In this document: piece by piece, positions 1 to 64,000 of the stretch
How the letters are laid out: every line of letters begins with the position of its first letter
Numbering within the stretch: the stretch's first letter is position 1
Source: Pseudomonas sp. G2-4
GTDB taxonomy: Bacteria > Pseudomonadota > Gammaproteobacteria > Pseudomonadales > Pseudomonadaceae
Reading direction: 5' to 3'
DNA: 64,000 bases
Assembly (NCBI RefSeq): GCF_030064125.1
Contig: NZ_CP125957.1
Coordinates: 930,001 to 994,000, forward strand
Made by a program: the position numbers and the translations under genes
The notes under the pieces: model-generated
The model's database searches: none
Told to the model about the DNA's origin: nothing
The model's input: the letters and a program-made list of their open reading frames with translations, nothing else

Positions 1-189
1 ATACAGCGGTTTATTGAGGCCAAGGCGTTCCATTGCCTGAGCATGCATTTCGGGATCGACCCGACGTTCGCCCATCATCACTTCCACGGGGTCGCCGGGG
101 ATCATGCGAATCAACGCGAAGGTCAGCAAGGTGATGCCGAAGAACGTGGGGATCAATAATCCCAGTCGGCGGGCAATAAAACTAAACAT
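1..189 (-). CDS. dppB: Dipeptide ABC transporter permease DppB (N-terminal part only)
   Basis: This is the first 63 codons of an inner-membrane permease; the rest lies beyond the left edge of the window. The translation begins MFSFIARRLGLLIPTFFGIT and continues with IRMIPGDPVEVMMGERR. That is the usual start of DppB/OppB-type permeases: a first transmembrane helix followed by the periplasmic PGDP segment. It follows the binding-protein gene at 264-1859 on the same strand, in the order dppA-dppB seen in dipeptide (Dpp) operons. Its expected partners DppC, DppD and DppF would lie further left. The identification rests on the N-terminal motif and on context. Confidence 0.9.
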   Translation of the reverse strand, partial: MFSFIARRLGLLIPTFFGITLLTFALIRMIPGDPVEVMMGERRVDPEMHAQAMERLGLNKPLY

Positions 190-221
190 CTTCAGGTGTA
201 CCTCATCAGCCGGTTAGGCGT

Positions 222-253
222 GCCCGGCAGCCCCTTGGTCAGGGGTGCCGGGC
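222..253 (-). other. Strong stem-loop between dppA and dppB
   Basis: An inverted repeat pairs 222-229 with 246-253, and 231-235 with 241-245, with one bulged base. On the minus (coding) strand no T-run follows, so it is not a classical terminator. Stem-loops in this position commonly protect the binding-protein mRNA from 3' decay, letting the binding protein be made in excess over the permease. That role is inferred. Confidence 0.6.
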
Positions 254-263
254 GTTTTCTTAT

Positions 264-1859
264 CTACTTCACCTGGGTGGTGGCGAAGTTGTTTGTGGTG
301 AGCGGGCTAATCACATAACCCTCTACGTTGTTGCGCATTGCCGTGAACATGCGGGTGTGGGCCATGCTGATCCACGGTTGGTCCTGGTTGAAAATCACCT
401 GGGCTTGCTCATAGAGCTTGATACGCTCCTCAGGGTTCACTGTGGCGCGGGCCTGGTCGATCAGCGCCTGGAATTTCTCGTTGCACCAGCGCGCGTAGTT
501 TTCGCCGTTCTTGGCCGCTTCGCAACTGAGCATAGGCGTCAGGAAGTTATCCGGGTCGCCGTTGTCGCCCGCCCATCCGGCGGAGACCATGTCGTGCTCG
601 CCGTTTTTCGCGCGCTTGAGCATTTCGCCCCATTCCATCACGCGGATGTCGACCTTGATCCCGACCTTCGCCAGGTCCGCCTGCATCATCTGCGCGCCGA
701 GCATCGGATTAGGGTTGGTCGGGCCGCCGCCGTTGCGGGTGAACAGGGTGAACACGGTGCCTTCCGGTACACCTGCGTCCTTGAGCAGCTCGCGGGCCTT
801 GTCCAGGTTACGGGGTGGGTTCTTCAGCTCGTGGTTGAAGCCCAGCAGGGTCGGCGGGTACGGGTTGACCGCCACGGTGGCGTTGCCTTTACCGAACAGC
901 GCGTTGACATAGGCCTCCTTGTCGAAGGCCAGGTCGATGGCTTTGCGCACCCGCACGTCGCTCATGTATTTGTGGCTGGTGTTCAGGGCGGTGTAGGAGA
1001 CGGTCATCGCGTCCAGTTCAGCGACTTTCAGGTTCGGGTCTTTCTTGATGCTCGGAATGTCGTCGGGCTTGGGGTACAGCGCGATCTGGCACTCGTTGGT
1101 CTTGAGCTTCTGCATGCGCACGTTGTTGTCGGTGGCGATGGCGAGAATCAGCGCCTCGGCCGGCGGCTTGCCACGGAAGTAGTCCGGGTTGGCCTTGAAG
1201 CGAACCTGGGCGTCCTTGTTGTAGCGCTGGAAGACAAACGGCCCGGTGCCGACCGGCTTGCTGTTGAGGTCGCCGGCTTTGTTGGCCTTGAGCAACTGGT
1301 CGGCGTATTCGGCCGGGTAGATCGAGGAGAAGGCCATGGCGATGTCGGCCAGGAACGGCGCTTCGCGGCGGGTCAGGCTGAACTTGACCGTGTGTTCGTC
1401 GACTTTCTCGACGCTTTTGAGCAGCTCTTTGAAGCCCATGCTTTCAAAGTAGGGGAAGCCCACGCTCGACAGTTTGTGCCACGGGTGGTTCGGGTCCAAC
1501 TGGCGCTGGAAACTCCAGACCACGTCGTCGGCATTCATGTCGCGGGTCGGCTTGAAGTATTCGGTGGTGTGGAACTTGACGCCTTTGCGCAGGTGGAAGG
1601 TGTACGTCAGGCCATCGTCACTGATGTCCCAGGATTCGGCCAGGGCCGGAATCACTTCGGTGGTGCCGGGCTTGAAGTCGGCCAGGCGGTTGAAAATGGT
1701 TTCTGCCACGGCGTCGGCGGTGACTGCAGTCGTGTACTGGACCATGTCGAAGCCTTCCGGGCTGGCTTCTGTGCAAACCACCAGGGGTTTGGCGGTGGCG
1801 CCAACGGCGACACTCAGCAGCGCAGCGGCGATGGCGGCGCGTAGGGGATTCATGTTCAT
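264..1859 (-). CDS. dppA: Periplasmic dipeptide-binding protein (SBP_bac_5 family), paralogue next to dppB
   Basis: This is a 531-residue family 5 extracellular solute-binding protein that would deliver dipeptides to the DppBCDF transporter. The start at 1859 (MNMNPLRAA) has an AGAGGA ribosome-binding site about six bases upstream; an open frame extends further but lacks a comparable site. A signal peptide of about 23 residues ends near VGATA. The mature protein begins PLVVCTEASPEGFD, followed by the family block LTYTFHLRKGVKFH. It is one of four paralogues in this cluster and the most divergent: the other three share VFCSEGSPAGFD or a close variant. A terminator-like hairpin lies directly upstream. 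Its position beside dppB resembles P. aeruginosa DppA4 (PA4502), recalled from memory. Peptide specificity cannot be read from the sequence. Confidence 0.9.
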   Translation of the reverse strand: MNMNPLRAAIAAALLSVAVGATAKPLVVCTEASPEGFDMVQYTTAVTADAVAETIFNRLADFKPGTTEVIPALAESWDISDDGLTYTFHLRKGVKFHTTEYFKPTRDMNADDVVWSFQRQLDPNHPWHKLSSVGFPYFESMGFKELLKSVEKVDEHTVKFSLTRREAPFLADIAMAFSSIYPAEYADQLLKANKAGDLNSKPVGTGPFVFQRYNKDAQVRFKANPDYFRGKPPAEALILAIATDNNVRMQKLKTNECQIALYPKPDDIPSIKKDPNLKVAELDAMTVSYTALNTSHKYMSDVRVRKAIDLAFDKEAYVNALFGKGNATVAVNPYPPTLLGFNHELKNPPRNLDKARELLKDAGVPEGTVFTLFTRNGGGPTNPNPMLGAQMMQADLAKVGIKVDIRVMEWGEMLKRAKNGEHDMVSAGWAGDNGDPDNFLTPMLSCEAAKNGENYARWCNEKFQALIDQARATVNPEERIKLYEQAQVIFNQDQPWISMAHTRMFTAMRNNVEGYVISPLTTNNFATTQVK

Positions 1860-1888
1860 CGTCAATCCTCTGCAATCGGTTAAATGGC

Positions 1889-1928
1889 AAAAAACCGAAC
1901 GGCCGACCTCGTGAGTCGACCGTTCGGT
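1889..1928 (-). terminator. Intrinsic terminator downstream of the OprD-family porin gene
   Basis: On the minus strand a 14-bp stem (1928-1915 with 1907-1894, one G-T pair) encloses a 7-base loop and is followed by a T-run (1894-1889). It lies 8 bp beyond the porin stop codon and 30 bp before the next binding-protein start. It would therefore end or attenuate porin transcripts before dppA-dppBCDF. The 15 bases at 1904-1918, within its apex, recur exactly at 7154-7168. Confidence 0.8.
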
Positions 1929-1935
1929 GGAGCGT

Positions 1936-3315
1936 TTAGAGAATGTTGAACGGGATGGTGGTGACCAGGCGGAACTCGTTGAGATTGCCATCAGCCTGGT
2001 TTTCGCTGGCGCGGTGCGTGGTGTAGGTCGCGCGTACCGCGGTGGCTTTCAGCGGGCCGCTTTGTACGGCGTAAGAGGCACCGATGCCGTATTCGTAGTG
2101 ATGTTCACCGTCCATGGCTCTCACATCGGTATAGCCGGTGCTGTTGTAATGCGTACCGTCGATGCCCCAGCCGCGAGCCTGATAGATGTTGAATTTCAGG
2201 CCTGGCACGCCGTATTCAGCCATATTCAGGCCATAGGCGATCTGGAAGGATTTCTCGTTCGGGCCGTTGAAGTCCGACAGCAGGGAGTTGGCCAGGTAGA
2301 TGCCGTTGGTTTCGTGCAGGTAGTCGAAGTACTCGTTACCGTCCACTTCCTGGTACGAGAACGTCAGGCTGTGGGCCTGGTGAGTCAGACCAAACGACAG
2401 GGAGTAGGTGTTGTTGTCGATATCACCCAGCTTGCTTTTGCCCGAATCCACAGTCCTGTAGTAATTCAGGCCGGTGGTCAGGCTCAGCACCGAGCTGTCG
2501 CCCAATACGTGGCTGGCGCCGAAGTAGTATTGGTTCCACAGGTCTTCGGCCTGGGTGCCCCACAGACTGGTGGTGAGGCTGGCGAACGGCTGGTAGGTGA
2601 TACCGGCGGTGTTCACATGATCAGCTTCGGCCGAGGAGCTGCCGTATTCGGAGCGGAACTTGGTGAGGCTTTGCTCGGTACGGGGAGAGTTGCGGTCGAA
2701 GGTCGCGACGTCGAATGCCAGGTTTTCGAGTTCTTCACTGTGCAGGCTCACGCCCTGGAAGCTCGAAGGCAGGGCGCGGTTACCGATGACGTCGACCATC
2801 GGGCTGCTGAAGTTTTGACGACCGGCGGTCAGGGTGGTGTTGGAAACGCGCGCCTTGACGTTCGCCAGGCCCAGTTTGCTCCACTGGTCGACAGCGTCGC
2901 CGTCAGAGTGCGCCAGGGTACGGTTGGAACCGCCCATGATGTCATCGTGATCACCGAGCAACGCGATCGCGTTATAGGCCGCGACTTCGGTGCTGAAGCC
3001 AACGGTGCCTTGGGTGAAGCCGGAGGTGTAGTTCAGGATGGTGCCCTGAACCCAGTTGGTCCGGCGCGAATCGCTATGCGTAACGCCGTCGCGCGTGTAG
3101 CTGAAGGCGCTGCCGCGGCGTCGCAACTCGTTGGAATACCAGTTGCGAGTGCTGCCACTGACCGATTGGCCTTCTACGAAACCGGTGGCTTCGGATTGAG
3201 CGCTGGTGGTCTTGACGGTCACTGGATTGAACGCCTGGCTCTGCGATTCTGCATACGCCGTTGCGGTAACGCTGCTGATGGCCAAGGCCAGTATTGCGGT
3301 GCTGCTCAGTTTCAT
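1936..3315 (-). CDS. opdP: OprD-family outer-membrane porin, OpdP-like (dipeptide uptake)
   Basis: This 459-residue protein has a signal peptide ending near ATAYA (about residue 22). The body is rich in alternating aromatic and polar residues typical of an 18-stranded OprD barrel, and it ends in a hydrophobic last strand (TTIPFNIL). An AGGAG site lies seven bases before the ATG. Lying among dipeptide-binding proteins, it matches P. aeruginosa OpdP (PA4501), reported to take up glycine-glutamate dipeptide. It would carry peptides across the outer membrane to the neighbouring binding proteins. OprD family membership is clear; substrate specificity is inferred from context. It ends at a strong terminator, and a 12-bp palindrome lies about 80 bp upstream of the start. 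Confidence 0.85.
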   Translation of the reverse strand: MKLSSTAILALAISSVTATAYAESQSQAFNPVTVKTTSAQSEATGFVEGQSVSGSTRNWYSNELRRRGSAFSYTRDGVTHSDSRRTNWVQGTILNYTSGFTQGTVGFSTEVAAYNAIALLGDHDDIMGGSNRTLAHSDGDAVDQWSKLGLANVKARVSNTTLTAGRQNFSSPMVDVIGNRALPSSFQGVSLHSEELENLAFDVATFDRNSPRTEQSLTKFRSEYGSSSAEADHVNTAGITYQPFASLTTSLWGTQAEDLWNQYYFGASHVLGDSSVLSLTTGLNYYRTVDSGKSKLGDIDNNTYSLSFGLTHQAHSLTFSYQEVDGNEYFDYLHETNGIYLANSLLSDFNGPNEKSFQIAYGLNMAEYGVPGLKFNIYQARGWGIDGTHYNSTGYTDVRAMDGEHHYEYGIGASYAVQSGPLKATAVRATYTTHRASENQADGNLNEFRLVTTIPFNIL

Positions 3316-3395
3316 CCGTAACGCTCCTTTTCTTTCTTTTTTATGCCGATCTTTTTGGGTGATTCGGCTATCGGTTTACAACTCATTCACAACTT

Positions 3396-3407
3396 GCAAA
3401 CGTTTGC
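3396..3407. promoter_or_regulatory. Perfect 12-bp palindrome upstream of the porin gene (LacI-type operator candidate)
   Basis: GCAAACGTTTGC is a perfect palindrome with a central CG, the symmetry typical of LacI/GalR/PurR-type operators. It lies about 80 bp upstream of the porin start and 77 bp downstream of the preceding binding-protein stop, where a porin promoter could sit. No LacI-family gene is present in the window, so the binding protein is unknown. Confidence 0.4.
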
Positions 3408-3446
3408 TTGGCGCCAAATCGGCGAATTACGGCAAGACGTCTGCGT

Positions 3447-3466
3447 GAGGGCTCCAAGGAGCCCTC
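3447..3466 (-). other. Stem-loop after the third binding-protein gene
   Basis: A 9-bp perfect inverted repeat (3447-3455 with 3458-3466) lies 18 bp past the stop codon of the gene at 3484-5085. No T-run follows on the coding strand. It may stabilise the upstream message or attenuate readthrough into the porin gene. Confidence 0.5.
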
Positions 3467-3483
3467 GCTGTGCGGCTAAGCGG

Positions 3484-5085
3484 TTATGGGTTCAGGCTGA
3501 CGCCTGAGAACACGTTGCGACCGAAGGGGCTGACTTTGAACCCTTCGACTTTGGTACTCAGCGGCTGGTTGACCGTCGAGTGGGCAACAGGGGTGATCGG
3601 CACTTGCTGCTTGAGCAACTGCTGGGCCTGTTTGTAGAGCACGGTGCGCTGGTCGCGATCAGTGACGACTTTGGCCTGCTTGATCAGCTTGTCGTAATCC
3701 TGGTCGCACCACATGGAGTAGTTGTTGCCGCCAATGGCGTCGCAGCTGTACAGCGTGCCCAGCCAGTTGTCCGGGTCACCGTTGTCGCCGGTCCAGCCGA
3801 TCAGGCTGACGTCGTGCTCGCCGTTCTTGGTGCGCTTGATGTACTCGCCCCATTCGTAGCTGACGATCTTCACCTTCAGGCCGATCTTCGCCCAGTCGGC
3901 CTGGAGCATCTCGGCCATCAGCTTGGCGTTGGGGTTGTACGGGCGCTGCACGGGCATGGCCCAGAGGGTGATTTCGGTGCCGTCCTTGACCCCGGCGGCC
4001 TTGAGCAGCTCCTTGGCTTTTTCCGGGTTGTAGGCGGTGTCCTTGATCGTGTCGTCGTAGGACCACTGCGTCGGCGGCATGGCGTTGACCGCCAGTTGCC
4101 CCGCGCCCTGGTACACGGCGTTAAGGATGCTTTGCTTGTTCACCGCCATGTCCAGCGCCCGGCGCACTTCGACCTGGTCGAAGGGCTTGTGGCGGGTGTT
4201 GTAGGCGATGTAGCCGAGGTTGAAGCCGGGCTTTTCGATCAGTTGCAGCTTCGGATCATTCTTCAAGGCGGGCACGTCGGCCGGGCGCGGATGCAAGGTG
4301 ATCTGGCATTCATTGGCCTTGAGCTTCTGCACCCGTACCGAGGCATCGGTGTTGATGGAGAAAATCAGGTTGTCCAGCTTGACCCGTTCCGGCGCCCAAT
4401 ACTGCTTGTTGGCGACGTAGCGGATGTTGGAGTCTTTCTGGTAGCTCTTGAACTCGAACGGCCCGGTGCCGATCGGCTTCTGGTTGATGTCGCTCGGCTT
4501 GCCGCTCTTGAGCAATTGATCGGCGTATTCGGCCGACAGGATCGCGGCAAAACTCATGGCGATGTTCTGGATGAACGCGGCGTCCACGCTGTTGAGGGTC
4601 ATGACCACGGTCAACGGCCCGGTCGCCTCCACCTTGGCGATGTTCTTGTTCAGGCTCATGCCGTTGAAGTACGGAAACTCGGTGGGGTATGCCTTGCGAA
4701 ACGGATGCTGCGGGTCAAGCATGCGATTGAAGGTGAACAGCACGTCGTCGGCATTGAAGTCCCGGGACGGGGTGAAGTAATTGGTCGTATGAAACTTTAC
4801 GCCTTCACGTAGGTGAAACGTGTACTTCAAGCCGTCTTCGGAAATGTCCCAGCGGGTTGCGAGGCCCGGTACGACATTGGTCGCGCCTTTTTCAAACTCG
4901 GCCAGGCGGTTGTACAGCGGTTCAGCGGCGTCGTTGTCGGTGGCGGTGGTGTATTGCGCGGTGTCGAAACCGGCCGGGCTGCCTTCGGAACAGAACACCA
5001 GGCTGCCACCGGCGGCTTGGGCCATGGACGCAGCGGCCAGCATGCCGGTGCCCAGCAATGTGGATAAAACCAAGGTATGGCGCAT
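3484..5085 (-). CDS. Periplasmic dipeptide-binding protein (SBP_bac_5 family), paralogue
   Basis: This is a 533-residue family 5 solute-binding protein. The signal peptide ends near SMAQA (residue 24). It carries the family blocks VFCSEGSPAGFDTAQY, YTFHLREGVKFHTTNYF and WTGDNGDPDNWLG. A GAGGGA ribosome-binding site precedes the ATG. It closely resembles the paralogues at 5489-7114 and 7370-8971, sharing long stretches such as NPEKAKELLKAAGV. In P. aeruginosa the gene just upstream of opdP is dppA3 (PA4500), and this gene has that position. It probably competes with the others to feed one DppBCDF permease, each protein having its own peptide range. That division of labour is inferred from what is known of the PAO1 proteins. 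Confidence 0.88.
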   Translation of the reverse strand: MRHTLVLSTLLGTGMLAAASMAQAAGGSLVFCSEGSPAGFDTAQYTTATDNDAAEPLYNRLAEFEKGATNVVPGLATRWDISEDGLKYTFHLREGVKFHTTNYFTPSRDFNADDVLFTFNRMLDPQHPFRKAYPTEFPYFNGMSLNKNIAKVEATGPLTVVMTLNSVDAAFIQNIAMSFAAILSAEYADQLLKSGKPSDINQKPIGTGPFEFKSYQKDSNIRYVANKQYWAPERVKLDNLIFSINTDASVRVQKLKANECQITLHPRPADVPALKNDPKLQLIEKPGFNLGYIAYNTRHKPFDQVEVRRALDMAVNKQSILNAVYQGAGQLAVNAMPPTQWSYDDTIKDTAYNPEKAKELLKAAGVKDGTEITLWAMPVQRPYNPNAKLMAEMLQADWAKIGLKVKIVSYEWGEYIKRTKNGEHDVSLIGWTGDNGDPDNWLGTLYSCDAIGGNNYSMWCDQDYDKLIKQAKVVTDRDQRTVLYKQAQQLLKQQVPITPVAHSTVNQPLSTKVEGFKVSPFGRNVFSGVSLNP

Positions 5086-5488
5086 GACGCTCCCTCTCTC
5101 GTTCGGGGTGTTTTAACAGTGAACCGGTGTCCTTCCGGGGACGTGTCCGGGGCACTGAATTCAATCCATTGCGCAGCGATGCCGCAAGGCCAGCAAATTG
5201 ACCAGCCCCCGACGGTATGAGCCGGGGACCAGGCAGTAAATGCGTAATGCCTGAAAGACTTGTGGGAAAAGGCGCTACGTCCTAAACCAACTGCTGTGGT
5301 CCGCAGGGCTTTTGGATGTAGGCGATTTCCTGGGTCTTGGCATAGAGCAACGGTATGTCGTGGGAGCGAGCCTTGCTCGCGATGGCGTTGCGGGTACACC
5401 GCTTCGTCATCGCGCTCAAAAAAGGGGCTGCTGCGCCCGAAGCGTCGGACCGGCCCAGCGGGAGCAAGCTCCCTCGCCACGGGTCACC
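5086..5488. other. 403-bp intergenic region with a mixed REP pair
   Basis: Between two binding-protein genes of the same strand there is no convincing gene. It holds one REP of each of the two local families (5359-5385 and 5453-5481) and GC-rich stem-forming sequence near 5121-5155, just upstream of the ribosome-binding site of the next gene. The gap is long enough for a separate promoter, but I could not assign one. Confidence 0.6.
5359..5481. repeat. REP pair, one unit of each local family
   Basis: The left unit (5359-5385, type GTGGGAGCGAGC..TGCTCGCGATGGCG) carries one extra C relative to other copies. The right unit (5453-5481) is the inverse of the GTGGCGAGGGAGCTTGCTCC type. Finding the two families paired in one doublet is unusual in this window, where other doublets are of a single family. 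Confidence 0.8.
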
Positions 5489-7114
5489 TTATTTGCTGAC
5501 GCTGACGCCGTAGAAGGAGTTCAAGCCAAAGGGGCTGATCTTGAAGTCCTGCACGGTGGTGCGCATAGGCTGGAACACCGTCGAGTGAGCGATGGGTGTC
5601 ATCGGGACAGCATCTTTGAGGATGTGTTGCGCCTGTTTATACAGCTCGGTGCGCTTGGACTGGTCCGAAGTGCGCTTGGCTTGCTTGACGATGTCGTCAA
5701 ACTTCTTGTCGCACCATTTCGAGAAGTTGTTGCCTTGCAGCGAGTCGCAGCCAAACAACACGTTGAGCCAGTTGTCCGGGTCACCGTTGTCGCCGCTCCA
5801 GCCGATCAGCATGGCGCCGTTTTCGCCACCCTTGGAACGCTTGATGTACTCGCCCCACTCATAAGTGACGATCTTGGCCTTGATCCCGATCTTGGCCCAG
5901 TCCGATTGCAGCATTTCGGCCATCAGCTTGGCGTTCGGGTTGTAGGGGCGCTGGACCGGCATTGCCCACAGGGTGATCTCGGTGCCTTCCTTGATGCCGG
6001 CTTCCTTGAGCAGCTCCTTGGCTTTCTCCGGGTTGTACGCCGCGTCCTTGATGGTGGTGTCGTAGGACCATTGGGTCGGTGGCATGGCATTGACGGCCAG
6101 TTGGCCAGCGCCTTGGTACACCGAATCGATGATCTGCTGCTTGTTGACGGCCATGTCCAGTGCCTGGCGCACTTTCAGTTGGGCCATCGGGTTGGGCTGG
6201 TCGCTGCCCTTGATCTTGTCCATGACGTTGTAGGCGATGTAGCCCAGGTTGAAGCCCGGCTGGTCCGGCATCTTCAGGTTTTTGTCTTCTTTGATCGCCT
6301 TGAGGTCGGCCGGGCGTGGGAAGAGGGTGACCTGGCATTCATTCTTTTTCAGCTTCTGGATGCGCACCGATGGGTCGGTGGTGATGGCGAAGATCAGGTT
6401 GTCGATCTTCACGTCTTCCGGAATCCAGTATTCCTTGTTACCGGTGAAGCGGATGTTCGAGTCTTTCTGGTAGCTCTTGAAGACGAACGGGCCGGTGCCG
6501 ATAGGCTTCTGATTGATATCGGCGGGCTTGCCTGCCTTGAGCAGCTGATCGGCGTACTCGGCGGACTGGATGGAGGCAAAGTGCATGGCCATGTTCTGGA
6601 TGAACGCGGCGTCTACGGCGTTGAGGGTGAACCTGACGGTCTTGCCGTCGACTTTCTCGACCTTGGCGATGTTGGTGTCCATGCCCATGTCGGTGAAGTA
6701 GGGGAATTCGGTCGGATACGCCTTACGGAACGGGTCATCCTTGTTGATCATGCGATTGAAGGTGAACAGCACGTCGTCGGCGTTGAACTCGCGGGTCGGC
6801 TTGAAATACGGGGTGGTGTGGAACTTGACGCCTTCACGCAGGTGGAAGGTGTAGGTCAGGCCGTCTTCGGAAATGTCCCACTTGGTCGCCAGGCCAGGAA
6901 TCACAGCGGTACCGCCGCGCTCGAACTGGGTCAGACGATTGAATATGGTTTCTGCAGAGGCGTCGAAGTCGGTTCCGGTGGTGTACTGACCAGGGTCAAA
7001 ACCGGCCGGGCTCCCTTCGGAGCAGAACACCAGGTTAGTCGCGGCTTGGGCGAAAGATGCGCTGGCTAATAAGCTCGCGCCGACTAAAAACGGAATGACC
7101 GCTTGTTTAAGCAT
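5489..7114 (-). CDS. Periplasmic dipeptide-binding protein (SBP_bac_5 family), paralogue
   Basis: This is a 541-residue family 5 solute-binding protein. The start at 7114 (MLKQAVIPFLVG) is chosen because GAGG lies five bases upstream; another ATG eight codons earlier has no such site. The signal peptide ends near SFAQA. Family blocks VFCSEGSPAGFDPGQY, YTFHLREGVKFHTTPYF and WSGDNGDPDNWLN are present. Relative to its neighbours it has an insertion of about eight residues around KIKGSDQPNPMAQ, in the C-terminal lobe before the conserved VRQALDMAVNK. It belongs to the same dipeptide-uptake cluster and the same strand. Its ligand is not evident. It is flanked on both sides by gaps of more than 250 bp, so it may be transcribed separately. 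Confidence 0.88.
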   Translation of the reverse strand: MLKQAVIPFLVGASLLASASFAQAATNLVFCSEGSPAGFDPGQYTTGTDFDASAETIFNRLTQFERGGTAVIPGLATKWDISEDGLTYTFHLREGVKFHTTPYFKPTREFNADDVLFTFNRMINKDDPFRKAYPTEFPYFTDMGMDTNIAKVEKVDGKTVRFTLNAVDAAFIQNMAMHFASIQSAEYADQLLKAGKPADINQKPIGTGPFVFKSYQKDSNIRFTGNKEYWIPEDVKIDNLIFAITTDPSVRIQKLKKNECQVTLFPRPADLKAIKEDKNLKMPDQPGFNLGYIAYNVMDKIKGSDQPNPMAQLKVRQALDMAVNKQQIIDSVYQGAGQLAVNAMPPTQWSYDTTIKDAAYNPEKAKELLKEAGIKEGTEITLWAMPVQRPYNPNAKLMAEMLQSDWAKIGIKAKIVTYEWGEYIKRSKGGENGAMLIGWSGDNGDPDNWLNVLFGCDSLQGNNFSKWCDKKFDDIVKQAKRTSDQSKRTELYKQAQHILKDAVPMTPIAHSTVFQPMRTTVQDFKISPFGLNSFYGVSVSK

Positions 7115-7153
7115 GTTGGCCTCATGATTTGTTGTCATTTTTGGATTTGAGGG

Positions 7154-7168
7154 CGACCTCGTGAGTCG
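7154..7168 (-). other. 15-base stem-loop sequence shared with the leader of the dppA gene at 264-1859
   Basis: CGACCTCGTGAGTCG occurs here and at 1904-1918, in both cases 40-45 bp upstream of the start codon of a binding-protein gene. It folds into a short hairpin (GGCGAC/GTCGTC arms here). No T-run follows. A shared regulatory element in the two leaders is possible, but two copies are thin evidence. Confidence 0.4.
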
Positions 7169-7369
7169 TCCTGCGGATACTTATGCAGGCCCCATACCCA
7201 ATGCAAGATCCAGAGCGGTCTCAAGGCTGATTCAGTGGCACGTACGTACCTTAATGTCGCATCTGTATAACTTCTGACGCAGTTGACCGTTTGCGCGGTG
7301 TTTTTCAGCCTGAATTGCGCTCCGTGCCGGTGCGTCGCGAGGGGCGCGGCGCACCGGATTGGGGCGGTG

Positions 7370-8971
7370 TTACCTCTTCAAACCCACGCCGTAGAAGGGT
7401 GTGAGGCCGAATGGGCTGAGTTTGAAATCCACCACTTGCCTGTTTATCGGTTGGAAGACCGTGGAGTTGGCGATGGGCGTGATGGGCACCTGTTGCTTGA
7501 GGATTTTCTGCGCTTGTCGATACAAATCGATCCGCTGCTGGCGGTCGGTGGAGACTTTGGCTTGCTGGATCAGCCGGTCATACGCCGGGTCGCACCACTT
7601 GGCGTAGTTGCTGCCCTTGACCGCCGCGCAGCTGTACAGCACGCCCAGCCAGTTGTCCGGATCGCCGTTGTCGCCGGTCCAGCCGTAAATCATTGCGTCG
7701 TGTTCGCCATTTTTTGCGCGCTTGATGTACTCGCCCCATTCATAGCTGACGATGTTGGCTTTGATCCCGATTTTGGCCCAGTCCTGCTGGATCATCTGCG
7801 CAGACATTCGCGCATTGGGGTTGGAAGCGCGCTGCACCGTCATCGCCCATAAATCGATGGTTGTACCGGGCGCAACTCCGGCCTCCTTGAGTAGCGCCTT
7901 GGCCTTGGTGACGTCATGGGGCGCGTCCTGGATGGTGGGGTCGAACGACCACTGGGCCGGTGGCAAGGCGTTTTGCGCCAGTTGCCCGGCACTTTGGTAA
8001 ACAGCCTTGATGATTGCCGGTTTATCGATGGCCATGTCCAGCGCCTGGCGGACCTTGAGCTGGTCCAGGGGCGGGTGCGTGACGTTGTAGGCCAGGAAAC
8101 CCAGGTTGAACCCCGGTTGCTTGAGCACTTGCAGGTTCGGGTCTTGCTCCATCACTTCGATGTCGGCCGGGCGTGGGTAGCCGCTGACCTGGCATTCGTT
8201 TTTCTTGAGTTTCTGCAGGCGCACGGCGGCGTCGGGGGTGATGGAGAAGATCAGGTTGTCGAGTTTCACGTCCTCAGGTTTCCAGTACGCGGTGTTGCCG
8301 GCGTAGCGGATCTGCGTGTCCTTTTGATAGCGCTTGAATACGAACGGACCGGTGCCAATGGGCTTCTGATTGAGGTCGCCGGCCTTGCCTTCCTTCAACA
8401 ACTGCGCCGCGTATTCGGCGGACTGTACCGACGCAAAACTCATCGCCAGGTTCTGCACGAAGGCCGCGTCGACGTTGTTCAGGTTAAAGCGCACGGTGTG
8501 CTCGTCGACTTTTTCGACGCTTTTGATCGTGGTGTTCAGGCCCATGTCGGTGAAGTACGGCGACTCGGTGGGGTAGGCCTGGCGGAACGGGTGTTGTGGG
8601 TCGAGCAGGCGCTGGAAGGTGAACAGCACGTCGTCGGCGTTGAAGTCGCGGCTGGGGGTGAAGTAGTCGGTGGTGTGGAATTTCACCCCTTCACGCAGAT
8701 GGAAGGTGTAGGCCAGGCCGTCGGAGGATACGTCCCAGTTCGTGGCCAAGCCGGGTTCGACCTCGGTACCGCCGCGCTTGAATTGGGTGAGACGGTTGAA
8801 GACGGTTTCGGCCGAGGCATCGAAGTCGGTGCCGCTGGTGTATTGGCTGGGGTCGAACCCGGCGGGGCTGGCTTCGGAGCAGTAGACCAGGGTGGTGGCG
8901 GCTTGGGCCATTGGGGCGCTGCTGATCAGGGCGATGGTGAGTAGAAGAGGTTTGAAGGTGATCCGGTCCAT
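7370..8971 (-). CDS. Periplasmic dipeptide-binding protein (SBP_bac_5 family), first of four paralogues
   Basis: This is a 533-residue family 5 solute-binding protein and the most upstream gene of the dipeptide cluster. The signal peptide ends near PMAQA (residue 24). Family blocks VYCSEASPAGFDPSQY, YTFHLREGVKFHTTDYF and WTGDNGDPDNWLG are present. AAGGGA lies four bases before the ATG. In P. aeruginosa the corresponding genes dppA1 and dppA2 are separated from dppA3 by the regulator psdR and peptidase mdpA. Neither is found in this gap here, so local control must differ or be encoded elsewhere. Upstream lies a REP-containing gap; I could not assign a promoter with confidence. Confidence 0.88.
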   Translation of the reverse strand: MDRITFKPLLLTIALISSAPMAQAATTLVYCSEASPAGFDPSQYTSGTDFDASAETVFNRLTQFKRGGTEVEPGLATNWDVSSDGLAYTFHLREGVKFHTTDYFTPSRDFNADDVLFTFQRLLDPQHPFRQAYPTESPYFTDMGLNTTIKSVEKVDEHTVRFNLNNVDAAFVQNLAMSFASVQSAEYAAQLLKEGKAGDLNQKPIGTGPFVFKRYQKDTQIRYAGNTAYWKPEDVKLDNLIFSITPDAAVRLQKLKKNECQVSGYPRPADIEVMEQDPNLQVLKQPGFNLGFLAYNVTHPPLDQLKVRQALDMAIDKPAIIKAVYQSAGQLAQNALPPAQWSFDPTIQDAPHDVTKAKALLKEAGVAPGTTIDLWAMTVQRASNPNARMSAQMIQQDWAKIGIKANIVSYEWGEYIKRAKNGEHDAMIYGWTGDNGDPDNWLGVLYSCAAVKGSNYAKWCDPAYDRLIQQAKVSTDRQQRIDLYRQAQKILKQQVPITPIANSTVFQPINRQVVDFKLSPFGLTPFYGVGLKR

Positions 8972-9080
8972 GAAATCCCTTGGGGTGGTGAGGTTTTCAG
9001 GAGAGTAGCGTTGCGGGTGGGGGTGTTGGAAATATCGAAAAGTGAGGGGGGCTGTTGGGTTTGGGTATAGCGCTTTGGAC

Positions 9081-9230
9081 GAGGCGGCCTGACAGCCGGC
9101 CTGGTTCTCCCGGGTGTACTTCGATCAAGCTGTGGGAGCGAGCTTGCTCGCGATGGCGGCTTGACAGCCGGCCTGGTTCGCCTGGTCGTACGCCGATCCA
9201 TTGTGGGAGCGGGCTGCCCGCGAAGGCGGT
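9081..9230. repeat. Tandem pair of about 75-bp units, each containing a REP
   Basis: Two direct copies (about 9081-9153 and 9154-9228) share a GACAGCCGGCCTGGTT block followed by a diverged spacer and then a REP of the TGTGGGAGCGAGCTTGCTCGCG type. In the second copy the REP has changed to GGGAGCGGGCTGCCCGCG, keeping its own pairing. REPs here run in the same orientation, unlike the inverted doublets elsewhere. Confidence 0.75.
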
Positions 9231-9246
9231 CTAAATGAGATGCTTT

Positions 9247-9927
9247 TTAAGCCGGGATCTGCACGACTATCCAGGAGACGTCATCATCGACATGAATGGG
9301 ATCAAGCCTCTCGACTTCCAGTAGCTTGGCCTGTGTTGCATCACTCAAGTCAGCCCAAAAGCCATCGGTTGCAAAAACCAGTTGTTCACCTTCAATGGTC
9401 GTTCTTGTGACTATTTCGGGGTCTGGTTTATTCCGTGCTTTGAAACACCGGCTTATCCGATGCCGGCCTGGGTCTGCTGCCAGTTGTCGGTGGTCACGAT
9501 CGCGCCTCCAGTTGGCGAGACAGTGCGGTGCCGTGAACCAAGTGATCGGGCTGTTTGAAAAAGCCGCGCCAGCGCAGCAGTCGCCTTCGTAAGCGACGGT
9601 GAGAAGTCCCGCGGCGGCTACACCGACTAGATAACTCGCCGACCCTGTGAAGGCTGTCGAGAAGAGCCGGTCGTGTACGTCATTCAACACCTCCTTGAGT
9701 AATGCGGCCGCTTCTTCATGGCTGTTATCCGAACAACCCTCCGCTATTTTCTCGCAATACAGCGTGAGTATTTGGTCAGCCAACGCCTGTGCGAGTTGGC
9801 CGCTGCCTGGTCTTGACGTGCCGTCTACGACGACAAACAGCCCTCGTGTTCCGTCGAACCTTGCTCCTACACCATCTCGGTTCTCATCTCTTGCCCGCCC
9901 TTTGACAGACTTGGCTGAGTGAATCAT
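9247..9927 (-). CDS. PP2C-like serine/threonine phosphatase, third gene of an accessory module
   Basis: This 226-residue protein has the metal-binding skeleton of the PPM/PP2C family in order: R13-x-x-N16-x-D18, VVVDG with D35-G36, GD near 115-116, TDGFW with D188-G189, and DDD at 214-216 before VSWIVV. All expected aspartates are present, so it is probably an active Mn2+/Mg2+-dependent phosphatase, compact and with no transmembrane segment. Its ATG overlaps the stop of the nucleotidyltransferase gene by four bases (ATGA), which implies translational coupling. The segment around residues 136-160 (WRRDRDHRQLAADPGRH) is unusually rich in charge but in frame with good PP2C sequence on either side, so I see no frameshift. 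What it dephosphorylates is unknown; its partner proteins are an obvious guess. Confidence 0.75.
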   Translation of the reverse strand: MIHSAKSVKGRARDENRDGVGARFDGTRGLFVVVDGTSRPGSGQLAQALADQILTLYCEKIAEGCSDNSHEEAAALLKEVLNDVHDRLFSTAFTGSASYLVGVAAAGLLTVAYEGDCCAGAAFSNSPITWFTAPHCLANWRRDRDHRQLAADPGRHRISRCFKARNKPDPEIVTRTTIEGEQLVFATDGFWADLSDATQAKLLEVERLDPIHVDDDVSWIVVQIPA

Positions 9928-10628
9928 TTGATGTCACCCAGTTGTTTCAGGCGCTGATAAATCAGTCTGTCTCGGCCTGGGTTTGCGCGGACGGAATGGA
10001 AGCTTTGTATTACATAATCCAGTGAGTCGAGTGCCAGCAGCCCGGTGATGCCGGCCGCAATATACGTTCGTAGCGTCTGATCTGCTTGGCTAATCTCCTC
10101 TAGCAAGCTCTCTCGGCCCTCTACGATGAGAACGATATCCTCGACATCCTTGTGATAGGCATCGCCGTTGCCGCGGCCTTTGAATGCTTCGAGCTTTGTC
10201 GCGACAAAGTAGGCGGGTTTGAAAATTTTGATCGCAACCCCGCTGGGCAGATTGAGCGTGTCTGCGTTCGCAAGGCCATCCACAAACCAGCGGTTTTCAT
10301 AGCCGAGCACCTCTTTCACGGACGGCATGACGTCGACAATCACATCGTTGAACTTGAACCGGCACGTTACGTCGCTGTACTCGGCAGTAATCTTGAAACC
10401 CTTATCGGCCAAGCGCTCTGTCAATCTTTGCCAGTCAGCGATGCCGCCTAGCTCAATGACCAAGTCGACATCGTCAGTGCTGCGGATATCGTCCAGCACA
10501 ATCTCGTCAGTGCACAGAAGCCAGGTGGTAGAGCCGCCAACGAAGGCGACCTCTTTTAAAAGCTCGTCACCCAATCCCTGTGCGACGGCACCCAGCATCT
10601 CGTAATTGTGATCTGAAGCGATGCTCAA
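9924..10628 (-). CDS. AbiEii/MNT-like nucleotidyltransferase, second gene of an accessory module
   Basis: This 234-residue protein has a nucleotidyltransferase fold signature: GGS at 31-33, DDVD at 52-55 and a third acidic residue at D98 (VDVMPS). Then come ATKLEAFKGRG (142-151) and DVEDIV (160-165), which are typical of the AbiEii/DUF1814 group. In characterised AbiE systems (type IV toxin-antitoxin) such an enzyme is the toxin, and MenA-type relatives add nucleotides to tRNA. The start appears to be TTG at 10628, four bases inside the upstream gene's stop (TTGA overlap), with AAGG about nine bases before it; the next in-frame ATG is ten codons later. Toxicity is inferred from the family, and housekeeping-like members also exist. 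Confidence 0.75.
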   Translation of the reverse strand: MSIASDHNYEMLGAVAQGLGDELLKEVAFVGGSTTWLLCTDEIVLDDIRSTDDVDLVIELGGIADWQRLTERLADKGFKITAEYSDVTCRFKFNDVIVDVMPSVKEVLGYENRWFVDGLANADTLNLPSGVAIKIFKPAYFVATKLEAFKGRGNGDAYHKDVEDIVLIVEGRESLLEEISQADQTLRTYIAAGITGLLALDSLDYVIQSFHSVRANPGRDRLIYQRLKQLGDIK

Positions 10629-11380
10629 AGGCCCATACCTTTTTTAAGCAGCTGGATGGCGACGCTGGTTTCGCGAGGGCCGCCCAACCGTATCGAGTCC
10701 ACCAAGGCTAAGTAGTGATAGAGGGTTCGGTCCTTCTTCACGGCCTCAGGTACTGTTTTGTAAATCGGTTCTACGGTCTGGCCGCGCTCGGTGCCGTGCG
10801 GGTCGGGCCAGACATGGATGTTTCCTCCGGCGCTTTTAAGGTGTTTGGAAAGCACCGGCGATGCAAACCCAGTTGGAATTCCTCGCGCCAGGGCACCGGG
10901 CTTGACGGGGAAAAAGTACTTCAGCGCGTGCTCGGTGATCTTTAAAAGTGCCAGGCGATTCACTTTGGGCAAAGAGGTTTCATAGTCGTTTGTTACCAGT
11001 CCGGCCTCCCGGCACCGGGCGATCGAGTTCGATATTTCGCTTTTGCTCAAGCCCAAGGACTCAGCCAAGGCTCTGAGGGTGTAGCGGTCTTCCCATTTGG
11101 CAGCGGCTCTTTTCTGGGAGGTATCATCGTCGGCGTCCCAGCCTTCCCACTGGAACGAGTCTGCGTCGATGATGCGTTTTATGGCGACCTCTAAGTTGTC
11201 CCAGGATTTTTCAGGCGGTGGGGAGGTGATCAATTTTGGTTCAGGGCTGTAGTCGTCCGGCAGCAAGTCAATCTGGGATAGGCCGCCCCATGCCACTGTT
11301 TGGCTGCCGGTCGGAGACACTTCTTCCTGCGCGTGAAGGCTGGCCATTTTGTACATGAGCAAAATATCTTGACTTTTCAC
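10625..11380 (-). CDS. Winged-helix DNA-binding protein, first gene of an accessory module (possible autoregulator or antitoxin)
   Basis: From the GTG at 11380 this is 251 residues, beginning with a KSQDILLMYK segment that I recall as the conserved start of an uncharacterised HTH family often paired with nucleotidyltransferases. A helix-turn-helix lies at about 100-129 (YTLRALAESLGLSKSEISNS). The C-terminal half has family-like motifs (YFFPVKPGALARGIPT, HVWPDPHGTERGQ, LVDSIRLGGPRE). About 70 residues rich in acidic residues and proline (PDDYSPEPK) separate the KSQD segment from the HTH, apparently an insertion. Earlier starts exist (ATG 11407, TTG 11425), but a promoter at 11426-11454 would place transcription start near 11419, which makes the TTG unlikely. 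None has a strong ribosome-binding site. Antitoxin function is inferred from gene order. Confidence 0.65.
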   Translation of the reverse strand: MKSQDILLMYKMASLHAQEEVSPTGSQTVAWGGLSQIDLLPDDYSPEPKLITSPPPEKSWDNLEVAIKRIIDADSFQWEGWDADDDTSQKRAAAKWEDRYTLRALAESLGLSKSEISNSIARCREAGLVTNDYETSLPKVNRLALLKITEHALKYFFPVKPGALARGIPTGFASPVLSKHLKSAGGNIHVWPDPHGTERGQTVEPIYKTVPEAVKKDRTLYHYLALVDSIRLGGPRETSVAIQLLKKGMGL

Positions 11381-11398
11381 GCGGGTTAAATCTCTGCC

Positions 11399-11424
11399 TG
11401 TCCACATTCCATAAATCGTGGACA
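11399..11424. promoter_or_regulatory. Inverted repeat at the predicted transcription start (operator candidate)
   Basis: TGTCCAC (11399-11405) and GTGGACA (11418-11424) form a perfect 7-bp inverted repeat with a 12-bp spacer. It lies immediately downstream of the -10 element of the promoter reading into the HTH gene, where a bound repressor would block transcription. Autorepression through inverted repeats is the known behaviour of AbiEi-type antitoxins; its application here is inference. Confidence 0.55.
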
Positions 11425-11425
11425 A

Positions 11426-11454
11426 GTGTTACGCGCTGTTTTTTATGATGTCAA
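11426..11454 (-). promoter_or_regulatory. Sigma-70 promoter for the HTH-nucleotidyltransferase-phosphatase unit
   Basis: On the minus strand a perfect -35 TTGACA (11454-11449) is followed by a 17-base spacer and a weak -10 TAACAC (11431-11426). The AT-rich spacer stands out from the GC-rich surroundings. Confidence 0.6.
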
Positions 11455-11523
11455 ATCTTATTTTTAGAGTCCGTTCTGTAGAAATTCCTGCGGAGGTCAA
11501 GCACCCGTCGCCGAACATCCACC

Positions 11524-11654
11524 GTGGCGAGGGGCTTGCTCCCGCTGGGGCGCGAAGCGGCCCCAAAATCAGCGACTGCGTTTATCTGACACGACGCAGT
11601 GCCTGGGTTGGGTCTGCTGCGCAGCCCAGCGGGAGCAAGCTCCCTCGCCACGGG
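11524..11654. repeat. REP doublet (GTGGCGAGGGAGCTTGCTCC family)
   Basis: Two inverted REP units enclose an interior that can itself fold. The interior (AAAATCAGCGACTGCG onward) is nearly the same as that of the doublet at 12437-12570 on the other side of the DUF6124 gene. The left unit has GAGGGGCTTGCTCC where other copies have GAGGGAGCTTGCTCC. Confidence 0.85.
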
Positions 11655-11889
11655 GTTTGCGGTGGTGCGGACGGCTGCATAAATCATTCAGGTGCGTCGG
11701 AAGGATCCGCTCTCCAGAACGAAATATCCGACAAGCTTTTAAGGTTGTCCCTCGGAAGTGGGCTCTCTAATCTTTTTCCTGTCGCTGCCATTCAGCGACC
11801 GGGCGTGAGAAACCCGAATAATAGGCATCCAGCCTCTGTACCTGCATAATTGCCGCCAGCTTATCCGCTGCCTGTAGTAGATGCATTAT

Positions 11890-12026
11890 GGCGGCTGTGT
11901 GCGGGCAGGCCTCGGTCTGGCCGAGTACCTATTTCTCGGATTTCTCACCCCTGCACACAGCTGCCACCACTTTGCCGAGTGAGAAACGGCAAGTGATGGT
12001 CCTCATCACTAAATAGGTACAAATCA
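11890..12026 (+). promoter_or_regulatory. Structured 5' leader of the DUF6124-type gene
   Basis: Three nested or consecutive inverted repeats are visible. GGCGGCTGTGTGC (11890-11902) pairs with GCACACAGCTGCC (11953-11965), with one mismatch. CTCGG/CCGAG makes a hairpin at 11911-11925 within it. CCACCACTTTGCCG (11964-11977) pairs with CGGCAAGTGATGG (11987-11999) with one bulge. I recall closely similar leaders in front of other DUF6124 genes of Pseudomonas, which suggests a conserved RNA element or a promoter with operators. The element ends 27 bp before the start codon. Confidence 0.55.
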
Positions 12027-12419
12027 ATGGATAAGTCAGTCCCCGATCCACCCTTCAATAACACCAATCCCCTTTCCGGCTTCGACGCCATCGAAGACCT
12101 ACTCAAAGACCGCGCCGCTGCCGAGCGGGCGCTTGATCATTACCTGAATCCAAAAAAACCAGAGCCAAGCACCGATCCACGCATCGACAGCCTGTTTTCA
12201 GTCACCGCCAAGGCCGACACCGATACGCTGCTCACCAGCACTTCCGAAACCCTGGCCTCGATAAAAGCCATGGCCGAGGATCTGGCTTTTGAAGTGGAGG
12301 GCACGCGCCGGAGTGTGGCGTTGGGGATTCATCAGCTGGTGGAGTTGTGCCAGTTGCTGGTGGACAAGGCGTTGGATCAGGTCGAGGCGCCGGCCAGTTC
12401 GGCCTGCCCGCCGACCTAA
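12027..12419 (+). CDS. DUF6124-type small hypothetical protein
   Basis: This is a 130-residue, probably cytosolic protein with no signal peptide or membrane segment. The N-terminal 45 residues are proline- and acid-rich and variable (NNTNPLSGFDAIEDLL, ERALDHYLNPKKPEP). The C-terminal part is helical and looks conserved (TLLTSTSETLASIKAMAEDLAFEVEGTRRSVALGIHQLVELCQLLVDKALDQVE). This layout matches a Pseudomonas-restricted family I know as DUF6124, which has no established function and is often present in several copies per genome. No strong ribosome-binding site is evident before the ATG (AAATAGGTACAAATC). It is preceded by the structured leader and flanked by two near-identical REP doublets, so the gene and its surroundings may move or duplicate as a unit. 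Confidence 0.8.
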   Translation: MDKSVPDPPFNNTNPLSGFDAIEDLLKDRAAAERALDHYLNPKKPEPSTDPRIDSLFSVTAKADTDTLLTSTSETLASIKAMAEDLAFEVEGTRRSVALGIHQLVELCQLLVDKALDQVEAPASSACPPT

Positions 12420-12436
12420 GCTCGGGCACCGTCCCC

Positions 12437-12570
12437 GTGGCGAGGGAGCTTGCTCCCGCTGGGCTGCGAAGCGGCCCCAAAAGCAGCGGCTGCATCTATC
12501 TGACACACCGCGGTGCCAGGGTTTGGGTCTGCTGCGCAGCCCAGCGGGAGCAAGCTCCCTCGCCACGGGG
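12437..12570. repeat. REP doublet (GTGGCGAGGGAGCTTGCTCC family)
   Basis: The two inverted units enclose about 60 bp closely matching the interior of the doublet at 11524-11654, including TCTATCTGACAC and GGTCTGCTGCGCAGCCC. It lies between the convergent DUF6124 and SIMPL-domain genes. Confidence 0.85.
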
Positions 12571-12633
12571 GAGCACCGTGGCCGGACAACAGGGTTCAGC
12601 CAGAAAGAAACTGGCTGAACCCACTGCCCATCA

Positions 12634-13350
12634 TCACTGCAACAACACCTCAACCACCCCATCCGCCGTCATCGTCACTTTGCTGGTACCCGCTTCCACT
12701 TCCGGCGTCACGGACTCCGCATCCATGGACGCGCCTTTCATCATCATTTGCGGGCGCATGAAGGGTTGTGGATAACCGTTGGTGTTGAGGTTCAGGTTGA
12801 CGATTTTGTAACCCTTGCCGCCCAGGGCCTCGGTGGCCAGTTGAGCGCGGGCCTTGAAGGCGTTGACCGCATCTTTGAGCAGGGCGTCTTCGCTGCCCTG
12901 GCGGGTGGCGGTGGAGATGGCGAAGTCCATGCCGGCCATTTTCATATCGGTGAGCAACTCGCCGGTGAGTTTGGACAGGGCGGCGAAGTCGGCGCTTTCC
13001 AGGCGCAGTTCGGCGCGCTCGCGCCAGCCGGTGATTTTCTGGCCCTTGTTGTCGTAGATCGGGTAGCTGTTGCGGCTGCCCTGGCGCAGGGTGATGTCCT
13101 TGACCTCTTTGGTCTGGCCGATGGCTTTGTTCACCGTGGTACTGACAGCAGCGGCGAGTTTGGCCGGGTCGGTGTTTTGCTCTTCGGTGTAGAGGGTGAC
13201 GATCATCAGGTCGCGCGCCACTTCCTGGCTGGTTTCGGCGCGCAGGGAAATCTGGTTGTAGTGCAGCTCATCGGCGGCCAGGGCCGGCAGACTGGCGAGG
13301 GTGCCGAGGCTGAGGGCGAGCAGGGCGGCGGGGCGACTGAACGTGTGCAT
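12634..13350 (-). CDS. SIMPL-domain (DUF541) periplasmic protein
   Basis: This 238-residue protein has a signal peptide ending near PALAA (about residue 26), followed by a single SIMPL/DUF541 domain. Typical features are the N-terminal block LHYNQISLRAETSQEVARD, the central SYPIYDNKGQKITGWRERAEL and the C-terminal NLNTNGYPQPFMRPQMMM. Relatives (YggE in E. coli, BP26 in Brucella) are periplasmic or envelope-associated, form ring-like oligomers and have been linked to oxidative stress, but no enzymatic role is known. Here it stands alone, convergent with the DUF6124 gene and divergent from roxS, with an AAGGAGC-like site upstream of the ATG. The family call is firm; function is not established. 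Confidence 0.85.
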   Translation of the reverse strand: MHTFSRPAALLALSLGTLASLPALAADELHYNQISLRAETSQEVARDLMIVTLYTEEQNTDPAKLAAAVSTTVNKAIGQTKEVKDITLRQGSRNSYPIYDNKGQKITGWRERAELRLESADFAALSKLTGELLTDMKMAGMDFAISTATRQGSEDALLKDAVNAFKARAQLATEALGGKGYKIVNLNLNTNGYPQPFMRPQMMMKGASMDAESVTPEVEAGTSKVTMTADGVVEVLLQ

Positions 13351-13703
13351 GAAAGCTCCTTGGGATGAGGCGCAGGGGTGAGGTCCGGGCCTGCGTGAAG
13401 GATAAGACTCTAGCTTTTATGGCTCGGTTCGCACAGTTACAACTTCTATACAGATATCTGAAGCCAACGAAGAACCCTGTGGCGAGGGAGCTTGCTCCCG
13501 CTCGACTGCGCAGCAGTCGCAAATCCGGCATCGCTCGGTCGATTGATGGGGCCTGCTGCGCAGGCCAGCGGGAGCAAGCTCCCTCGCCACAGGGGGTATA
13601 TGTAGTATTGAGAGCTGTGGCGCTTTGCCGCATAGCTGCCTCTGCAACCCGCGCCTTGGTTATACTCCGTGCGATCCGCCTGGAGCGCTCATCAGGAGAG
13701 CTC
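13351..13703. other. 353-bp divergent intergenic region between the SIMPL gene and roxS
   Basis: It contains a REP doublet at 13478-13596. Past this lies a possible -10 element TATACT (13661-13666), for which I found no matching -35, then CAGGAG, the roxS ribosome-binding site. No small gene was evident. Confidence 0.5.
13478..13596. repeat. REP doublet (GTGGCGAGGGAGCTTGCTCC family)
   Basis: Inverted units at 13478-13500 and 13565-13596 enclose a short interior beginning CTCGACTGCGCAGCAGTCGC, itself an inverted repeat. Confidence 0.85.
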
Positions 13704-14963
13704 ATGCTCGCCCCTTTGCAAATGACTTCCGCCTCCCGCCAGAACCTCTGGCGCCTGACGTTTATCCGTATTCTGGTCCTGGCGGCCCAGGCCGGCTCCG
13801 TGGGGCTTGCCTATTGGTTCGACCTGCTGCCGTTGCCCTGGCTGCAACTGGCGATCACGCTGGTCTGTTCCAGCGTGCTCTGCGCGCTGACGGCCATCCG
13901 CCTGCGTACCTCGTGGCCGGTGACTGAGCTGGAATACGCCGTACAACTGGCCTGCGACCTGTTTATCCACAGCGCGCTGCTGTATTTTTCCGGCGGTTCC
14001 ACCAACCCCTTCGTCTCCTATTACCTGGTGCCGCTGACCATCGCCGCGGTGACCTTGCCGTGGCGGTTTTCGCTGATTCTTTCCGGCATCGCCCTGGCGC
14101 TGTACACCTTGCTGCTGGCGCGGTTCTATCCACTGGAAACCTTTCCCATCGCCCGGGAGAACCTGCAGATCTACGGCATGTGGCTGAGTTTCGCCTTGGC
14201 GGCGGCGGTCATCACGTTTTTTGCCGCGCGCATGGCCGAGGAGTTGCGTCGCCAGGAAGAACTGCGGGCCATCCGCCGGGAGGAGGGCCTGCGGGACGAG
14301 CAATTGCTGGCCGTGGCAACCCAGGCCGCCGGTGCCGCCCATGAATTGGGCACGCCATTGGCGACCATGAGCGTGCTGCTCAAGGAGATGCGCCAGGATC
14401 ACCACGATCCGGCGCTGCAGGACGATCTCAGCGTGTTGCAGGATCAGGTCAAGCTCTGCAAGGAGACCCTGCAGTACCTGGTGCGTGCGGCCGAGGCTAA
14501 CCGCCGGCTGGACATCGACATGCAGGCGGTCACCTTCTGGCTTGACGATGCCCTGAACCGCTGGCACCTGATGCGCCCGGAAGCCAGTTACCGCTTCCAG
14601 TGCTTGGGCCAGGGCACGGTGCCACGCATGGCGCCCCCGCCAGACCTGACCCAGGCGCTGCTGAATTTGCTGAACAACGCCGCCGACGCCTGCCCCGAAG
14701 GCCTGGAAGTGGCGCTGGACTGGAACGCCTATGAGCTGACCATCAGTATCCGCGACCACGGCGCCGGCGTTCCGCTGGCGATTGCCGAGCAGATCGGCAA
14801 GCCGTTCTACACCACCAAGGGCAAAGGTTTCGGCCTCGGCCTGTTTTTGAGCAAAGCCAGCGTGACACGCGCCGGCGGCTCGGTGAAACTCTACCCCCAT
14901 GAGGAAGGCGGCACGCTCACCGAGCTGCGCTTGCCTCATGCCGACCGAGGAGACGAAGCATGA
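13704..14963 (+). CDS. roxS: Redox-sensing histidine kinase RoxS (RegB/PrrB family)
   Basis: This 419-residue membrane kinase has about six hydrophobic segments in the first 175 residues. The RegB-family motif GGSTNPF (97-103, a proposed quinone-binding site) lies after the third. The phosphorylation motif AAHELGTPLATM has H213. Cys252 (KLCKETL) lies where the redox-active cysteine of RegB is expected. The C-terminal ATPase domain has an N-box LLNLLNNAADAC and the G-box GKGFGLGLFL. The start at 13704 has CAGGAG five bases upstream. It overlaps roxR by four bases (ATGA). RoxSR/RegBA systems adjust respiratory oxidases and related genes to redox state, and RoxSR of Pseudomonas responds to respiratory inhibition. 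The family call is strong. Confidence 0.92.
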   Translation: MLAPLQMTSASRQNLWRLTFIRILVLAAQAGSVGLAYWFDLLPLPWLQLAITLVCSSVLCALTAIRLRTSWPVTELEYAVQLACDLFIHSALLYFSGGSTNPFVSYYLVPLTIAAVTLPWRFSLILSGIALALYTLLLARFYPLETFPIARENLQIYGMWLSFALAAAVITFFAARMAEELRRQEELRAIRREEGLRDEQLLAVATQAAGAAHELGTPLATMSVLLKEMRQDHHDPALQDDLSVLQDQVKLCKETLQYLVRAAEANRRLDIDMQAVTFWLDDALNRWHLMRPEASYRFQCLGQGTVPRMAPPPDLTQALLNLLNNAADACPEGLEVALDWNAYELTISIRDHGAGVPLAIAEQIGKPFYTTKGKGFGLGLFLSKASVTRAGGSVKLYPHEEGGTLTELRLPHADRGDEA

Positions 14964-15520
14964 GTGACGAGATCCAAGTCGACGGCGAAGAACTGCCGCA
15001 TCTGTTGCTGGTAGATGACGACGCCACGTTTACCCGTGTCATGGCCCGGGCGATGTCCCGTCGCGGTTTTCGCGTCAGCACTGCCGGTTCTGCCGAGGAA
15101 GGCTTGACCATCGCCCAGGCCGACCTGCCGGATTACGCCGCCCTGGACCTGAAAATGGACGGCGATTCCGGCCTGGTGCTGCTGCCCAAGCTGCTGGAGC
15201 TGGACCCGGAAATGCGCGTGGTGATTCTCACCGGTTATTCGAGCATCGCCACGGCAGTCGAAGCCATCAAGCGCGGCGCCTGCAATTACCTGTGCAAGCC
15301 GGCGGATGCCGATGACGTACTCGCGGCGCTGTTGTCCGAGCACGCCGACCTCGACACCCTGGTGCCGGAAAATCCCATGTCGGTGGATCGCCTGCAATGG
15401 GAACACATCCAGCGGGTGCTGACCGAACACGAAGGCAATATCTCCGCCACCGCTCGTGCCTTGGGCATGCATCGGCGGACTTTGCAGCGCAAATTGCAAA
15501 AGCGTCCCGTGCGTCGCTGA
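14960..15520 (+). CDS. roxR: Redox response regulator RoxR (RegA/PrrA family)
   Basis: This 186-residue regulator has an N-terminal receiver domain with the acidic pocket LLVDDD (17-21), the phosphoacceptor D63 in ALDLKMDGDSG and a conserved lysine in LCKPADADD. A short proline-poor linker leads to a C-terminal Fis-type helix-turn-helix (about 157-184: NISATARALGMHRRTLQRKL). The RegA family is known for its compact size and near-invariant HTH, both seen here. Its ATG overlaps the roxS stop. Phosphotransfer from RoxS H213 to D63 is expected from the family. Past the gene, a 7-bp inverted repeat (15560-15566 with 15579-15585) precedes the next gene. Confidence 0.93.
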   Translation: MSDEIQVDGEELPHLLLVDDDATFTRVMARAMSRRGFRVSTAGSAEEGLTIAQADLPDYAALDLKMDGDSGLVLLPKLLELDPEMRVVILTGYSSIATAVEAIKRGACNYLCKPADADDVLAALLSEHADLDTLVPENPMSVDRLQWEHIQRVLTEHEGNISATARALGMHRRTLQRKLQKRPVRR

Positions 15521-15616
15521 ACCTGTGCTGAACAGATGTTGTCCACCCCCGCGACACATCGGGCCGTTGCTTTATGATCGGCCCGAGTCTGTTCTTTTCT
15601 TTATAGAGCCTTAACC

Positions 15617-17344
15617 ATGAATCAGAACGCTGAATATTCCGCGGTCAATGACGCGGTGCGCGGGCAGTTTTTCCGCCGTGTCTGGCAAATGACCACGCCG
15701 TACTGGCGCAGTGAGGAGAAGGGCAAGGCCTGGACGCTGTTGATCGCTGTCATCGCGCTGTCGCTGTTCAGCGTGGCGATCTCGGTGTGGATCAACAGTT
15801 GGTACAAGGATTTCTACAACGCCCTGCAAGAGAAGGACAGCGCGGCGTTCTGGCGATTGATCCTGTATTTCTGCGGTATTGCCGCGGTGGCGATCCTGGG
15901 CGCGGTGTACCGCTTGTACCTCACCCAGATGCTCACCATCCGCTGGCGGGCCTGGCTCACCGAGCAGCATTTCACTCGCTGGCTCAGCGACAAGAATTAC
16001 TACCGGCTGGAGCAGGGCGGCTACACCGATAACCCGGACCAGCGGATTTCCGAAGACCTCAACAGCTTCACCACCAATACCCTGGGCCTGGGCTTGGGCC
16101 TGCTGCGCACCGTCGTCAGCCTCGTGTCGTTCTCGATCATCCTGTGGGGTGTGTCGGGCAGCATCGAAGTGTTTGGCTATACGATCCCGGGCTACATGTT
16201 CTGGTGCGCACTGGTGTATGCGGCGGTGGGCAGTTGGCTGACGCATCTGATCGGCCGTCGCTTGATCGGCCTGAACAACAACCAGCAACGCTTCGAAGCC
16301 GACCTGCGTTTTTCCATGGTACGGGTACGTGAGAACGCCGAGAGTATTGCGCTGTACAACGGCGAGCCCAACGAGAACCGCCGCCTGAGCGGGCGTTTCG
16401 GCCTGGTCTGGCATAACTTCTGGGACATCATGCGGGTGTCCAAGCGCCTGACGTTCTTCACCTCCGGTTATGGTCAGATCGCGATTATTTTTCCGTTCAT
16501 CGTTGCCGCGCCGCGCTACTTCGCCGGCAAGATCCAGCTGGGCGAGCTCATGCAGATCAACTCGGCGTTCGGCAATGTGCAGGAGAACTTCAGCTGGTTC
16601 ATCAGCGCTTACTCCGACCTCGCCGCGTGGCGCGCCACCTGTGATCGTCTGCTGAGTTTCCGCCAGGCCATGAGCGACAACGAAGGTCGTGTGCCGGCCA
16701 TCGATGTGCAAAACCAGGGCGCTGCCTTGGAGGTGCACAACCTGGGGCTGGATCTGGCTGACGGGCGCCATTTGCTCAGCAACGCCGACATGACCGTTGA
16801 ATCCGGCGAGCGGGTAATGCTCAGCGGCCGTTCAGGCAGTGGCAAATCCACGCTGTTTCGGGCGATGGGGCATTTGTGGCCTGCGGGGCACGGCGCAATC
16901 CGGTTGCCGGCTGCGCGCTATCTGTTCCTGCCGCAGAAACCTTATCTGCCGATTGGCAGCCTGCGTGAAGTGCTGAGTTATCCACAGCCCGGCGATGTCT
17001 ACCCCAACGAACGTTATGTACAGGTCCTGGAAACCTGTCGCCTGCCGCACCTGATTGCGCGGCTGGATGAAAGCAACCACTGGCAGCGCATGCTCTCGCC
17101 CGGCGAGCAACAACGCCTGGCCTTTGCCCGCGCATTGCTTTATGCACCGCAATGGTTGTACATGGATGAAGCCACGTCGGCGATGGATGAAGAAGACGAG
17201 GCAACGCTGTATCAGGCGCTGATCGATCAGTTGCCGGGCCTGAGCATCGTCAGCGTTGGCCACCGGAGCAGTTTGAAACGGTTCCATCCGCGACATGTAC
17301 GTATCGAAAATGGCCAACTGGTGGAGCGCACCGTGATCGCATAA
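15617..17344 (+). CDS. SbmA/BacA-type ABC transporter with fused ATPase (YddA-like)
   Basis: This is a 575-residue protein combining an SbmA_BacA-type membrane domain (about residues 20-330, six hydrophobic segments) with an ABC ATPase domain (about 370-570). The ATPase shows Walker [10 protein letters not shown], a signature-like LSPGEQQRLAFARALL, Walker B WLYMDEATSAMD and the switch histidine in SVGHRSS. The family block RWRAWLTEQHFTRWL and LEQGGYTDNPDQRI are characteristic of YddA and the mycobacterial Rv1819c group, inner-membrane half-transporters that probably homodimerise. Known relatives move cobalamin or antimicrobial peptides; the substrate here is unknown. GAG precedes the ATG at weak spacing. 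It stands alone downstream of roxSR. Confidence 0.85.
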   Translation: MNQNAEYSAVNDAVRGQFFRRVWQMTTPYWRSEEKGKAWTLLIAVIALSLFSVAISVWINSWYKDFYNALQEKDSAAFWRLILYFCGIAAVAILGAVYRLYLTQMLTIRWRAWLTEQHFTRWLSDKNYYRLEQGGYTDNPDQRISEDLNSFTTNTLGLGLGLLRTVVSLVSFSIILWGVSGSIEVFGYTIPGYMFWCALVYAAVGSWLTHLIGRRLIGLNNNQQRFEADLRFSMVRVRENAESIALYNGEPNENRRLSGRFGLVWHNFWDIMRVSKRLTFFTSGYGQIAIIFPFIVAAPRYFAGKIQLGELMQINSAFGNVQENFSWFISAYSDLAAWRATCDRLLSFRQAMSDNEGRVPAIDVQNQGAALEVHNLGLDLADGRHLLSNADMTVESGERVMLSGRSGSGKSTLFRAMGHLWPAGHGAIRLPAARYLFLPQKPYLPIGSLREVLSYPQPGDVYPNERYVQVLETCRLPHLIARLDESNHWQRMLSPGEQQRLAFARALLYAPQWLYMDEATSAMDEEDEATLYQALIDQLPGLSIVSVGHRSSLKRFHPRHVRIENGQLVERTVIA

Positions 17345-17356
17345 ACACTCAAAACC

Positions 17357-17520
17357 TGTGGAAGCGAGCTTGCTCGCGATAGCGATGTATCAGTTGATAT
17401 TGATGTGGCTGACCCTCCGCCATCGCGAGCAAGCTCGCTCCCACAAGGGGGTGTGGTGAATCGGATGTTCCTGTCTACAAACGATCCAGTGTGGGAGCGA
17501 GCTTGCTCGCGACGAAGGCG
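17357..17520. repeat. Three REP units (TGTGGGAGCGAGCTTGCTCGCG family)
   Basis: Units lie at 17357-17389 (forward), 17422-17449 (inverted) and 17489-17520 (forward). The first two make a standard doublet and the third is an extra copy with GACGAAGG at its end. They occupy the gap between the ABC transporter and the GntR-type gene. Confidence 0.85.
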
Positions 17521-17557
17521 ACTCGGTGTCAGCACCCGACTTGCCACTGCACCCACG

Positions 17558-17586
17558 GTGATCGTACAACCATGTTGCGCTATGAT
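17558..17586 (+). promoter_or_regulatory. Candidate promoter and operator of the GntR-family gene
   Basis: A -10 TATGAT (17581-17586) lies 17 bp after a poor -35 (GTGATC). The spacer contains GTACAAC-CAT-GTTGCGC (17564-17580), an imperfect palindrome whose left half GTACAAC is the exact inverse of GTTGTAC in the kdgD promoter (19190-19196). Autoregulation by the same protein that controls kdgD would explain the shared half-site. Confidence 0.45.
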
Positions 17587-17620
17587 GATGCCATTCAGCC
17601 GCTTGCCGAGACACTGACAC

Positions 17621-18367
17621 ATGGAAAACCCGATCGACGTACCACGCCTTCCCCGCAAGCGCCGCAGTCTGGCGCAGGAGCTGGTGACGGTGTTGACCGA
17701 GCAGATTCGCGACGGTCTGCTCAAGCGCGGTGATAAGTTGCCCACCGAGTCGGCGATCATGGAGGCCCATGGCGTCAGCCGCACCGTGGTGCGCGAGGCG
17801 ATTTCCCGTCTGCAGGCGGCCGGCCAGGTGGAAACCCGCCACGGCATCGGCACCTTCGTACTGGACCCGCCCAGCCCGAGCGGCTTTCGCATTGACCCGG
17901 CTACCGTGGTCACATTGCGTGACGTGCTGGCGATCCTGGAATTGCGTATCAGCCTGGAAGTGGAATCCGCCGGGCTGGCGGCCCAGCGCCGTAGCGCCGA
18001 GCAACTGGCTGCGATGCGCGCCGCCCTCGACGCATTGAATGAGAGCGCGGCCCATGCCTCCGATGCGGTGGCCTCGGACTTTGCCTTTCATTTGGAGATT
18101 GCCCTGTCCACCGGCAATCGCTACTTCACTGACATCATGACCCACCTGGGCACCAGCATCATCCCGCGTACCCGGGTGAACTCGGCGCGCCTGGCCCATG
18201 ACGATCAGCAGCACTACCTCAATCGCTTGAGCCGTGAGCACGAGGAAATCTTCGAGGCCATCGCCCGACAGGACTCCGACGCCGCCCGTGCCGCCATGCG
18301 CCTGCACTTGACCAACAGCCGTGAAAGGCTGCGCCAGGCTCATGAAGAGGCGCAGGCGCAGGGCTGA
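17621..18367 (+). CDS. FadR/GntR-family transcriptional regulator with FCD domain (glucarate/galactarate pathway)
   Basis: This 248-residue regulator has an N-terminal winged HTH (about 15-80: LVTVLTEQIRDG, LPTESAIMEAHGVSRTVVREAI, GQVETRHGIGTFV) and a C-terminal all-helical FCD ligand-binding domain. The FCD metal/ligand residues appear as D and H in SDFAFHLEIA, H in REHEEIFEAI and H in RLHLTNS. It precedes kdgD, a semialdehyde dehydrogenase, an MFS transporter and garD, all on the same strand. It is therefore probably their repressor, released by a sugar diacid or a pathway intermediate. That role is inferred from position and from the operator-like repeat in front of kdgD. A small opposite-strand gene and a REP doublet separate it from kdgD. 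Confidence 0.85.
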   Translation: MENPIDVPRLPRKRRSLAQELVTVLTEQIRDGLLKRGDKLPTESAIMEAHGVSRTVVREAISRLQAAGQVETRHGIGTFVLDPPSPSGFRIDPATVVTLRDVLAILELRISLEVESAGLAAQRRSAEQLAAMRAALDALNESAAHASDAVASDFAFHLEIALSTGNRYFTDIMTHLGTSIIPRTRVNSARLAHDDQQHYLNRLSREHEEIFEAIARQDSDAARAAMRLHLTNSRERLRQAHEEAQAQG

Positions 18368-18401
18368 AGCGGCTTCGCTGCTCGGGTGACAAGGATGCTT
18401 T

Positions 18402-18496
18402 GTGGCGAGGGAGCTTGCTCCCGCTGGGCTGGGAAGCGGCCCCGTTTTTTTGAGTGAGTGCTTCGCACTCAAGCGGGAGCAAGCTCCCTCGCCACA
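18402..18496. repeat. REP doublet (GTGGCGAGGGAGCTTGCTCC family)
   Basis: The inverted units enclose a short interior containing TGAGTGAGTGCTTCGCACTCA, itself a hairpin. It lies between the regulator and the small convergent gene. Confidence 0.85.
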
Positions 18497-18557
18497 TGGC
18501 AGTGGTGTCCGGTTTTCTATCGGCGCGCCTGTCTGACCCAATAGCAGGCACGCAGTC

Positions 18558-18917
18558 CTACGCGCTGATCCGCAACATCTGCGGCTCGGATATATCGTTG
18601 TCCCAGCCGCTCTCGTAACTAACCTCGTAACGAAGCTCGACCAATTGGCCGACGTAAGCTGTCAAGTCGGCATTGGTTAGCGTCACTGTCACACCCTTGC
18701 GTGGCGTACCTTCCTCGCCGTCGGTCAGAGATGTAAACGCGCCTACCGAAGTTGGATGCGTCGAGCCGACGCCCACAGTCAGTTGGGCGTTCGAGTACGG
18801 GTGGAAAGCTGCATCCGGAATTTTCACGGTTAACGTCTTTGTCTTTGACAAGCTGACCGTGACTTCGCCGGTGGCCGGAAAATCCTTGAGCGTCGGTTTC
18901 GCATACGTCTTCACCAT
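18558..18917 (-). CDS. Small beta-rich hypothetical protein (Ig-like)
   Basis: This 119-residue protein is predicted from its alternating pattern to be nearly all beta-strand (VTVSLSKTKTLTVKIPD, GVTVTLTNADLTAYVGQLVELRYEVSY, SEPQMLRIS). It has no signal peptide, membrane segment or cysteine. The pattern resembles a single Ig-like or beta-sandwich unit of the kind repeated in large Pseudomonas surface proteins, but I do not recognise a named family. AAGGAGTGACATC precedes the ATG, a good ribosome-binding site, which supports a real gene. It sits alone on the opposite strand between a regulator and the operon it probably controls. It may therefore be a later insertion. Its function is unknown. 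Confidence 0.65.
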   Translation of the reverse strand: MVKTYAKPTLKDFPATGEVTVSLSKTKTLTVKIPDAAFHPYSNAQLTVGVGSTHPTSVGAFTSLTDGEEGTPRKGVTVTLTNADLTAYVGQLVELRYEVSYESGWDNDISEPQMLRISA

Positions 18918-19268
18918 GATGTCACTCCTTGTGAGGCGGCCCTGATCGTTGCGTACGGACGACTCACTTAAAGGTTAAGAAAAGAACTACGGCCGGGCAT
19001 GGGACGGCCATACGTGGGTTATGCCCCCACGCCGTAACGGCGCCTACTGGTAGAGTTGACAGTGGCGACGAGCGGTCCTGGTGCCCGGACTAACCCCGCT
19101 CGAAGCCCCCGATTTAAAAGGTTTCGCGCCAAACACCTCTGCCCGACACCCCGACAAAAGACGAAATGCAGTTGACGTGCGTATTTTAAGTTGTACGATG
19201 ACCTACAACTTCACTAGAAGCTGAACCGTTTCCTACAACACATCAATTGCGTCCAGGGTGTTCGAATA
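18918..19268. other. 351-bp divergent intergenic region with the kdgD promoter
   Basis: The right end holds the kdgD promoter and operator (19172-19211). The left part must contain the promoter of the small minus-strand gene, which I could not place. A short hairpin GTGGG/CCCAC lies near 19014-19030. No gene was seen. Confidence 0.5.
19172..19211 (+). promoter_or_regulatory. kdgD operon promoter overlapped by an inverted-repeat operator
   Basis: A -35 TTGACG (19172-19177) and -10 TACGAT (19194-19199) are 16 bp apart. AAGTTGTA (19188-19195) and TACAACTT (19204-19211) form a perfect 8-bp inverted repeat with an 8-bp spacer that covers the -10 and probable start site. An additional TACAAC half-site lies at 19223-19228. 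The arrangement fits repression by the upstream FCD-type GntR regulator. Confidence 0.65.
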
Positions 19269-20180
19269 ATGAATCCACAAGAACTGAAGTCCATCCTCTC
19301 GTCTGGCCTGCTGTCGTTCCCGGTCACCGATTTCACTGCCCAAGGCGATTTCAATCGCGACAGCTACATCAAGCGCCTCGAGTGGCTGGCCCCGTATGGC
19401 GCCTCGGCACTGTTTGCAGCGGGCGGCACTGGTGAATTTTTCTCCCTGGCGGCCAGCGAGTATTCGCAAGTCATCAAGACCGCCGTCGATACCTGCGCCA
19501 CCAGCGTGCCAATCCTTGCCGGCGTCGGCGGTGCAACCCGCCAGGCCATCGAATACGCTCAAGAAGCCGAGCGCCTGGGGGCCAAGGGCCTGTTGCTGCT
19601 GCCGCACTACCTGACCGAAGCCAGCCAGGACGGCGTTGCCGCCCACGTTGAAGCCGTGTGCAAATCGGTGAAGATCGGCGTGGTGGTGTACAACCGCAAC
19701 GTCTGCCGCCTGAACGCCACGCATCTGGAACGCCTGGCTGAGCGCTGCCCTAACCTGATCGGTTACAAGGACGGCCTGGGCGACATCGAACTGATGGTGT
19801 CGATCCGTCGTCGCCTCGGCGATCGCTTCAGCTACCTGGGCGGCCTGCCGACCGCTGAAGTCTACGCCGCGGCTTACAAGGCCCTGGGCGTGCCGGTCTA
19901 CTCCTCGGCGGTGTTCAACTTCATTCCGAAAACCGCGATGGACTTCTACTACGCCATTGCCCGCGACGATCACGAGACCGTCGGCAAGATCATCGACGAC
20001 TTCTTCCTGCCGTACCTGGACATCCGCAACCGCAAGGCCGGCTACGCCGTGAGCATCGTCAAGGCGGGCGCGAAGATCGTTGGCTATGACGCCGGTCCCG
20101 TGCGCACGCCGCTGACCGATCTGCTGCCAGAAGAATACGAAGCACTGGCCGCGCTGATCGACAAGCAAGGCAAGCAGTAA
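19269..20180 (+). CDS. kdgD: 5-dehydro-4-deoxyglucarate dehydratase
   Basis: This 303-residue enzyme is of the DapA/N-acetylneuraminate lyase TIM-barrel superfamily. It would convert 5-dehydro-4-deoxy-D-glucarate to 2,5-dioxopentanoate (2-oxoglutarate semialdehyde), water and CO2. The block GGTGEFFSL holds the carboxylate-binding loop, [11 protein letters not shown] the region of the catalytic tyrosine, and [10 protein letters not shown] the Schiff-base lysine. Length and motifs match KdgD. The next gene encodes the dehydrogenase that uses its product, and garD supplies its substrate. A hairpin with T-run follows the stop codon. Confidence 0.92.
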
Positions 20181-20193
20181 CAGACCCGGCAAG

Positions 20194-20218
20194 GCCGCTG
20201 AGCGATCAGCGGCTTTTT
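20194..20218 (+). terminator. Intrinsic terminator or attenuator after kdgD
   Basis: GCCGCTGA (20194-20201) and TCAGCGGC (20206-20213) form a perfect 8-bp stem with a GCGA loop, followed by five Ts. It lies 13 bp past the kdgD stop and before the next gene of the same pathway, so partial termination is more likely than a full stop. Confidence 0.75.
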
Positions 20219-20261
20219 GCGTAAGGCTGTTTGTAGCGACTTTTTTTGAGGAGAAGCATCC

Positions 20262-21707
20262 GTGGCAGATGCAAAGCGTTTCGATAACTACATCAACGGT
20301 CAGTGGGTGGCCGGTGCCGACTATTGCACCAACATCAACCCGTCCGACCTGTCCGATGTCATCGGTGAATACGCCAAGGCTGACGCAGCGCAAGTCAATG
20401 CTGCCATCGAAGCCGCCCGCGCCGCGTTCCCGGCCTGGTCGACCTCGGGCATTCAGGCCCGTCACGATTCGCTGGACAAAGTGGGCAGCGAGATCCTTGC
20501 CCGCCGTGAAGAACTCGGCCAATTGCTGGCCCGGGAAGAGGGCAAGACCCTGCCCGAAGCCATCGGCGAAGTGACCCGTGCCGGCAACATTTTCAAGTTC
20601 TTCGCCGGTGAATGCCTGCGCCTGTCCGGCGATTACGTGCCGTCGGTGCGTCCGGGTGTCAACGTTGAAGTCACCCGCGAAGCCCTGGGCGTGGTCGGCC
20701 TGATCACCCCGTGGAACTTCCCGATCGCTATCCCCGCCTGGAAGATTGCCCCGGCCTTGGCCTACGGCAACTGCGTGGTGATCAAGCCCGCTGAGCTGGT
20801 ACCCGGTTGCGCCTGGGCCCTGGCGGAAATCATTTCCCGTGCCGGCTTCCCGGCCGGTGCGTTCAACCTGGTGATGGGCAGCGGCCGTGTGGTCGGTGAA
20901 GTCTTGGTCAACAGCCCGAAAGTCGACGGCATCAGTTTCACCGGTTCCGTGGGCGTGGGGCGGCAGATCGCCGTCAACTGCGTTTCGCGCCAGGCCAAGG
21001 TGCAACTGGAAATGGGCGGCAAGAACCCGCAGGTCATCCTCGACGACGCCGACCTCAAGCAGGCCGTCGAACTGGCGGTGCAGAGCGCGTTCTACTCCAC
21101 CGGCCAGCGTTGCACGGCCTCGAGCCGCCTGATCGTCACCGCTGGCATTCACGACAAGTTTGTCGACGCCATGGCCGAACGCATGCAGTCGATCAAGGTC
21201 GGTCATGCATTGAGGTCCGGCACCGATATTGGCCCGGTGGTTTCCGAAGCCCAGCTCAACCAGGACTTGAAGTACATCGACATCGGCCAGAGCGAAGGTG
21301 CGCGGCTGGTCAGTGGTGGCGGCCTGGTGACCTGCGACACTGAAGGCTACTTCCTGGCGCCGACCCTGTTTGCCGACAGCGAAGCCTCGATGCGCATCAG
21401 CCGCGAAGAGATCTTCGGCCCGGTGGCCAATGTCGTGCGCGTGGCGGATTACGAAGCGGCGCTGGCGATGGCCAACGACACTGAGTTCGGTCTGTCCGCC
21501 GGTATCGCCACCACATCGCTGAAGTATGCCAACCACTTCAAGCGCCATTCCCAGGCGGGCATGGTGATGGTAAACCTACCGACCGCCGGCGTGGATTACC
21601 ACGTGCCGTTTGGCGGGCGCAAAGGTTCGTCCTATGGTTCGCGCGAGCAGGGGCGCTATGCGCAAGAGTTCTACACCGTGGTGAAGACTTCCTACATCGG
21701 ATCGTAA
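20262..21707 (+). CDS. 2-oxoglutarate semialdehyde (2,5-dioxovalerate) dehydrogenase
   Basis: This 481-residue NAD(P)-dependent aldehyde dehydrogenase would oxidise 2,5-dioxopentanoate to 2-oxoglutarate, the last step of the glucarate/galactarate route into the TCA cycle. Family features are PWNFPIAIPAWKIAPAL, the cofactor-loop FTGSVGVGRQ, the catalytic glutamate in LEMGGKNPQ and the nucleophilic cysteine in GQRCTASSR. The start is GTG at 20262 with GAGGAG eight bases upstream; no ATG is better placed. It lies between kdgD and the transporter. The substrate assignment rests on context and on close similarity in pattern to known KGSADH enzymes. Confidence 0.88.
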   Translation: MADAKRFDNYINGQWVAGADYCTNINPSDLSDVIGEYAKADAAQVNAAIEAARAAFPAWSTSGIQARHDSLDKVGSEILARREELGQLLAREEGKTLPEAIGEVTRAGNIFKFFAGECLRLSGDYVPSVRPGVNVEVTREALGVVGLITPWNFPIAIPAWKIAPALAYGNCVVIKPAELVPGCAWALAEIISRAGFPAGAFNLVMGSGRVVGEVLVNSPKVDGISFTGSVGVGRQIAVNCVSRQAKVQLEMGGKNPQVILDDADLKQAVELAVQSAFYSTGQRCTASSRLIVTAGIHDKFVDAMAERMQSIKVGHALRSGTDIGPVVSEAQLNQDLKYIDIGQSEGARLVSGGGLVTCDTEGYFLAPTLFADSEASMRISREEIFGPVANVVRVADYEAALAMANDTEFGLSAGIATTSLKYANHFKRHSQAGMVMVNLPTAGVDYHVPFGGRKGSSYGSREQGRYAQEFYTVVKTSYIGS

Positions 21708-21794
21708 GCGCAATACCGGTCGGCTCCGGGCATCCGGCGCCGATCGCATACAACCTGATTTCCCGTATAAAAATAAATAGTGGAAGTAGATGAC

Positions 21795-23159
21795 ATGCAA
21801 GAAACCAAGCCGACCCGCGTCCGCTATTTGATCCTGCTCATGCTGTTTTTGGTGACCACGATCAACTATGCCGACCGCGCAACGATCGCCATCGCGGGCT
21901 CCAGCCTACAAAAAGACCTCGGCATCGACGCCGTCACCCTCGGTTATATCTTCTCCGCTTTCGGCTGGGCCTACGTGGCCGGGCAGATTCCTGGCGGCTG
22001 GCTGCTCGACCGTTTCGGGTCGAAAAAAATCTATGCCTTGAGCATTTTCACCTGGTCGCTGTTCACCGTGCTGCAGGGCTATGTCGGTGAGTTCGGCCTG
22101 TCCACGGCCGTGGTTGCACTGTTCATGTTGCGCTTTCTGGTGGGGTTGGCCGAAGCGCCGTCCTTCCCGGGCAACGCACGCATCGTCGCCGCCTGGTTCC
22201 CCACCGCTGAACGCGGCACCGCCTCGGCGATCTTCAACTCGGCGCAGTACTTCGCCACGGTGCTGTTCGCGCCGCTGATGGGCTGGATCGTCTACCGTTT
22301 CGGCTGGCAGCACGTGTTCATCGTGATGGGCGTGATCGGCATCGTGTTCTCGCTGATCTGGTTGAAAGTGATCCACAGCCCGCGCCAGCACCCGATGATC
22401 AACGAAGCCGAGTTCAATCACATCGCCGCCAACGGCGCGCTGGTCGACATGGACCAGGACAAGGGCAAGGATAAGAAAAGCGACGGTCCGAAGTGGGATT
22501 ACATCCGCCAACTGCTGACCAACCGCATGATGCTGGGCGTGTACCTGGGCCAATACTGCATCAATGGCATCACCTACTTCTTCCTGACTTGGTTCCCGGT
22601 GTACTTGGTGCAGGAACGCGGCATGACCATTCTCAAGGCCGGTTTCATTGCGTCCTTGCCGGCGATCTGCGGTTTTATCGGCGGCGTGTTGGGCGGGGTG
22701 ATTTCCGACTACCTGCTGCGCAAGGGCCACTCGCTGACCTTCGCCCGCAAGGCGCCGATCATCGCTGGCCTGCTGGTGTCCAGCAGCATCGTGGCCTGCA
22801 ACTACGTGGACATCGAGTGGATGGTGGTGGGCTTCATGGCCCTGGCCTTCTTCGGTAAAGGCGTGGGCGCACTGGGCTGGGCCGTGGTGTCCGATACCTC
22901 GCCAAAACAGATCGCCGGTTTGAGCGGCGGCCTGTTCAACACCTTCGGCAACCTGGCATCGATCACCACCCCGATTGTCATCGGCTACATCATCAGCGCC
23001 ACCGGTTCGTTCAAGTGGGCGTTGGTGTTCGTGGGTTGCAACGCGCTGGTGGCGGTGTTCAGCTACCTGGTCATCGTAGGACCGATCAAGCGTGTGGTGC
23101 TCAAGGAACCCACGGCCAAGGATGTTGACATCTCGAGCCTGTCTGAAGCGAAATCCTGA
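21795..23159 (+). CDS. MFS transporter, glucarate/galactarate-type (GudP/GarP-like)
   Basis: This 454-residue inner-membrane protein has about 12 hydrophobic segments in two halves joined by a charged loop ([17 protein letters not shown]). The first helix carries [20 protein letters not shown] and the second [22 protein letters not shown], both hallmarks of the anion:cation symporter family that includes GudP, GarP and ExuT. The ATG at 21795 has GGAAG eight bases before it. An in-frame GTG five codons earlier is an alternative. Together with garD, kdgD and the dehydrogenase it forms an uptake-and-degradation unit for sugar diacids. The exact substrate (galactarate or glucarate) is inferred from neighbours. 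Confidence 0.88.
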
Positions 23160-23172
23160 AGGAGCGGTGTCA

Positions 23173-24726
23173 ATGCAACTGATTGAACATGCTGATTCGC
23201 CGCGTTACATCCGCCTGCACGAGCGGGACAACGTGGTGATCGTCGTCAATGACCAGGGCGTACCGGCCGGGACCGAGTTCCCGGACGGCTTGGTTACCGT
23301 GGACTTTGTACCCCAGAGCCACAAGGTCACCTTGGAAGATATTCCCGAGGGCGGCGAGGTGATTCGCTACGGCCAGGTGATTGGCTATGCGTTGCAACCG
23401 ATCCCCCGTGGCAGTTGGGTCAAGGAAGACCAGCTGCGCATGCCCACCGCGCCGCCGCTGGACAGCCTGCCGCTGTCCACCGATGTGCCGATGGCCGATG
23501 CGCCGCTGGAGGGCTACACCTTCGAAGGCTACCGCAACGCCGATGGCACTGTCGGCACGCGCAATATCCTCGGCATCACCACCACGGTGCAGTGTGTGAC
23601 CGGGGTGCTGGACCATGCGGTCAAGCGCATCAAGGACGAATTGCTGCCCCAGTACCCGAACGTCGATGACGTGGTGGCGCTGACCCACAGCTACGGCTGC
23701 GGCGTGGCAATCACCGCCACTGACGCGTACATCCCGATTCGCACCGTGCGCAACCTGGCACGCAACCCGAACCTGGGCGGCGAAGCGCTGGTGATCAGCC
23801 TGGGCTGCGAGAAATTGCAGGCCGGGCAGGTGATGCATGAAAACGACAGTTCGGTGGACCTCAGCGAGCCGTGGTTGTATCGCTTGCAGGATTCCAGCCA
23901 CGGTTTCACCGAAATGATCGAGCAGATCATGGCGTTGGCCGAGACCCGCCTGAAGAAACTCGACCAGCGCCGTCGCGAAACCGTGCCGGCGTCGGAGTTG
24001 ATCCTGGGCATGCAGTGCGGCGGCAGCGATGCGTTCTCTGGCATCACCGCCAACCCGGCGCTGGGCTACGCCTCGGACCTGTTGCTGCGGGCGGGGGCGA
24101 CGGTGATGTTTTCCGAAGTCACCGAAGTGCGTGATGCGATTTACCTGCTGACCTCCCGGGCGCAAACTCGGGAAGTCGCCCAGGAACTGGTGCGCGAAAT
24201 GGACTGGTACGACCGTTACCTGGCCAAGGGCGAGGCAGATCGCAGCGCCAACACCACGCCGGGCAACAAGAAGGGCGGGCTGTCGAACATCGTCGAAAAA
24301 TCCCTGGGCTCGATCGTCAAGTCCGGCAGCAGCGCGATCAATGGCGTGCTCGGCCCGGGCGAGCGGTTCAAGCAAAAGGGCCTGATTTTCTGCGCCACAC
24401 CGGCCAGTGATTTTGTCTGCGGCACGTTGCAACTGGCGGCGGGGATGAACCTGCACGTCTTCACCACCGGCCGTGGCACGCCGTACGGCTTGGCCATGGC
24501 CCCAGTGGTGAAGGTTTCGACCCGCACCGAACTGGCCCAGCGCTGGCCGGACCTGATCGACATCGACGCCGGCCGGATCGCCACCGGACGGGCAACCATC
24601 GAGGAGCTGGGTTGGGAGCTGTTCCACTACTACCTGGACGTGGCCAGTGGCAAGAAGCAAACCTGGGCCGAGCGGCACAAGTTGTACAACGACATCACGT
24701 TGTTCAACCCGGCGCCGATTACCTGA
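23173..24726 (+). CDS. garD: Galactarate dehydratase
   Basis: This is a 517-residue UxaA/GarD-family dehydratase that converts galactarate to 5-dehydro-4-deoxy-D-glucarate, the KdgD substrate. The N-terminal SAF-like part (about 1-105) contains [12 protein letters not shown] and [13 protein letters not shown]. The catalytic part starts at [15 protein letters not shown] and includes [27 protein letters not shown] and [20 protein letters not shown], with the expected metal-binding histidines and cysteines. AAGGAG lies eight bases before the ATG. It is the last gene of the cluster, 13 bp after the transporter gene, and is followed by REPs. No gudD (glucarate dehydratase) is in the window, so galactarate is the best-supported substrate. 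Confidence 0.93.
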
Positions 24727-24751
24727 TGATCTTGTGATCGTTGGAGATCCA

Positions 24752-24917
24752 GTGTGGGAGCAAGCTTGCTCGCGAATGTGGTGGATCAGCTTGCATTGAT
24801 GTTGGATGAGCCGACGTCTTCGCGAGCAGGCTCGCTCCCACAGGGGGGCTGCGGTGAGTGTGGATTCTGTGTTCACCAAGGAACCAGTGTGGGAGCGAGC
24901 CTGCTCGCGATAGCGGC
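24752..24917. repeat. Three REP units (TGTGGGAGCGAGCTTGCTCGCG family)
   Basis: Units lie at 24752-24780 (forward), 24819-24847 (inverted) and 24887-24917 (forward). The arrangement of a doublet plus an extra forward copy is the same as at 17357-17520. Confidence 0.85.
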
Positions 24918-24987
24918 CTACCAGACGCCTGTGGCATTAGTGGCTTATTATTAGCCACCTAACGACACCCTCTGAAGGTTCCCCGGC

Positions 24988-25929
24988 ATGCTGGCAATTT
25001 TTCTCGAAACCCTGAACATCACCGCGCCGGTGTTTGCCATGCTGTTTCTGGGGGCGTTGCTCAAGCGCATCTATTGGATCAACGACAACTTCATCCACAT
25101 CGCCTCGTCCCTGGTGTTCAACGTCACCATGCCGGCCCTGCTGTTCCTCGGCGTCCTCCATGCCGACCTGCACGCGGCGTTGCAGGCGGACCTATTGATC
25201 TACTTCTCCGTGGCCACCCTGGTCAGCTTTGCGATGGCCTGGGGTTGGGCGATCTGGCGTTGCCCGCGGGAGGATCGCGGCATCTATACCCAAGGTGCGT
25301 TTCGCGGCAACAACGGGGTCATTGGTCTGGCGCTGGCGGCGAGCATGTACGGCGACTACGGGATTTCCCTGGGGGCGATTCTCGCGGCGCTGGTGATCCT
25401 GTTCTACAACACGTTGTCGACTATCGTGCTGGCGGTTTATAGCCCGGTGATCAAATCCGATCCGTGGAGCATCTGCAAAAGTGTGATCAGCAACCCGCTG
25501 ATCATCAGCGTGATCGTTGCCGCGCCGTTCGCCTATTGGCAGATCGGCCTGCCGAACTGGTTCGAGACCTCGGCCAGGTACCTCTCACAAATGACCTTGC
25601 CCCTGGCGCTGATCTGCATCGGCGGCACGCTGTCGCTGGCGGCATTGCGCAAGAGCGGCAAGATGGCCCTGAGTTCGAGCCTGGTGAAGATGGTCGGCCT
25701 GCCGCTGCTGGCGACCCTGGGTGCCTGGCTCTGGGGGTTTCGCGGGGCGGAGCTGGGGATCCTGTTCCTGTACTTCGGCAGCCCCACTGCCGCCGCCAGC
25801 TACGTCATGGCCCGGGCGGCCGATGGCAACCATGAACTGGCAGCGGCGATCATCGTCATCACCACGTTGATGGCGGCGATTACCACCAACCTGGGGATTT
25901 TTGTGTTGCAGTGGGGTGGGTGGATCTAG
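24988..25929 (+). CDS. AEC-family (auxin efflux carrier-like) transporter
   Basis: This 313-residue inner-membrane protein has about ten hydrophobic segments. Family features are the N-terminal NITAPVFAMLFLGALLKR, the conserved FNVTMPALLF in the second helix, QGAFRGNNGVIGLALA in the fourth and the C-terminal FGSPTAAASYVMARAADGN. AEC proteins move organic acids such as malate or other weak acids; no substrate can be assigned here. AAGGTTCCCCGGC precedes the ATG, so the ribosome-binding site is modest. The gene stands between two REP clusters and follows the galactarate genes at 261 bp. A part in the export or import of acids from that pathway is possible but not shown. Confidence 0.85.
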   Translation: MLAIFLETLNITAPVFAMLFLGALLKRIYWINDNFIHIASSLVFNVTMPALLFLGVLHADLHAALQADLLIYFSVATLVSFAMAWGWAIWRCPREDRGIYTQGAFRGNNGVIGLALAASMYGDYGISLGAILAALVILFYNTLSTIVLAVYSPVIKSDPWSICKSVISNPLIISVIVAAPFAYWQIGLPNWFETSARYLSQMTLPLALICIGGTLSLAALRKSGKMALSSSLVKMVGLPLLATLGAWLWGFRGAELGILFLYFGSPTAAASYVMARAADGNHELAAAIIVITTLMAAITTNLGIFVLQWGGWI

Positions 25930-25958
25930 GCTTGGGCTTGCGGTGTTCTTGAGGTCCA

Positions 25959-26050
25959 ATCGCGAGCAAGCTCGCTCCCACGGTGGTTTGTAGGTGTATT
26001 CAAATTTCCCATACACCCCTGTGGGAGCGAGCTTGCTCGCGATAGCGATC
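25959..26050. repeat. REP doublet (TGTGGGAGCGAGCTTGCTCGCG family)
   Basis: An inverted unit (25959-25981) and a forward unit (26019-26050) point outward, the reverse arrangement of most other doublets here. They lie between convergent genes. Confidence 0.85.
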
Positions 26051-26056
26051 TAACGG

Positions 26057-26437
26057 TCACTCCGGTTTCTGATAACTATCGATCACTTCCTGCGCCGCCC
26101 GAAACGCATCGATCGCCGCCGGCACGCCGGCATACACCGCGCAATGCAGCAACGCTTCGCGAATCTCTTCCACCGTACAACCATTGTTCAGCGCGCCACG
26201 CACGTGGCCTTTCAATTCCTGCGGGCATTTGAGGGCGGTGAGGGCGGCGAGGGTGATCAGGCTGCGGGTTTTCAGTGGCAGCCCTTCGCGGCTCCAGACG
26301 CTGCCCCAGGCATGTTCGTTGACGAAGTCCTGTAGCGGTTGGGTAAATTCCGTCGCGTTGCCCAGGGCGCGGTCGACGAAGGCATCGCCCATGACTTGGC
26401 GACGCATGTCCAGGCCGGTCTTTGGAGTGTCGGTCAT
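26057..26437 (-). CDS. Carboxymuconolactone decarboxylase-family protein (PcaC-like)
   Basis: This 126-residue single-domain protein resembles gamma-carboxymuconolactone decarboxylase: MRRQVMGDAFVDRAL near the start, VWSREGLPLKTRSLITLAALTAL in the middle and GALNNGCTVEEIREALLHCAVYAGVPAAIDAFRAAQEV at the end. AGAGGGA lies six bases before the ATG at 26437. That ATG overlaps the stop of the antiporter gene by four bases (ATGA). It lacks a CxxC redox pair of the AhpD type, since only isolated cysteines are present. True PcaC acts in protocatechuate breakdown, but no other pca gene is nearby, so it may be a paralogue with a different substrate. Confidence 0.8.
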   Translation of the reverse strand: MTDTPKTGLDMRRQVMGDAFVDRALGNATEFTQPLQDFVNEHAWGSVWSREGLPLKTRSLITLAALTALKCPQELKGHVRGALNNGCTVEEIREALLHCAVYAGVPAAIDAFRAAQEVIDSYQKPE

Positions 26438-27492
26438 GGCAAATCCCTCTTGTGGTGTTGGCGGCGCCAGGCGCGCAGGGAGGTGAACAGTAAAAACCCG
26501 AGCAAGGCCGGCAGCACATAGAACAGCATCAGCCGTTCCAACTGGCCAGCCAAGGGCATGCCGGTGGTGAACGACACCACGTGCAGGCCGTAGGCCAGGT
26601 ACAAGCCCAGAAACAGCAGGCCTTCGGCGCGAGTGACGCGGTAGCCGGAATAGAACACCGGCAGGCACAGCACCGCCACGCCGAGCATCACCGGCAGGTC
26701 GAAGTCCAGGGCGTTGGGCGAGACCGAAAGTGGCGTCGGCGCGGCGAGGGCCGTCACCCCCAGCACACCCAGCAAATTGAACAGGTTGCTGCCGATGACG
26801 TTGCCCACTGCGATGTCCCGTTGGCCCCGCAGGGCGGCGATCAGTGAGGTGGCGAGTTCCGGCAGGGAGGTGCTGACGGCGACGATGGTCAGGCCGATGA
26901 CGCGTTCGGAAAGCCCGAGGTCCGTCGCCACTTCCACCGCCGCCCCCAGCAGCAGGTGCCCGGCAAAAATCAGCATCGCCAGGCCCAGCACGATCATCGA
27001 CAGGCTCTTGAACCAGGACATCTGGGCCACGTCGACGCCCACCGGGTGCGGTCGTCCTGAGTGTCGCGATTGGCGCAGCAACAGGCCCAGGTACACCGCC
27101 AGGGCCATGAGCAGCAGCATACCGTCCAGTCGAGTCAGTTCCTCGTTCCAGGCCAGCACGAACACCAGCAGGGCCGCGCCGATCATCAGCGGGATGTCCA
27201 GGCGCACCAACTGGCGCGAGACGCGCAGCGGAATGATCAGCGCCGACAACCCGAGGGTGACGAGGATATTGAAGATGCTGCTGCCGATCACGCTGCCCAC
27301 GGCGATGTCAGCGTTCTGCGCCAGGGTCGCCTGCAGGCTGACGGCCATTTGCGGCGCGCTGCTGCCGAAGGCGACAACGCTCAGGCCGATGATCAGCGGC
27401 CGCACTTGCAAGCGTGCCGACAGGCCCACGGCGGCGCGCACCAGCAGCTCGGCGCCGGCGATCAGCAACAGCAGGCCGCCGAGCAATTCCAT
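26434..27492 (-). CDS. Calcium/sodium antiporter (CaCA family, YrbG-like)
   Basis: This 352-residue inner-membrane protein has about ten hydrophobic segments in two inverted repeats. The alpha repeats are VAFGSSAPQMAVSL with GSVIGSSIFNILVTLG in the first half and VAVSTSLPELATSL with GNVIGSNLFNLLGVLG in the second. These glutamate/serine-rich motifs form the ion pathway of Na+/Ca2+ exchangers. The first ATG is 27492, which gives a start equivalent to that of E. coli YrbG, but it has no ribosome-binding site. A GGAG lies before an in-frame ATT at 27528, so translation may begin there. It lies 52 bp after the rlpA-like gene and overlaps the decarboxylase-like gene downstream. Confidence 0.85.
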   Translation of the reverse strand: MELLGGLLLLIAGAELLVRAAVGLSARLQVRPLIIGLSVVAFGSSAPQMAVSLQATLAQNADIAVGSVIGSSIFNILVTLGLSALIIPLRVSRQLVRLDIPLMIGAALLVFVLAWNEELTRLDGMLLLMALAVYLGLLLRQSRHSGRPHPVGVDVAQMSWFKSLSMIVLGLAMLIFAGHLLLGAAVEVATDLGLSERVIGLTIVAVSTSLPELATSLIAALRGQRDIAVGNVIGSNLFNLLGVLGVTALAAPTPLSVSPNALDFDLPVMLGVAVLCLPVFYSGYRVTRAEGLLFLGLYLAYGLHVVSFTTGMPLAGQLERLMLFYVLPALLGFLLFTSLRAWRRQHHKRDLP

Positions 27493-27544
27493 CAGGCTGA
27501 GCAGCGGTAGGGCGGTGAGTAGGGAAATGGCCGGGCTCCGTCTG

Positions 27545-27922
27545 TCAATCGTCGAGGGCTTGCACGCGTACCCGCGCGGTGCCGGTGCGCAGCATGCCCA
27601 GTTGCTCGGCTGCTGCGCGGGATACATCGATCAAACGGCCACGGGAGTATGGGCCACGGTCGTTGATGCGCACCACGACACTGTCGTTGTTTTTCAGGTT
27701 GGTGACTTTCACCCGTGTGCCGAACGGCAACTGGCGATGGGCGGCGGTCAGGCCGTTCTGGTTGAAACGCTCGCCGCTGGCGGTGCGTTTGCCATGGTGC
27801 CTGGCACCATAATAAGAGGCGACGCCGGTCTGGTCGTAGCCGTGTGGATCGACCGTCCCGCTCTGGCTGGCGCAACCGGCCAGCAGGGACAGCAGGGCGC
27901 AGGCGCCAAGGAGACGCTTCAT
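27545..27922 (-). CDS. RlpA-like septal ring lipoprotein (short form)
   Basis: This 125-residue lipoprotein has a type II signal peptide with the lipobox LLAGC (Cys22). A double-psi beta-barrel domain follows: GVASYYGARHHGKRTASGERF, LPFGTRVKVTNL and VVRINDRGPYSRGRLIDVS, with the conserved acidic and histidine residues of the RlpA/expansin fold. RlpA of P. aeruginosa is a lytic transglycosylase acting on peptidoglycan that lacks stem peptides. That protein also has a SPOR domain, missing here, so this is the short form and septal localisation is not assured. The start at 27922 is chosen for the lipoprotein signal; upstream in-frame sequence is REP. Confidence 0.85.
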   Translation of the reverse strand: MKRLLGACALLSLLAGCASQSGTVDPHGYDQTGVASYYGARHHGKRTASGERFNQNGLTAAHRQLPFGTRVKVTNLKNNDSVVVRINDRGPYSRGRLIDVSRAAAEQLGMLRTGTARVRVQALDD

Positions 27923-27960
27923 CAAAGGGTTTCCCACATCAGTGTGGTTGTGAGGATCAT

Positions 27961-28070
27961 TGTGGCGAGGGAGCTTGCTCCCGCTGGGCCGCGAAGCGGC
28001 CCCCAACAATCTGCTGCCAGATACAGGGGGCTGCTGCGCAACCCAGCGGGAGCAAGCTCCCTCGCCACAG
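27961..28070. repeat. REP doublet (GTGGCGAGGGAGCTTGCTCC family)
   Basis: Two inverted units fill the gap between gatB and the rlpA-like gene, which lie on the same strand. Confidence 0.85.
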
Positions 28071-28107
28071 GTGTCCGAGCCAGACTGCAAGACTGGCTCC
28101 ATGTCCA

Positions 28108-29553
28108 TCAGCCTTCGAGCTTGCTTTTGAGCAGTTCGTTGACCTGTTGCGGGTTGGCCTTGCCTTTGGAGGCTTTCATGGCCTGGCCGACGAAGAAGCC
28201 GAACATTTTGCCGCGCTTGGCTTCGTCTGCCGCACGGTACTGTTCGACCTGCTCGGCGTTGGCCGCGAGCATTTCATCGAGCACGGCGCTGATCGCACCG
28301 GTGTCGGTGACTTGCTTCAAGCCGCGCTTCTCGATGATCTCGTCGGCGCTGCCTTCACCATTGGCCATGGCTTCGAACACCATCTTGGCGATCTTGCCGG
28401 AAATGGTGTTGTCCTTGATCCGCAGCAGCATGCCGCCCAGTTGTTCGGCCGATACCGGCGACTCGTCGATTTCCAGGCCTTGCTTGTTCAGCAGGCTGCC
28501 CAGCTCGACCATCACCCAGTTGGCCGCCAGCTTGGCATCGCCGCCGATGCTCACGACTTTCTCGAAGTAATCGGCCTGCTCGCGGCTGGTGGCCAGGACG
28601 TTGGCGTCATAGCTCGACAGCCCGAACTGCGCCTGGAAGCGCTCGCGTTTTTGCGGTGGCAGTTCCGGCAGGGTGGCGCGCACGTCGTTGAGGAACGAAT
28701 CCTCGATGACCACCGGCAGCAGGTCCGGGTCGGGGAAGTAACGGTAGTCGTTGGCTTCTTCCTTGCTGCGCATCGGACGGGTCTCGTCCTTGTTCGGGTC
28801 GTACAGGCGGGTCTGCTGGATGACCTTGCCACCGTCCTCGATCAGTTCGATCTGGCGCTGGATCTCACTGTTGATCGCCTTCTCGATGAAGCGGAACGAG
28901 TTGACGTTCTTGATCTCGCAACGAGTGCCGAACTCAACCTGGCCCTTGGGCCGGATCGACACGTTGCAGTCGCAGCGCAGCGAGCCTTCGGCCATGTTGC
29001 CGTCGCAAATGCCCAGGTAGCGCACCAGCGCATGGATTGCCTTGACGTAGGCCACGGCTTCCTTGGCGCTGCGCATGTCCGGTTCGGAGACGATTTCCAG
29101 CAGCGGCGTGCCAGCACGGTTCAGGTCGATGCCGGTGGCACCGTTGAATTCTTCGTGCAGGCTCTTGCCGGCGTCTTCTTCCAGGTGCGCGCGGGTGATG
29201 CCGACGCGCTTGACCGTGCCGTCTTCCAGGGCGATGTCCAGGTGGCCCTTGCCGACAATCGGCAGTTCCATCTGACTGATCTGGTAGCCCTTGGGCAGGT
29301 CCGGATAGAAGTAGTTCTTGCGGGCGAACACGTTGTGCTGGCCGATCTCGGCATCGATCGCCAGGCCGAACATCACCGCCATGCGCACCGCTTCGGCATT
29401 GAGCACCGGCAGCACGCCGGGCATGCCCAGGTCGACCAGGCTGGCCTGGGTGTTGGGCTCGGAGCCGAATGTGGTGGAGCTACCGGAAAAGATTTTCGAC
29501 CGGGTGGTGAGCTGGGTATGAATCTCCAGCCCGATCACGACTTCCCATTGCAT
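28108..29553 (-). CDS. gatB: Asp-tRNA(Asn)/Glu-tRNA(Gln) amidotransferase subunit B
   Basis: GatB, 481 residues, is the subunit that binds misacylated tRNA and phosphorylates it before transamidation by GatCAB. The N-terminal catalytic cradle is visible in [33 protein letters not shown] and the [14 protein letters not shown] block. The helical and YqeY-like tail domains occupy about 295-481 ([18 protein letters not shown] through [13 protein letters not shown]). It is the last gene of a gatC-gatA-gatB set on the minus strand, 10 bp after gatA. Presence of GatCAB implies that Asn-tRNA and/or Gln-tRNA is made by the indirect route. Which of the two applies cannot be told from the window. Confidence 0.96.
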
Positions 29554-29563
29554 GTGTTTCTCC

Positions 29564-31015
29564 TCAGAAGCCGGTTGGGGTGCGGGTGTGCCAGTCAGTG
29601 TTCAACTGATACTGGTGGGCAACGTTCAACAGGCGGCCTTCCTGGAAATACGGCGCGAGCAACTGTACACCTACCGGCAGGCCATCGACGAAGCCGGCCG
29701 GCATGGACAGGCCCGGCAAGCCGGCGAGGTTGGCGGTGATGGTGTAGACGTCTTCCAGGTACGCAGCGATCGGGTCGCTGTTCTTGGCGCCGAGTTTCCA
29801 GGCCGGGTTCGGCGTGGTCGGGCCGAGGATGATGTCGACCTCGTTGAAGGCGGCCATGAAATCGTTCTTCACCAGGCGCCGGATTTTCTGCGCCTTGAGG
29901 TAGTAGGCATCGTAGTAGCCGGCGGACAACGCGTAGGCACCAACCATGATCCGGCGCTGCACTTCGGCACCGAAGCCTTCGCCACGGGAGCGCTTGTACA
30001 GGTCGATCAGGTTTTCCGGGTTCTCGCAGCGATGGCCGAAGCGCACGCCGTCGAAACGCGACAGGTTCGAGGACGCCTCCGCTGGAGCGATCACGTAGTA
30101 CGCGGGAATCGCGTGCTGCATGTTCGGCAGGCTGATTTCCTTGACCACCGCGCCGAGCTTTTCCAGTTCCTTGATGCTGTTGTGGATCAGGTCGGCGATG
30201 CGCGGGTCGAGACCGGCGCCGAAGTATTCCTTCGGCACGCCGATGCGCAGGCCTTGCAGCGAGCCGTTGAGGCTGGCGCTGTAGTCCGGCACCGGCTCAT
30301 CGATGCTGGTGGAATCGTTCGGGTCGAAGCCGGCCATGCCTTGCAGCAGGATCGCGCAGTCTTCGGCGGTGCGGGCCAGCGGGCCGCCCTGGTCGAGGCT
30401 GGAGGCGTAGGCGATCATGCCCCAGCGCGAGACTCGGCCGTAGGTGGGCTTGAGGCCGGTGAGGTTGGTGAACGCCGCCGGCTGGCGAATCGAACCGCCG
30501 GTGTCGGTGGCGGTGGCGGCTGGCAACAGGCGCGCGGCCACGGCGGCGGCGGAACCGCCGGACGAACCGCCTGGCACGTGTTCCAGGTTCCATGGGTTTT
30601 TAACGGCGCCGTAGTAGCTCGACTCGTTGGCCGAACCCATGGCGAATTCGTCCATGTTGGTCTTGCCCAGGGTCACGGCGCCGGCGGCGGCCAGTTTGGC
30701 GACCACGGTGGCGTCGTACGGGGCCTTGAAGTTGTCGAGCATCTTCGAGCCGCAGCTGGTGCGGATGCCCTGGGTGCAGAACAGATCCTTGTGGGCAATC
30801 GGCGCGCCGAGCAGGGCGCCGTTCTCACCGTTGGCGCGACGGGCGTCGGCGGCCTTGGCCTGGCTCAGGGCCAGCTCCGGGGTGAGGCTGATGAAACTGT
30901 TGAGCTGTGGGTCGAGCTGGGCGATGCGCGCCAGCAGGACCTGGGTCAGCTCTTCGGAAGAAAACTTTTTATCGGCGAGTCCGCGGGCGATCTCGGCCAG
31001 GGTCATGTGATGCAT
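29564..31015 (-). CDS. gatA: Asp-tRNA(Asn)/Glu-tRNA(Gln) amidotransferase subunit A
   Basis: GatA, 483 residues, is the amidase subunit that releases ammonia from glutamine. The Ser-cisSer-Lys triad of the amidase-signature family is visible: the lysine in [13 protein letters not shown], the serines in [13 protein letters not shown] and the nucleophile region [13 protein letters not shown]. It lies between gatC (16 bp upstream) and gatB (10 bp downstream) on the same strand. An AAGGGAAAG site lies upstream of the ATG. Length and motif order are those of a normal, complete GatA. Confidence 0.96.
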
Positions 31016-31031
31016 GAGAGGCTCTTTCCCT

Positions 31032-31319
31032 TTAGTCGATGACTTTCGGAACCAGGTACAGGCCGTTTTCGACCGCTGGTGCGATGGACTGGTAGGCCTC
31101 GCGGTGATTGGACTCGGTCACGACGTCGGCGCGCAGGCGCTGGCTGGCTTCCAGTGGGTGAGCCAGTGGTTCGATACCGTCGGTATTGACCGCCTGCATC
31201 TCGTCGACCAGCCCCAGAATGCTGTTCAGGGCAGAAGTAATGTGTGGAAGATCGGCTTCATTGAGGCCCAGACAGGCCAGATGAGCGATTTTTTCCACGT
31301 CGGAGCGTTCAAGCGCCAT
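31032..31319 (-). CDS. gatC: Asp-tRNA(Asn)/Glu-tRNA(Gln) amidotransferase subunit C
   Basis: GatC, 95 residues, is the small subunit that wraps around GatA and holds the complex together. The N-terminal [20 protein letters not shown] and the later [37 protein letters not shown] are typical of the family. TGGAG lies before the ATG. It is the first gene of the gatCAB unit and is divergent from mreB across 214 bp. Confidence 0.95.
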
Positions 31320-31460
31320 GGGATTCTCCAGTGGAAAACAAAACGGACGCAGTCTGTCCGTGTGTTAGATTGTCGGAACACTACCGCATTTCTACGGCTT
31401 TACGGCCGCGATTGTGGGGTTTGGTGCACAGAAAAGCGGCTAATTTAACATATTGGCGCC

Positions 31461-31489
31461 TTGCCCAAAATCCCTGTCGTTGTTAGAGT
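31461..31489 (+). promoter_or_regulatory. Candidate mreB promoter
   Basis: A -35 TTGCCC (31461-31466), 17-bp spacer and -10 TAGAGT (31484-31489) lie about 45 bp upstream of the mreB ATG. Both boxes match the sigma-70 consensus at four of six positions. Confidence 0.45.
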
Positions 31490-31521
31490 TTGCCGCACTT
31501 TTTTACCCACGCGTTGCCTAG

Positions 31522-32571
<1,050 letters not shown>

Positions 32572-32602
32572 ATTCTCCTGGATGGTCTATGTTATTCGCT
32601 CC

Positions 32603-32628
32603 CGGGCAGCCCTTTGCAGTGCTGCCCG
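32603..32628 (+). terminator. Stem-loop attenuator between mreB and mreC
   Basis: CGGGCAGC (32603-32610) pairs perfectly with GCTGCCCG (32621-32628) around a 10-base loop. The following sequence (TTGGCGTTTATC) is only loosely T-rich. This would allow partial termination, giving more MreB than MreC and MreD. Confidence 0.5.
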
Positions 32629-32712
32629 TTGGCGTTTATCTTCTGTCATTCGTATCCAGGCCGGTTTGATGCCGTATGAATAAAGAAAACATTTGCCTGG
32701 GAGGAGCGGCCT

Positions 32713-33846
32713 ATTAAACCGCTTTTCGCCAAAGGCCCCTCATTGGGTGTGCGCCTGTTGGTGCTGACCGTGCTATCGGTTGCGCTGATGGTGGTCGATG
32801 CCCGTTTCACGCTGCTCAAGCCCGTGCGCAGCCAGATGTCGCTGGTGTTGATGGAGTCCTACTGGATCACCGACCTGCCGCAGCGGTTGTGGCAAGGTGT
32901 GGCCAGCCAGTTTGGCAGCAGGACCGAACTGGTCGCCGAAAACGAAAAACTCAAGACCGAAAACCTGCTGTTGCAGGGACGCATGCAGAAGCTCGCGGCC
33001 CTCACCGAGCAGAACGTTCGGCTGCGTGAGTTGCTCAACTCTTCTGCGCTGGTCAACGAGAAGGTCGAAGTGGCCGAGTTGATCGGCATGGACCCGAACC
33101 CCTTCACCCACCGCATCATCATCAACAAGGGTGAGCGCGACGGTGTGGTTCTCGGCCAGCCGGTGCTCGACGCCCGGGGCCTGATGGGCCAGGTGGTGGA
33201 GCTGATGCCCTACACCTCCCGGGTGCTATTGCTGACCGACACCACCCACAGCATTCCCGTGCAGGTCAACCGCAATGGCTTGCGAGCGATTGCCAGCGGC
33301 ACCGGCAACCCGGAGCGCCTGGAATTGCGGCACGTGGCCGACACCGCCGACATCAAGGAAGGCGACCTGCTGGTCAGCTCCGGCCTCGGTCAGCGCTTCC
33401 CGGCCGGTTATCCGGTGGCGACGGTCAAGGAAGTCATCCATGACTCCGGCCAGCCATTCGCCATCGTACGTGCAGTGCCGACGGCCGCATTGAACCGCAG
33501 TCGTTACCTGCTGCTGGTGTTCAGCGACACCCGGACGCCCGAGGAGCGCGCCAACGAAGCCGCCGCGGCCCAGGAAGCCCAGGACCGCCAGGGTGGGGAG
33601 CCGGGCGCCCCGGTTACCCCGGCGCCAGTCCCTGTAATCGTGCCGAAACCGCCAGTGGCTCCAACGACTCCGGCCGCTCCGGCCACGACGCCAGCGACCG
33701 CGCCCGCTACACCGGCCGCACCTGCTGCTAAGCTGCCCAGGTCGGCGACCCACGCGCCGGCGTCTCAGCCAGCCCGGCCCGCCGCCAAGCCGCCTGTCTC
33801 CACACCGGGCACCGCGCCAGCCACCAGGGGAGCACGAGAAGAATGA
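32713..33846 (+). CDS. mreC: Rod shape-determining protein MreC
   Basis: MreC, 377 residues from the proposed ATT start, is a bitopic membrane protein linking MreB filaments to periplasmic wall synthases. One transmembrane helix (LLVLTVLSVALMVVDARF) is followed by a coiled coil (ELVAENEKLKTENLLLQGRMQKL) and the beta-rich core. From about residue 290 comes a tail rich in proline and alanine, some 85 residues long. The conserved beginning IKPLFAKGPSLG is encoded from ATT at 32713, with GGAGGAG about seven bases before it. Between that codon and the in-frame stop at 32677-32679 there is no ATG, GTG or TTG. The alternative, TTG at 32743, would drop ten conserved residues and lacks a ribosome-binding site. 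Confidence 0.92.
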   Translation: MKPLFAKGPSLGVRLLVLTVLSVALMVVDARFTLLKPVRSQMSLVLMESYWITDLPQRLWQGVASQFGSRTELVAENEKLKTENLLLQGRMQKLAALTEQNVRLRELLNSSALVNEKVEVAELIGMDPNPFTHRIIINKGERDGVVLGQPVLDARGLMGQVVELMPYTSRVLLLTDTTHSIPVQVNRNGLRAIASGTGNPERLELRHVADTADIKEGDLLVSSGLGQRFPAGYPVATVKEVIHDSGQPFAIVRAVPTAALNRSRYLLLVFSDTRTPEERANEAAAAQEAQDRQGGEPGAPVTPAPVPVIVPKPPVAPTTPAAPATTPATAPATPAAPAAKLPRSATHAPASQPARPAAKPPVSTPGTAPATRGAREE

Positions 33847-34331
33847 GCAGTACTCAATCCGGCAACGGTTGGATGGTCTGGCTGACCTTCGCCATCGGCC
33901 TGTTGCTCAGCGTTTCGCCGCTGCCGCAGTTCATGGAAATCCTGCGGCCACTGTGGTTGGCGTTATTGCTGGCCTTCTGGGCGCTGGCGCTGCCGCATAA
34001 GGTCGGCATGGTCACCGCCTGGTGCCTGGGCCTGGCCGAGGACGTGCTCTATGGCACATTGCTGGGGCAAAACGCGCTGATCCTGACGCTGATCACGTTC
34101 CTGGTGCTGTCGCTGCAACAACGCTTGCGGATGTTCCCCATGTGGCAGCAATGCCTGGTGATCCTGGTGATTTTCGGCCTGGCGCAACTGGTGCAATTGT
34201 GGCTCAGCGCGCTCACTGGCAATCGTCAACCGACCCTGGCGCTGGTGCTGCCGGCCCTGGTCAGTGCCTTGCTCTGGCCTTGGGTCAGCTTCGGTTTGCG
34301 GGGCCTGCGCCTGCGTTTCAAAATCAACTGA
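33843..34331 (+). CDS. mreD: Rod shape-determining protein MreD
   Basis: MreD, 162 residues, is an inner-membrane partner of MreC in the elongasome. It has about five hydrophobic segments (GWMVWLTFAIGLLLSVSPL, LRPLWLALLLAFWALALP, NALILTLITFLVLSL, QCLVILVIFGLAQLV and LALVLPALVSALLWPWVSF). Its ATG overlaps the mreC stop by four bases (ATGA), so translation is probably coupled. Gene order and hydrophobic pattern make the call secure despite the family's weak sequence conservation. It is followed by a REP doublet. Confidence 0.95.
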   Translation: MSSTQSGNGWMVWLTFAIGLLLSVSPLPQFMEILRPLWLALLLAFWALALPHKVGMVTAWCLGLAEDVLYGTLLGQNALILTLITFLVLSLQQRLRMFPMWQQCLVILVIFGLAQLVQLWLSALTGNRQPTLALVLPALVSALLWPWVSFGLRGLRLRFKIN

Positions 34332-34375
34332 TTCGGCCGGGGTATCTATACTTTTTCTGATGCTTACATCGCCCG

Positions 34376-34467
34376 TGGCGAGGGAGCTTGCTCCCGCTGG
34401 GCTGCGCAGCGGCCCCAACTTTTACAGTCGCTGCGCAACCGAGCGGGAGCAAGCTCCCTCGCCACAA
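34376..34467. repeat. REP doublet (GTGGCGAGGGAGCTTGCTCC family)
   Basis: Inverted units with a short interior (GGGCTGCGCAGCGGCCCC onward) lie between mreD and maf. Confidence 0.85.
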
Positions 34468-34514
34468 AAGCTGTTTGCATTTGGAAGGCTGTGCTTTGAG
34501 AGGAAGATGTCTTG

Positions 34515-35111
34515 ATGAAGCCGCTTTACCTCGCCTCCGGCTCACCGCGTCGGCGTGAACTGCTCACGCAGATCGGCGTGCCTTTTACCGCCATCGGCGC
34601 GGACATCGATGAAACGCCCCTGGATCACGAAACCCCTTCGGCCTATGTCGAGCGTTTGGCGCGTGGCAAGGCCGAGGCCGGGCGAAGCGTCACACCGGCC
34701 GACCTGGATGGTTGTGTACTGGGCGCCGACACGGCCGTGGTGCTGGACGGAAAGATTCTCGGCAAACCACTGGACCAGGCTGATTCCCTGGCCATGCTCT
34801 TGAGCCTGTCGGGCCGCGACCATGAAGTGTTGACCGCCATTGCGGTACTGGACGGGCAACGTTGCGAATCCCGCGTCGTGCGCAGCCGGGTGCGTTTTCG
34901 TTCCATCACTGAACAGGAAGCGGTTGCCTACTGGGCCAGCGGTGAACCTCGGGACAAGGCCGGTGGCTATGGCATCCAGGGGCTGGGCGCGGTGTTCGTC
35001 GCCGGTCTGGAGGGCAGCTATTCGGCCGTGGTTGGCCTGCCATTGTGCGAAACCGCAGAACTACTGGGCCATTTCGGCATACCCTGTTGGCAAACCTTGA
35101 ACGCGCGCTGA
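34515..35111 (+). CDS. maf: Maf-family nucleoside triphosphate pyrophosphatase
   Basis: This 198-residue house-cleaning enzyme hydrolyses non-canonical or excess nucleoside triphosphates to monophosphates. The phosphate-binding start [14 protein letters not shown], the acidic DIDETP, the metal-binding [18 protein letters not shown] and [16 protein letters not shown] are all present. The ordering fits the YhdE (dTTP/UTP) subgroup by context next to rng, which is the standard mreBCD-maf-rng order. GGAAG lies eight bases before the ATG. Confidence 0.93.
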
Positions 35112-35167
35112 GCGCCGTCTGACTTGATGCGGCCATAATCGTGAACATGCCTGAACGAGACCCTGCC

Positions 35168-36625
35168 ATGAGTGAAGAGATCCTGATCAACATCACGCCG
35201 ATGGAATCGCGCGTGGCGGTGGTTGAAAACGGTGTTCTGCAAGAGGTCCACGTTGAGCGCACGCAAAAGCGTGGCATCGTCGGCAATATCTACAAGGGCA
35301 AGGTGGTGCGGGTGTTGCCGGGGATGCAGGCGGCGTTCGTCGACATCGGCCTGGACCGCGCGGCGTTCATCCATGCCTCGGAAATTTCCATGCGCGAAGG
35401 GCCGGCCGTAGAGAGCATCAGCGCGCTGGTTCATGAAGGCCAGAGCCTGGTGGTGCAGGTCACCAAGGACCCCATCGGCTCCAAGGGCGCGCGCCTGACC
35501 ACGCAGCTGTCGATACCGTCGCGCTACCTGGTGTACATGCCGCGTACCGCCCACGTCGGTATTTCCCTGAAGATCGAAGACGAAGCCGAGCGCGAGCGCC
35601 TCAAACAGGTGGTCAGCGATTGCGTGGAAAAAGAAGGCATCAAGGAAGCCGGTGGTTTCATCCTGCGCACCGCGGCCGAAGGGGCCGGGGCCGATGAAAT
35701 CCTTATGGACATCCGTTACCTGCGCCGGCTCTGGGACCAGATAGCCGAGCAAATCAAGACCATCGCCACCCCCAGTGTGATCTACGAGGACCTGGGCCTG
35801 GCGCTGCGCACGCTGCGGGACCTGGTCAGCCCCAAGATCGAGAAAATCCGTATCGATTCCCGGGAAACCTTCCAGAAGACCACCCAGTTCGTCGCCGAAC
35901 TGATGCCGGAAATCGCCGATCGCCTTGAGCATTACCCGGGCGAGCGGCCGATTTTCGACCTGTATGGCGTCGAGGACGAAATCCAGAAAGCCCTTGAACG
36001 CAAGGTGCCGCTCAAGTCCGGCGGTTACCTGGTGGTGGATCCGGCCGAAGCCATGAGCACCATCGACGTCAACACCGGGGCGTTCGTCGGCCATCGCAAT
36101 CTCGAAGAAACCATCTTCAAGACCAATCTGGAAGCGGCCACGGCCATCGCCCGCCAACTGCGCCTGCGCAACCTGGGCGGGATCATCATCATCGACTTCA
36201 TCGACATGGAGCATGAAGAGCACCAGCGCCAGGTATTGCGGACCCTGGAAAAACAACTCGAGCGCGATCACGCCAAGACCAACATCATTGGCATCACCGA
36301 ACTGGGCCTGGTGCAGATGACCCGCAAGCGCACCCGCGAAAGCCTTGAGCAAGTGCTGTGCGAGCCATGCAGCAGTTGCCAGGGCCGGGGCAAGCTCAAG
36401 ACCCCCGAAACCGTGTGTTACGAAATCTTCCGGGAAATTCTCCGGGAGGCGCGCGCCTACCAGGCGACCGGCTATAGAGTGTTGGCGAACCAGAAAGTGG
36501 TGGATCGCCTGCTCGATGAAGAGTCGGGCAATGTTGCCGAGCTGGAAGCCTTTATCGGCCGCACGATTCGCTTCCAGGTGGAAACCATGTATTCCCAGGA
36601 ACAATACGACGTGGTGTTGCTCTGA
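35168..36625 (+). CDS. rng: Ribonuclease G
   Basis: RNase G, 485 residues, is an endoribonuclease of the RNase E family that matures 16S rRNA 5' ends and degrades some mRNAs. The start at 35168 gives the usual SEEILINITPMESRVAV. The S1 domain covers about 35-125 (GNIYKGKVVRVLPGMQAAFVDIG). The catalytic DNase-I-like part contains VDVNTGAFVGH-type sequence and GGIIIIDFIDM with the metal aspartates. A Zn-link-type CEPCSSCQGRG follows. It lacks the long C-terminal scaffold of RNase E. It follows maf at 57 bp and precedes yhdP. Confidence 0.96.
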   Translation: MSEEILINITPMESRVAVVENGVLQEVHVERTQKRGIVGNIYKGKVVRVLPGMQAAFVDIGLDRAAFIHASEISMREGPAVESISALVHEGQSLVVQVTKDPIGSKGARLTTQLSIPSRYLVYMPRTAHVGISLKIEDEAERERLKQVVSDCVEKEGIKEAGGFILRTAAEGAGADEILMDIRYLRRLWDQIAEQIKTIATPSVIYEDLGLALRTLRDLVSPKIEKIRIDSRETFQKTTQFVAELMPEIADRLEHYPGERPIFDLYGVEDEIQKALERKVPLKSGGYLVVDPAEAMSTIDVNTGAFVGHRNLEETIFKTNLEAATAIARQLRLRNLGGIIIIDFIDMEHEEHQRQVLRTLEKQLERDHAKTNIIGITELGLVQMTRKRTRESLEQVLCEPCSSCQGRGKLKTPETVCYEIFREILREARAYQATGYRVLANQKVVDRLLDEESGNVAELEAFIGRTIRFQVETMYSQEQYDVVLL

Positions 36626-36685
36626 AGGGCTTGGGAAGCGGCGGGCCCGCGGATTTGATTTTCTTTGCCAGGGGAGTCCACTGAC

Positions 36686-39600
36686 ATGGAGCGCCTGACA
36701 CGCATTTTGGCCGCGCTGACCCGCTGGGGACTGGGCCTGTGCGCGCTCCTCCTGGTGCTGCTGGCCTTATACGTCAGCCTCGGCCGGGAGTTGGTCCCGC
36801 TGGTGGCTGAATATCGCGCCGAGGTCCAGACCCGGGTCGGCGAAGCCTTGGGCATGCCGGTGCACATCGGCAGCCTGGAGGGCAGCTGGAGCGCTTTGGC
36901 ACCGATCCTGGCGGCGCACGACGTCGTGGTGGGCGAGGGGCCCAATGCCTTGCACCTGGATCAGGTGCGAGCCGTGCCAGACCTGTGGGCCAGCCTGCTG
37001 GCGCGCCAGGTGCGCATTGCTCACCTGGAACTCAGCGGCCTGAAGATCAGCCTCAAGGAGGGCACTGACGGTAAGTGGGCCTTGGAAGGCCTGCCGGTGC
37101 AGGACGATCAACCCCTCGATCCGCAGCAACTGCTCGATCACATGCAGGTGGTTGCCAAGCTGTCGGTGCTCGACAGCCAAGTGACCCTGCAACCCCTTGA
37201 ACAATCCCCCCTGACCCTGACCTATGTGGGCCTGAGCCTGCGCACTGGCGCCACTCGCCAGCGCCTGGACGCACGCCTGACCCTGCCCGACGGCCAGCCT
37301 GTGGCGATCAACTTGCGCACCCGCATCCGCGCCAGCGACTGGAAGAACGGCCAGGCCGATGCCTACCTGAGCCTGCCGCAAAGCGACTGGGCCAAATGGC
37401 TGCCGAAACGCCTGACCCGGCAATGGAATTTTTCCCAGATCAATGCCGGTGGCGAGTTCTGGCTGAGCTGGGGTGAAGGCACGGTGCAAAGCGCGGCCAT
37501 GCGATTGAACGCGCCGCAACTCCAGGGCGCCTATGCCGAGCGCAAGCCGGTGCAGATCCACAACCTGGCCCTCAACGCTTATTTCCAGCGCGGTAGCCAA
37601 GGGTTCACCGCGACGTTCGACTCCCTGGCGATGAGCCTGGGCGAGACGCGCTGGGAATCGCGCCTGCAACTGCAACAAAGTGATGCCACCGAGAACGCTG
37701 AAGAACGTTGGCACTTGCAGGCCGATCGCCTCGACCTTACTCCGCTGACCCCATTGCTCAATGCCCTGGCGCCGCTGCCCGAAGGCGTCGCGAAGACTAT
37801 CGACCACCTCAAGGTAACGGGCGGCCTGCGCAACGTGCTGGTGGACTACCGACCGCAGAACAGCGGTGATCAAAAAATCAGTTTCGCCACGAATCTGGAC
37901 ACGGTGGGTTTCGATGCCTATCGCGGCGCCCCGGCTGCGCGCAACGTATCGGGGAGCCTGAGCGGCGACTTGGGTGGCGGCGAGCTGCGCATGGACAGCA
38001 AGGATTTTTCCTTGCACCTGGACCCGATCTTCGCCAAGCCCTGGCAATACCTGCAGGCCAATGCCCGGTTGACCTGGAAGCTGGACAAGCAAGGCTTCAC
38101 CTTGATCGCGCCGTACCTGAAGGTGCTGGGGGAGGAGGGCCGGATTGCTGGCGATTTCCTGATCCGCCTGCATTTCGACCACAGCCAGGAAGACTATATG
38201 GACTTGCGGGTCGGCCTGGTGGACGGTGATGGGCGCTACACCGCCAAGTATCTGCCTGCGGTCCTGAGCCCGGCGCTGGATGAGTGGCTGCGTACGGCCA
38301 TCGTCAAGGGCGCGGTGGACGAGGGCTTTTTCCAGTACCAAGGTTCGCTGAACCACGGTGCCGAGGATGCGGCCCGCAGCATCAGCCTGTTTTTCAAGGT
38401 GCACGACGCCGAACTGGCGTTCCAGCCGGGTTGGCCTTCGGTCAGCAAAGTCAGCGGTGATGTCTTCGTCGAAGACAGCGGCGTGCGCATCTTTGCCAGC
38501 CAGGGGCAATTGCTGGACACCCAGGTCAAGGACGTTGTGGTGAATATTCCCCATGTACCGAGCGGTCAGAATTCCCATCTGCTGTTGGACGGCGGGTTCG
38601 TCGGAGGGCTGGGCGACGGCCTGAAAATTCTCCAGACCGCGCCGATTGGCACCGCCGAGACGTTTGCCGGCTGGGAGGGCGAGGGCAAGCTGCAAGGCAG
38701 CGTGAAGCTCGATATCCCATTGGTCAAAGGCGAGCAGCCGAAGATTCTGGTGGATTTCACCACCGACCAGGCCCGGCTCAAACTCAGCGAACCGGCGCTG
38801 GAGTTGACCCAGCTCAAAGGCGACTTCCGTTTTGACAGCAACAAGGGGCTGAGTGGCAAGGGCATCACGGCCCGGGCCTTCGATCGTCCCGTCACGGCGC
38901 AGATTTTTGCCGAAGGCCGCGCCGGTGCGCTCAATACCCGGGTCGCCGCGTCCGGGCAGGTGGAGATCAAGAAACTCACCAGTTGGCTGAACGTCACCCA
39001 GCCGCTGCCCGTGTCCGGGGTGGTCCCCTATCAGTTGCAAGTGATTCTCGACGGCGTCGACAGCCAGTTGTCGGTCAACTCCAGCCTCAAGGGCGTTGCG
39101 GTGGATTTGCCTGCTCCCTTCGGCATGGCCGCCGATGTCGGGCGCGACACGGTATTTCGCATGACGCTGCAAGGGCCGGAGCGACGTTACTGGGTCGATT
39201 ATGGCGACTTGGCCAGCTTCACGTACGCAGCGTCGGGCGGGAACTTCGCCGACGGTCGCGGCGAGTTGCTGCTGGGGACTGGCGAAGCTGTCTTGCCGGG
39301 CGGCAAGGGCCTGCGATTGCGCGGGACGCTGTCGGAGCTGGACGTCAGCCCGTGGCAAGCACTGGTGAGCAAGTACGCCGGCCAGGACCCGGGCGGCAGC
39401 GCCAAGCAGTTGCTCAGCAGTGCCGATCTGAAGATCGGCAAGCTCACGGCCATGGGCACGACCCTGGACCAGGCTGCCATACAGCTTGATCGCAAGGCAG
39501 ACGCCTGGGGCTTGCGACTCGACAGCCAGCAGGCCAAGGGCAGCGTCAGCTTGCCAGACGCCAAAGCCGCCCCGATCGGTATCAAGCTTGACTATGTACG

Positions 39601-40489
39601 CCTGCCGGCCGTGGACCCGACGGTCCAGACCGACGAAAACGCACCGGACCCGCTGGCATCGGTCGATCCCACAGCGATTGCAGCGATGGATATCGCCATC
39701 GACCAGTTGTTCCAGGGCCCGGATCTGATCGGCGCCTGGTCGTTGAAGGTGCGTCCGACAGGCAAGGGCATCGCGCTGAACAATCTGGACCTGGGCCTCA
39801 AGGGCATGGTGTTGAAGGGCAACGGCGCCTGGGAGGGCGCGCCTGGTTCCACCAGCAGTTGGTACAAGGGCCGCATCGGTGGCAAGAACCTGGCTGACGT
39901 GCTCAAGGGCTGGGGCTATGCACCGAGCGTGACCAGCCAGACATTCCACATGGATGTCGATGGCCGTTGGCCGGGTTCGCCAGCGTGGGTCGCGACCAAA
40001 CGTTTTTCCGGCAGTCTCGATGCGTCGCTGAGCAAGGGCCAGTTCGTCGAGGTTGAAGGCAGCGCCCAGGCATTGCGGGTGTTCGGTCTGCTGAATTTCA
40101 ACTCCATCGGCCGGCGCCTGCGGCTGGACTTCTCCGACCTGTTCGGCAAGGGCCTGAGCTACGATCGGGTCAAGGGCCTGCTGGTGGCGAGCGATGGCAT
40201 CTACGTCACCCGAGAACCCATCACCCTGACGGGGCCGTCGAGCAACCTGGAACTCAACGGAACGCTGGACATGGTGGCCGACCGGGTCGACGCCAAGTTG
40301 CTGGTTACGCTGCCGGTGACCAACAACCTGCCGATTGCCGCGCTGCTTGTCGGTGCGCCGGCAGTGGGTGGCGCGCTGTTTTTGATCGACAAGTTGATCG
40401 GCGACCGCGTGGCGCGTTTCGCCAGCGTAAGATACGACGTCAAGGGCCCGTGGAAAGAACCGAAGATCACCTTTGACAAGCCGTTCTGA
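36686..40489 (+). CDS. yhdP: YhdP-family AsmA-like protein (phospholipid transport)
   Basis: This 1267-residue protein has an N-terminal membrane anchor (about 15-35: GLGLCALLLVLLALYVSLG), followed by a very long, beta-rich body with DUF3971 and AsmA-like C-terminal features (SLSKGQFVEVEG, GLLNFNSIGRRLRLDFSDLFGKGLSYDRVKG). YhdP, TamB and YdbH are long periplasm-spanning proteins that together carry phospholipids to the outer membrane in E. coli. Start 36686 has GGGGAG upstream at suitable spacing. It follows rng by 60 bp, as in other gammaproteobacteria. The assignment is based on length, anchor and C-terminal motifs. Confidence 0.93.
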   Translation: MERLTRILAALTRWGLGLCALLLVLLALYVSLGRELVPLVAEYRAEVQTRVGEALGMPVHIGSLEGSWSALAPILAAHDVVVGEGPNALHLDQVRAVPDLWASLLARQVRIAHLELSGLKISLKEGTDGKWALEGLPVQDDQPLDPQQLLDHMQVVAKLSVLDSQVTLQPLEQSPLTLTYVGLSLRTGATRQRLDARLTLPDGQPVAINLRTRIRASDWKNGQADAYLSLPQSDWAKWLPKRLTRQWNFSQINAGGEFWLSWGEGTVQSAAMRLNAPQLQGAYAERKPVQIHNLALNAYFQRGSQGFTATFDSLAMSLGETRWESRLQLQQSDATENAEERWHLQADRLDLTPLTPLLNALAPLPEGVAKTIDHLKVTGGLRNVLVDYRPQNSGDQKISFATNLDTVGFDAYRGAPAARNVSGSLSGDLGGGELRMDSKDFSLHLDPIFAKPWQYLQANARLTWKLDKQGFTLIAPYLKVLGEEGRIAGDFLIRLHFDHSQEDYMDLRVGLVDGDGRYTAKYLPAVLSPALDEWLRTAIVKGAVDEGFFQYQGSLNHGAEDAARSISLFFKVHDAELAFQPGWPSVSKVSGDVFVEDSGVRIFASQGQLLDTQVKDVVVNIPHVPSGQNSHLLLDGGFVGGLGDGLKILQTAPIGTAETFAGWEGEGKLQGSVKLDIPLVKGEQPKILVDFTTDQARLKLSEPALELTQLKGDFRFDSNKGLSGKGITARAFDRPVTAQIFAEGRAGALNTRVAASGQVEIKKLTSWLNVTQPLPVSGVVPYQLQVILDGVDSQLSVNSSLKGVAVDLPAPFGMAADVGRDTVFRMTLQGPERRYWVDYGDLASFTYAASGGNFADGRGELLLGTGEAVLPGGKGLRLRGTLSELDVSPWQALVSKYAGQDPGGSAKQLLSSADLKIGKLTAMGTTLDQAAIQLDRKADAWGLRLDSQQAKGSVSLPDAKAAPIGIKLDYVRLPAVDPTVQTDENAPDPLASVDPTAIAAMDIAIDQLFQGPDLIGAWSLKVRPTGKGIALNNLDLGLKGMVLKGNGAWEGAPGSTSSWYKGRIGGKNLADVLKGWGYAPSVTSQTFHMDVDGRWPGSPAWVATKRFSGSLDASLSKGQFVEVEGSAQALRVFGLLNFNSIGRRLRLDFSDLFGKGLSYDRVKGLLVASDGIYVTREPITLTGPSSNLELNGTLDMVADRVDAKLLVTLPVTNNLPIAALLVGAPAVGGALFLIDKLIGDRVARFASVRYDVKGPWKEPKITFDKPF

Positions 40490-40507
40490 CAGACGATGAC
40501 AATCCCC

Positions 40508-40600
40508 TGTGGGAGCGAGCTTGCTCGCGATGAGGCCGGTACATCCAACATTTTTGTTGACTGATCCAGCGCAATCGCGAGCAAGCTCGCTCCCACAGGG
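40508..40600. repeat. REP doublet (TGTGGGAGCGAGCTTGCTCGCG family)
   Basis: The two units are nearly perfect inverted copies, including CCCCTGTGGG and CCCACAGGGG at the outer ends. They lie between yhdP and the nitrilase-family gene. Confidence 0.88.
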
Positions 40601-40626
40601 GCACTACCAAGCTACGGGGAACTGCC

Positions 40627-41490
40627 ATGCCAGTCGCAGTGATTCAAATGGTCAGCCAGAGCGATGTGCTCGCCAACCTGGCACGTGCCCGCGTGCTGCT
40701 GGAACAGGCGGCCGCCGGCGGCGCCAGGCTGGTGGTGCTGCCTGAGAACTTCGCGGCCATGGGTCGACGGGACATGGGTGACATCGGTCGTGCCGAAGCC
40801 TTTGGTCAGGGCCCGATCCTGCCCTGGTTGAAACAGGCCGCCCGTGACCTCAAGTTATGGATTGTGGCCGGCACCTTGCCGTTGCCGCCGGTGGACCGGC
40901 CCGAGGCCAAGGTCCATGCCTGTTCGTTGTTGATCGACGACCAGGGCCAGATCGTGGCGCGCTATGACAAGCTGCACCTGTTCGATGTGGACGTGGCGGA
41001 CAATCGTGGGCGCTATCGCGAGTCTGATGACTATGCTTATGGCAGTCAGGTGGTGGTCGCCGATACACCCGTAGGCAGGGTTGGCCTGACGGTTTGTTAT
41101 GACGTGCGGTTCCCGGAGCTGTACAGCGAATTGCGTGCGGCCGGGGCCGAGCTGATCACGGCGCCCTCGGCGTTCACCGCAGTGACTGGCGCCGCCCATT
41201 GGGAGGTGCTGATTCGCGCCCGGGCCATCGAGACCCAGTGCTATGTGCTGGCGGCCGCCCAGGGCGGGACGCATCCGGGGCCACGGGATACCTTTGGCCA
41301 TGCCGCGATTGTCGACCCGTGGGGCCGTGTGCTGGCGCAACAGGATCAAGGCGAGGCGGTGCTGCTGGCCGAGCGCGACAGCAGCGAACAGGCGTCCATC
41401 CGGGCGCGCATGCCGGTGGCCAGCCATCGGCGCTTTTTCTCGCAGGGCGCTCGACAGCGGCCTGTCCAAGACGACGAATTCAAGGCGTAA
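40627..41490 (+). CDS. Nitrilase-superfamily carbon-nitrogen hydrolase (Nit1/NitFhit-like)
   Basis: This 287-residue enzyme has the Glu-Lys-Cys triad: Glu in [11 protein letters not shown], Lys in [12 protein letters not shown] and Cys in [13 protein letters not shown]. The overall pattern ([30 protein letters not shown]) belongs to the Nit branch, whose best-known members hydrolyse deaminated glutathione (metabolite repair). GGGGA lies eight bases before the ATG. It sits between yhdP and tldD, six bases before the latter, an order also recalled in PAO1 (PA4475). The class is certain; deaminated glutathione as substrate is a reasonable inference. Confidence 0.88.
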
Positions 41491-41495
41491 AACAT

Positions 41496-42938
41496 ATGAG
41501 CGGGTTGTTATCCTCAGTCAGTGAACATCTTTTAGCCCCTGGCGGCGTCACCCTGGAGAGCCTGCAAGGCGTGCTGGGCGACCTGGCTGGCCCGGGCATC
41601 GATGCGGCCGACCTGTATTTCCAAGGGCAGATATCCGAGTCCTGGTCGCTGGAAGACGGCATCGTCAAGGAAGGCAGTTTCAACCTTGACCAGGGCGTGG
41701 GTGTGCGGGCCCAGTCCGGGGAAAAAACCGGCTTCGCCTACAGCAACGCCATTACCTTGGAGGCCCTGGGCGCTGCCGCCCGCGCGGCTCGCTCGATCTC
41801 CCGCGCCGGGCAGAATGGCACAGTCCAGGCCTTCAGCAGCCAGGACGTGGCGCAGCTGTATGCGCCGGACAATCCACTGGAAGTCATGAGCCGCGCCGAA
41901 AAGGTCGAACTGCTCAAGCGCATCGACGTCGCCACCCGCGCCCTCGACCCGCGTATCCAGCAAGTGACGGTGAGCATGGCCGGTGTCTGGGAACGGATCC
42001 TGGTGGCGTCCACCGACGGCGGCCTGGCGGCGGACGTTCGGCCGCTGGTGCGTTTCAATGTCAGCGTGATTGTGGAGCAGAACGGTCGTCGCGAGCGTGG
42101 CGGCCATGGCGGCGGCGGACGTACCGATTACCGCTATTTCCTCAGCGAAGACCGCGCCATGGGCTATGCCCGCGAGGCGCTGCGCCAGGCGCTGGTCAAC
42201 CTTGAGGCGATCCCGGCGCCGGCAGGTACGTTGCCCGTGGTGCTGGGTTCCGGTTGGTCCGGCGTGCTGCTGCACGAGGCGGTGGGGCACGGCCTGGAAG
42301 GCGATTTCAACCGCAAGGGCAGCTCAGCCTACAGCGGGCGCATGGGTGAAATGGTTGCCTCGAAACTCTGCACCATTGTCGATGACGGCACCCTGGCCGG
42401 ACGTCGCGGCTCCCTGAGCGTCGACGACGAAGGCACGCCGACCGAGTGCACCACGCTGATCGAGAACGGCGTGCTCAAGGGCTACATGCAAGACAAACTC
42501 AACGCCCGGCTGATGGGCGTGGCCCGTACCGGCAACGGTCGCCGCGAATCCTATGCGCACCTGCCCATGCCGCGCATGACCAATACCTACATGCTGGGTG
42601 GCCAGAGCGATCCAGCGGAAATCATCGCCTCGGTGAAAAAGGGCATTTATTGCGCCAACCTCGGCGGCGGCCAAGTGGACATTACCAGCGGCAAGTTCGT
42701 GTTCTCCACCAGCGAGGCCTACCTGATCGAAGACGGCAAGATCACCACGCCGGTCAAAGGTGCGACGCTGATCGGCAACGGGCCGGAGGCGATGAGCAAG
42801 GTGTCGATGGTCGGCAATGACCTGGCGCTGGACAGCGGTGTGGGGACGTGCGGCAAGGACGGGCAATCGGTGCCGGTAGGTGTCGGTCAACCGACCCTGA
42901 AGATCGATGCGATTACCGTGGGTGGCACGGGCGCATGA
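41496..42938 (+). CDS. tldD: Metalloprotease TldD
   Basis: TldD, 480 residues, is the zinc-bearing half of the TldD/TldE (PmbA) heterodimer that cleaves unfolded peptides and matures some modified peptides and the CcdA antitoxin. The metal site is [11 protein letters not shown] (HExxxH). Other family blocks are [38 protein letters not shown] and MPRMTNTYM. The start at 41496 gives a normal-length protein. The partner gene pmbA lies 0.8 kb downstream, separated by yjgA on the opposite strand. No precursor peptide gene was recognised in the window. Confidence 0.96.
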
Positions 42939-42953
42939 ACATATTCAGGGGCA

Positions 42954-43043
42954 CCGTGGCGAGGGAGCTTGCTCCCGCTGGGCTACGCAGTAGCCCCAAT
43001 GCGGTGGCTGCGCAACCGAGCGGGAGCAAGCTCCCTCGCCACG
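42954..43043. repeat. REP doublet (GTGGCGAGGGAGCTTGCTCC family)
   Basis: Two inverted units with a short interior lie between the convergent tldD and yjgA genes. Confidence 0.85.
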
Positions 43044-43085
43044 GTAATTGCTACCCCGGCAAGGGATTGGTGAGCCAGTGAACGA

Positions 43086-43610
43086 TCAGCGCAAGCCGCG
43101 TTGGGTTTCGTCCAGCTCACGGATGTACTTGAAGATTTTTCGGCTCGAGGCCGGTGGCTTGTTCTGCGCCAACTCGTGCTGGGCCTGACGAATCAGGGAG
43201 CGCAATTGTTGGCGATCGGCCTCCGGGTAGTCGATGACGAATTTTTCCAGCACGCCGTCATCGCCTGCGATCAAGCGATCACGCCAGCGTTCCAGACCAT
43301 GGAAGCGTTCGTTGTACTGTCGGGTGGAGGCATCGAGTTGATCGAGCAGAACCAGAATGGCGGCCGTGTCCTGGTCGCGCATCAGTTTGCCGATGAATTG
43401 CAGGTGCCGTTTACGCGCGATATTCGCGGTGTGCTTGGGCGCATCGGCCAGGGCCCGGCGCATGGCGTCGGTCAAGGGCAGTTTGGCCAGCAAGTCAGGC
43501 TTGAGTGTTGTCAGGCGCTCGCCGAGGTCAACCAGAGCATGCAGCTCGCGTTTGACCTGGGATTTGCTTTTTTCACCCTCGTAGAGGGAGTCGTCGTAAG
43601 AATCAACCAT
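43086..43610 (-). CDS. darP: Ribosome biogenesis factor YjgA/DarP
   Basis: This 174-residue, highly charged helical protein belongs to the DUF615 family. YjgA (DarP) binds late 50S precursors and helps the peptidyl-transferase centre mature. The start at 43610 ([26 protein letters not shown]) is chosen because family proteins begin this way. Later blocks are [15 protein letters not shown] and [20 protein letters not shown]. It is divergent from pmbA across 152 bp and convergent with tldD, an arrangement widespread in gammaproteobacteria. Confidence 0.93.
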
Positions 43611-43762
43611 GGTGGCAGTCCGCAAAGAAACGCCGCCATGATAACCAGTCGGGGGCCGCTTGTCCGGCCCGGTCGCTCGATGGCCTCGGGTTTGTACGCA
43701 AAGTTGCGCAGGCACTGTTCGTACACGCCCTGACCGAAAACAGAATTTGAGTGGAGAACACC

Positions 43763-45109
43763 ATGAGTGCAGTTCAGAGCGTCGGCCCGCAAGCATTGCC
43801 GGCACTGCAGGAACAAGTCGAGCAGATCCTCGCCGAAGCCAAGCGCCAGGGCGCCAGTGCCTGCGAGGTGGCGGTGTCCCTGGAGCAGGGCCTGTCGACG
43901 TCGGTACGCCAGCGCGAGGTGGAAACCGTCGAATTCAACCGCGACCAGGGGTTCGGCATCACCTTGTACGCCGGCCAGCGCAAGGGTTCGGCCAGCACGT
44001 CGGCCAGCGGCCCTGACGCCATTCGCGAAACCGTCGCTGCGGCACTGGCAATTGCCAAGCACACCTCCGAAGACGAAGCCTCAGGCCTGGCCGATGCCGC
44101 GCTGATGTGCAAGGAATTGCGCGACTTCGACCTGTTCCACGCCTGGGATATCACCCCTGAACAGGCCATCGAGCAGGCACTGCGCTGCGAAGCGGCGGCG
44201 TTCGAGGCTGACAGTCGGATCAAGAACGCCGACGGCACCACCCTCAATACTCACCAGGGCTGCCGCGTCTACGGCAACAGCCACGGCTTTATCGGCGGTT
44301 ATGCTTCGACCCGTCACAGCCTCAGTTGCGTGATGATCGCGGAGGCCAACGGCCAGATGCAGCGCGATTACTGGTACGACGTGAGTCGCCAGGGCAATTT
44401 GTTGGCAGACCCGGCCAGCATCGGCCAGAAAGCCGCGCAGCGGGCGGCCAGCCGCCTGGGCGCCCGGCCGGTGCCGACCTGCGAGGTGCCGGTGCTGTTT
44501 GCAGCCGAGTTGGCCGGTGGCCTGTTCGGCAGCTTCCTGTCGGCAGTGTCCGGCGGCAACCTGTACCGCAAGTCGTCGTTCCTCGAAGGAGCGCTGGGCC
44601 AGAAGTTGTTCCCGGAGTGGATGACCATCGATGAACGTCCACACCTGATGCAAGCCATGGGCAGCTCGGCGTTCGACGGCGATGGCCTGGCCACCTACGC
44701 CAAGCCGTTTGTGGAAAACGGCGAGCTGGTGTCCTACATCCTCGGCACCTATTCGGGCCGCAAGCTCGGCATGCCGAGCACCGCCAATGCCGGCGGCGTG
44801 CATAACCTGTTCGTGACCCATGGCGAAGAAGACCAGGCTGCCTTGCTTCGGCGGATGGGGCGCGGCCTGCTGGTGACCGAACTGATGGGCCATGGCCTGA
44901 ACATGGTTACCGGGGACTATTCCCGTGGCGCGGCGGGGTTCTGGGTCGAAAATGGTGAGATTCAGTTCCCGGTCCAGGAAGTGACCATCGCCGGCAACAT
45001 GCGCGATATGTTCAAACAGATCGTGGCCGTGGGGAACGACCTGGAACTGCGCAGCAACATCCGCACCGGCTCGGTATTGATCGAGCGGATGACGGTGGCG
45101 GGTAGCTGA
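43763..45109 (+). CDS. pmbA: Metalloprotease PmbA (TldE)
   Basis: PmbA, 448 residues, is the partner of TldD and lacks the HExxxH zinc motif, as expected for TldE. Family blocks include [32 protein letters not shown]-like [20 protein letters not shown] and [29 protein letters not shown] lies six bases before the ATG at 43763. A strong intrinsic terminator follows the stop codon. Confidence 0.96.
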
Positions 45110-45128
45110 CCTTCAATCGCAGAAAAAA

Positions 45129-45162
45129 GGCGCGTCATCCTAGCGGGTGACGCGCCTTTTTT
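45129..45162 (+). terminator. Intrinsic terminator after pmbA
   Basis: GGCGCGTCA (45129-45137) and TGACGCGCC (45148-45156) form a 9-bp stem with a 10-base loop, followed by six Ts. An A-run precedes the left arm, so the element can work in both directions. Confidence 0.9.
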
Positions 45163-45207
45163 ATGTTCGCAGAACCCTGTTTGGACCGGGGGACATGGTG
45201 GACACCC

Positions 45208-45347
45208 TGTGGCGAGGGAGCTTGCTCCCGCTCGGCTGCGCAGCAGTCGCAAAAATATCACCATCACCATCACCATCAGCGAAGACATGAAGCCCCGATA
45301 AACAGGGCCTGCTTCGCAGCCCAGCGGGAGCAAGCTCCCTCGCCACG
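45208..45347. repeat. REP doublet with a short hexamer repeat inside (GTGGCGAGGGAGCTTGCTCC family)
   Basis: Inverted units enclose an interior that contains ATCACC repeated three times plus a near-copy (45257-45280). It lies between pmbA and fagA. Confidence 0.85.
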
Positions 45348-45394
45348 GTGAATTTTGTACGGGCTTACAGTTGTGTTGCTTCTTATTATCATCT

Positions 45395-45413
45395 AATAAT
45401 GAATCTCATTCGC
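45395..45413 (+). promoter_or_regulatory. Fur box upstream of fagA
   Basis: AATAATGAATCTCATTCGC matches the 19-bp Fur consensus GATAATGATAATCATTATC at 13 positions, including both ATAATG-type and TCATT cores. It lies 16 bp upstream of the fagA start and overlaps a possible -10 TAATAA (45394-45399), which follows TTGTGT by 17 bp. Iron-dependent repression of this operon is established in P. aeruginosa. Confidence 0.75.
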
Positions 45414-45429
45414 CGAGTGAGCCGCGGTC

Positions 45430-45825
45430 ATGAGTTCTGCCCTGCACGAGCAACCCTACCTTGAAAGCTGGCGCTGGATGAGTCGCCAGATCCGTTGTGC
45501 GATGAGTCCGGACGAGCCGCGGCTGATCGAGCATTACCTGGCCGAGGGCCGCTATCTGGCCTGCTGCACCGCCACTTCGCCCTGGATGATTTCCGAAACC
45601 GCGTTCCGCTTACTGCTCGACACCGCCGCCGACGTCGCGCTGCCGTGGCATTGGCGAAATATCTGCCTCGACCAAGCCTGGCGCCCATTACGCGACCTCG
45701 AACGCCAATCACTTTGCCGCTGCCGCCTCAAGCGCTGGCAGAGCCATGCCTGGGCGCTGGCGACCTGCGCCCTGGAACCTTCGATTCCTCTTATTGAACT
45801 GGTGCAAGGATCTCCCGATGAGTAA
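45430..45825 (+). CDS. fagA: FagA-like protein (Fur-associated gene A), first gene of the fumC-sodA operon
   Basis: This 131-residue protein is rich in tryptophan, arginine and cysteine (WRWMSRQIRC, CCTATSPWMIS, LPWHWRNICLD, LKRWQSHAW). It has no signal peptide or clear membrane segment. Its position before fumC, with orfX and sodA following, is that of FagA in P. aeruginosa (PA4471), an iron-repressed protein of unknown function. The stop codon overlaps the fumC start by eight bases. No good ribosome-binding site is seen before the ATG. The name is assigned mainly on gene order and the Fur box. Confidence 0.78.
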   Translation: MSSALHEQPYLESWRWMSRQIRCAMSPDEPRLIEHYLAEGRYLACCTATSPWMISETAFRLLLDTAADVALPWHWRNICLDQAWRPLRDLERQSLCRCRLKRWQSHAWALATCALEPSIPLIELVQGSPDE

Positions 45826-47194
45826 TACCCGTATCGAACGCGACAGCATGGGCGAACTGCAAGTCCCGGTGGACGCCCTCTACGGTGCGCAGACCCAGCG
45901 CGCTGTGGATAACTTCCCTGTCAGCGGCCAGCGCATGCCGGCGCAGTTCATTCGTGCCTTGATCCTGGCCAAGGCCGCCGCCGCTCGGGCCAACGTCGAA
46001 CTGGAACAAATCAGCGCAGCCCAGGGCAAGGCCATCGTCGACGCAGCCCAAGGGCTACTCGAAGGCCAATTCATGGACCATTTCCCGGTGGATATCTTCC
46101 AGACCGGTTCTGGCACCAGTTCCAACATGAACGCCAACGAAGTCATCGCCACGTTGGCCAGTCGTCTGCTGGGGGAAACGATCAATCCGAACGATCACGT
46201 CAATTGCGGCCAGAGCAGCAACGACATCATCCCCACCAGCATTCACGTCAGTGCGGCGCTGGCCTTGCATGAGCAACTGCTGCCGGCGCTGCTGCACCTG
46301 GTGCAGGTGATCGAGCGCAAGGCCGTAGAGGTGCACCCGTTCATCAAGACCGGCCGCACTCATTTGATGGATGCCATGCCGGTGCGCTTGAGCCAGGTGC
46401 TCGAGGGCTGGGCGCAGCAGCTCAAGGCCAATATCGGCCATTTGCAGGACCTGCTGCCGAGCCTGCAATCCCTGGCTCAGGGCGGTACGGCAGTCGGCAC
46501 CGGGGTCAACGCCCATCCCCGGTTCGCTGAGCTGTTCAGTCAACAACTGACGCAACTGACCCAGGTGCAATTTACCCCGGGCAAGAATCTGTTCGCGCTG
46601 ATCGGCTCCCAGGACACCGCCGTGGCGGTTTCTGGACAGCTCAAGACCACGGCGGTGTCGCTGATGAAAATCGCCAACGACCTGCGCTGGATGAACTCCG
46701 GTCCGCTGGCGGGCTTGGGAGAGATCGAGCTTGAAGGCCTGCAGCCGGGCTCCTCGATCATGCCCGGCAAGGTCAATCCGGTCATTCCTGAAGCCACTGC
46801 GATGGTCGCGGCCCAGGTGATCGGCAACGACACCGTGATCACCATCGCCGGTCAATCGGGCAACTTCGAATTGAACGTGATGTTGCCGATCATCGCCCAG
46901 AATCTGCTGAGCAGCATCGCCCTGATGTCCACTGCCAGTCGCTTGCTGGCTGACAAGGCCATCGCGACCTTCAAGGTCAACGAGGCCAGGCTCAAGGAAG
47001 CGTTGTCGCGCAACCCGATCCTGGTCACGGCGCTGAACCCGATCATCGGTTACCAAAAAGCCGCTGAAATTGCCAAGAAGGCCTATCAGCAAGGTCGCCC
47101 GGTCATCGATGTCGCCCTGGAACACACCGACCTGACGCGCAGTGAGCTTGAGGTCCTGCTGGACCCGGAAAAGCTCACCGCCGGCGGCGTGTAA
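45818..47194 (+). CDS. fumC: Class II fumarate hydratase (iron-independent)
   Basis: FumC, 458 residues, interconverts fumarate and malate without an iron-sulphur cluster. The start at 45818 has AAGGA seven bases upstream. Family signatures are RIERDSMGELQVPVDALYGAQTQRAVDNF, TGSGTSSNMNANEV, GRTHLMDAMPV and the substrate loop GSSIMPGKVNP. In an iron-repressed operon it replaces the iron-dependent fumarase when iron is scarce. It overlaps fagA and precedes orfX by 26 bp. Confidence 0.96.
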   Translation: MSNTRIERDSMGELQVPVDALYGAQTQRAVDNFPVSGQRMPAQFIRALILAKAAAARANVELEQISAAQGKAIVDAAQGLLEGQFMDHFPVDIFQTGSGTSSNMNANEVIATLASRLLGETINPNDHVNCGQSSNDIIPTSIHVSAALALHEQLLPALLHLVQVIERKAVEVHPFIKTGRTHLMDAMPVRLSQVLEGWAQQLKANIGHLQDLLPSLQSLAQGGTAVGTGVNAHPRFAELFSQQLTQLTQVQFTPGKNLFALIGSQDTAVAVSGQLKTTAVSLMKIANDLRWMNSGPLAGLGEIELEGLQPGSSIMPGKVNPVIPEATAMVAAQVIGNDTVITIAGQSGNFELNVMLPIIAQNLLSSIALMSTASRLLADKAIATFKVNEARLKEALSRNPILVTALNPIIGYQKAAEIAKKAYQQGRPVIDVALEHTDLTRSELEVLLDPEKLTAGGV

Positions 47195-47220
47195 CCCGAC
47201 ACCGCTGTGGAGGATTCACC

Positions 47221-47661
47221 ATGGAACATTGGAAACGCACGATCGAACGGGCCAATCGCTGTTTCATGCTAGGTGAACTGGTGGACGCCCGCGAAGCCTA
47301 TCTGCAAGCGTTGGCCCTGGCCCAAGTGCTGTTTGAGCGCTGGGCAGATGCCGACGAAGCCGTGGCCGCCTGCGTCGTCTCCCATCACAACCTGGCGGAT
47401 CTGCACTTGCGCCTGAATCAACCGGAGGAGAGCGTCGAGTACCTCTGCGCCATCCACCAACGGTTGTTGCAGACCCTGCAGGACGAGCGCATGGCACCGG
47501 CCCTGCGCGCTGCGGCGTTGCGTCAGAGCCACAAGACCTATGTCGAGCTGCTGAATTTCATCAGCGAGCACGGTGAATACCCTCGCACGCAGCGCTTGTT
47601 GCACTGCAATGCCGCTTCGCCCCGGCAGCGCAACGCCCCTGTTCATTACGGAGTTCATTGA
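47221..47661 (+). CDS. OrfX-like protein of the fumC-sodA operon
   Basis: This 146-residue, all-helical protein has TPR-like repeats ([49 protein letters not shown]) and no signal peptide. It corresponds by position to orfX (PA4469) of the P. aeruginosa fagA-fumC-orfX-sodA operon, whose function is not known. GGAGG lies seven bases before the ATG. It ends two bases before the sodA start. A TPR-like fold suggests protein binding, but no partner can be named. Confidence 0.82.
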
Positions 47662-47663
47662 AA

Positions 47664-48275
47664 ATGGCTTTTACCTTGCCTGCATTGCCCTACGCCTACG
47701 ACGCCCTGGAACCGCACATCGATGCGCAAACCATGGAGATCCACTACACCAAGCATCACCAGACCTACATAAACAACCTAAACGCTGCGGTGGACGGCAC
47801 CGAATACGCCGAATGGCCCGTCGAAAAACTGGTATCCAGCGTTGAACAATTGCCGCAAAGCCTCAAGGCCGCAGTGATCAACCAGGGCGGTGGCCATGCC
47901 AACCATTCGTTGTTCTGGGAAGTCATGGCGCCCCACGGCGGGGGCCAACCCGAGGGTGCCCTGGCCGCCGCGATCGAGGCGCAATTGGGCGGCCTTGAGC
48001 GGTTCAAGGAGGCGTTCACCAAAGCGGCGCTGACCCGTTTCGGCAGCGGTTGGGCCTGGTTGAGCGTGACCCCGCAAAAGACACTGGTGGTGGAAAGCAG
48101 CGGCAACCAGGACAGCCCGTTGATGAACGGTCATACGCCAATTCTTGGCCTGGACGTCTGGGAGCACGCTTATTACCTGCTGTACCAGAACCGTCGGCCT
48201 GAATACATCAACGCGTTCTACAACGTGATCAATTGGCCGGAAGTCGCACGCCGTTACCAGGCTGCGCTGGCCTGA
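47664..48275 (+). CDS. sodA: Manganese superoxide dismutase
   Basis: This is a 203-residue superoxide dismutase. The metal ligands are H27, H82 ([10 protein letters not shown]), D165 and H169 ([10 protein letters not shown]). The block [10 protein letters not shown] is of the manganese type, with the glutamine that tunes the metal; iron enzymes differ here. Its place behind a Fur box fits a manganese enzyme made when iron is low. The start is ATG 47664, three bases after the orfX stop, with GGAG ten bases upstream. Confidence 0.96.
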
Positions 48276-48303
48276 GTGCCTTATAAACAATCCAAGGCTG
48301 ACT

Positions 48304-49194
48304 ATGGATACTGAAACTCTGGCGATAGGGAGCGGGCGGATGTTCCGCTACGCCTTGGGATCGCTGTTGCTGTTGGCCGGGATGACACTGCTGGTGGCTC
48401 AGGGCCTGGCGTGGCTCGACCTGGAGCCGAAACTGTTGCGTGCGCTGCAGGGCGGTGGGCTTTGCGCCTTGGGTACGGCGTTGGGGGCCGTGCCGGTGCT
48501 GGTTATCCGGCGCATGCCCCAGGCCGTGAGCGATTCGTTGCTGGGCTTCGGTGCCGGCGTGATGCTGGCCGCCACGGCGTTTTCGCTGATCGTACCGGGC
48601 ATTGCCGCGGCCGAACAGCTGGGACTCACGCCTTGGGCAGCCAGTGGCCTGATCAGCTTCGGCATCCTGCTAGGGGCCTTCGGGCTGTATCTGGTGGACC
48701 GCAAAGTGTCAGCCAGCCCCGCAAGGCTGATAGAGGCGCCCGGACGTCCGGTCATCGCGCCGCGGATCTGGTTGTTCGTGTTTGCCATCGTGGCCCACAA
48801 CATTCCCGAAGGGATGGCTGTCGGCGTGTCGGCGGGTGGTGGCATGCCCGATGCCGACAGCCTGGCGATGGGGATCGCCTTGCAGGATGTACCGGAAGGA
48901 CTGGTGATCGCGCTGGTGCTGGCCGCGGCTGGGATGTCGCGGATCAAGGCCTTCCTGATTGGCGCCGCGTCAGGGTTGGTCGAGCCAGTGTTCGCGCTGT
49001 TGTGCGCCTGGTTGGTCAGCCTTGCCGAGATGCTGCTGCCCCTGGGGCTGGCGCTGGCGGCCGGGGCGATGTTGCTGGTGGTGACTCATGAGGTCATTCC
49101 CGAATCGCGCCGCAATGGCCACGACAAACTGGCGAGCCTGGGATTGCTGGTGGGGTTTTGTCTGATGATGGTGATGGATACGGCGTTGGCGTGA
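48304..49194 (+). CDS. ZIP-family divalent metal transporter
   Basis: This 296-residue inner-membrane protein has about eight hydrophobic segments. The ZIP metal-site motifs are VAHNIPEGMAVG in one helix and ALQDVPEGLVIAL in the next. It lies 28 bp after sodA on the same strand, so it may be co-transcribed and could import manganese for SodA (inference). Zinc, iron or broad specificity is equally possible within the family. Confidence 0.85.
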   Translation: MDTETLAIGSGRMFRYALGSLLLLAGMTLLVAQGLAWLDLEPKLLRALQGGGLCALGTALGAVPVLVIRRMPQAVSDSLLGFGAGVMLAATAFSLIVPGIAAAEQLGLTPWAASGLISFGILLGAFGLYLVDRKVSASPARLIEAPGRPVIAPRIWLFVFAIVAHNIPEGMAVGVSAGGGMPDADSLAMGIALQDVPEGLVIALVLAAAGMSRIKAFLIGAASGLVEPVFALLCAWLVSLAEMLLPLGLALAAGAMLLVVTHEVIPESRRNGHDKLASLGLLVGFCLMMVMDTALA

Positions 49195-49214
49195 CGCAAT
49201 GCCTTCAATGCTTT

Positions 49215-49332
49215 TGTGGCGAGGGAGCTTGCTCCCGCTGGTCTGCGAAGCAGACCTTCTTGCTTGCGGGCTATATAGCGACATAGCGACGACTGCTTCG
49301 CAGCCGAGCGGGAGCAAGCTCCCTCGCCACGG
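49215..49332. repeat. REP doublet (GTGGCGAGGGAGCTTGCTCC family)
   Basis: Inverted units lie between the convergent ZIP transporter and ptsO genes; the interior contains CTATATAGCGACATAGCGAC. Confidence 0.85.
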
Positions 49333-49362
49333 GTGTGAGCCATGTCCCCGGACCAAACAGGG

Positions 49363-49638
49363 TTATTCGCCTTCGTCGAAGTATCTGTTGATCAGGTCCA
49401 CCAGGGCATCCATCGCTTCCTGCGCTTGGTCACCTTCAGTTTGCAGATGGATCTTGGTGCCCTTGCCGGCTGCGAGCATCATCATCGCCATGATGCTTTT
49501 ACCGTCGACCAAAGACTCCGGCGTGCGACCGACCCGGATGGTGGTTTCCTTGAATTGACCCGCAATCCCGACGAACTTGGCCGACGCACGGGCATGCAAG
49601 CCCAGCTTGTTGATGATTTCAATTTCCCGAGCAGGCAT
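49363..49638 (-). CDS. ptsO: Nitrogen PTS phosphocarrier NPr (HPr family)
   Basis: NPr, 91 residues, receives phosphate from PtsP (EI-Ntr) on H15 (KLGLHARASAK) and passes it to PtsN. The regulatory serine region appears as LVDGKSIMAMMMLAAGKGT. It is the last gene of the rpoN-hpf-ptsN-rapZ-ptsO cluster. The length and motifs are normal for the family. Confidence 0.95.
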   Translation of the reverse strand: MPAREIEIINKLGLHARASAKFVGIAGQFKETTIRVGRTPESLVDGKSIMAMMMLAAGKGTKIHLQTEGDQAQEAMDALVDLINRYFDEGE

Positions 49639-49653
49639 CGCGATGTGAATCCT

Positions 49654-50511
49654 TTAGCTGAGGTCGCGGTGGCGAACCTGGACGTTCTTCAGGGATTGCT
49701 GCAGAAGCTGACCCAGGCGTTCGGTCAGGTAGACAGAGCGGTGGTGACCACCGGTGCAGCCGATGGCAATCGTGACATAGGCACGGTTGCTCGCGGCAAA
49801 GCGGGGCAGCCATTTGAGCAGGTAGCTGGAGATATCCTGGTACATGTCCTCGACATCCGGCTGGGCGGCCAGGTAGTCGATCACCGGCTGGTCGAGCCCG
49901 GATTGCTCTCGCAATTCCGGTTTCCAATAAGGGTTGGGCAGGCAGCGCACGTCGAACACCAGGTCGGCGTCCACCGGCATGCCACGCTTGAAACCGAACG
50001 ACTCCACCAGGAACGCGGTGCCTGGCTCCGGCTGGTTCAGCAGGCGCAACTTGATGGTGTCGCGTAGCTGATACAGGTTCAGGTTCGTGGTGTTGACTTT
50101 CAGGTCCGCCAAGTCGGCAATCGGGCTCAGCAGTTGGCTTTCGTCCTGGATGGCCTCTGCCAGGGAGCGGCTGGCGTTGCTCAGCGGATGGCGTCGACGG
50201 GTTTCGGAAAAGCGCTTGAGCAGTGTCTCTTCATCGGCATCGAGGTACAGCACATCGCATTGGATATGGCGGCTGCGTACTTCCTCGAGCAATTCTGGAA
50301 AGCGCGACAGATGGCTCGGCAGGTTGCGTGCATCGATGGACACCGCCACCAGCGGTTGCGCCAGCTCAGTGTGGATCAGGGCGCGTTCGGCCAGCTCCGG
50401 CAGCAGGCCGGCCGGAAGGTTATCGATGCAATAGTAGCCGCTGTCCTCAAGCACATTGAGCGCCGTGCTTTTACCGGAGCCGGAGCGGCCACTGACAATG
50501 ATCATGCGCAT
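49654..50511 (-). CDS. rapZ: RNase adapter protein RapZ
   Basis: RapZ, 285 residues, is a nucleotide-binding protein. Walker A is GRSGSGKST (8-16) at the extreme N-terminus, followed by [15 protein letters not shown]. The C-terminal domain contains [18 protein letters not shown]. In enterics RapZ guides RNase E to the GlmZ small RNA to control amino-sugar synthesis; in Pseudomonas its target is less clear. It lies two bases after ptsN and 15 bases before ptsO. Confidence 0.94.
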
Positions 50512-50513
50512 GT

Positions 50514-50978
50514 TTAATGACCGTTCTGTTCGTCCACGACAACCTGATACAAGGCTTCGTTGCTCGGTGCGCTGCGCAGTTTTTCGCGCACTTCCTTGCG
50601 GTCCAGCATGCTGGCAATCTGGCGCAGCAGCTCAAGGTGCGCATCGGTGGCCGCTTCCGGAACCAGCAGTACGAACAGCAGGTCGACCGGTGCGCCGTCG
50701 ATGGCGTCGAAATCTATGGCGGCTTCAAGGTGCAACAGCGCGCTGATTGGCGCGGAACACCCCTTGAGGCGGCAGTGAGGAATGGCGATGCCGTTGCCAA
50801 AACCGGTGGAACCGAGTTTTTCACGGGCAACCAGGGCCTCGAAGACGTCCTGCATTTCCAGATCCGGCACTTCGCGGTGGATCAGGTTGGCGATTTGTTC
50901 GAGGGCTTTCTTTTTACTGCCGCCCGGCGCGTTCACTTGGGAACGGCCGGGGGTCAGGATGGATTCTAGTCGGATCAT
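50514..50978 (-). CDS. ptsN: Nitrogen PTS EIIA protein PtsN
   Basis: PtsN, 154 residues, is the EIIA-Ntr regulatory protein, phosphorylated on the histidine in GIAIPHCRL. Other blocks are [12 protein letters not shown] and [23 protein letters not shown]. It influences potassium transport, carbon storage and sigma-54 functions in Pseudomonas, depending on its phosphorylation state. It lies 12 bases from the following gene of the cluster (hpf is upstream). Confidence 0.95.
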
Positions 50979-50990
50979 GGATTGGGGGGG

Positions 50991-51299
50991 TTAACGACCG
51001 GTTGCGCCCTGGAGGAGGCTCTGGGTCTTTTCCTTATGCTTTTTAAGTTGGCGATCCAGCTTGTCGGTCAGCAGGTCAATCGCGGCATACATGTCTGAAT
51101 GCTCCGCGTTGGCGACCACTTCTCCGCCGGGGATATGCAGCGTGGCTTCGATTTTCTGCAGCAGCTTCTCGACGGTCATCGTGACTTGCACATTGGTGAT
51201 CTTGTCGAAATGCCTCTCCAATCGGTCGAGTTTTTCGCCGATATAGGTGCGCAGGGGTTCGGTCACTTCCAGTTGGTGTCCACTGATGTTGACTTGCAT
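50991..51299 (-). CDS. hpf: Short ribosome hibernation-promoting factor HPF
   Basis: This 102-residue protein of the HPF/YfiA family binds the 30S subunit and helps form inactive 100S ribosomes in stationary phase. The start at 51299 (MQVNISGHQLEVTEPLRTYIGEKL) has AAGGAG eight bases upstream; an in-frame extension lacks such a site. The block HIPGGEVVANAEHSDMYAAIDLLTDKLDRQLKKHKEK is typical. It follows rpoN by 76 bp, as in most gammaproteobacteria. Confidence 0.94.
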   Translation of the reverse strand: MQVNISGHQLEVTEPLRTYIGEKLDRLERHFDKITNVQVTMTVEKLLQKIEATLHIPGGEVVANAEHSDMYAAIDLLTDKLDRQLKKHKEKTQSLLQGATGR

Positions 51300-51375
51300 A
51301 CAGCTTCTCCTTCGTTGCCAGTGCATAAAGCGGCAGGCAGAAATGCCTGCCACTGGAACGCTGTGGCGTGGCCTG

Positions 51376-52869
51376 TTACATCAACCGCTTGCGTTCGCTC
51401 GAAGGTGCGATCCCAAGGGATTCGCGATATTTTGCGACGGTACGGCGGGCCACCTGAATGCCTTGTGCCTCCAGTAAACCAGCGATCTTGCTGTCACTCA
51501 ACGGCTTTTTCTGATTTTCCGCCGCCACCAGTTTTTTGATGATCGCGCGGATGGCCGTGGACGAGCATTCGCCGCCTTCGGAGGTGCTGACGTGGCTGGA
51601 GAAAAAGTATTTCAATTCATAGATACCCCTTGGGGTATGCATGAACTTCTGGGTGGTTACCCGGGAAATCGTCGACTCGTGCATGCCCACCGCCTCGGCG
51701 ATGTCATGCAGGACCAGCGGTTTCATCGCTTCGTCGCCGTACTCCAGGAAGCCACGCTGATGCTCGACGATCTGGGTGGCGACTTTCATCAGGGTTTCGT
51801 TGCGGCTTTGCAGGCTCTTGATGAACCAGCGCGCTTCCTGCAACTGGTTGCGCATGAAAGTGTTGTCGGCGCTGGTGTCGGCGCGCCTGACGAACCCGGC
51901 GTACTGGGCGTTGACCCGCAGCTTGGGCACTGACTCCTGGTTGAGTTCCACCAGCCAGCGATCGTTGTGTTTGCGCACGATCACGTCAGGGACCACGTAT
52001 TCGGGTTCGGTGGACTCGATCTGCGAGCCAGGGCGCGGGTTGAGACTTTGGACCAGTTCGATCACCTGGCGCAGCTCATCTTCCTTGAGTTTCATGCGGC
52101 GCATCAGTTGGCTGTAGTCGCGCCCGCCCAGCAGATCGATGTAGTCGGTGACCAGTCGCTTGGCTTCGGCCAGCCAGGGCGTCTTGGCGGATAACTGGCG
52201 CAGTTGCAGCAGCAGGCATTCGCCCAGGTTGCGGGCGCCGATGCCGGCCGGTTCGAATTGCTGGATGCGGTGCAGGACGGCTTCGATCTCGTCCAGCTCG
52301 ATGTCCAGCTCGGGGTCGAAGGCTTCGAGGATTTCCTCGAGGGTCTCGTCCAGGTAGCCCTGATTGTTGATGCAATCGATCAAGGTCACTGCGATCAGGC
52401 GATCGGTATCGGACATCGGCGCCAGGTTCAGCTGCCACAGCAGGTGGCTTTGCAGGCTCTCGCCGACGGAGGTGCGGGTGGTGAAGTCCCACTCGTCGTC
52501 ATCGCTGCTCGGAAGGTTGCTGGCGCTGGTCTGGTAGACGTCTTCCCAGGCGGTGTCCACGGGCAGGTCGTTGGGGATGCGTTCGTTCCATTCACCATCC
52601 TCAAGGTTATCCACCGTCGGGGCGGCTTCCTGGTAGGAGGGTTCCGGGATTTCGGTATTGGTTTTCTGCTCGACGTTGTCGGCCAGCGGATCGGTGTTGT
52701 CGAAGTCGTCGCCTTCTTCCTGGCGTTCGAGCATCGGATTGGACTCCAGGGCCTCCTGGATTTCCTGTTGCAGGTCCAGGGTCGACAATTGGAGCAGGCG
52801 GATGGCCTGTTGCAGCTGAGGTGTCATCGTCAGCTGCTGGCCCATTCTCAAGACTAGCGATGGTTTCAT
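51376..52869 (-). CDS. rpoN: RNA polymerase sigma-54 factor
   Basis: RpoN, 497 residues, directs transcription from -24/-12 promoters with AAA+ activators. The glutamine-rich region I ([29 protein letters not shown]) is followed by an acidic region II (about 50-120). Then come the core-binding region and the C-terminal RpoN box [15 protein letters not shown], which contacts the -24 element. The length is standard for Pseudomonas. It follows lptB by 164 bp, leaving room for its own promoter, though I could not place one. Confidence 0.97.
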
Positions 52870-53033
52870 GGCAGGGGCTTAACACCTTATTCGCCGGCGC
52901 ACATGCGCCATCCACTACAGGGCGCCGAAGCGCCAAACTTAAGCAAATTATATGCCTGAAACTGAAGTGTTTGCCTAGGGCACCGCCATAATAAAATTAG
53001 CGGCACCCGAGCGATTGACCAGACACTTTGCGC

Positions 53034-53758
<725 letters not shown>

Positions 53759-53759
<1 letters not shown>

Positions 53760-54307
53760 TACTGGGCCTTCTGCTCGTCGGTTTTCTTTTTCGGCTGGAT
53801 CACCATGTCGATGCGAGGGCGGGACTCAGTGACCTTGCTGCCCGTGGCACGACCGGCGCTGGCCAGCTTTTTGTTGGTGTCGTAGACGATTTTCTCGCCT
53901 TGGGTAACGTTGTTGTCCTTGTCGACGACCTTGGCGCGGTCGATCAGTACGACACGGTCCTGGGACGCGTGATACTGGATGGTCACCCCGTAGCCTTGCA
54001 CAGGCTTGGTGTCGCCCGCAGTCTGGAGTTGTTCGAAGTAGGCCAGGTTGCCCACCGAAGTCACCACGTCGATATCGCCGGCCGGGGTACGGGTGATGGT
54101 CACAGTGTTGCCGGTGACCTTCATCGTGCCCTGGGTGATGATTACATCGCCCTTGTAGGTGGCTACGCCGTTCTTGTCGTCCAGTTGGGCGTCGTCGGCC
54201 TGGATGCGGATAGGTTGGTCGCGATCGTTGGGAAGAGCCCAGGCGCTCGCGCTTCCCAGTGCTGCGCCCAGACTGAGCAAAATAGGGAGGGTTTTAGCGA
54301 GCTTCAT
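53759..54307 (-). CDS. lptA: LPS transport periplasmic protein LptA (LptH)
   Basis: This 182-residue periplasmic protein (called LptH in P. aeruginosa) forms the bridge for LPS between LptC and LptD. A signal peptide ends near SAWA (about residue 24), and an OstA beta-jellyroll follows: [46 protein letters not shown]. The tail from about residue 155 is lysine-rich. Its start lies within the end of lptC (14-base overlap). Confidence 0.94.
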
Positions 54308-54863
54308 ACTGTCCTCTTACGTTCGATAGCAGGTGTATCCTGCTTTCCTTCAAATACGCTTTCATTCCGGTACCGGTCGATACACCCCCGGCGCCGTCGA
54401 TTCTAACGGGTTGCTCGGTCTGCGCATATTCTCGCTGTGGGAACACGGTCATGCGACTGCTGGTGATGATGGTCGTGCGGTTTTTCTCATCGGTCCGAGC
54501 CACGCGTACCGAATCGATCAGTTCCACTTCGGTGCCGCCGGAGTTGACTTCGGCGCGCAGGCTTTGCACGTGCCACGGAAACTCTGTGCCACGGAACATG
54601 TTCAGGTCCGGCTTGGTCACCAGCGTAATATCGGTGGCCTTTACATGGTCGACCTTGTCGGACGTCATCTCATACTGCACTTTGCCATCGGGCAGGTATT
54701 GCAGGGTATGCGTGTTGGTCGCGTACCAGTCGATATTTTCTTCGACCGTGGCCGCGGGTTGGTCGAGAAACCGTTCCGGGCTGATGTTCCAATACCCCAC
54801 CGCCGCGAAGATCGCCGCGATAGAGCCGAACACCACAATGGTGCGAATCTTCTTGCTCAGCAT
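54294..54863 (-). CDS. lptC: LPS export system protein LptC
   Basis: LptC, 189 residues, has one N-terminal transmembrane helix (about 8-25: IVVFGSIAAIFAAVGYW) and a periplasmic beta-jellyroll (ATNTHTLQYLPDGKVQYEMTSD, SRMTVFPQREYAQTEQPVRI). It receives LPS from LptBFG and passes it to LptA. It overlaps lptA and lies seven bases after kdsC. Confidence 0.94.
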   Translation of the reverse strand: MLSKKIRTIVVFGSIAAIFAAVGYWNISPERFLDQPAATVEENIDWYATNTHTLQYLPDGKVQYEMTSDKVDHVKATDITLVTKPDLNMFRGTEFPWHVQSLRAEVNSGGTEVELIDSVRVARTDEKNRTTIITSSRMTVFPQREYAQTEQPVRIDGAGGVSTGTGMKAYLKESRIHLLSNVRGQYEAR

Positions 54864-54870
54864 AAATGGC

Positions 54871-55395
54871 TCACAGGTACGCGGCGTTGGCCGCTTCGAG
54901 GCGGCCCTGGGCGCGCAGGATCAGTTCACAGAATTCACGGGCCGCCCCTTCGCCGCCTCGCGCGGTAGTAATGCCATGGGCGTGCTCGCGCACGAACGCA
55001 GCTGCGTTGGCGACGGCCATGCCCAGGCCGACCCGGCGAATCACCGGCAGGTCTGGCAGGTCGTCACCAAGGTAGGCCACCTGTTCATAGCTTAGGTTGA
55101 GTTGGCCCAAAAGTTCGTCCAGCACCACCAGTTTGTCTTCGCGCCCCTGATAGAGGTGCGGGATACCAAGGTTCTTCGCGCGCCGCTCGACCACCGGGGT
55201 CTTGCGACCGCTGATGATAGCGGTCTGTACGCCGGCGGCCATCAGCATCTTGATCCCTTGGCCGTCGAGGGTGTTGAAGGTCTTGAACTCACTGCCGTCT
55301 TCCAGGAAGTACAGGCGACCATCGGTCAGCACGCCGTCCACGTCGAAGACGGCCAGTTTGATCGCTTTGCCACGTTGCAGCAGGTCTGTGTTCAT
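54871..55395 (-). CDS. kdsC: 3-deoxy-D-manno-octulosonate 8-phosphate phosphatase KdsC
   Basis: KdsC, 174 residues, is a tetrameric HAD-family phosphatase without a cap domain that removes phosphate from Kdo-8-phosphate. The nucleophile motif is VFDVDGVLTDG (D18 and D20). The second motif is the threonine/serine block IISGRKTPVV, and the last acidic motif is YLGDDLPDLPV. It is adjacent to kdsD without a gap, giving two steps of Kdo synthesis from neighbouring genes. Confidence 0.95.
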   Translation of the reverse strand: MNTDLLQRGKAIKLAVFDVDGVLTDGRLYFLEDGSEFKTFNTLDGQGIKMLMAAGVQTAIISGRKTPVVERRAKNLGIPHLYQGREDKLVVLDELLGQLNLSYEQVAYLGDDLPDLPVIRRVGLGMAVANAAAFVREHAHGITTARGGEGAAREFCELILRAQGRLEAANAAYL

Positions 55396-56370
55396 TTACA
55401 TGACTCCGGCACGCAGCAAGTCGTGCATGTTCAGGGCGCCCACCGGGCGGTCTTCGTCGTCGACCACCACCAGGGCGCTGATCTTGTGGTCTTCCATGAT
55501 TTTCAAGGCCTCCGCGGCGAGCATCTCGGCACGGCCTGTCTTGCCATGGGGCGTCATGACTTGATCGATGGTCGCGCTGTGGATATCGATGGTGCGGTCC
55601 AGGGTGCGGCGCAGGTCGCCGTCGGTGAAGATCCCGGCGAGCTTGCCGTCGGCTTCGAGAACCACCGTCATGCCCAGGCCCTTGCGAGTCATCTCCATGA
55701 GCGCGTCCTTGAGCAGCGTGCCGCGCTGTACCTGCGGCAACTCCTGCCCGGCATGCATCACGTTTTCGACTTTCAGCAGCAGGCGGCGGCCCAGGGCGCC
55801 ACCCGGGTGGGAAAAGGCGAAATCTTCGGCGGTGAACCCCCTGGCTTCCAGCAGGGCGACGGCCAAGGCATCACCCATGACCAGTGCCGCGGTGGTGGAG
55901 GAGGTTGGCGCCAGGTTCAACGGGCAGGCTTCGTGTTCGACATGGACATTGAGGTTCACTTCGGCGGCCTTGGCCAGGGGCGAATCCGGATTGCCGGTGA
56001 CGCTGATCAACTGGATGCCCAGTCGCTTGATCAGCGGCAGCAGGGTGATGATCTCGTTGGTAGAGCCGGAGTTGGACAGGGCGAGGATGACGTCGTCCCG
56101 GGTGATCATGCCCATGTCACCATGACTGGCTTCGGCCGGGTGGACGAAAAATGCCGTGGTGCCCGTGCTGGCCAGGGTGGCGGCGATCTTGTTGCCGACG
56201 TGTCCGGACTTGCCCATGCCAACCACGACCACGCGGCCCTTGCTGGCCAGGATTAGCTCGCAGGCGCGTACGAAATCAGCGTCGATGTGGGGCAGCAAGC
56301 CTTGTACGGCTTCGAGCTCGAGGCGGATGGTACGTTGTGCCGATTGAATCAGGTCGTTGGATTGGCTCAT
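55396..56370 (-). CDS. kdsD: Arabinose-5-phosphate isomerase KdsD
   Basis: KdsD, 324 residues, converts ribulose-5-phosphate to arabinose-5-phosphate, the first committed step of Kdo synthesis. The SIS domain spans about 40-175 (VVVVGMGKSGHVGNKIAATLASTG, LALSNSGSTNEI). Two CBS domains follow (GLGMTVVLEADGKLAGIFTDGDLRR; ALKIMEDHKISALVVVDDEDRPVGALN). The start at 56370 (MSQSNDLIQSAQ) gives the usual length. It is divergent from mlaF across 274 bp. Confidence 0.94.
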   Translation of the reverse strand: MSQSNDLIQSAQRTIRLELEAVQGLLPHIDADFVRACELILASKGRVVVVGMGKSGHVGNKIAATLASTGTTAFFVHPAEASHGDMGMITRDDVILALSNSGSTNEIITLLPLIKRLGIQLISVTGNPDSPLAKAAEVNLNVHVEHEACPLNLAPTSSTTAALVMGDALAVALLEARGFTAEDFAFSHPGGALGRRLLLKVENVMHAGQELPQVQRGTLLKDALMEMTRKGLGMTVVLEADGKLAGIFTDGDLRRTLDRTIDIHSATIDQVMTPHGKTGRAEMLAAEALKIMEDHKISALVVVDDEDRPVGALNMHDLLRAGVM

Positions 56371-56644
56371 GTCAGAAATCGTATAGCCCGATGAAAAGGC
56401 GGCGATTATAGCGGCAATGAACAATTCCCTCACGTAAGTTCGTCATGCTTTGTTCGAGGGCGCGCAAGGTTCGACATAAAATGTAGCTTTTTACCTTGAG
56501 CCGGGTTTGACAGGCGGGGGGTTGGCCTTGGGCGCTTGGCTGTTGCAGTGATATAGTTCGCCGCCGGTTCGCATGCCCGTCCGTATCTGCGTTCGTCGAC
56601 TGGCCAGGGCATTCGAATATGAGGCTGCATCGCAAGGAGTTTAG

Positions 56645-57454
56645 ATGAGTGCCGACAACGCCTACGCGGTCGAGCTGAAGGGGCTGTCCTTCAAGCGAGG
56701 GACGCGCAGCATTTTCAATGACATTGATATTCGCATCCCGCGCGGCAAGGTGACCGGCATCATGGGGCCTTCCGGCTGTGGCAAGACCACGCTGCTGCGC
56801 CTGATGGGCGCACAACTGCGTCCCAATGCCGGCGAAGTCTGGGTCAATGGCCAGAATCTTCCCGAGCTGTCGCGCGGCGACCTGTTCGATGCGCGCAAAC
56901 ACATGGGCGTGCTGTTCCAGAGTGGGGCGCTGTTTACCGATCTCGACGTCTTCGAGAACGTGGCGTTCCCCCTGCGGGTCCATACCGACCTGCCGGAAGA
57001 GATGATCCGCGACATCGTCCTGCTCAAGTTGCAGGCGGTCGGGCTGCGTGGCGCCCTCGATTTGACACCGGACGAACTGTCTGGCGGCATGAAGCGCCGG
57101 GTCGCACTGGCGCGGGCGATTGCCCTCGATCCGAAGATCCTCATGTACGACGAACCCTTCGTCGGGCAGGACCCGATCGCCATGGGCGTGCTCGTGCGCC
57201 TGATCCGCCTGCTCAACGATGCGCTGGGCATCACCAGCATCGTGGTGTCCCACGATTTGGCTGAAACCGCGAGTATCGCCGACTACATCTATGTCGTCGG
57301 CGACGGCCAGGTGCTGGGACAGGGTACGCCTCAGGAGTTGAAGGATTCCGACAACCCGCGCATTCGCCAATTCATGAAGGGTGATCCGGACGGTCCGGTG
57401 GCATTCCATTTTCCGGCCACGGATTACCGTACCGATCTGCTGGGGAAGCGCTGA
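56645..57454 (+). CDS. mlaF: Phospholipid ABC transporter ATP-binding protein MlaF
   Basis: MlaF, 269 residues, is the ATPase of the MlaFEDB complex that moves phospholipids between inner and outer membranes; in Pseudomonas the operon is also called ttg2. Walker A is GPSGCGKTT (41-49), the signature is [16 protein letters not shown] and Walker B is [19 protein letters not shown] lies five bases before the ATG. Its stop overlaps mlaE by one base. Confidence 0.95.
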
Positions 57455-58251
57455 TGCGCAAAAAATCACTGATAGAAAGAATTCGCCTGTTCGGCCGTTC
57501 CGGCATCGACGTGGTGGCGATACTGGGCCGCTCCTCGTTGTTTCTGATGCACGCCTTGTTTGGGCGCAACTCGACGGGTGGCGGATTTGGCCTGCTGGTC
57601 AAGCAGTTGCACTCGGTGGGCGTGATGTCCCTGGTGATCATCGTGGTCTCGGGGATCTTCATCGGTATGGTGCTGGCGCTGCAGGGCTTCAGTATCTTGT
57701 CCAGCTACGGTTCGGAGCAGGCGGTCGGGCAGATGGTCGCTCTCACGCTGCTGCGCGAACTCGGGCCCGTGGTGACCGCGCTGTTGTTCGCCGGGCGTGC
57801 CGGTTCCGCGCTGACGGCCGAAATCGGTAACATGAAGTCCACCGAGCAGCTTTCCAGCCTGGAAATGATCGGTGTCGACCCGCTCAAGTACATCGTTGCC
57901 CCGCGCCTGTGGGCCGGCTTCATTTCCCTGCCGGTGCTGGCGATCATTTTCAGCGTCGTGGGGATCTGGGGTGGCTCGTGGGTCGCCGTCGACTGGTTGG
58001 GGGTCTATGAAGGTTCCTACTGGTCCAACATGCAGAACAGCGTCGACTTCCTCGACGATGTGCTCAATGGCGTGATCAAAAGTGCCGTATTCGCTTTCGT
58101 GGTGACTTGGATCGCCGTGTTTCAAGGCTATGACTGTGAGCCCACGTCAGAGGGGATCAGCCGTGCCACAACCAAGACCGTGGTGTACGCCTCGCTGGCG
58201 GTCCTGGGCCTTGACTTTATTCTGACCGCCTTGATGTTTGGAGATTTCTGA
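57454..58251 (+). CDS. mlaE: Phospholipid ABC transporter permease MlaE
   Basis: MlaE, 265 residues, is the permease of the Mla complex, with about five or six hydrophobic segments. Conserved family blocks are [45 protein letters not shown] and the [13 protein letters not shown] region [24 protein letters not shown]. It overlaps mlaF and mlaD by one base each, so the three are surely co-translated. Confidence 0.95.
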
Positions 58252-58718
58252 TGCAAAACCGCACCCTGGAAATCGGTGTCGGCCTTTTCTTGCTGGCTGG
58301 CATCCTGGCTTTGCTGCTGCTGGCCCTGCGAGTCAGTGGTCTGGCGCCGACAGCAAGCACCGATACTTATAAACTTTATGCTTATTTTGACAATATCGCC
58401 GGTTTGACGGTCAGAGCCAAGGTGACCATGGCCGGTGTAACCATCGGCAAGGTCACGGCAATCGATCTGGACCGTGACAGTTTCACTGGCCGGGTGACGC
58501 TGCAGCTGGAAAAGCGCGTGGATAACCTGCCGACTGATTCCACTGCGTCCATTCTCACCGCTGGCTTGCTGGGTGAGAAGTACATCGGTATCAGCGTGGG
58601 CGGGGAAGACAAGCTGCTCCAGGATGGTGGGACCATCCACGATACGCAGTCGTCGCTGGTGCTTGAGGACCTGATCGGTAAATTCCTGCTCAATACCGTT
58701 AGCAAAGACGCCAAATGA
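58251..58718 (+). CDS. mlaD: Phospholipid transport MCE-domain protein MlaD
   Basis: MlaD, 155 residues, is anchored by one N-terminal helix (EIGVGLFLLAGILALLLLAL) with a single MCE domain (YFDNIAGLTVRAKVTMAGVTIGKV through TASILTAGLLGEKYIGIS). Hexamers form a periplasmic lipid channel on MlaE. It overlaps mlaE and precedes mlaC by 11 bp. Confidence 0.95.
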   Translation: MQNRTLEIGVGLFLLAGILALLLLALRVSGLAPTASTDTYKLYAYFDNIAGLTVRAKVTMAGVTIGKVTAIDLDRDSFTGRVTLQLEKRVDNLPTDSTASILTAGLLGEKYIGISVGGEDKLLQDGGTIHDTQSSLVLEDLIGKFLLNTVSKDAK

Positions 58719-58729
58719 GGAGCTTTTGA

Positions 58730-59383
58730 ATGATCTCTATCTTGCGACGTGGCCTGTTGGTGTTGCTCGCGACGCTGCCGTTGATGGCTAACGCCGTGGC
58801 CGCGCCTTCGGCCCACGAAATCATCCAGGACACCACGACCCGGTTGCTGGCCGATCTTGCCGCCAACAAAGAGAAGTACAAGCAGGACCCGGGTGCGTTC
58901 TATGACGCGCTGAACGGTATCGTCGGTCCGGTGGTGGACGCCGACGGCATTTCCAAGAGCATCATGACCGTCAAGTACTCGCGCAAGGCAACCCCAGCGC
59001 AAATGATGCGCTTCCAGGAAAACTTCAAGCGCAGCCTGATGCAGTTCTATGGCAATGCCTTGCTCGAGTACAACAACCAAGGCATCACCGTTTCGCCCGC
59101 CAAGGACGAAAGCGGTAACCGCACCAGCGTCGACATGCAGGTCAAGGGCAGCAATGGCGCGGTCTACCCTGTGTCCTACACACTCGAGAACATCAACGGC
59201 GAGTGGAAAGTGCGCAATGTGATCATCAACGGCATCAACATCGGCAAGCTGTTCCGCGATCAGTTCTCTGACGCGATGCAGCGCAATGGCAATGATCTGG
59301 ACAAGACCATCAACGGTTGGGCCGGTGAAGTGGCAAAGGCCAAGGAAGTGACCGAAGAAGCCAAAGAGAAGCAGGAACAATGA
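58730..59383 (+). CDS. mlaC: Phospholipid-binding periplasmic protein MlaC
   Basis: MlaC, 217 residues, has a signal peptide ending near NAVA (about residue 24) and then the Ttg2D-type fold (SAHEIIQDTTTRLLADLAANKEKYKQDPGAF, QMMRFQENFKRSLMQFYGNALLEY, YTLENINGEWKVRNVIINGINIG). It ferries phospholipid between MlaD and the outer-membrane MlaA. The C-terminal tail is lysine/glutamate-rich and overlaps mlaB by four bases. GAGGAG lies before the ATG. Confidence 0.95.
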   Translation: MISILRRGLLVLLATLPLMANAVAAPSAHEIIQDTTTRLLADLAANKEKYKQDPGAFYDALNGIVGPVVDADGISKSIMTVKYSRKATPAQMMRFQENFKRSLMQFYGNALLEYNNQGITVSPAKDESGNRTSVDMQVKGSNGAVYPVSYTLENINGEWKVRNVIINGINIGKLFRDQFSDAMQRNGNDLDKTINGWAGEVAKAKEVTEEAKEKQEQ

Positions 59384-59697
59384 TTGAGTCGGTGAGTGAA
59401 TCGGCCGTTCGTCTGGGCGAGGCCGGCGAGCTGATGCTCAGCGGCGTGCTGGACTATCGCTCCGGCCCGGCCTTGCGCAAGCAAGGCCAGGCGCTGATCA
59501 AGTCGGCCAAAGCCGCCGAGCTGGTGATTGACTGCTCGGGCGTCGAGAAGTCCAGCAGTGTCGGTCTGTCGCTGCTGCTGTGCTTTATGCGTGACGCCAA
59601 GGCTGCCGGTAAAACGTGGAGCATCCAAGGGATGCCCGAAGACATGCGTGAGATAGCCCAGGTCAGTGAACTGACCGAGCTGCTGGCGCACCCCTGA
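59380..59697 (+). CDS. mlaB: STAS-domain protein MlaB
   Basis: This 105-residue cytosolic STAS-domain protein binds MlaF and is needed for assembly and activity of the transporter. The motif ELVIDCSGVEKSSSVGLSLLLCFMRDA contains the conserved serine/threonine loop of STAS proteins. Its ATG overlaps the mlaC stop (ATGA). It ends the mla operon before a terminator. Confidence 0.92.
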   Translation: MIESVSESAVRLGEAGELMLSGVLDYRSGPALRKQGQALIKSAKAAELVIDCSGVEKSSSVGLSLLLCFMRDAKAAGKTWSIQGMPEDMREIAQVSELTELLAHP

Positions 59698-59709
59698 CCC
59701 ACATCCTTG

Positions 59710-59766
59710 AAAAAGCCCCCCGTCAGAGTCCTGCTTCGCGGGGTTCGCAGGCGCGGGGCTTTTTTG
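59710..59766 (+). terminator. Intrinsic terminator between mlaB and ibaG
   Basis: AAAAGCCCC near 59711-59719 pairs with GGGGCTTTTTT (59755-59765), with further internal pairing (GCGAACCCCGCG region). A T-run follows. It separates the mla operon from ibaG-murA. Confidence 0.75.
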
Positions 59767-59811
59767 TATGATGTGCGACCCGCGCGCACAGGGCGCCGAT
59801 TGAGGTTGAGC

Positions 59812-61339
<1,528 letters not shown>

Positions 61340-61467
61340 TTTCGGCTGCATGGGCGCAGGGACGCGTCCGTTGATTTCGTTTCATTCGAGGGTGGTTGCA
61401 CCCTTGATGTATGTTCGGCGCCGCTTGCGACCGGGCATGAGTACCTTGATAAGGACTGACGTTCCCC

Positions 61468-62103
61468 ATGTTGACCATCGCACTGTCCAAGGGCCGCATC
61501 CTTGACGACACCCTGCCGCTTCTGGCTGAAGCGGGCATCGTGCCGACCGAGAATCCGGACAAGAGCCGCAAGCTGATCATTCCCACGACCCAGGCCGATG
61601 TGCGCTTGTTGATCGTGCGTGCCACCGATGTGCCGACTTACGTGGAACATGGCGCCGCCGACCTGGGCGTAGCCGGTAAAGACGTGCTGATGGAATACGG
61701 CGGCCAGGGCCTGTACGAGCCCCTGGACCTGCAGATCGCCCGCTGCAAGCTGATGACCGCCGGTAAAGTCGGCACGCCAGAGCCCAAGGGCCGCCTGCGG
61801 GTGGCGACCAAGTTCGTCAACGTTGCCAAGCGTTATTACGCCGAACAGGGCCGCCAGGTCGATATCATCAAGTTGTACGGTTCGATGGAGCTGGCGCCGC
61901 TGATCGGCCTGGCGGACAAGATCATCGACGTGGTCGACACCGGCAACACCCTGCGGGCCAATGGCCTGGAACCCCAGGACTTCATCGCGGACATCACCTC
62001 CCGGCTGATCGTCAACAAGGCTTCGATGAAGATGCAGCACGCCCGAATCCAGGCTTTGATCGATACCCTGCGCAAGGCAGTGGAATCGCGACACCGCGGC
62101 TGA
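61468..62103 (+). CDS. hisG: ATP phosphoribosyltransferase, short form
   Basis: HisG, 211 residues, catalyses the first step of histidine synthesis, from PRPP and ATP. It has the catalytic domain motifs ([41 protein letters not shown]-type [13 protein letters not shown]) but lacks the C-terminal regulatory domain of the long form. Short HisG needs the HisZ subunit, which is not in this window. It lies 128 bp after murA and begins the hisG-hisD-hisC series. Confidence 0.95.
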
Positions 62104-62110
62104 TTCACCT

Positions 62111-62129
62111 GCGCGACCTTGAGTCGCGC
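62111..62129 (+). other. Stem-loop between hisG and hisD
   Basis: GCGCGAC (62111-62117) pairs with GTCGCGC (62123-62129) around five bases. No T-run follows, so readthrough into hisD is expected. Confidence 0.4.
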
Positions 62130-62226
62130 CCGTCTATCCGTGTCATAGCCAATTTTCTCAGGTGCCCACGCGAATGGACTGGTAGCTTAGGGCGCCTGAG
62201 CATTTGCCATTAATGAGGCCCTCGCT

Positions 62227-63564
62227 ATGACCGCTCCCACTTCGATTCGCCGACTCAACGCTGCCGACCCGGATTTCGCACATCATCTGGATCATCTGCT
62301 GAGCTGGGAAAGTGTGTCTGACGACTCGGTCAATCTGCGGGTGCTGGAGATCATCAAGGCCGTGCGCGAGCGTGGCGATGAAGCCTTGGTGGAATTCACC
62401 CAGAAATTCGACGGCCTGCAAGTGGCGTCCATGGCCGACTTGATCCTGCCGCGCGAGCGCCTGGAGCTGGCCCTGACCCGGATCACCGTGCCCCAGCGCG
62501 AAGCCCTGGAAAAAGCCGCCTCCCGGGTGCGCGATTATCACGAAAGACAGAAGCAGGACTCCTGGAGCTACACCGAGGCCGACGGCACGGTGCTGGGCCA
62601 GAAGGTCACGCCGCTGGACCGCGCCGGCCTGTATGTACCGGGTGGCAAGGCGTCCTATCCGTCCTCGGTACTGATGAACGCGATCCCGGCCAAGGTTGCC
62701 GGCGTGACCGAAGTGGTCATGGTCGTCCCTACACCGCGCGGTGAAATCAACGAACTGGTGCTGGCCGCCGCCTGCATCGCCGGGGTGGACCGGGTGTTCA
62801 CCATCGGCGGCGCCCAGGCCGTCGCCGCGCTGGCCTACGGCACCGAGAGCGTGCCGAGGGTCGATAAGGTGGTCGGGCCGGGCAATATCTACGTCGCCAC
62901 TGCCAAGCGCCATGTGTTTGGCCAGGTCGGCATCGACATGATCGCCGGCCCGTCTGAAATCCTCGTGGTGTGTGACGGCCAGACCGATCCGGACTGGATT
63001 GCCATGGACCTGTTTTCCCAGGCTGAGCACGACGAAGACGCCCAGGCGATCCTGGTCAGCCCGGACGCCGAGTTTCTCGACAAGGTTGCCGCCAGCATCG
63101 ACAAGCTGCTGCCCACCATGGATCGCGCCGAGATCATCAACACGTCGATCAACGGCCGTGGCGCACTGATCAAGGTCCGCGACATGGAGCAGGCCATCGA
63201 GGTCGCCAACCGCATCGCACCGGAACACCTGGAGCTGTCGGTCGCTGACCCGCAGGCCTGGCTGCCACTGATCCGCCACGCCGGTGCGATCTTCATGGGC
63301 CGCCACACCAGTGAAGCCTTGGGTGATTATTGCGCAGGCCCCAACCACGTGTTGCCAACGTCCGGCACCGCGCGCTTCTCATCGCCGCTGGGGGTGTATG
63401 ACTTCCAGAAACGTTCGTCGATCATCTTCTGCTCCGAGCAGGGCGCCTCCGAACTGGGCAAGACCGCTTCGGTGCTGGCCCGTGGCGAATCGCTGAGCGC
63501 CCACGCCCGCAGCGCCGAATACCGCATTCTTGACGAGCCTTCCATTGAAGGGCAGGGGAACTGA
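62227..63564 (+). CDS. hisD: Histidinol dehydrogenase
   Basis: HisD, 445 residues, oxidises L-histidinol to histidine in two NAD-dependent steps with bound zinc. Typical blocks are [46 protein letters not shown], the zinc and base region [13 protein letters not shown] and [16 protein letters not shown] sequence [18 protein letters not shown] lies eight bases before the ATG. It ends one base before hisC. Confidence 0.96.
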
Positions 63565-63565
63565 A

Positions 63566-64000
63566 ATGAGTAAATTCTGGAGCCCGTTCGTCAAGAACCT
63601 GGTGCCCTACGTGCCGGGCGAACAGCCGAAGCTGACCCGCCTGGTCAAGCTCAACACCAACGAGAACCCTTACGGGCCTTCGCCCAAGGCGCTCGCGGCG
63701 ATGCAGACCGAGCTCAATGACAACCTGCGCCTGTACCCGGATCCCAACAGCGACCTGCTGAAAAGCGCCGTGGCCCGGTATTACAGTGTGCAGGGCAACC
63801 AGGTGTTCCTGGGCAATGGCTCGGATGAAGTGTTGGCGCACATTTTTCACGGCCTGTTGCAACACGACCAGCCGTTGCTGTTCCCGGACATCAGCTACAG
63901 TTTTTATCCGGTGTATTGCGGGCTGTACGGCATCCAGTTCGACGCGGTACCCCTTGACGCACAGTTCCGCATCGATCCGGCGGACTATGCCAAACCAAAC
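63566..64000 (+). CDS. hisC: Histidinol-phosphate aminotransferase (N-terminal part only)
   Basis: The first 145 codons of a fold-type I PLP aminotransferase run off the right edge. Visible features are [35 protein letters not shown] and [15 protein letters not shown], the usual HisC start and cofactor-phosphate region. The PLP lysine lies beyond the window. The ATG begins two bases after the hisD stop codon, with AGGGGA upstream. HisC converts imidazole-acetol phosphate to histidinol phosphate. Confidence 0.95.

Follow-up and report, generated by a model that had tools for sequence, protein, structure and literature searches.

Genes and setting of the module

Three overlapping open reading frames (ORFs) occupy the minus strand of the window (the whole stretch of 64,000 nucleotides that was analysed) at 11425..10625, 10628..9924 and 9927..9247, and are referred to here as genes A, B and C. 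Gene A (10625..11380 when read from a GTG start at 11380, the ORF itself reaching 11425 with a TTG start) encodes a winged helix-turn-helix (wHTH) partner that is likely to be both antitoxin and autorepressor, gene B (9924..10628) a MenT/AbiEii-type nucleotidyltransferase (NTase), and gene C (9247..9927) a PP2C-type Ser/Thr phosphatase. The three genes are adjacent and in the order of the PDC-M21 entry of PADLOC-DB 2.0.0 (2023), and each protein matches its PDC-M21 model over most of its length (A, E=5.9e-80; B, E=2.3e-92; C, E=7.6e-66). An earlier note on this DNA had described a three-gene module with four-base overlaps at both junctions, had assigned its products to these three families and had reported a GC content below that of the neighbours. 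The ORF coordinates bear out the overlaps, the family assignments stand on profile matches, predicted folds and residue conservation, and the GC fraction is 0.537-0.566 in the 1-kb intervals of the module versus mostly 0.57-0.64 in those lying wholly outside it.

Comparison of genomes indicates that the module is a clean insertion beside dpp-like genes, since in a relative (G010) positions 9072-11630 of the window are substituted by 27 bp. This module-bearing segment has REP-like palindromes at either edge (9083-9198 and 11531-11643), and both edges are also copied elsewhere in the genome. The flanks of the insertion are shared by a single genome (G289, locus L038) among loci L031-L160, several of which comprise just 1.5 kb of flanking sequence. 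A histidine-kinase-like ORF, the neighbour named roxS in the earlier note, lies at 13365-14963, approximately 2 kb from the module; profile searches of A, B and C yielded no kinase match among these three proteins.

The start of gene A is likely the GTG at 11380..11378, and not position 11425 or 11454, because the N-terminus of the family is conserved as [M/V/L]-K-[S/G]-Q-D. Eighteen nucleotides upstream of this start lies a putative operator, the inverted repeat TGTCCAC-N12-GTGGACA (11399..11424, minus strand). The palindrome pattern is present in 72 of 107 upstream regions, against 0.225 expected from mononucleotide shuffles, which preserve base composition alone. The presence of a conserved palindrome just upstream of a gene encoding a wHTH protein suggests that A probably acts as an autorepressor on this element. 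A wider regulon was also considered for A and discarded, the pattern occurring 33 times in the genome versus 30 times for a reversed control. Two outgroup A-B pairs (L145, L148) carry a similarly built palindrome of different sequence (ATTCCG-N12-CGGAAT) before A. The single promoter previously proposed for the module was not recovered: a consensus scan of 9000-11700 returned no minus-strand promoter, and the candidate read by eye (11426..11454, minus strand) combines a perfect TTGACA (11454..11449) and a 17-bp spacer with a poor -10 element, TAACAC (11431..11426). The palindrome at 11424..11399 offers better evidence of a control region than this candidate.

Conservation and predicted folds of the three proteins

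In a comparison of predicted folds, the solved structures closest to B are those of MenT1, its T39-phosphorylated form among them, and of MenT3/TglT, in agreement with the likeness to HTH-NTase toxin-antitoxin pairs that had been proposed for the locus. The GG, DxD, third D, K and later D motifs of B are invariant in 47 of 47 sequences, and the invariant residues of the window protein are G31, G32, T51, D53, D55, D99, K145, D161 and D164. The Pfam AbiEii family yields no match for the window B, matches 33 of 47 B relatives at E<=0.1 (best 4.8e-6) and exceeds its cut-off in one relative (G009). An SgrA_ig-like Pfam identity was rejected, as the match lies below the cut-off and is inconsistent with the modelled fold. 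We consider it very likely that A and B form a MenAT/AbiE-like NTase module. T51, located two residues ahead of the catalytic Asp, is Thr in all 103 rows of the B tree and in 120 of the 120 homologues listed. It is kept with and without C and hence does not track C, and a correlation between the presence of C and the identity of the phosphoacceptor residue was discarded because this residue is invariant either way. MenT1 and MenT3 are both described, in the portions of the two papers available, as NTases under phospho-control (PMC11375011, PMC7205606), and the S78 phosphoacceptor of MenT3 is stated to behave like that of MenT1, with an unrelated antitoxin, MenA3 (PMC11375011).

The window A matches the Pfam families MarR_2 and HTH_24, both below threshold, and its AF2 model shows a wHTH, with residues 37-107 mostly of low confidence. 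Fold matches, obtained with VIA-align, which considers only the chains ranked highest by Foldseek, span mainly residues 2-177 (the wHTH part) and barely cover the C-terminal half. No fold name was obtained for that half, and A may or may not be a homologue of MenA or AbiEi. No solved antitoxin was found among the three sequence matches of A up to an E-value of 1. A WxGW motif between helix 1 and the core of the wHTH occurs in 62 of 69 A sequences accompanied by C versus 7 of 33 without it (102 rows, L061 being entered by hand as C-bearing). This raw association is strong, but it is not significant on independent pairs, once kinship is considered, and the motif was not retained as proof of an A-C contact. 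Two genomes (L050, L038) have a frameshift in A next to open B and C, which fits somewhat badly with an essential antitoxin, barring sequencing errors or a remnant that suffices.

C is predicted to be a PP2C phosphatase whose metal site is intact. An alignment profile built from C finds solved PP2C phosphatases (E 1.4e-14), the window C alone scoring 19 bits, below the Pfam cut-off of 24. All 66 full-length C sequences share residues D18, D35, D188, D215, D216 and W191, and N16 is found in 65 (5 of 71 rows were excluded as shorter). From the metal-binding role of such residues in the PP2C family, we take D18, D35, D188 and D216 to be the metal ligands, and C would thus possess all metal aspartates, as had been claimed. 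W191 sits in DGFW or DGYW in the 13 C sequences compared.

Distribution, inheritance and genomic context

In a sample of 298 genomes of the genus, B was identified in 46, all of which also encode A. Coordinates place a full-length C next to B in 39 of these 46 genomes, two others carrying a remnant of C (G251, and G167, where B is a remnant too) and five no C (G028, G054, G123, G148, G259). In a sample of the phylum, 33 of 398 genomes, from 19 of 212 genera, contain B, a few of the matches being weak. At the 26 loci analyzed from this sample A always adjoins B, and C was seen in three; among the 23 C-less loci, C is unobservable in three (L137, L149, L156) because the contig stops within B or shortly behind it. 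C is hence not obligatory for the A-B pair. In the best 80 of 382 relatives on genome contigs, a selection whose counts lean towards Pseudomonas, A adjoins B by script in 79, the called B ORF overlapping A in the remaining one (L122); C is no more than 250 bp away in 63 and intact in 60 of them, and 17 lack C by script, one of these (L061) having a split C. Two loci, L094 (Geobacter) and L120 (Wolfebacteria), stem from metagenome bins and are possibly mis-binned. Among plasmids, B is present in 115 of 72,556 records, and the trio occurs on plasmids of Pseudomonas, Providencia and Agrobacterium. These occurrences, together with the 39 genomes of the genus and other loci, show that the phosphatase is not confined to a few close strains, the outcome that the earlier note had named as adverse to its proposal. 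Carriage of the trio by phages was rejected, since B is absent from all 50,697 phage records and the two loci detected on viral contigs are A-B pairs without a C match. One of these, on an IMG/VR contig (L188, 5387-6630), precedes ORFs that by eye resemble a DNA adenine methylase and a lysozyme. Further afield, the genome of Corynebacterium glutamicum, used as a control, matches the A and B models, and the pair may reach Actinomycetota. An Azotobacter plasmid (L161) carries at 7360-9124 and 1728-2543 an AbiEii/AbiGii-annotated gene with an unnamed gene ahead and a short unknown gene behind, and a PP2C-annotated gene approximately 5 kb away on the opposite strand.

All C-positive rows of a B tree (n=103) fall inside one 86-row group with SH-aLRT support of 99, and C-less A-B pairs occur both outside and inside this group, with at least eight changes in the state of C; this was a quick tree with long branches, from which seven short or unmatched rows were excluded. 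Over 66 loci, the pairwise distances of the three proteins are strongly correlated (A-B 0.947, B-C 0.968, A-C 0.945), with none of 500 permutations as high, and the mean C distance among adjacent copies is 0.62. The tree and these correlations point to C as an old, co-inherited partner of the pair that has been lost at times. Four loci (L036, L061, L085 and L091) carry a broken C next to open A and B, which argues against C as the antitoxin. Lesions of B comprise an N-terminal truncation (L049), the deletion of most of the gene (L037) and split genes (G164, G259). Two genomes contain two copies of the module each, G282 (C16 and C53) and G285 (C107 and C301), and these copies lie apart in the B tree (L087 and L062, and L114 and L056, respectively).

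A type I restriction-modification (R-M) operon holds the module in 16 of the best 80 loci (8 with the pair and 8 with the trio), a count that may miss unlike R-M genes, since these were sought via similarity to the genes of one locus. The usual order is hsdR - A - B - (C) - hsdM - hsdS, the exceptions being L083, where no hsdR was seen and the contig starts 1.2 kb before A, and L104, where the hsdR ORF ends 2.4 kb before A. Profile assignment of the R-M subunits in one locus of each kind (L100, PDLC03042/PDLC03026; L101, PDLC03049/PDLC03025) revealed unlike type I families. The palindrome directly precedes A, ahead of hsdM and hsdS, in 8 of the 8 R-M loci that have C. B keeps an invariant active site in R-M-embedded and stand-alone copies alike. 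The window copy does not lie between hsdR and hsdM and has no R-M operon around it. Two C-less pairs (L115, L126) were seen amid defence-looking ORFs, whose translations, read by eye, resemble NERD, Mrr and reverse transcriptase proteins or else ATPase and nuclease proteins.

A candidate phospho-switch and its relation to known systems

The interest of the module lies in the coincidence of a MenT-fold NTase, a conserved phosphoacceptor and a PP2C encoded in the same operon. Beyond the evidence of sequence and fold, the mechanism outlined here is one that we infer. By analogy with MenT1 and MenT3, A would induce B to phosphorylate itself at T51 and so become inactive, and self-phosphorylation of B would dispense with a kinase gene in the module. 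PP2C enzymes generally prefer phospho-Thr. C would strip the phosphate from T51, whether in response to a cue (phage infection, for example) or continuously, in opposition to A. Once active, B would attach nucleotides to a target, which by analogy could be tRNA, and thereby halt growth. An action of C on phospho-B at T51 that re-arms the enzyme is a real possibility, which we advance tentatively. The same caution applies to the module as a whole being a MenAT/AbiE-like NTase toxin-antitoxin pair with a phosphatase of its own, probably serving as a phage-defence or mobile-element maintenance unit. The complete three-part switch, in which A silences B via Thr51 self-phosphorylation and a dedicated PP2C releases it, possibly on sensing phage or foreign DNA, and which type I restriction operons recurrently host, is proposed with reserve. 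Against these proposals stand the A-B pairs in which C was not seen, namely 17 of the best 80 of 382 relatives by script (one, L061, with a split C) and 23 of 26 loci of the phylum sample (three of them cut off by contig ends), since those of them in the tree retain Thr51.

Alternatively, C might target another phosphoprotein (A, a host protein or the target of a phage kinase) and act as a sensor or relay beside an ordinary NTase toxin-antitoxin pair, as its preference for WxGW-bearing variants of A (62/69 vs 7/33) and its lineage-specific distribution, set against a universal T51, would suggest. We judge this unlikely, since the WxGW association does not hold on independent pairs and the module contains no kinase, whereas auto-phosphorylation, known for relatives of B, would supply a substrate from within. 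A PP2C fold performing de-AMPylation has a precedent in a bacterial effector. This precedent, a writer-eraser logic and the four-base overlap between C and B would be in keeping with C erasing the modification placed by B on its target, and hence acting as a second antitoxin. However, many lineages possess A-B without C, and the four loci with broken C beside open A and B indicate that its loss is tolerated, making such a role rather improbable.

The remaining alternatives concern the pair and its surroundings. Residence of 16 of the best 80 of 382 relatives in R-M operons from two or more dissimilar type I families, the palindrome just ahead of A in all eight C-positive R-M loci, and a published parallel, the R-M island of type I that contains DarTG2 (PMC12255303), would be expected if A-B(-C) mainly regulated or guarded the neighbouring R-M system and stand-alone copies, such as that of the window, were mobile remnants. 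Yet in this comparison no R-M operon was seen around the module in the other 64 of these 80 loci, the window copy likewise has none, and B has an invariant active site with or without R-M surroundings, so that we regard this explanation as improbable. Least credible is an ordinary type IV pair with a functionally unlinked, hitch-hiking phosphatase: C is frequently missing, as this would predict, but it remains adjacent despite deep divergence (mean distance 0.62), its distances follow those of B (0.968) and its own active site is invariant. We consider hitch-hiking very improbable.

Returning to the phospho-switch, the work on MenT3/TglT left a gap that C could fill. According to the sections of that study available, release of the toxin requires a phosphatase not yet identified, and PstP dephosphorylates TglT slowly, taking 12 hours in vitro (PMC7205606); C, like this slow stand-in, is a PP2C, and it is encoded in the operon. 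If the proposal is correct, the module would constitute a testable three-protein phospho-switch, toxin release would be explained without antitoxin degradation, and a catalogued defence candidate, PDC-M21, would gain a concrete mechanism.

PDC-M21 comprises the same proteins in the same order and is itself a catalogue entry, a phage-defence candidate, so that the trio is not the undescribed arrangement it had been taken for. Entries of this kind derive from 'guilt-by-embedding', and for the majority of core-defensome entries validation by experiment is stated to be pending (PMC12988326, PMC10855318). The name PDC-M21 was found in the main text of none of the papers searched, and no trio of an NTase toxin-antitoxin pair and a phosphatase is described among the titles and abstract openings listed for these topics. 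With AbiE, the A-B pair shares the HTH-then-NTase order and the four-nucleotide overlap (PMC3985639, available portion) and, like A, the wHTH partner is preceded by inverted repeats (PMC7319586, likewise in part). The classical AbiEii proteins retrieved from 59 genomes of the genus differ from B, 7 of 7 carrying Ser where B has its phosphoacceptor Thr, and none of the seven has a C match within 1.5 kb on each side. C shares metal-site residues and fold family with Stp1/PstP-type PP2C enzymes and is distinguished by W191, invariant in 66 of 66 sequences. DarT is not known to be an NTase. DarTG2/RptR, a module with its own regulator inside the hsd operon of a type I R-M island, parallels the embedded A-B(-C) loci and differs in that RptR is a 79-residue protein (PMC12255303, available text) and in that the window copy is not R-M-embedded. 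MenAT1 and MenAT3 (TakA-TglT) have in common with the module the fold of B, the [T/S]-x-D phosphoacceptor position and a small two-gene core (PMC11375011); the acceptor in B is Thr, as in MenT1 and unlike MenT3, and the module has a phosphatase gene, none being described for MenAT1 or MenAT3 in the text examined (the word 'phosphatase' occurs zero times in PMC11375011). The earlier note had presented a phosphorylation-dependent NTase as a new arrangement: phospho-control as such is already known from MenT1 and MenT3 (PMC11375011, PMC7205606, both in part), whereas a phosphatase encoded in the operon would be new.
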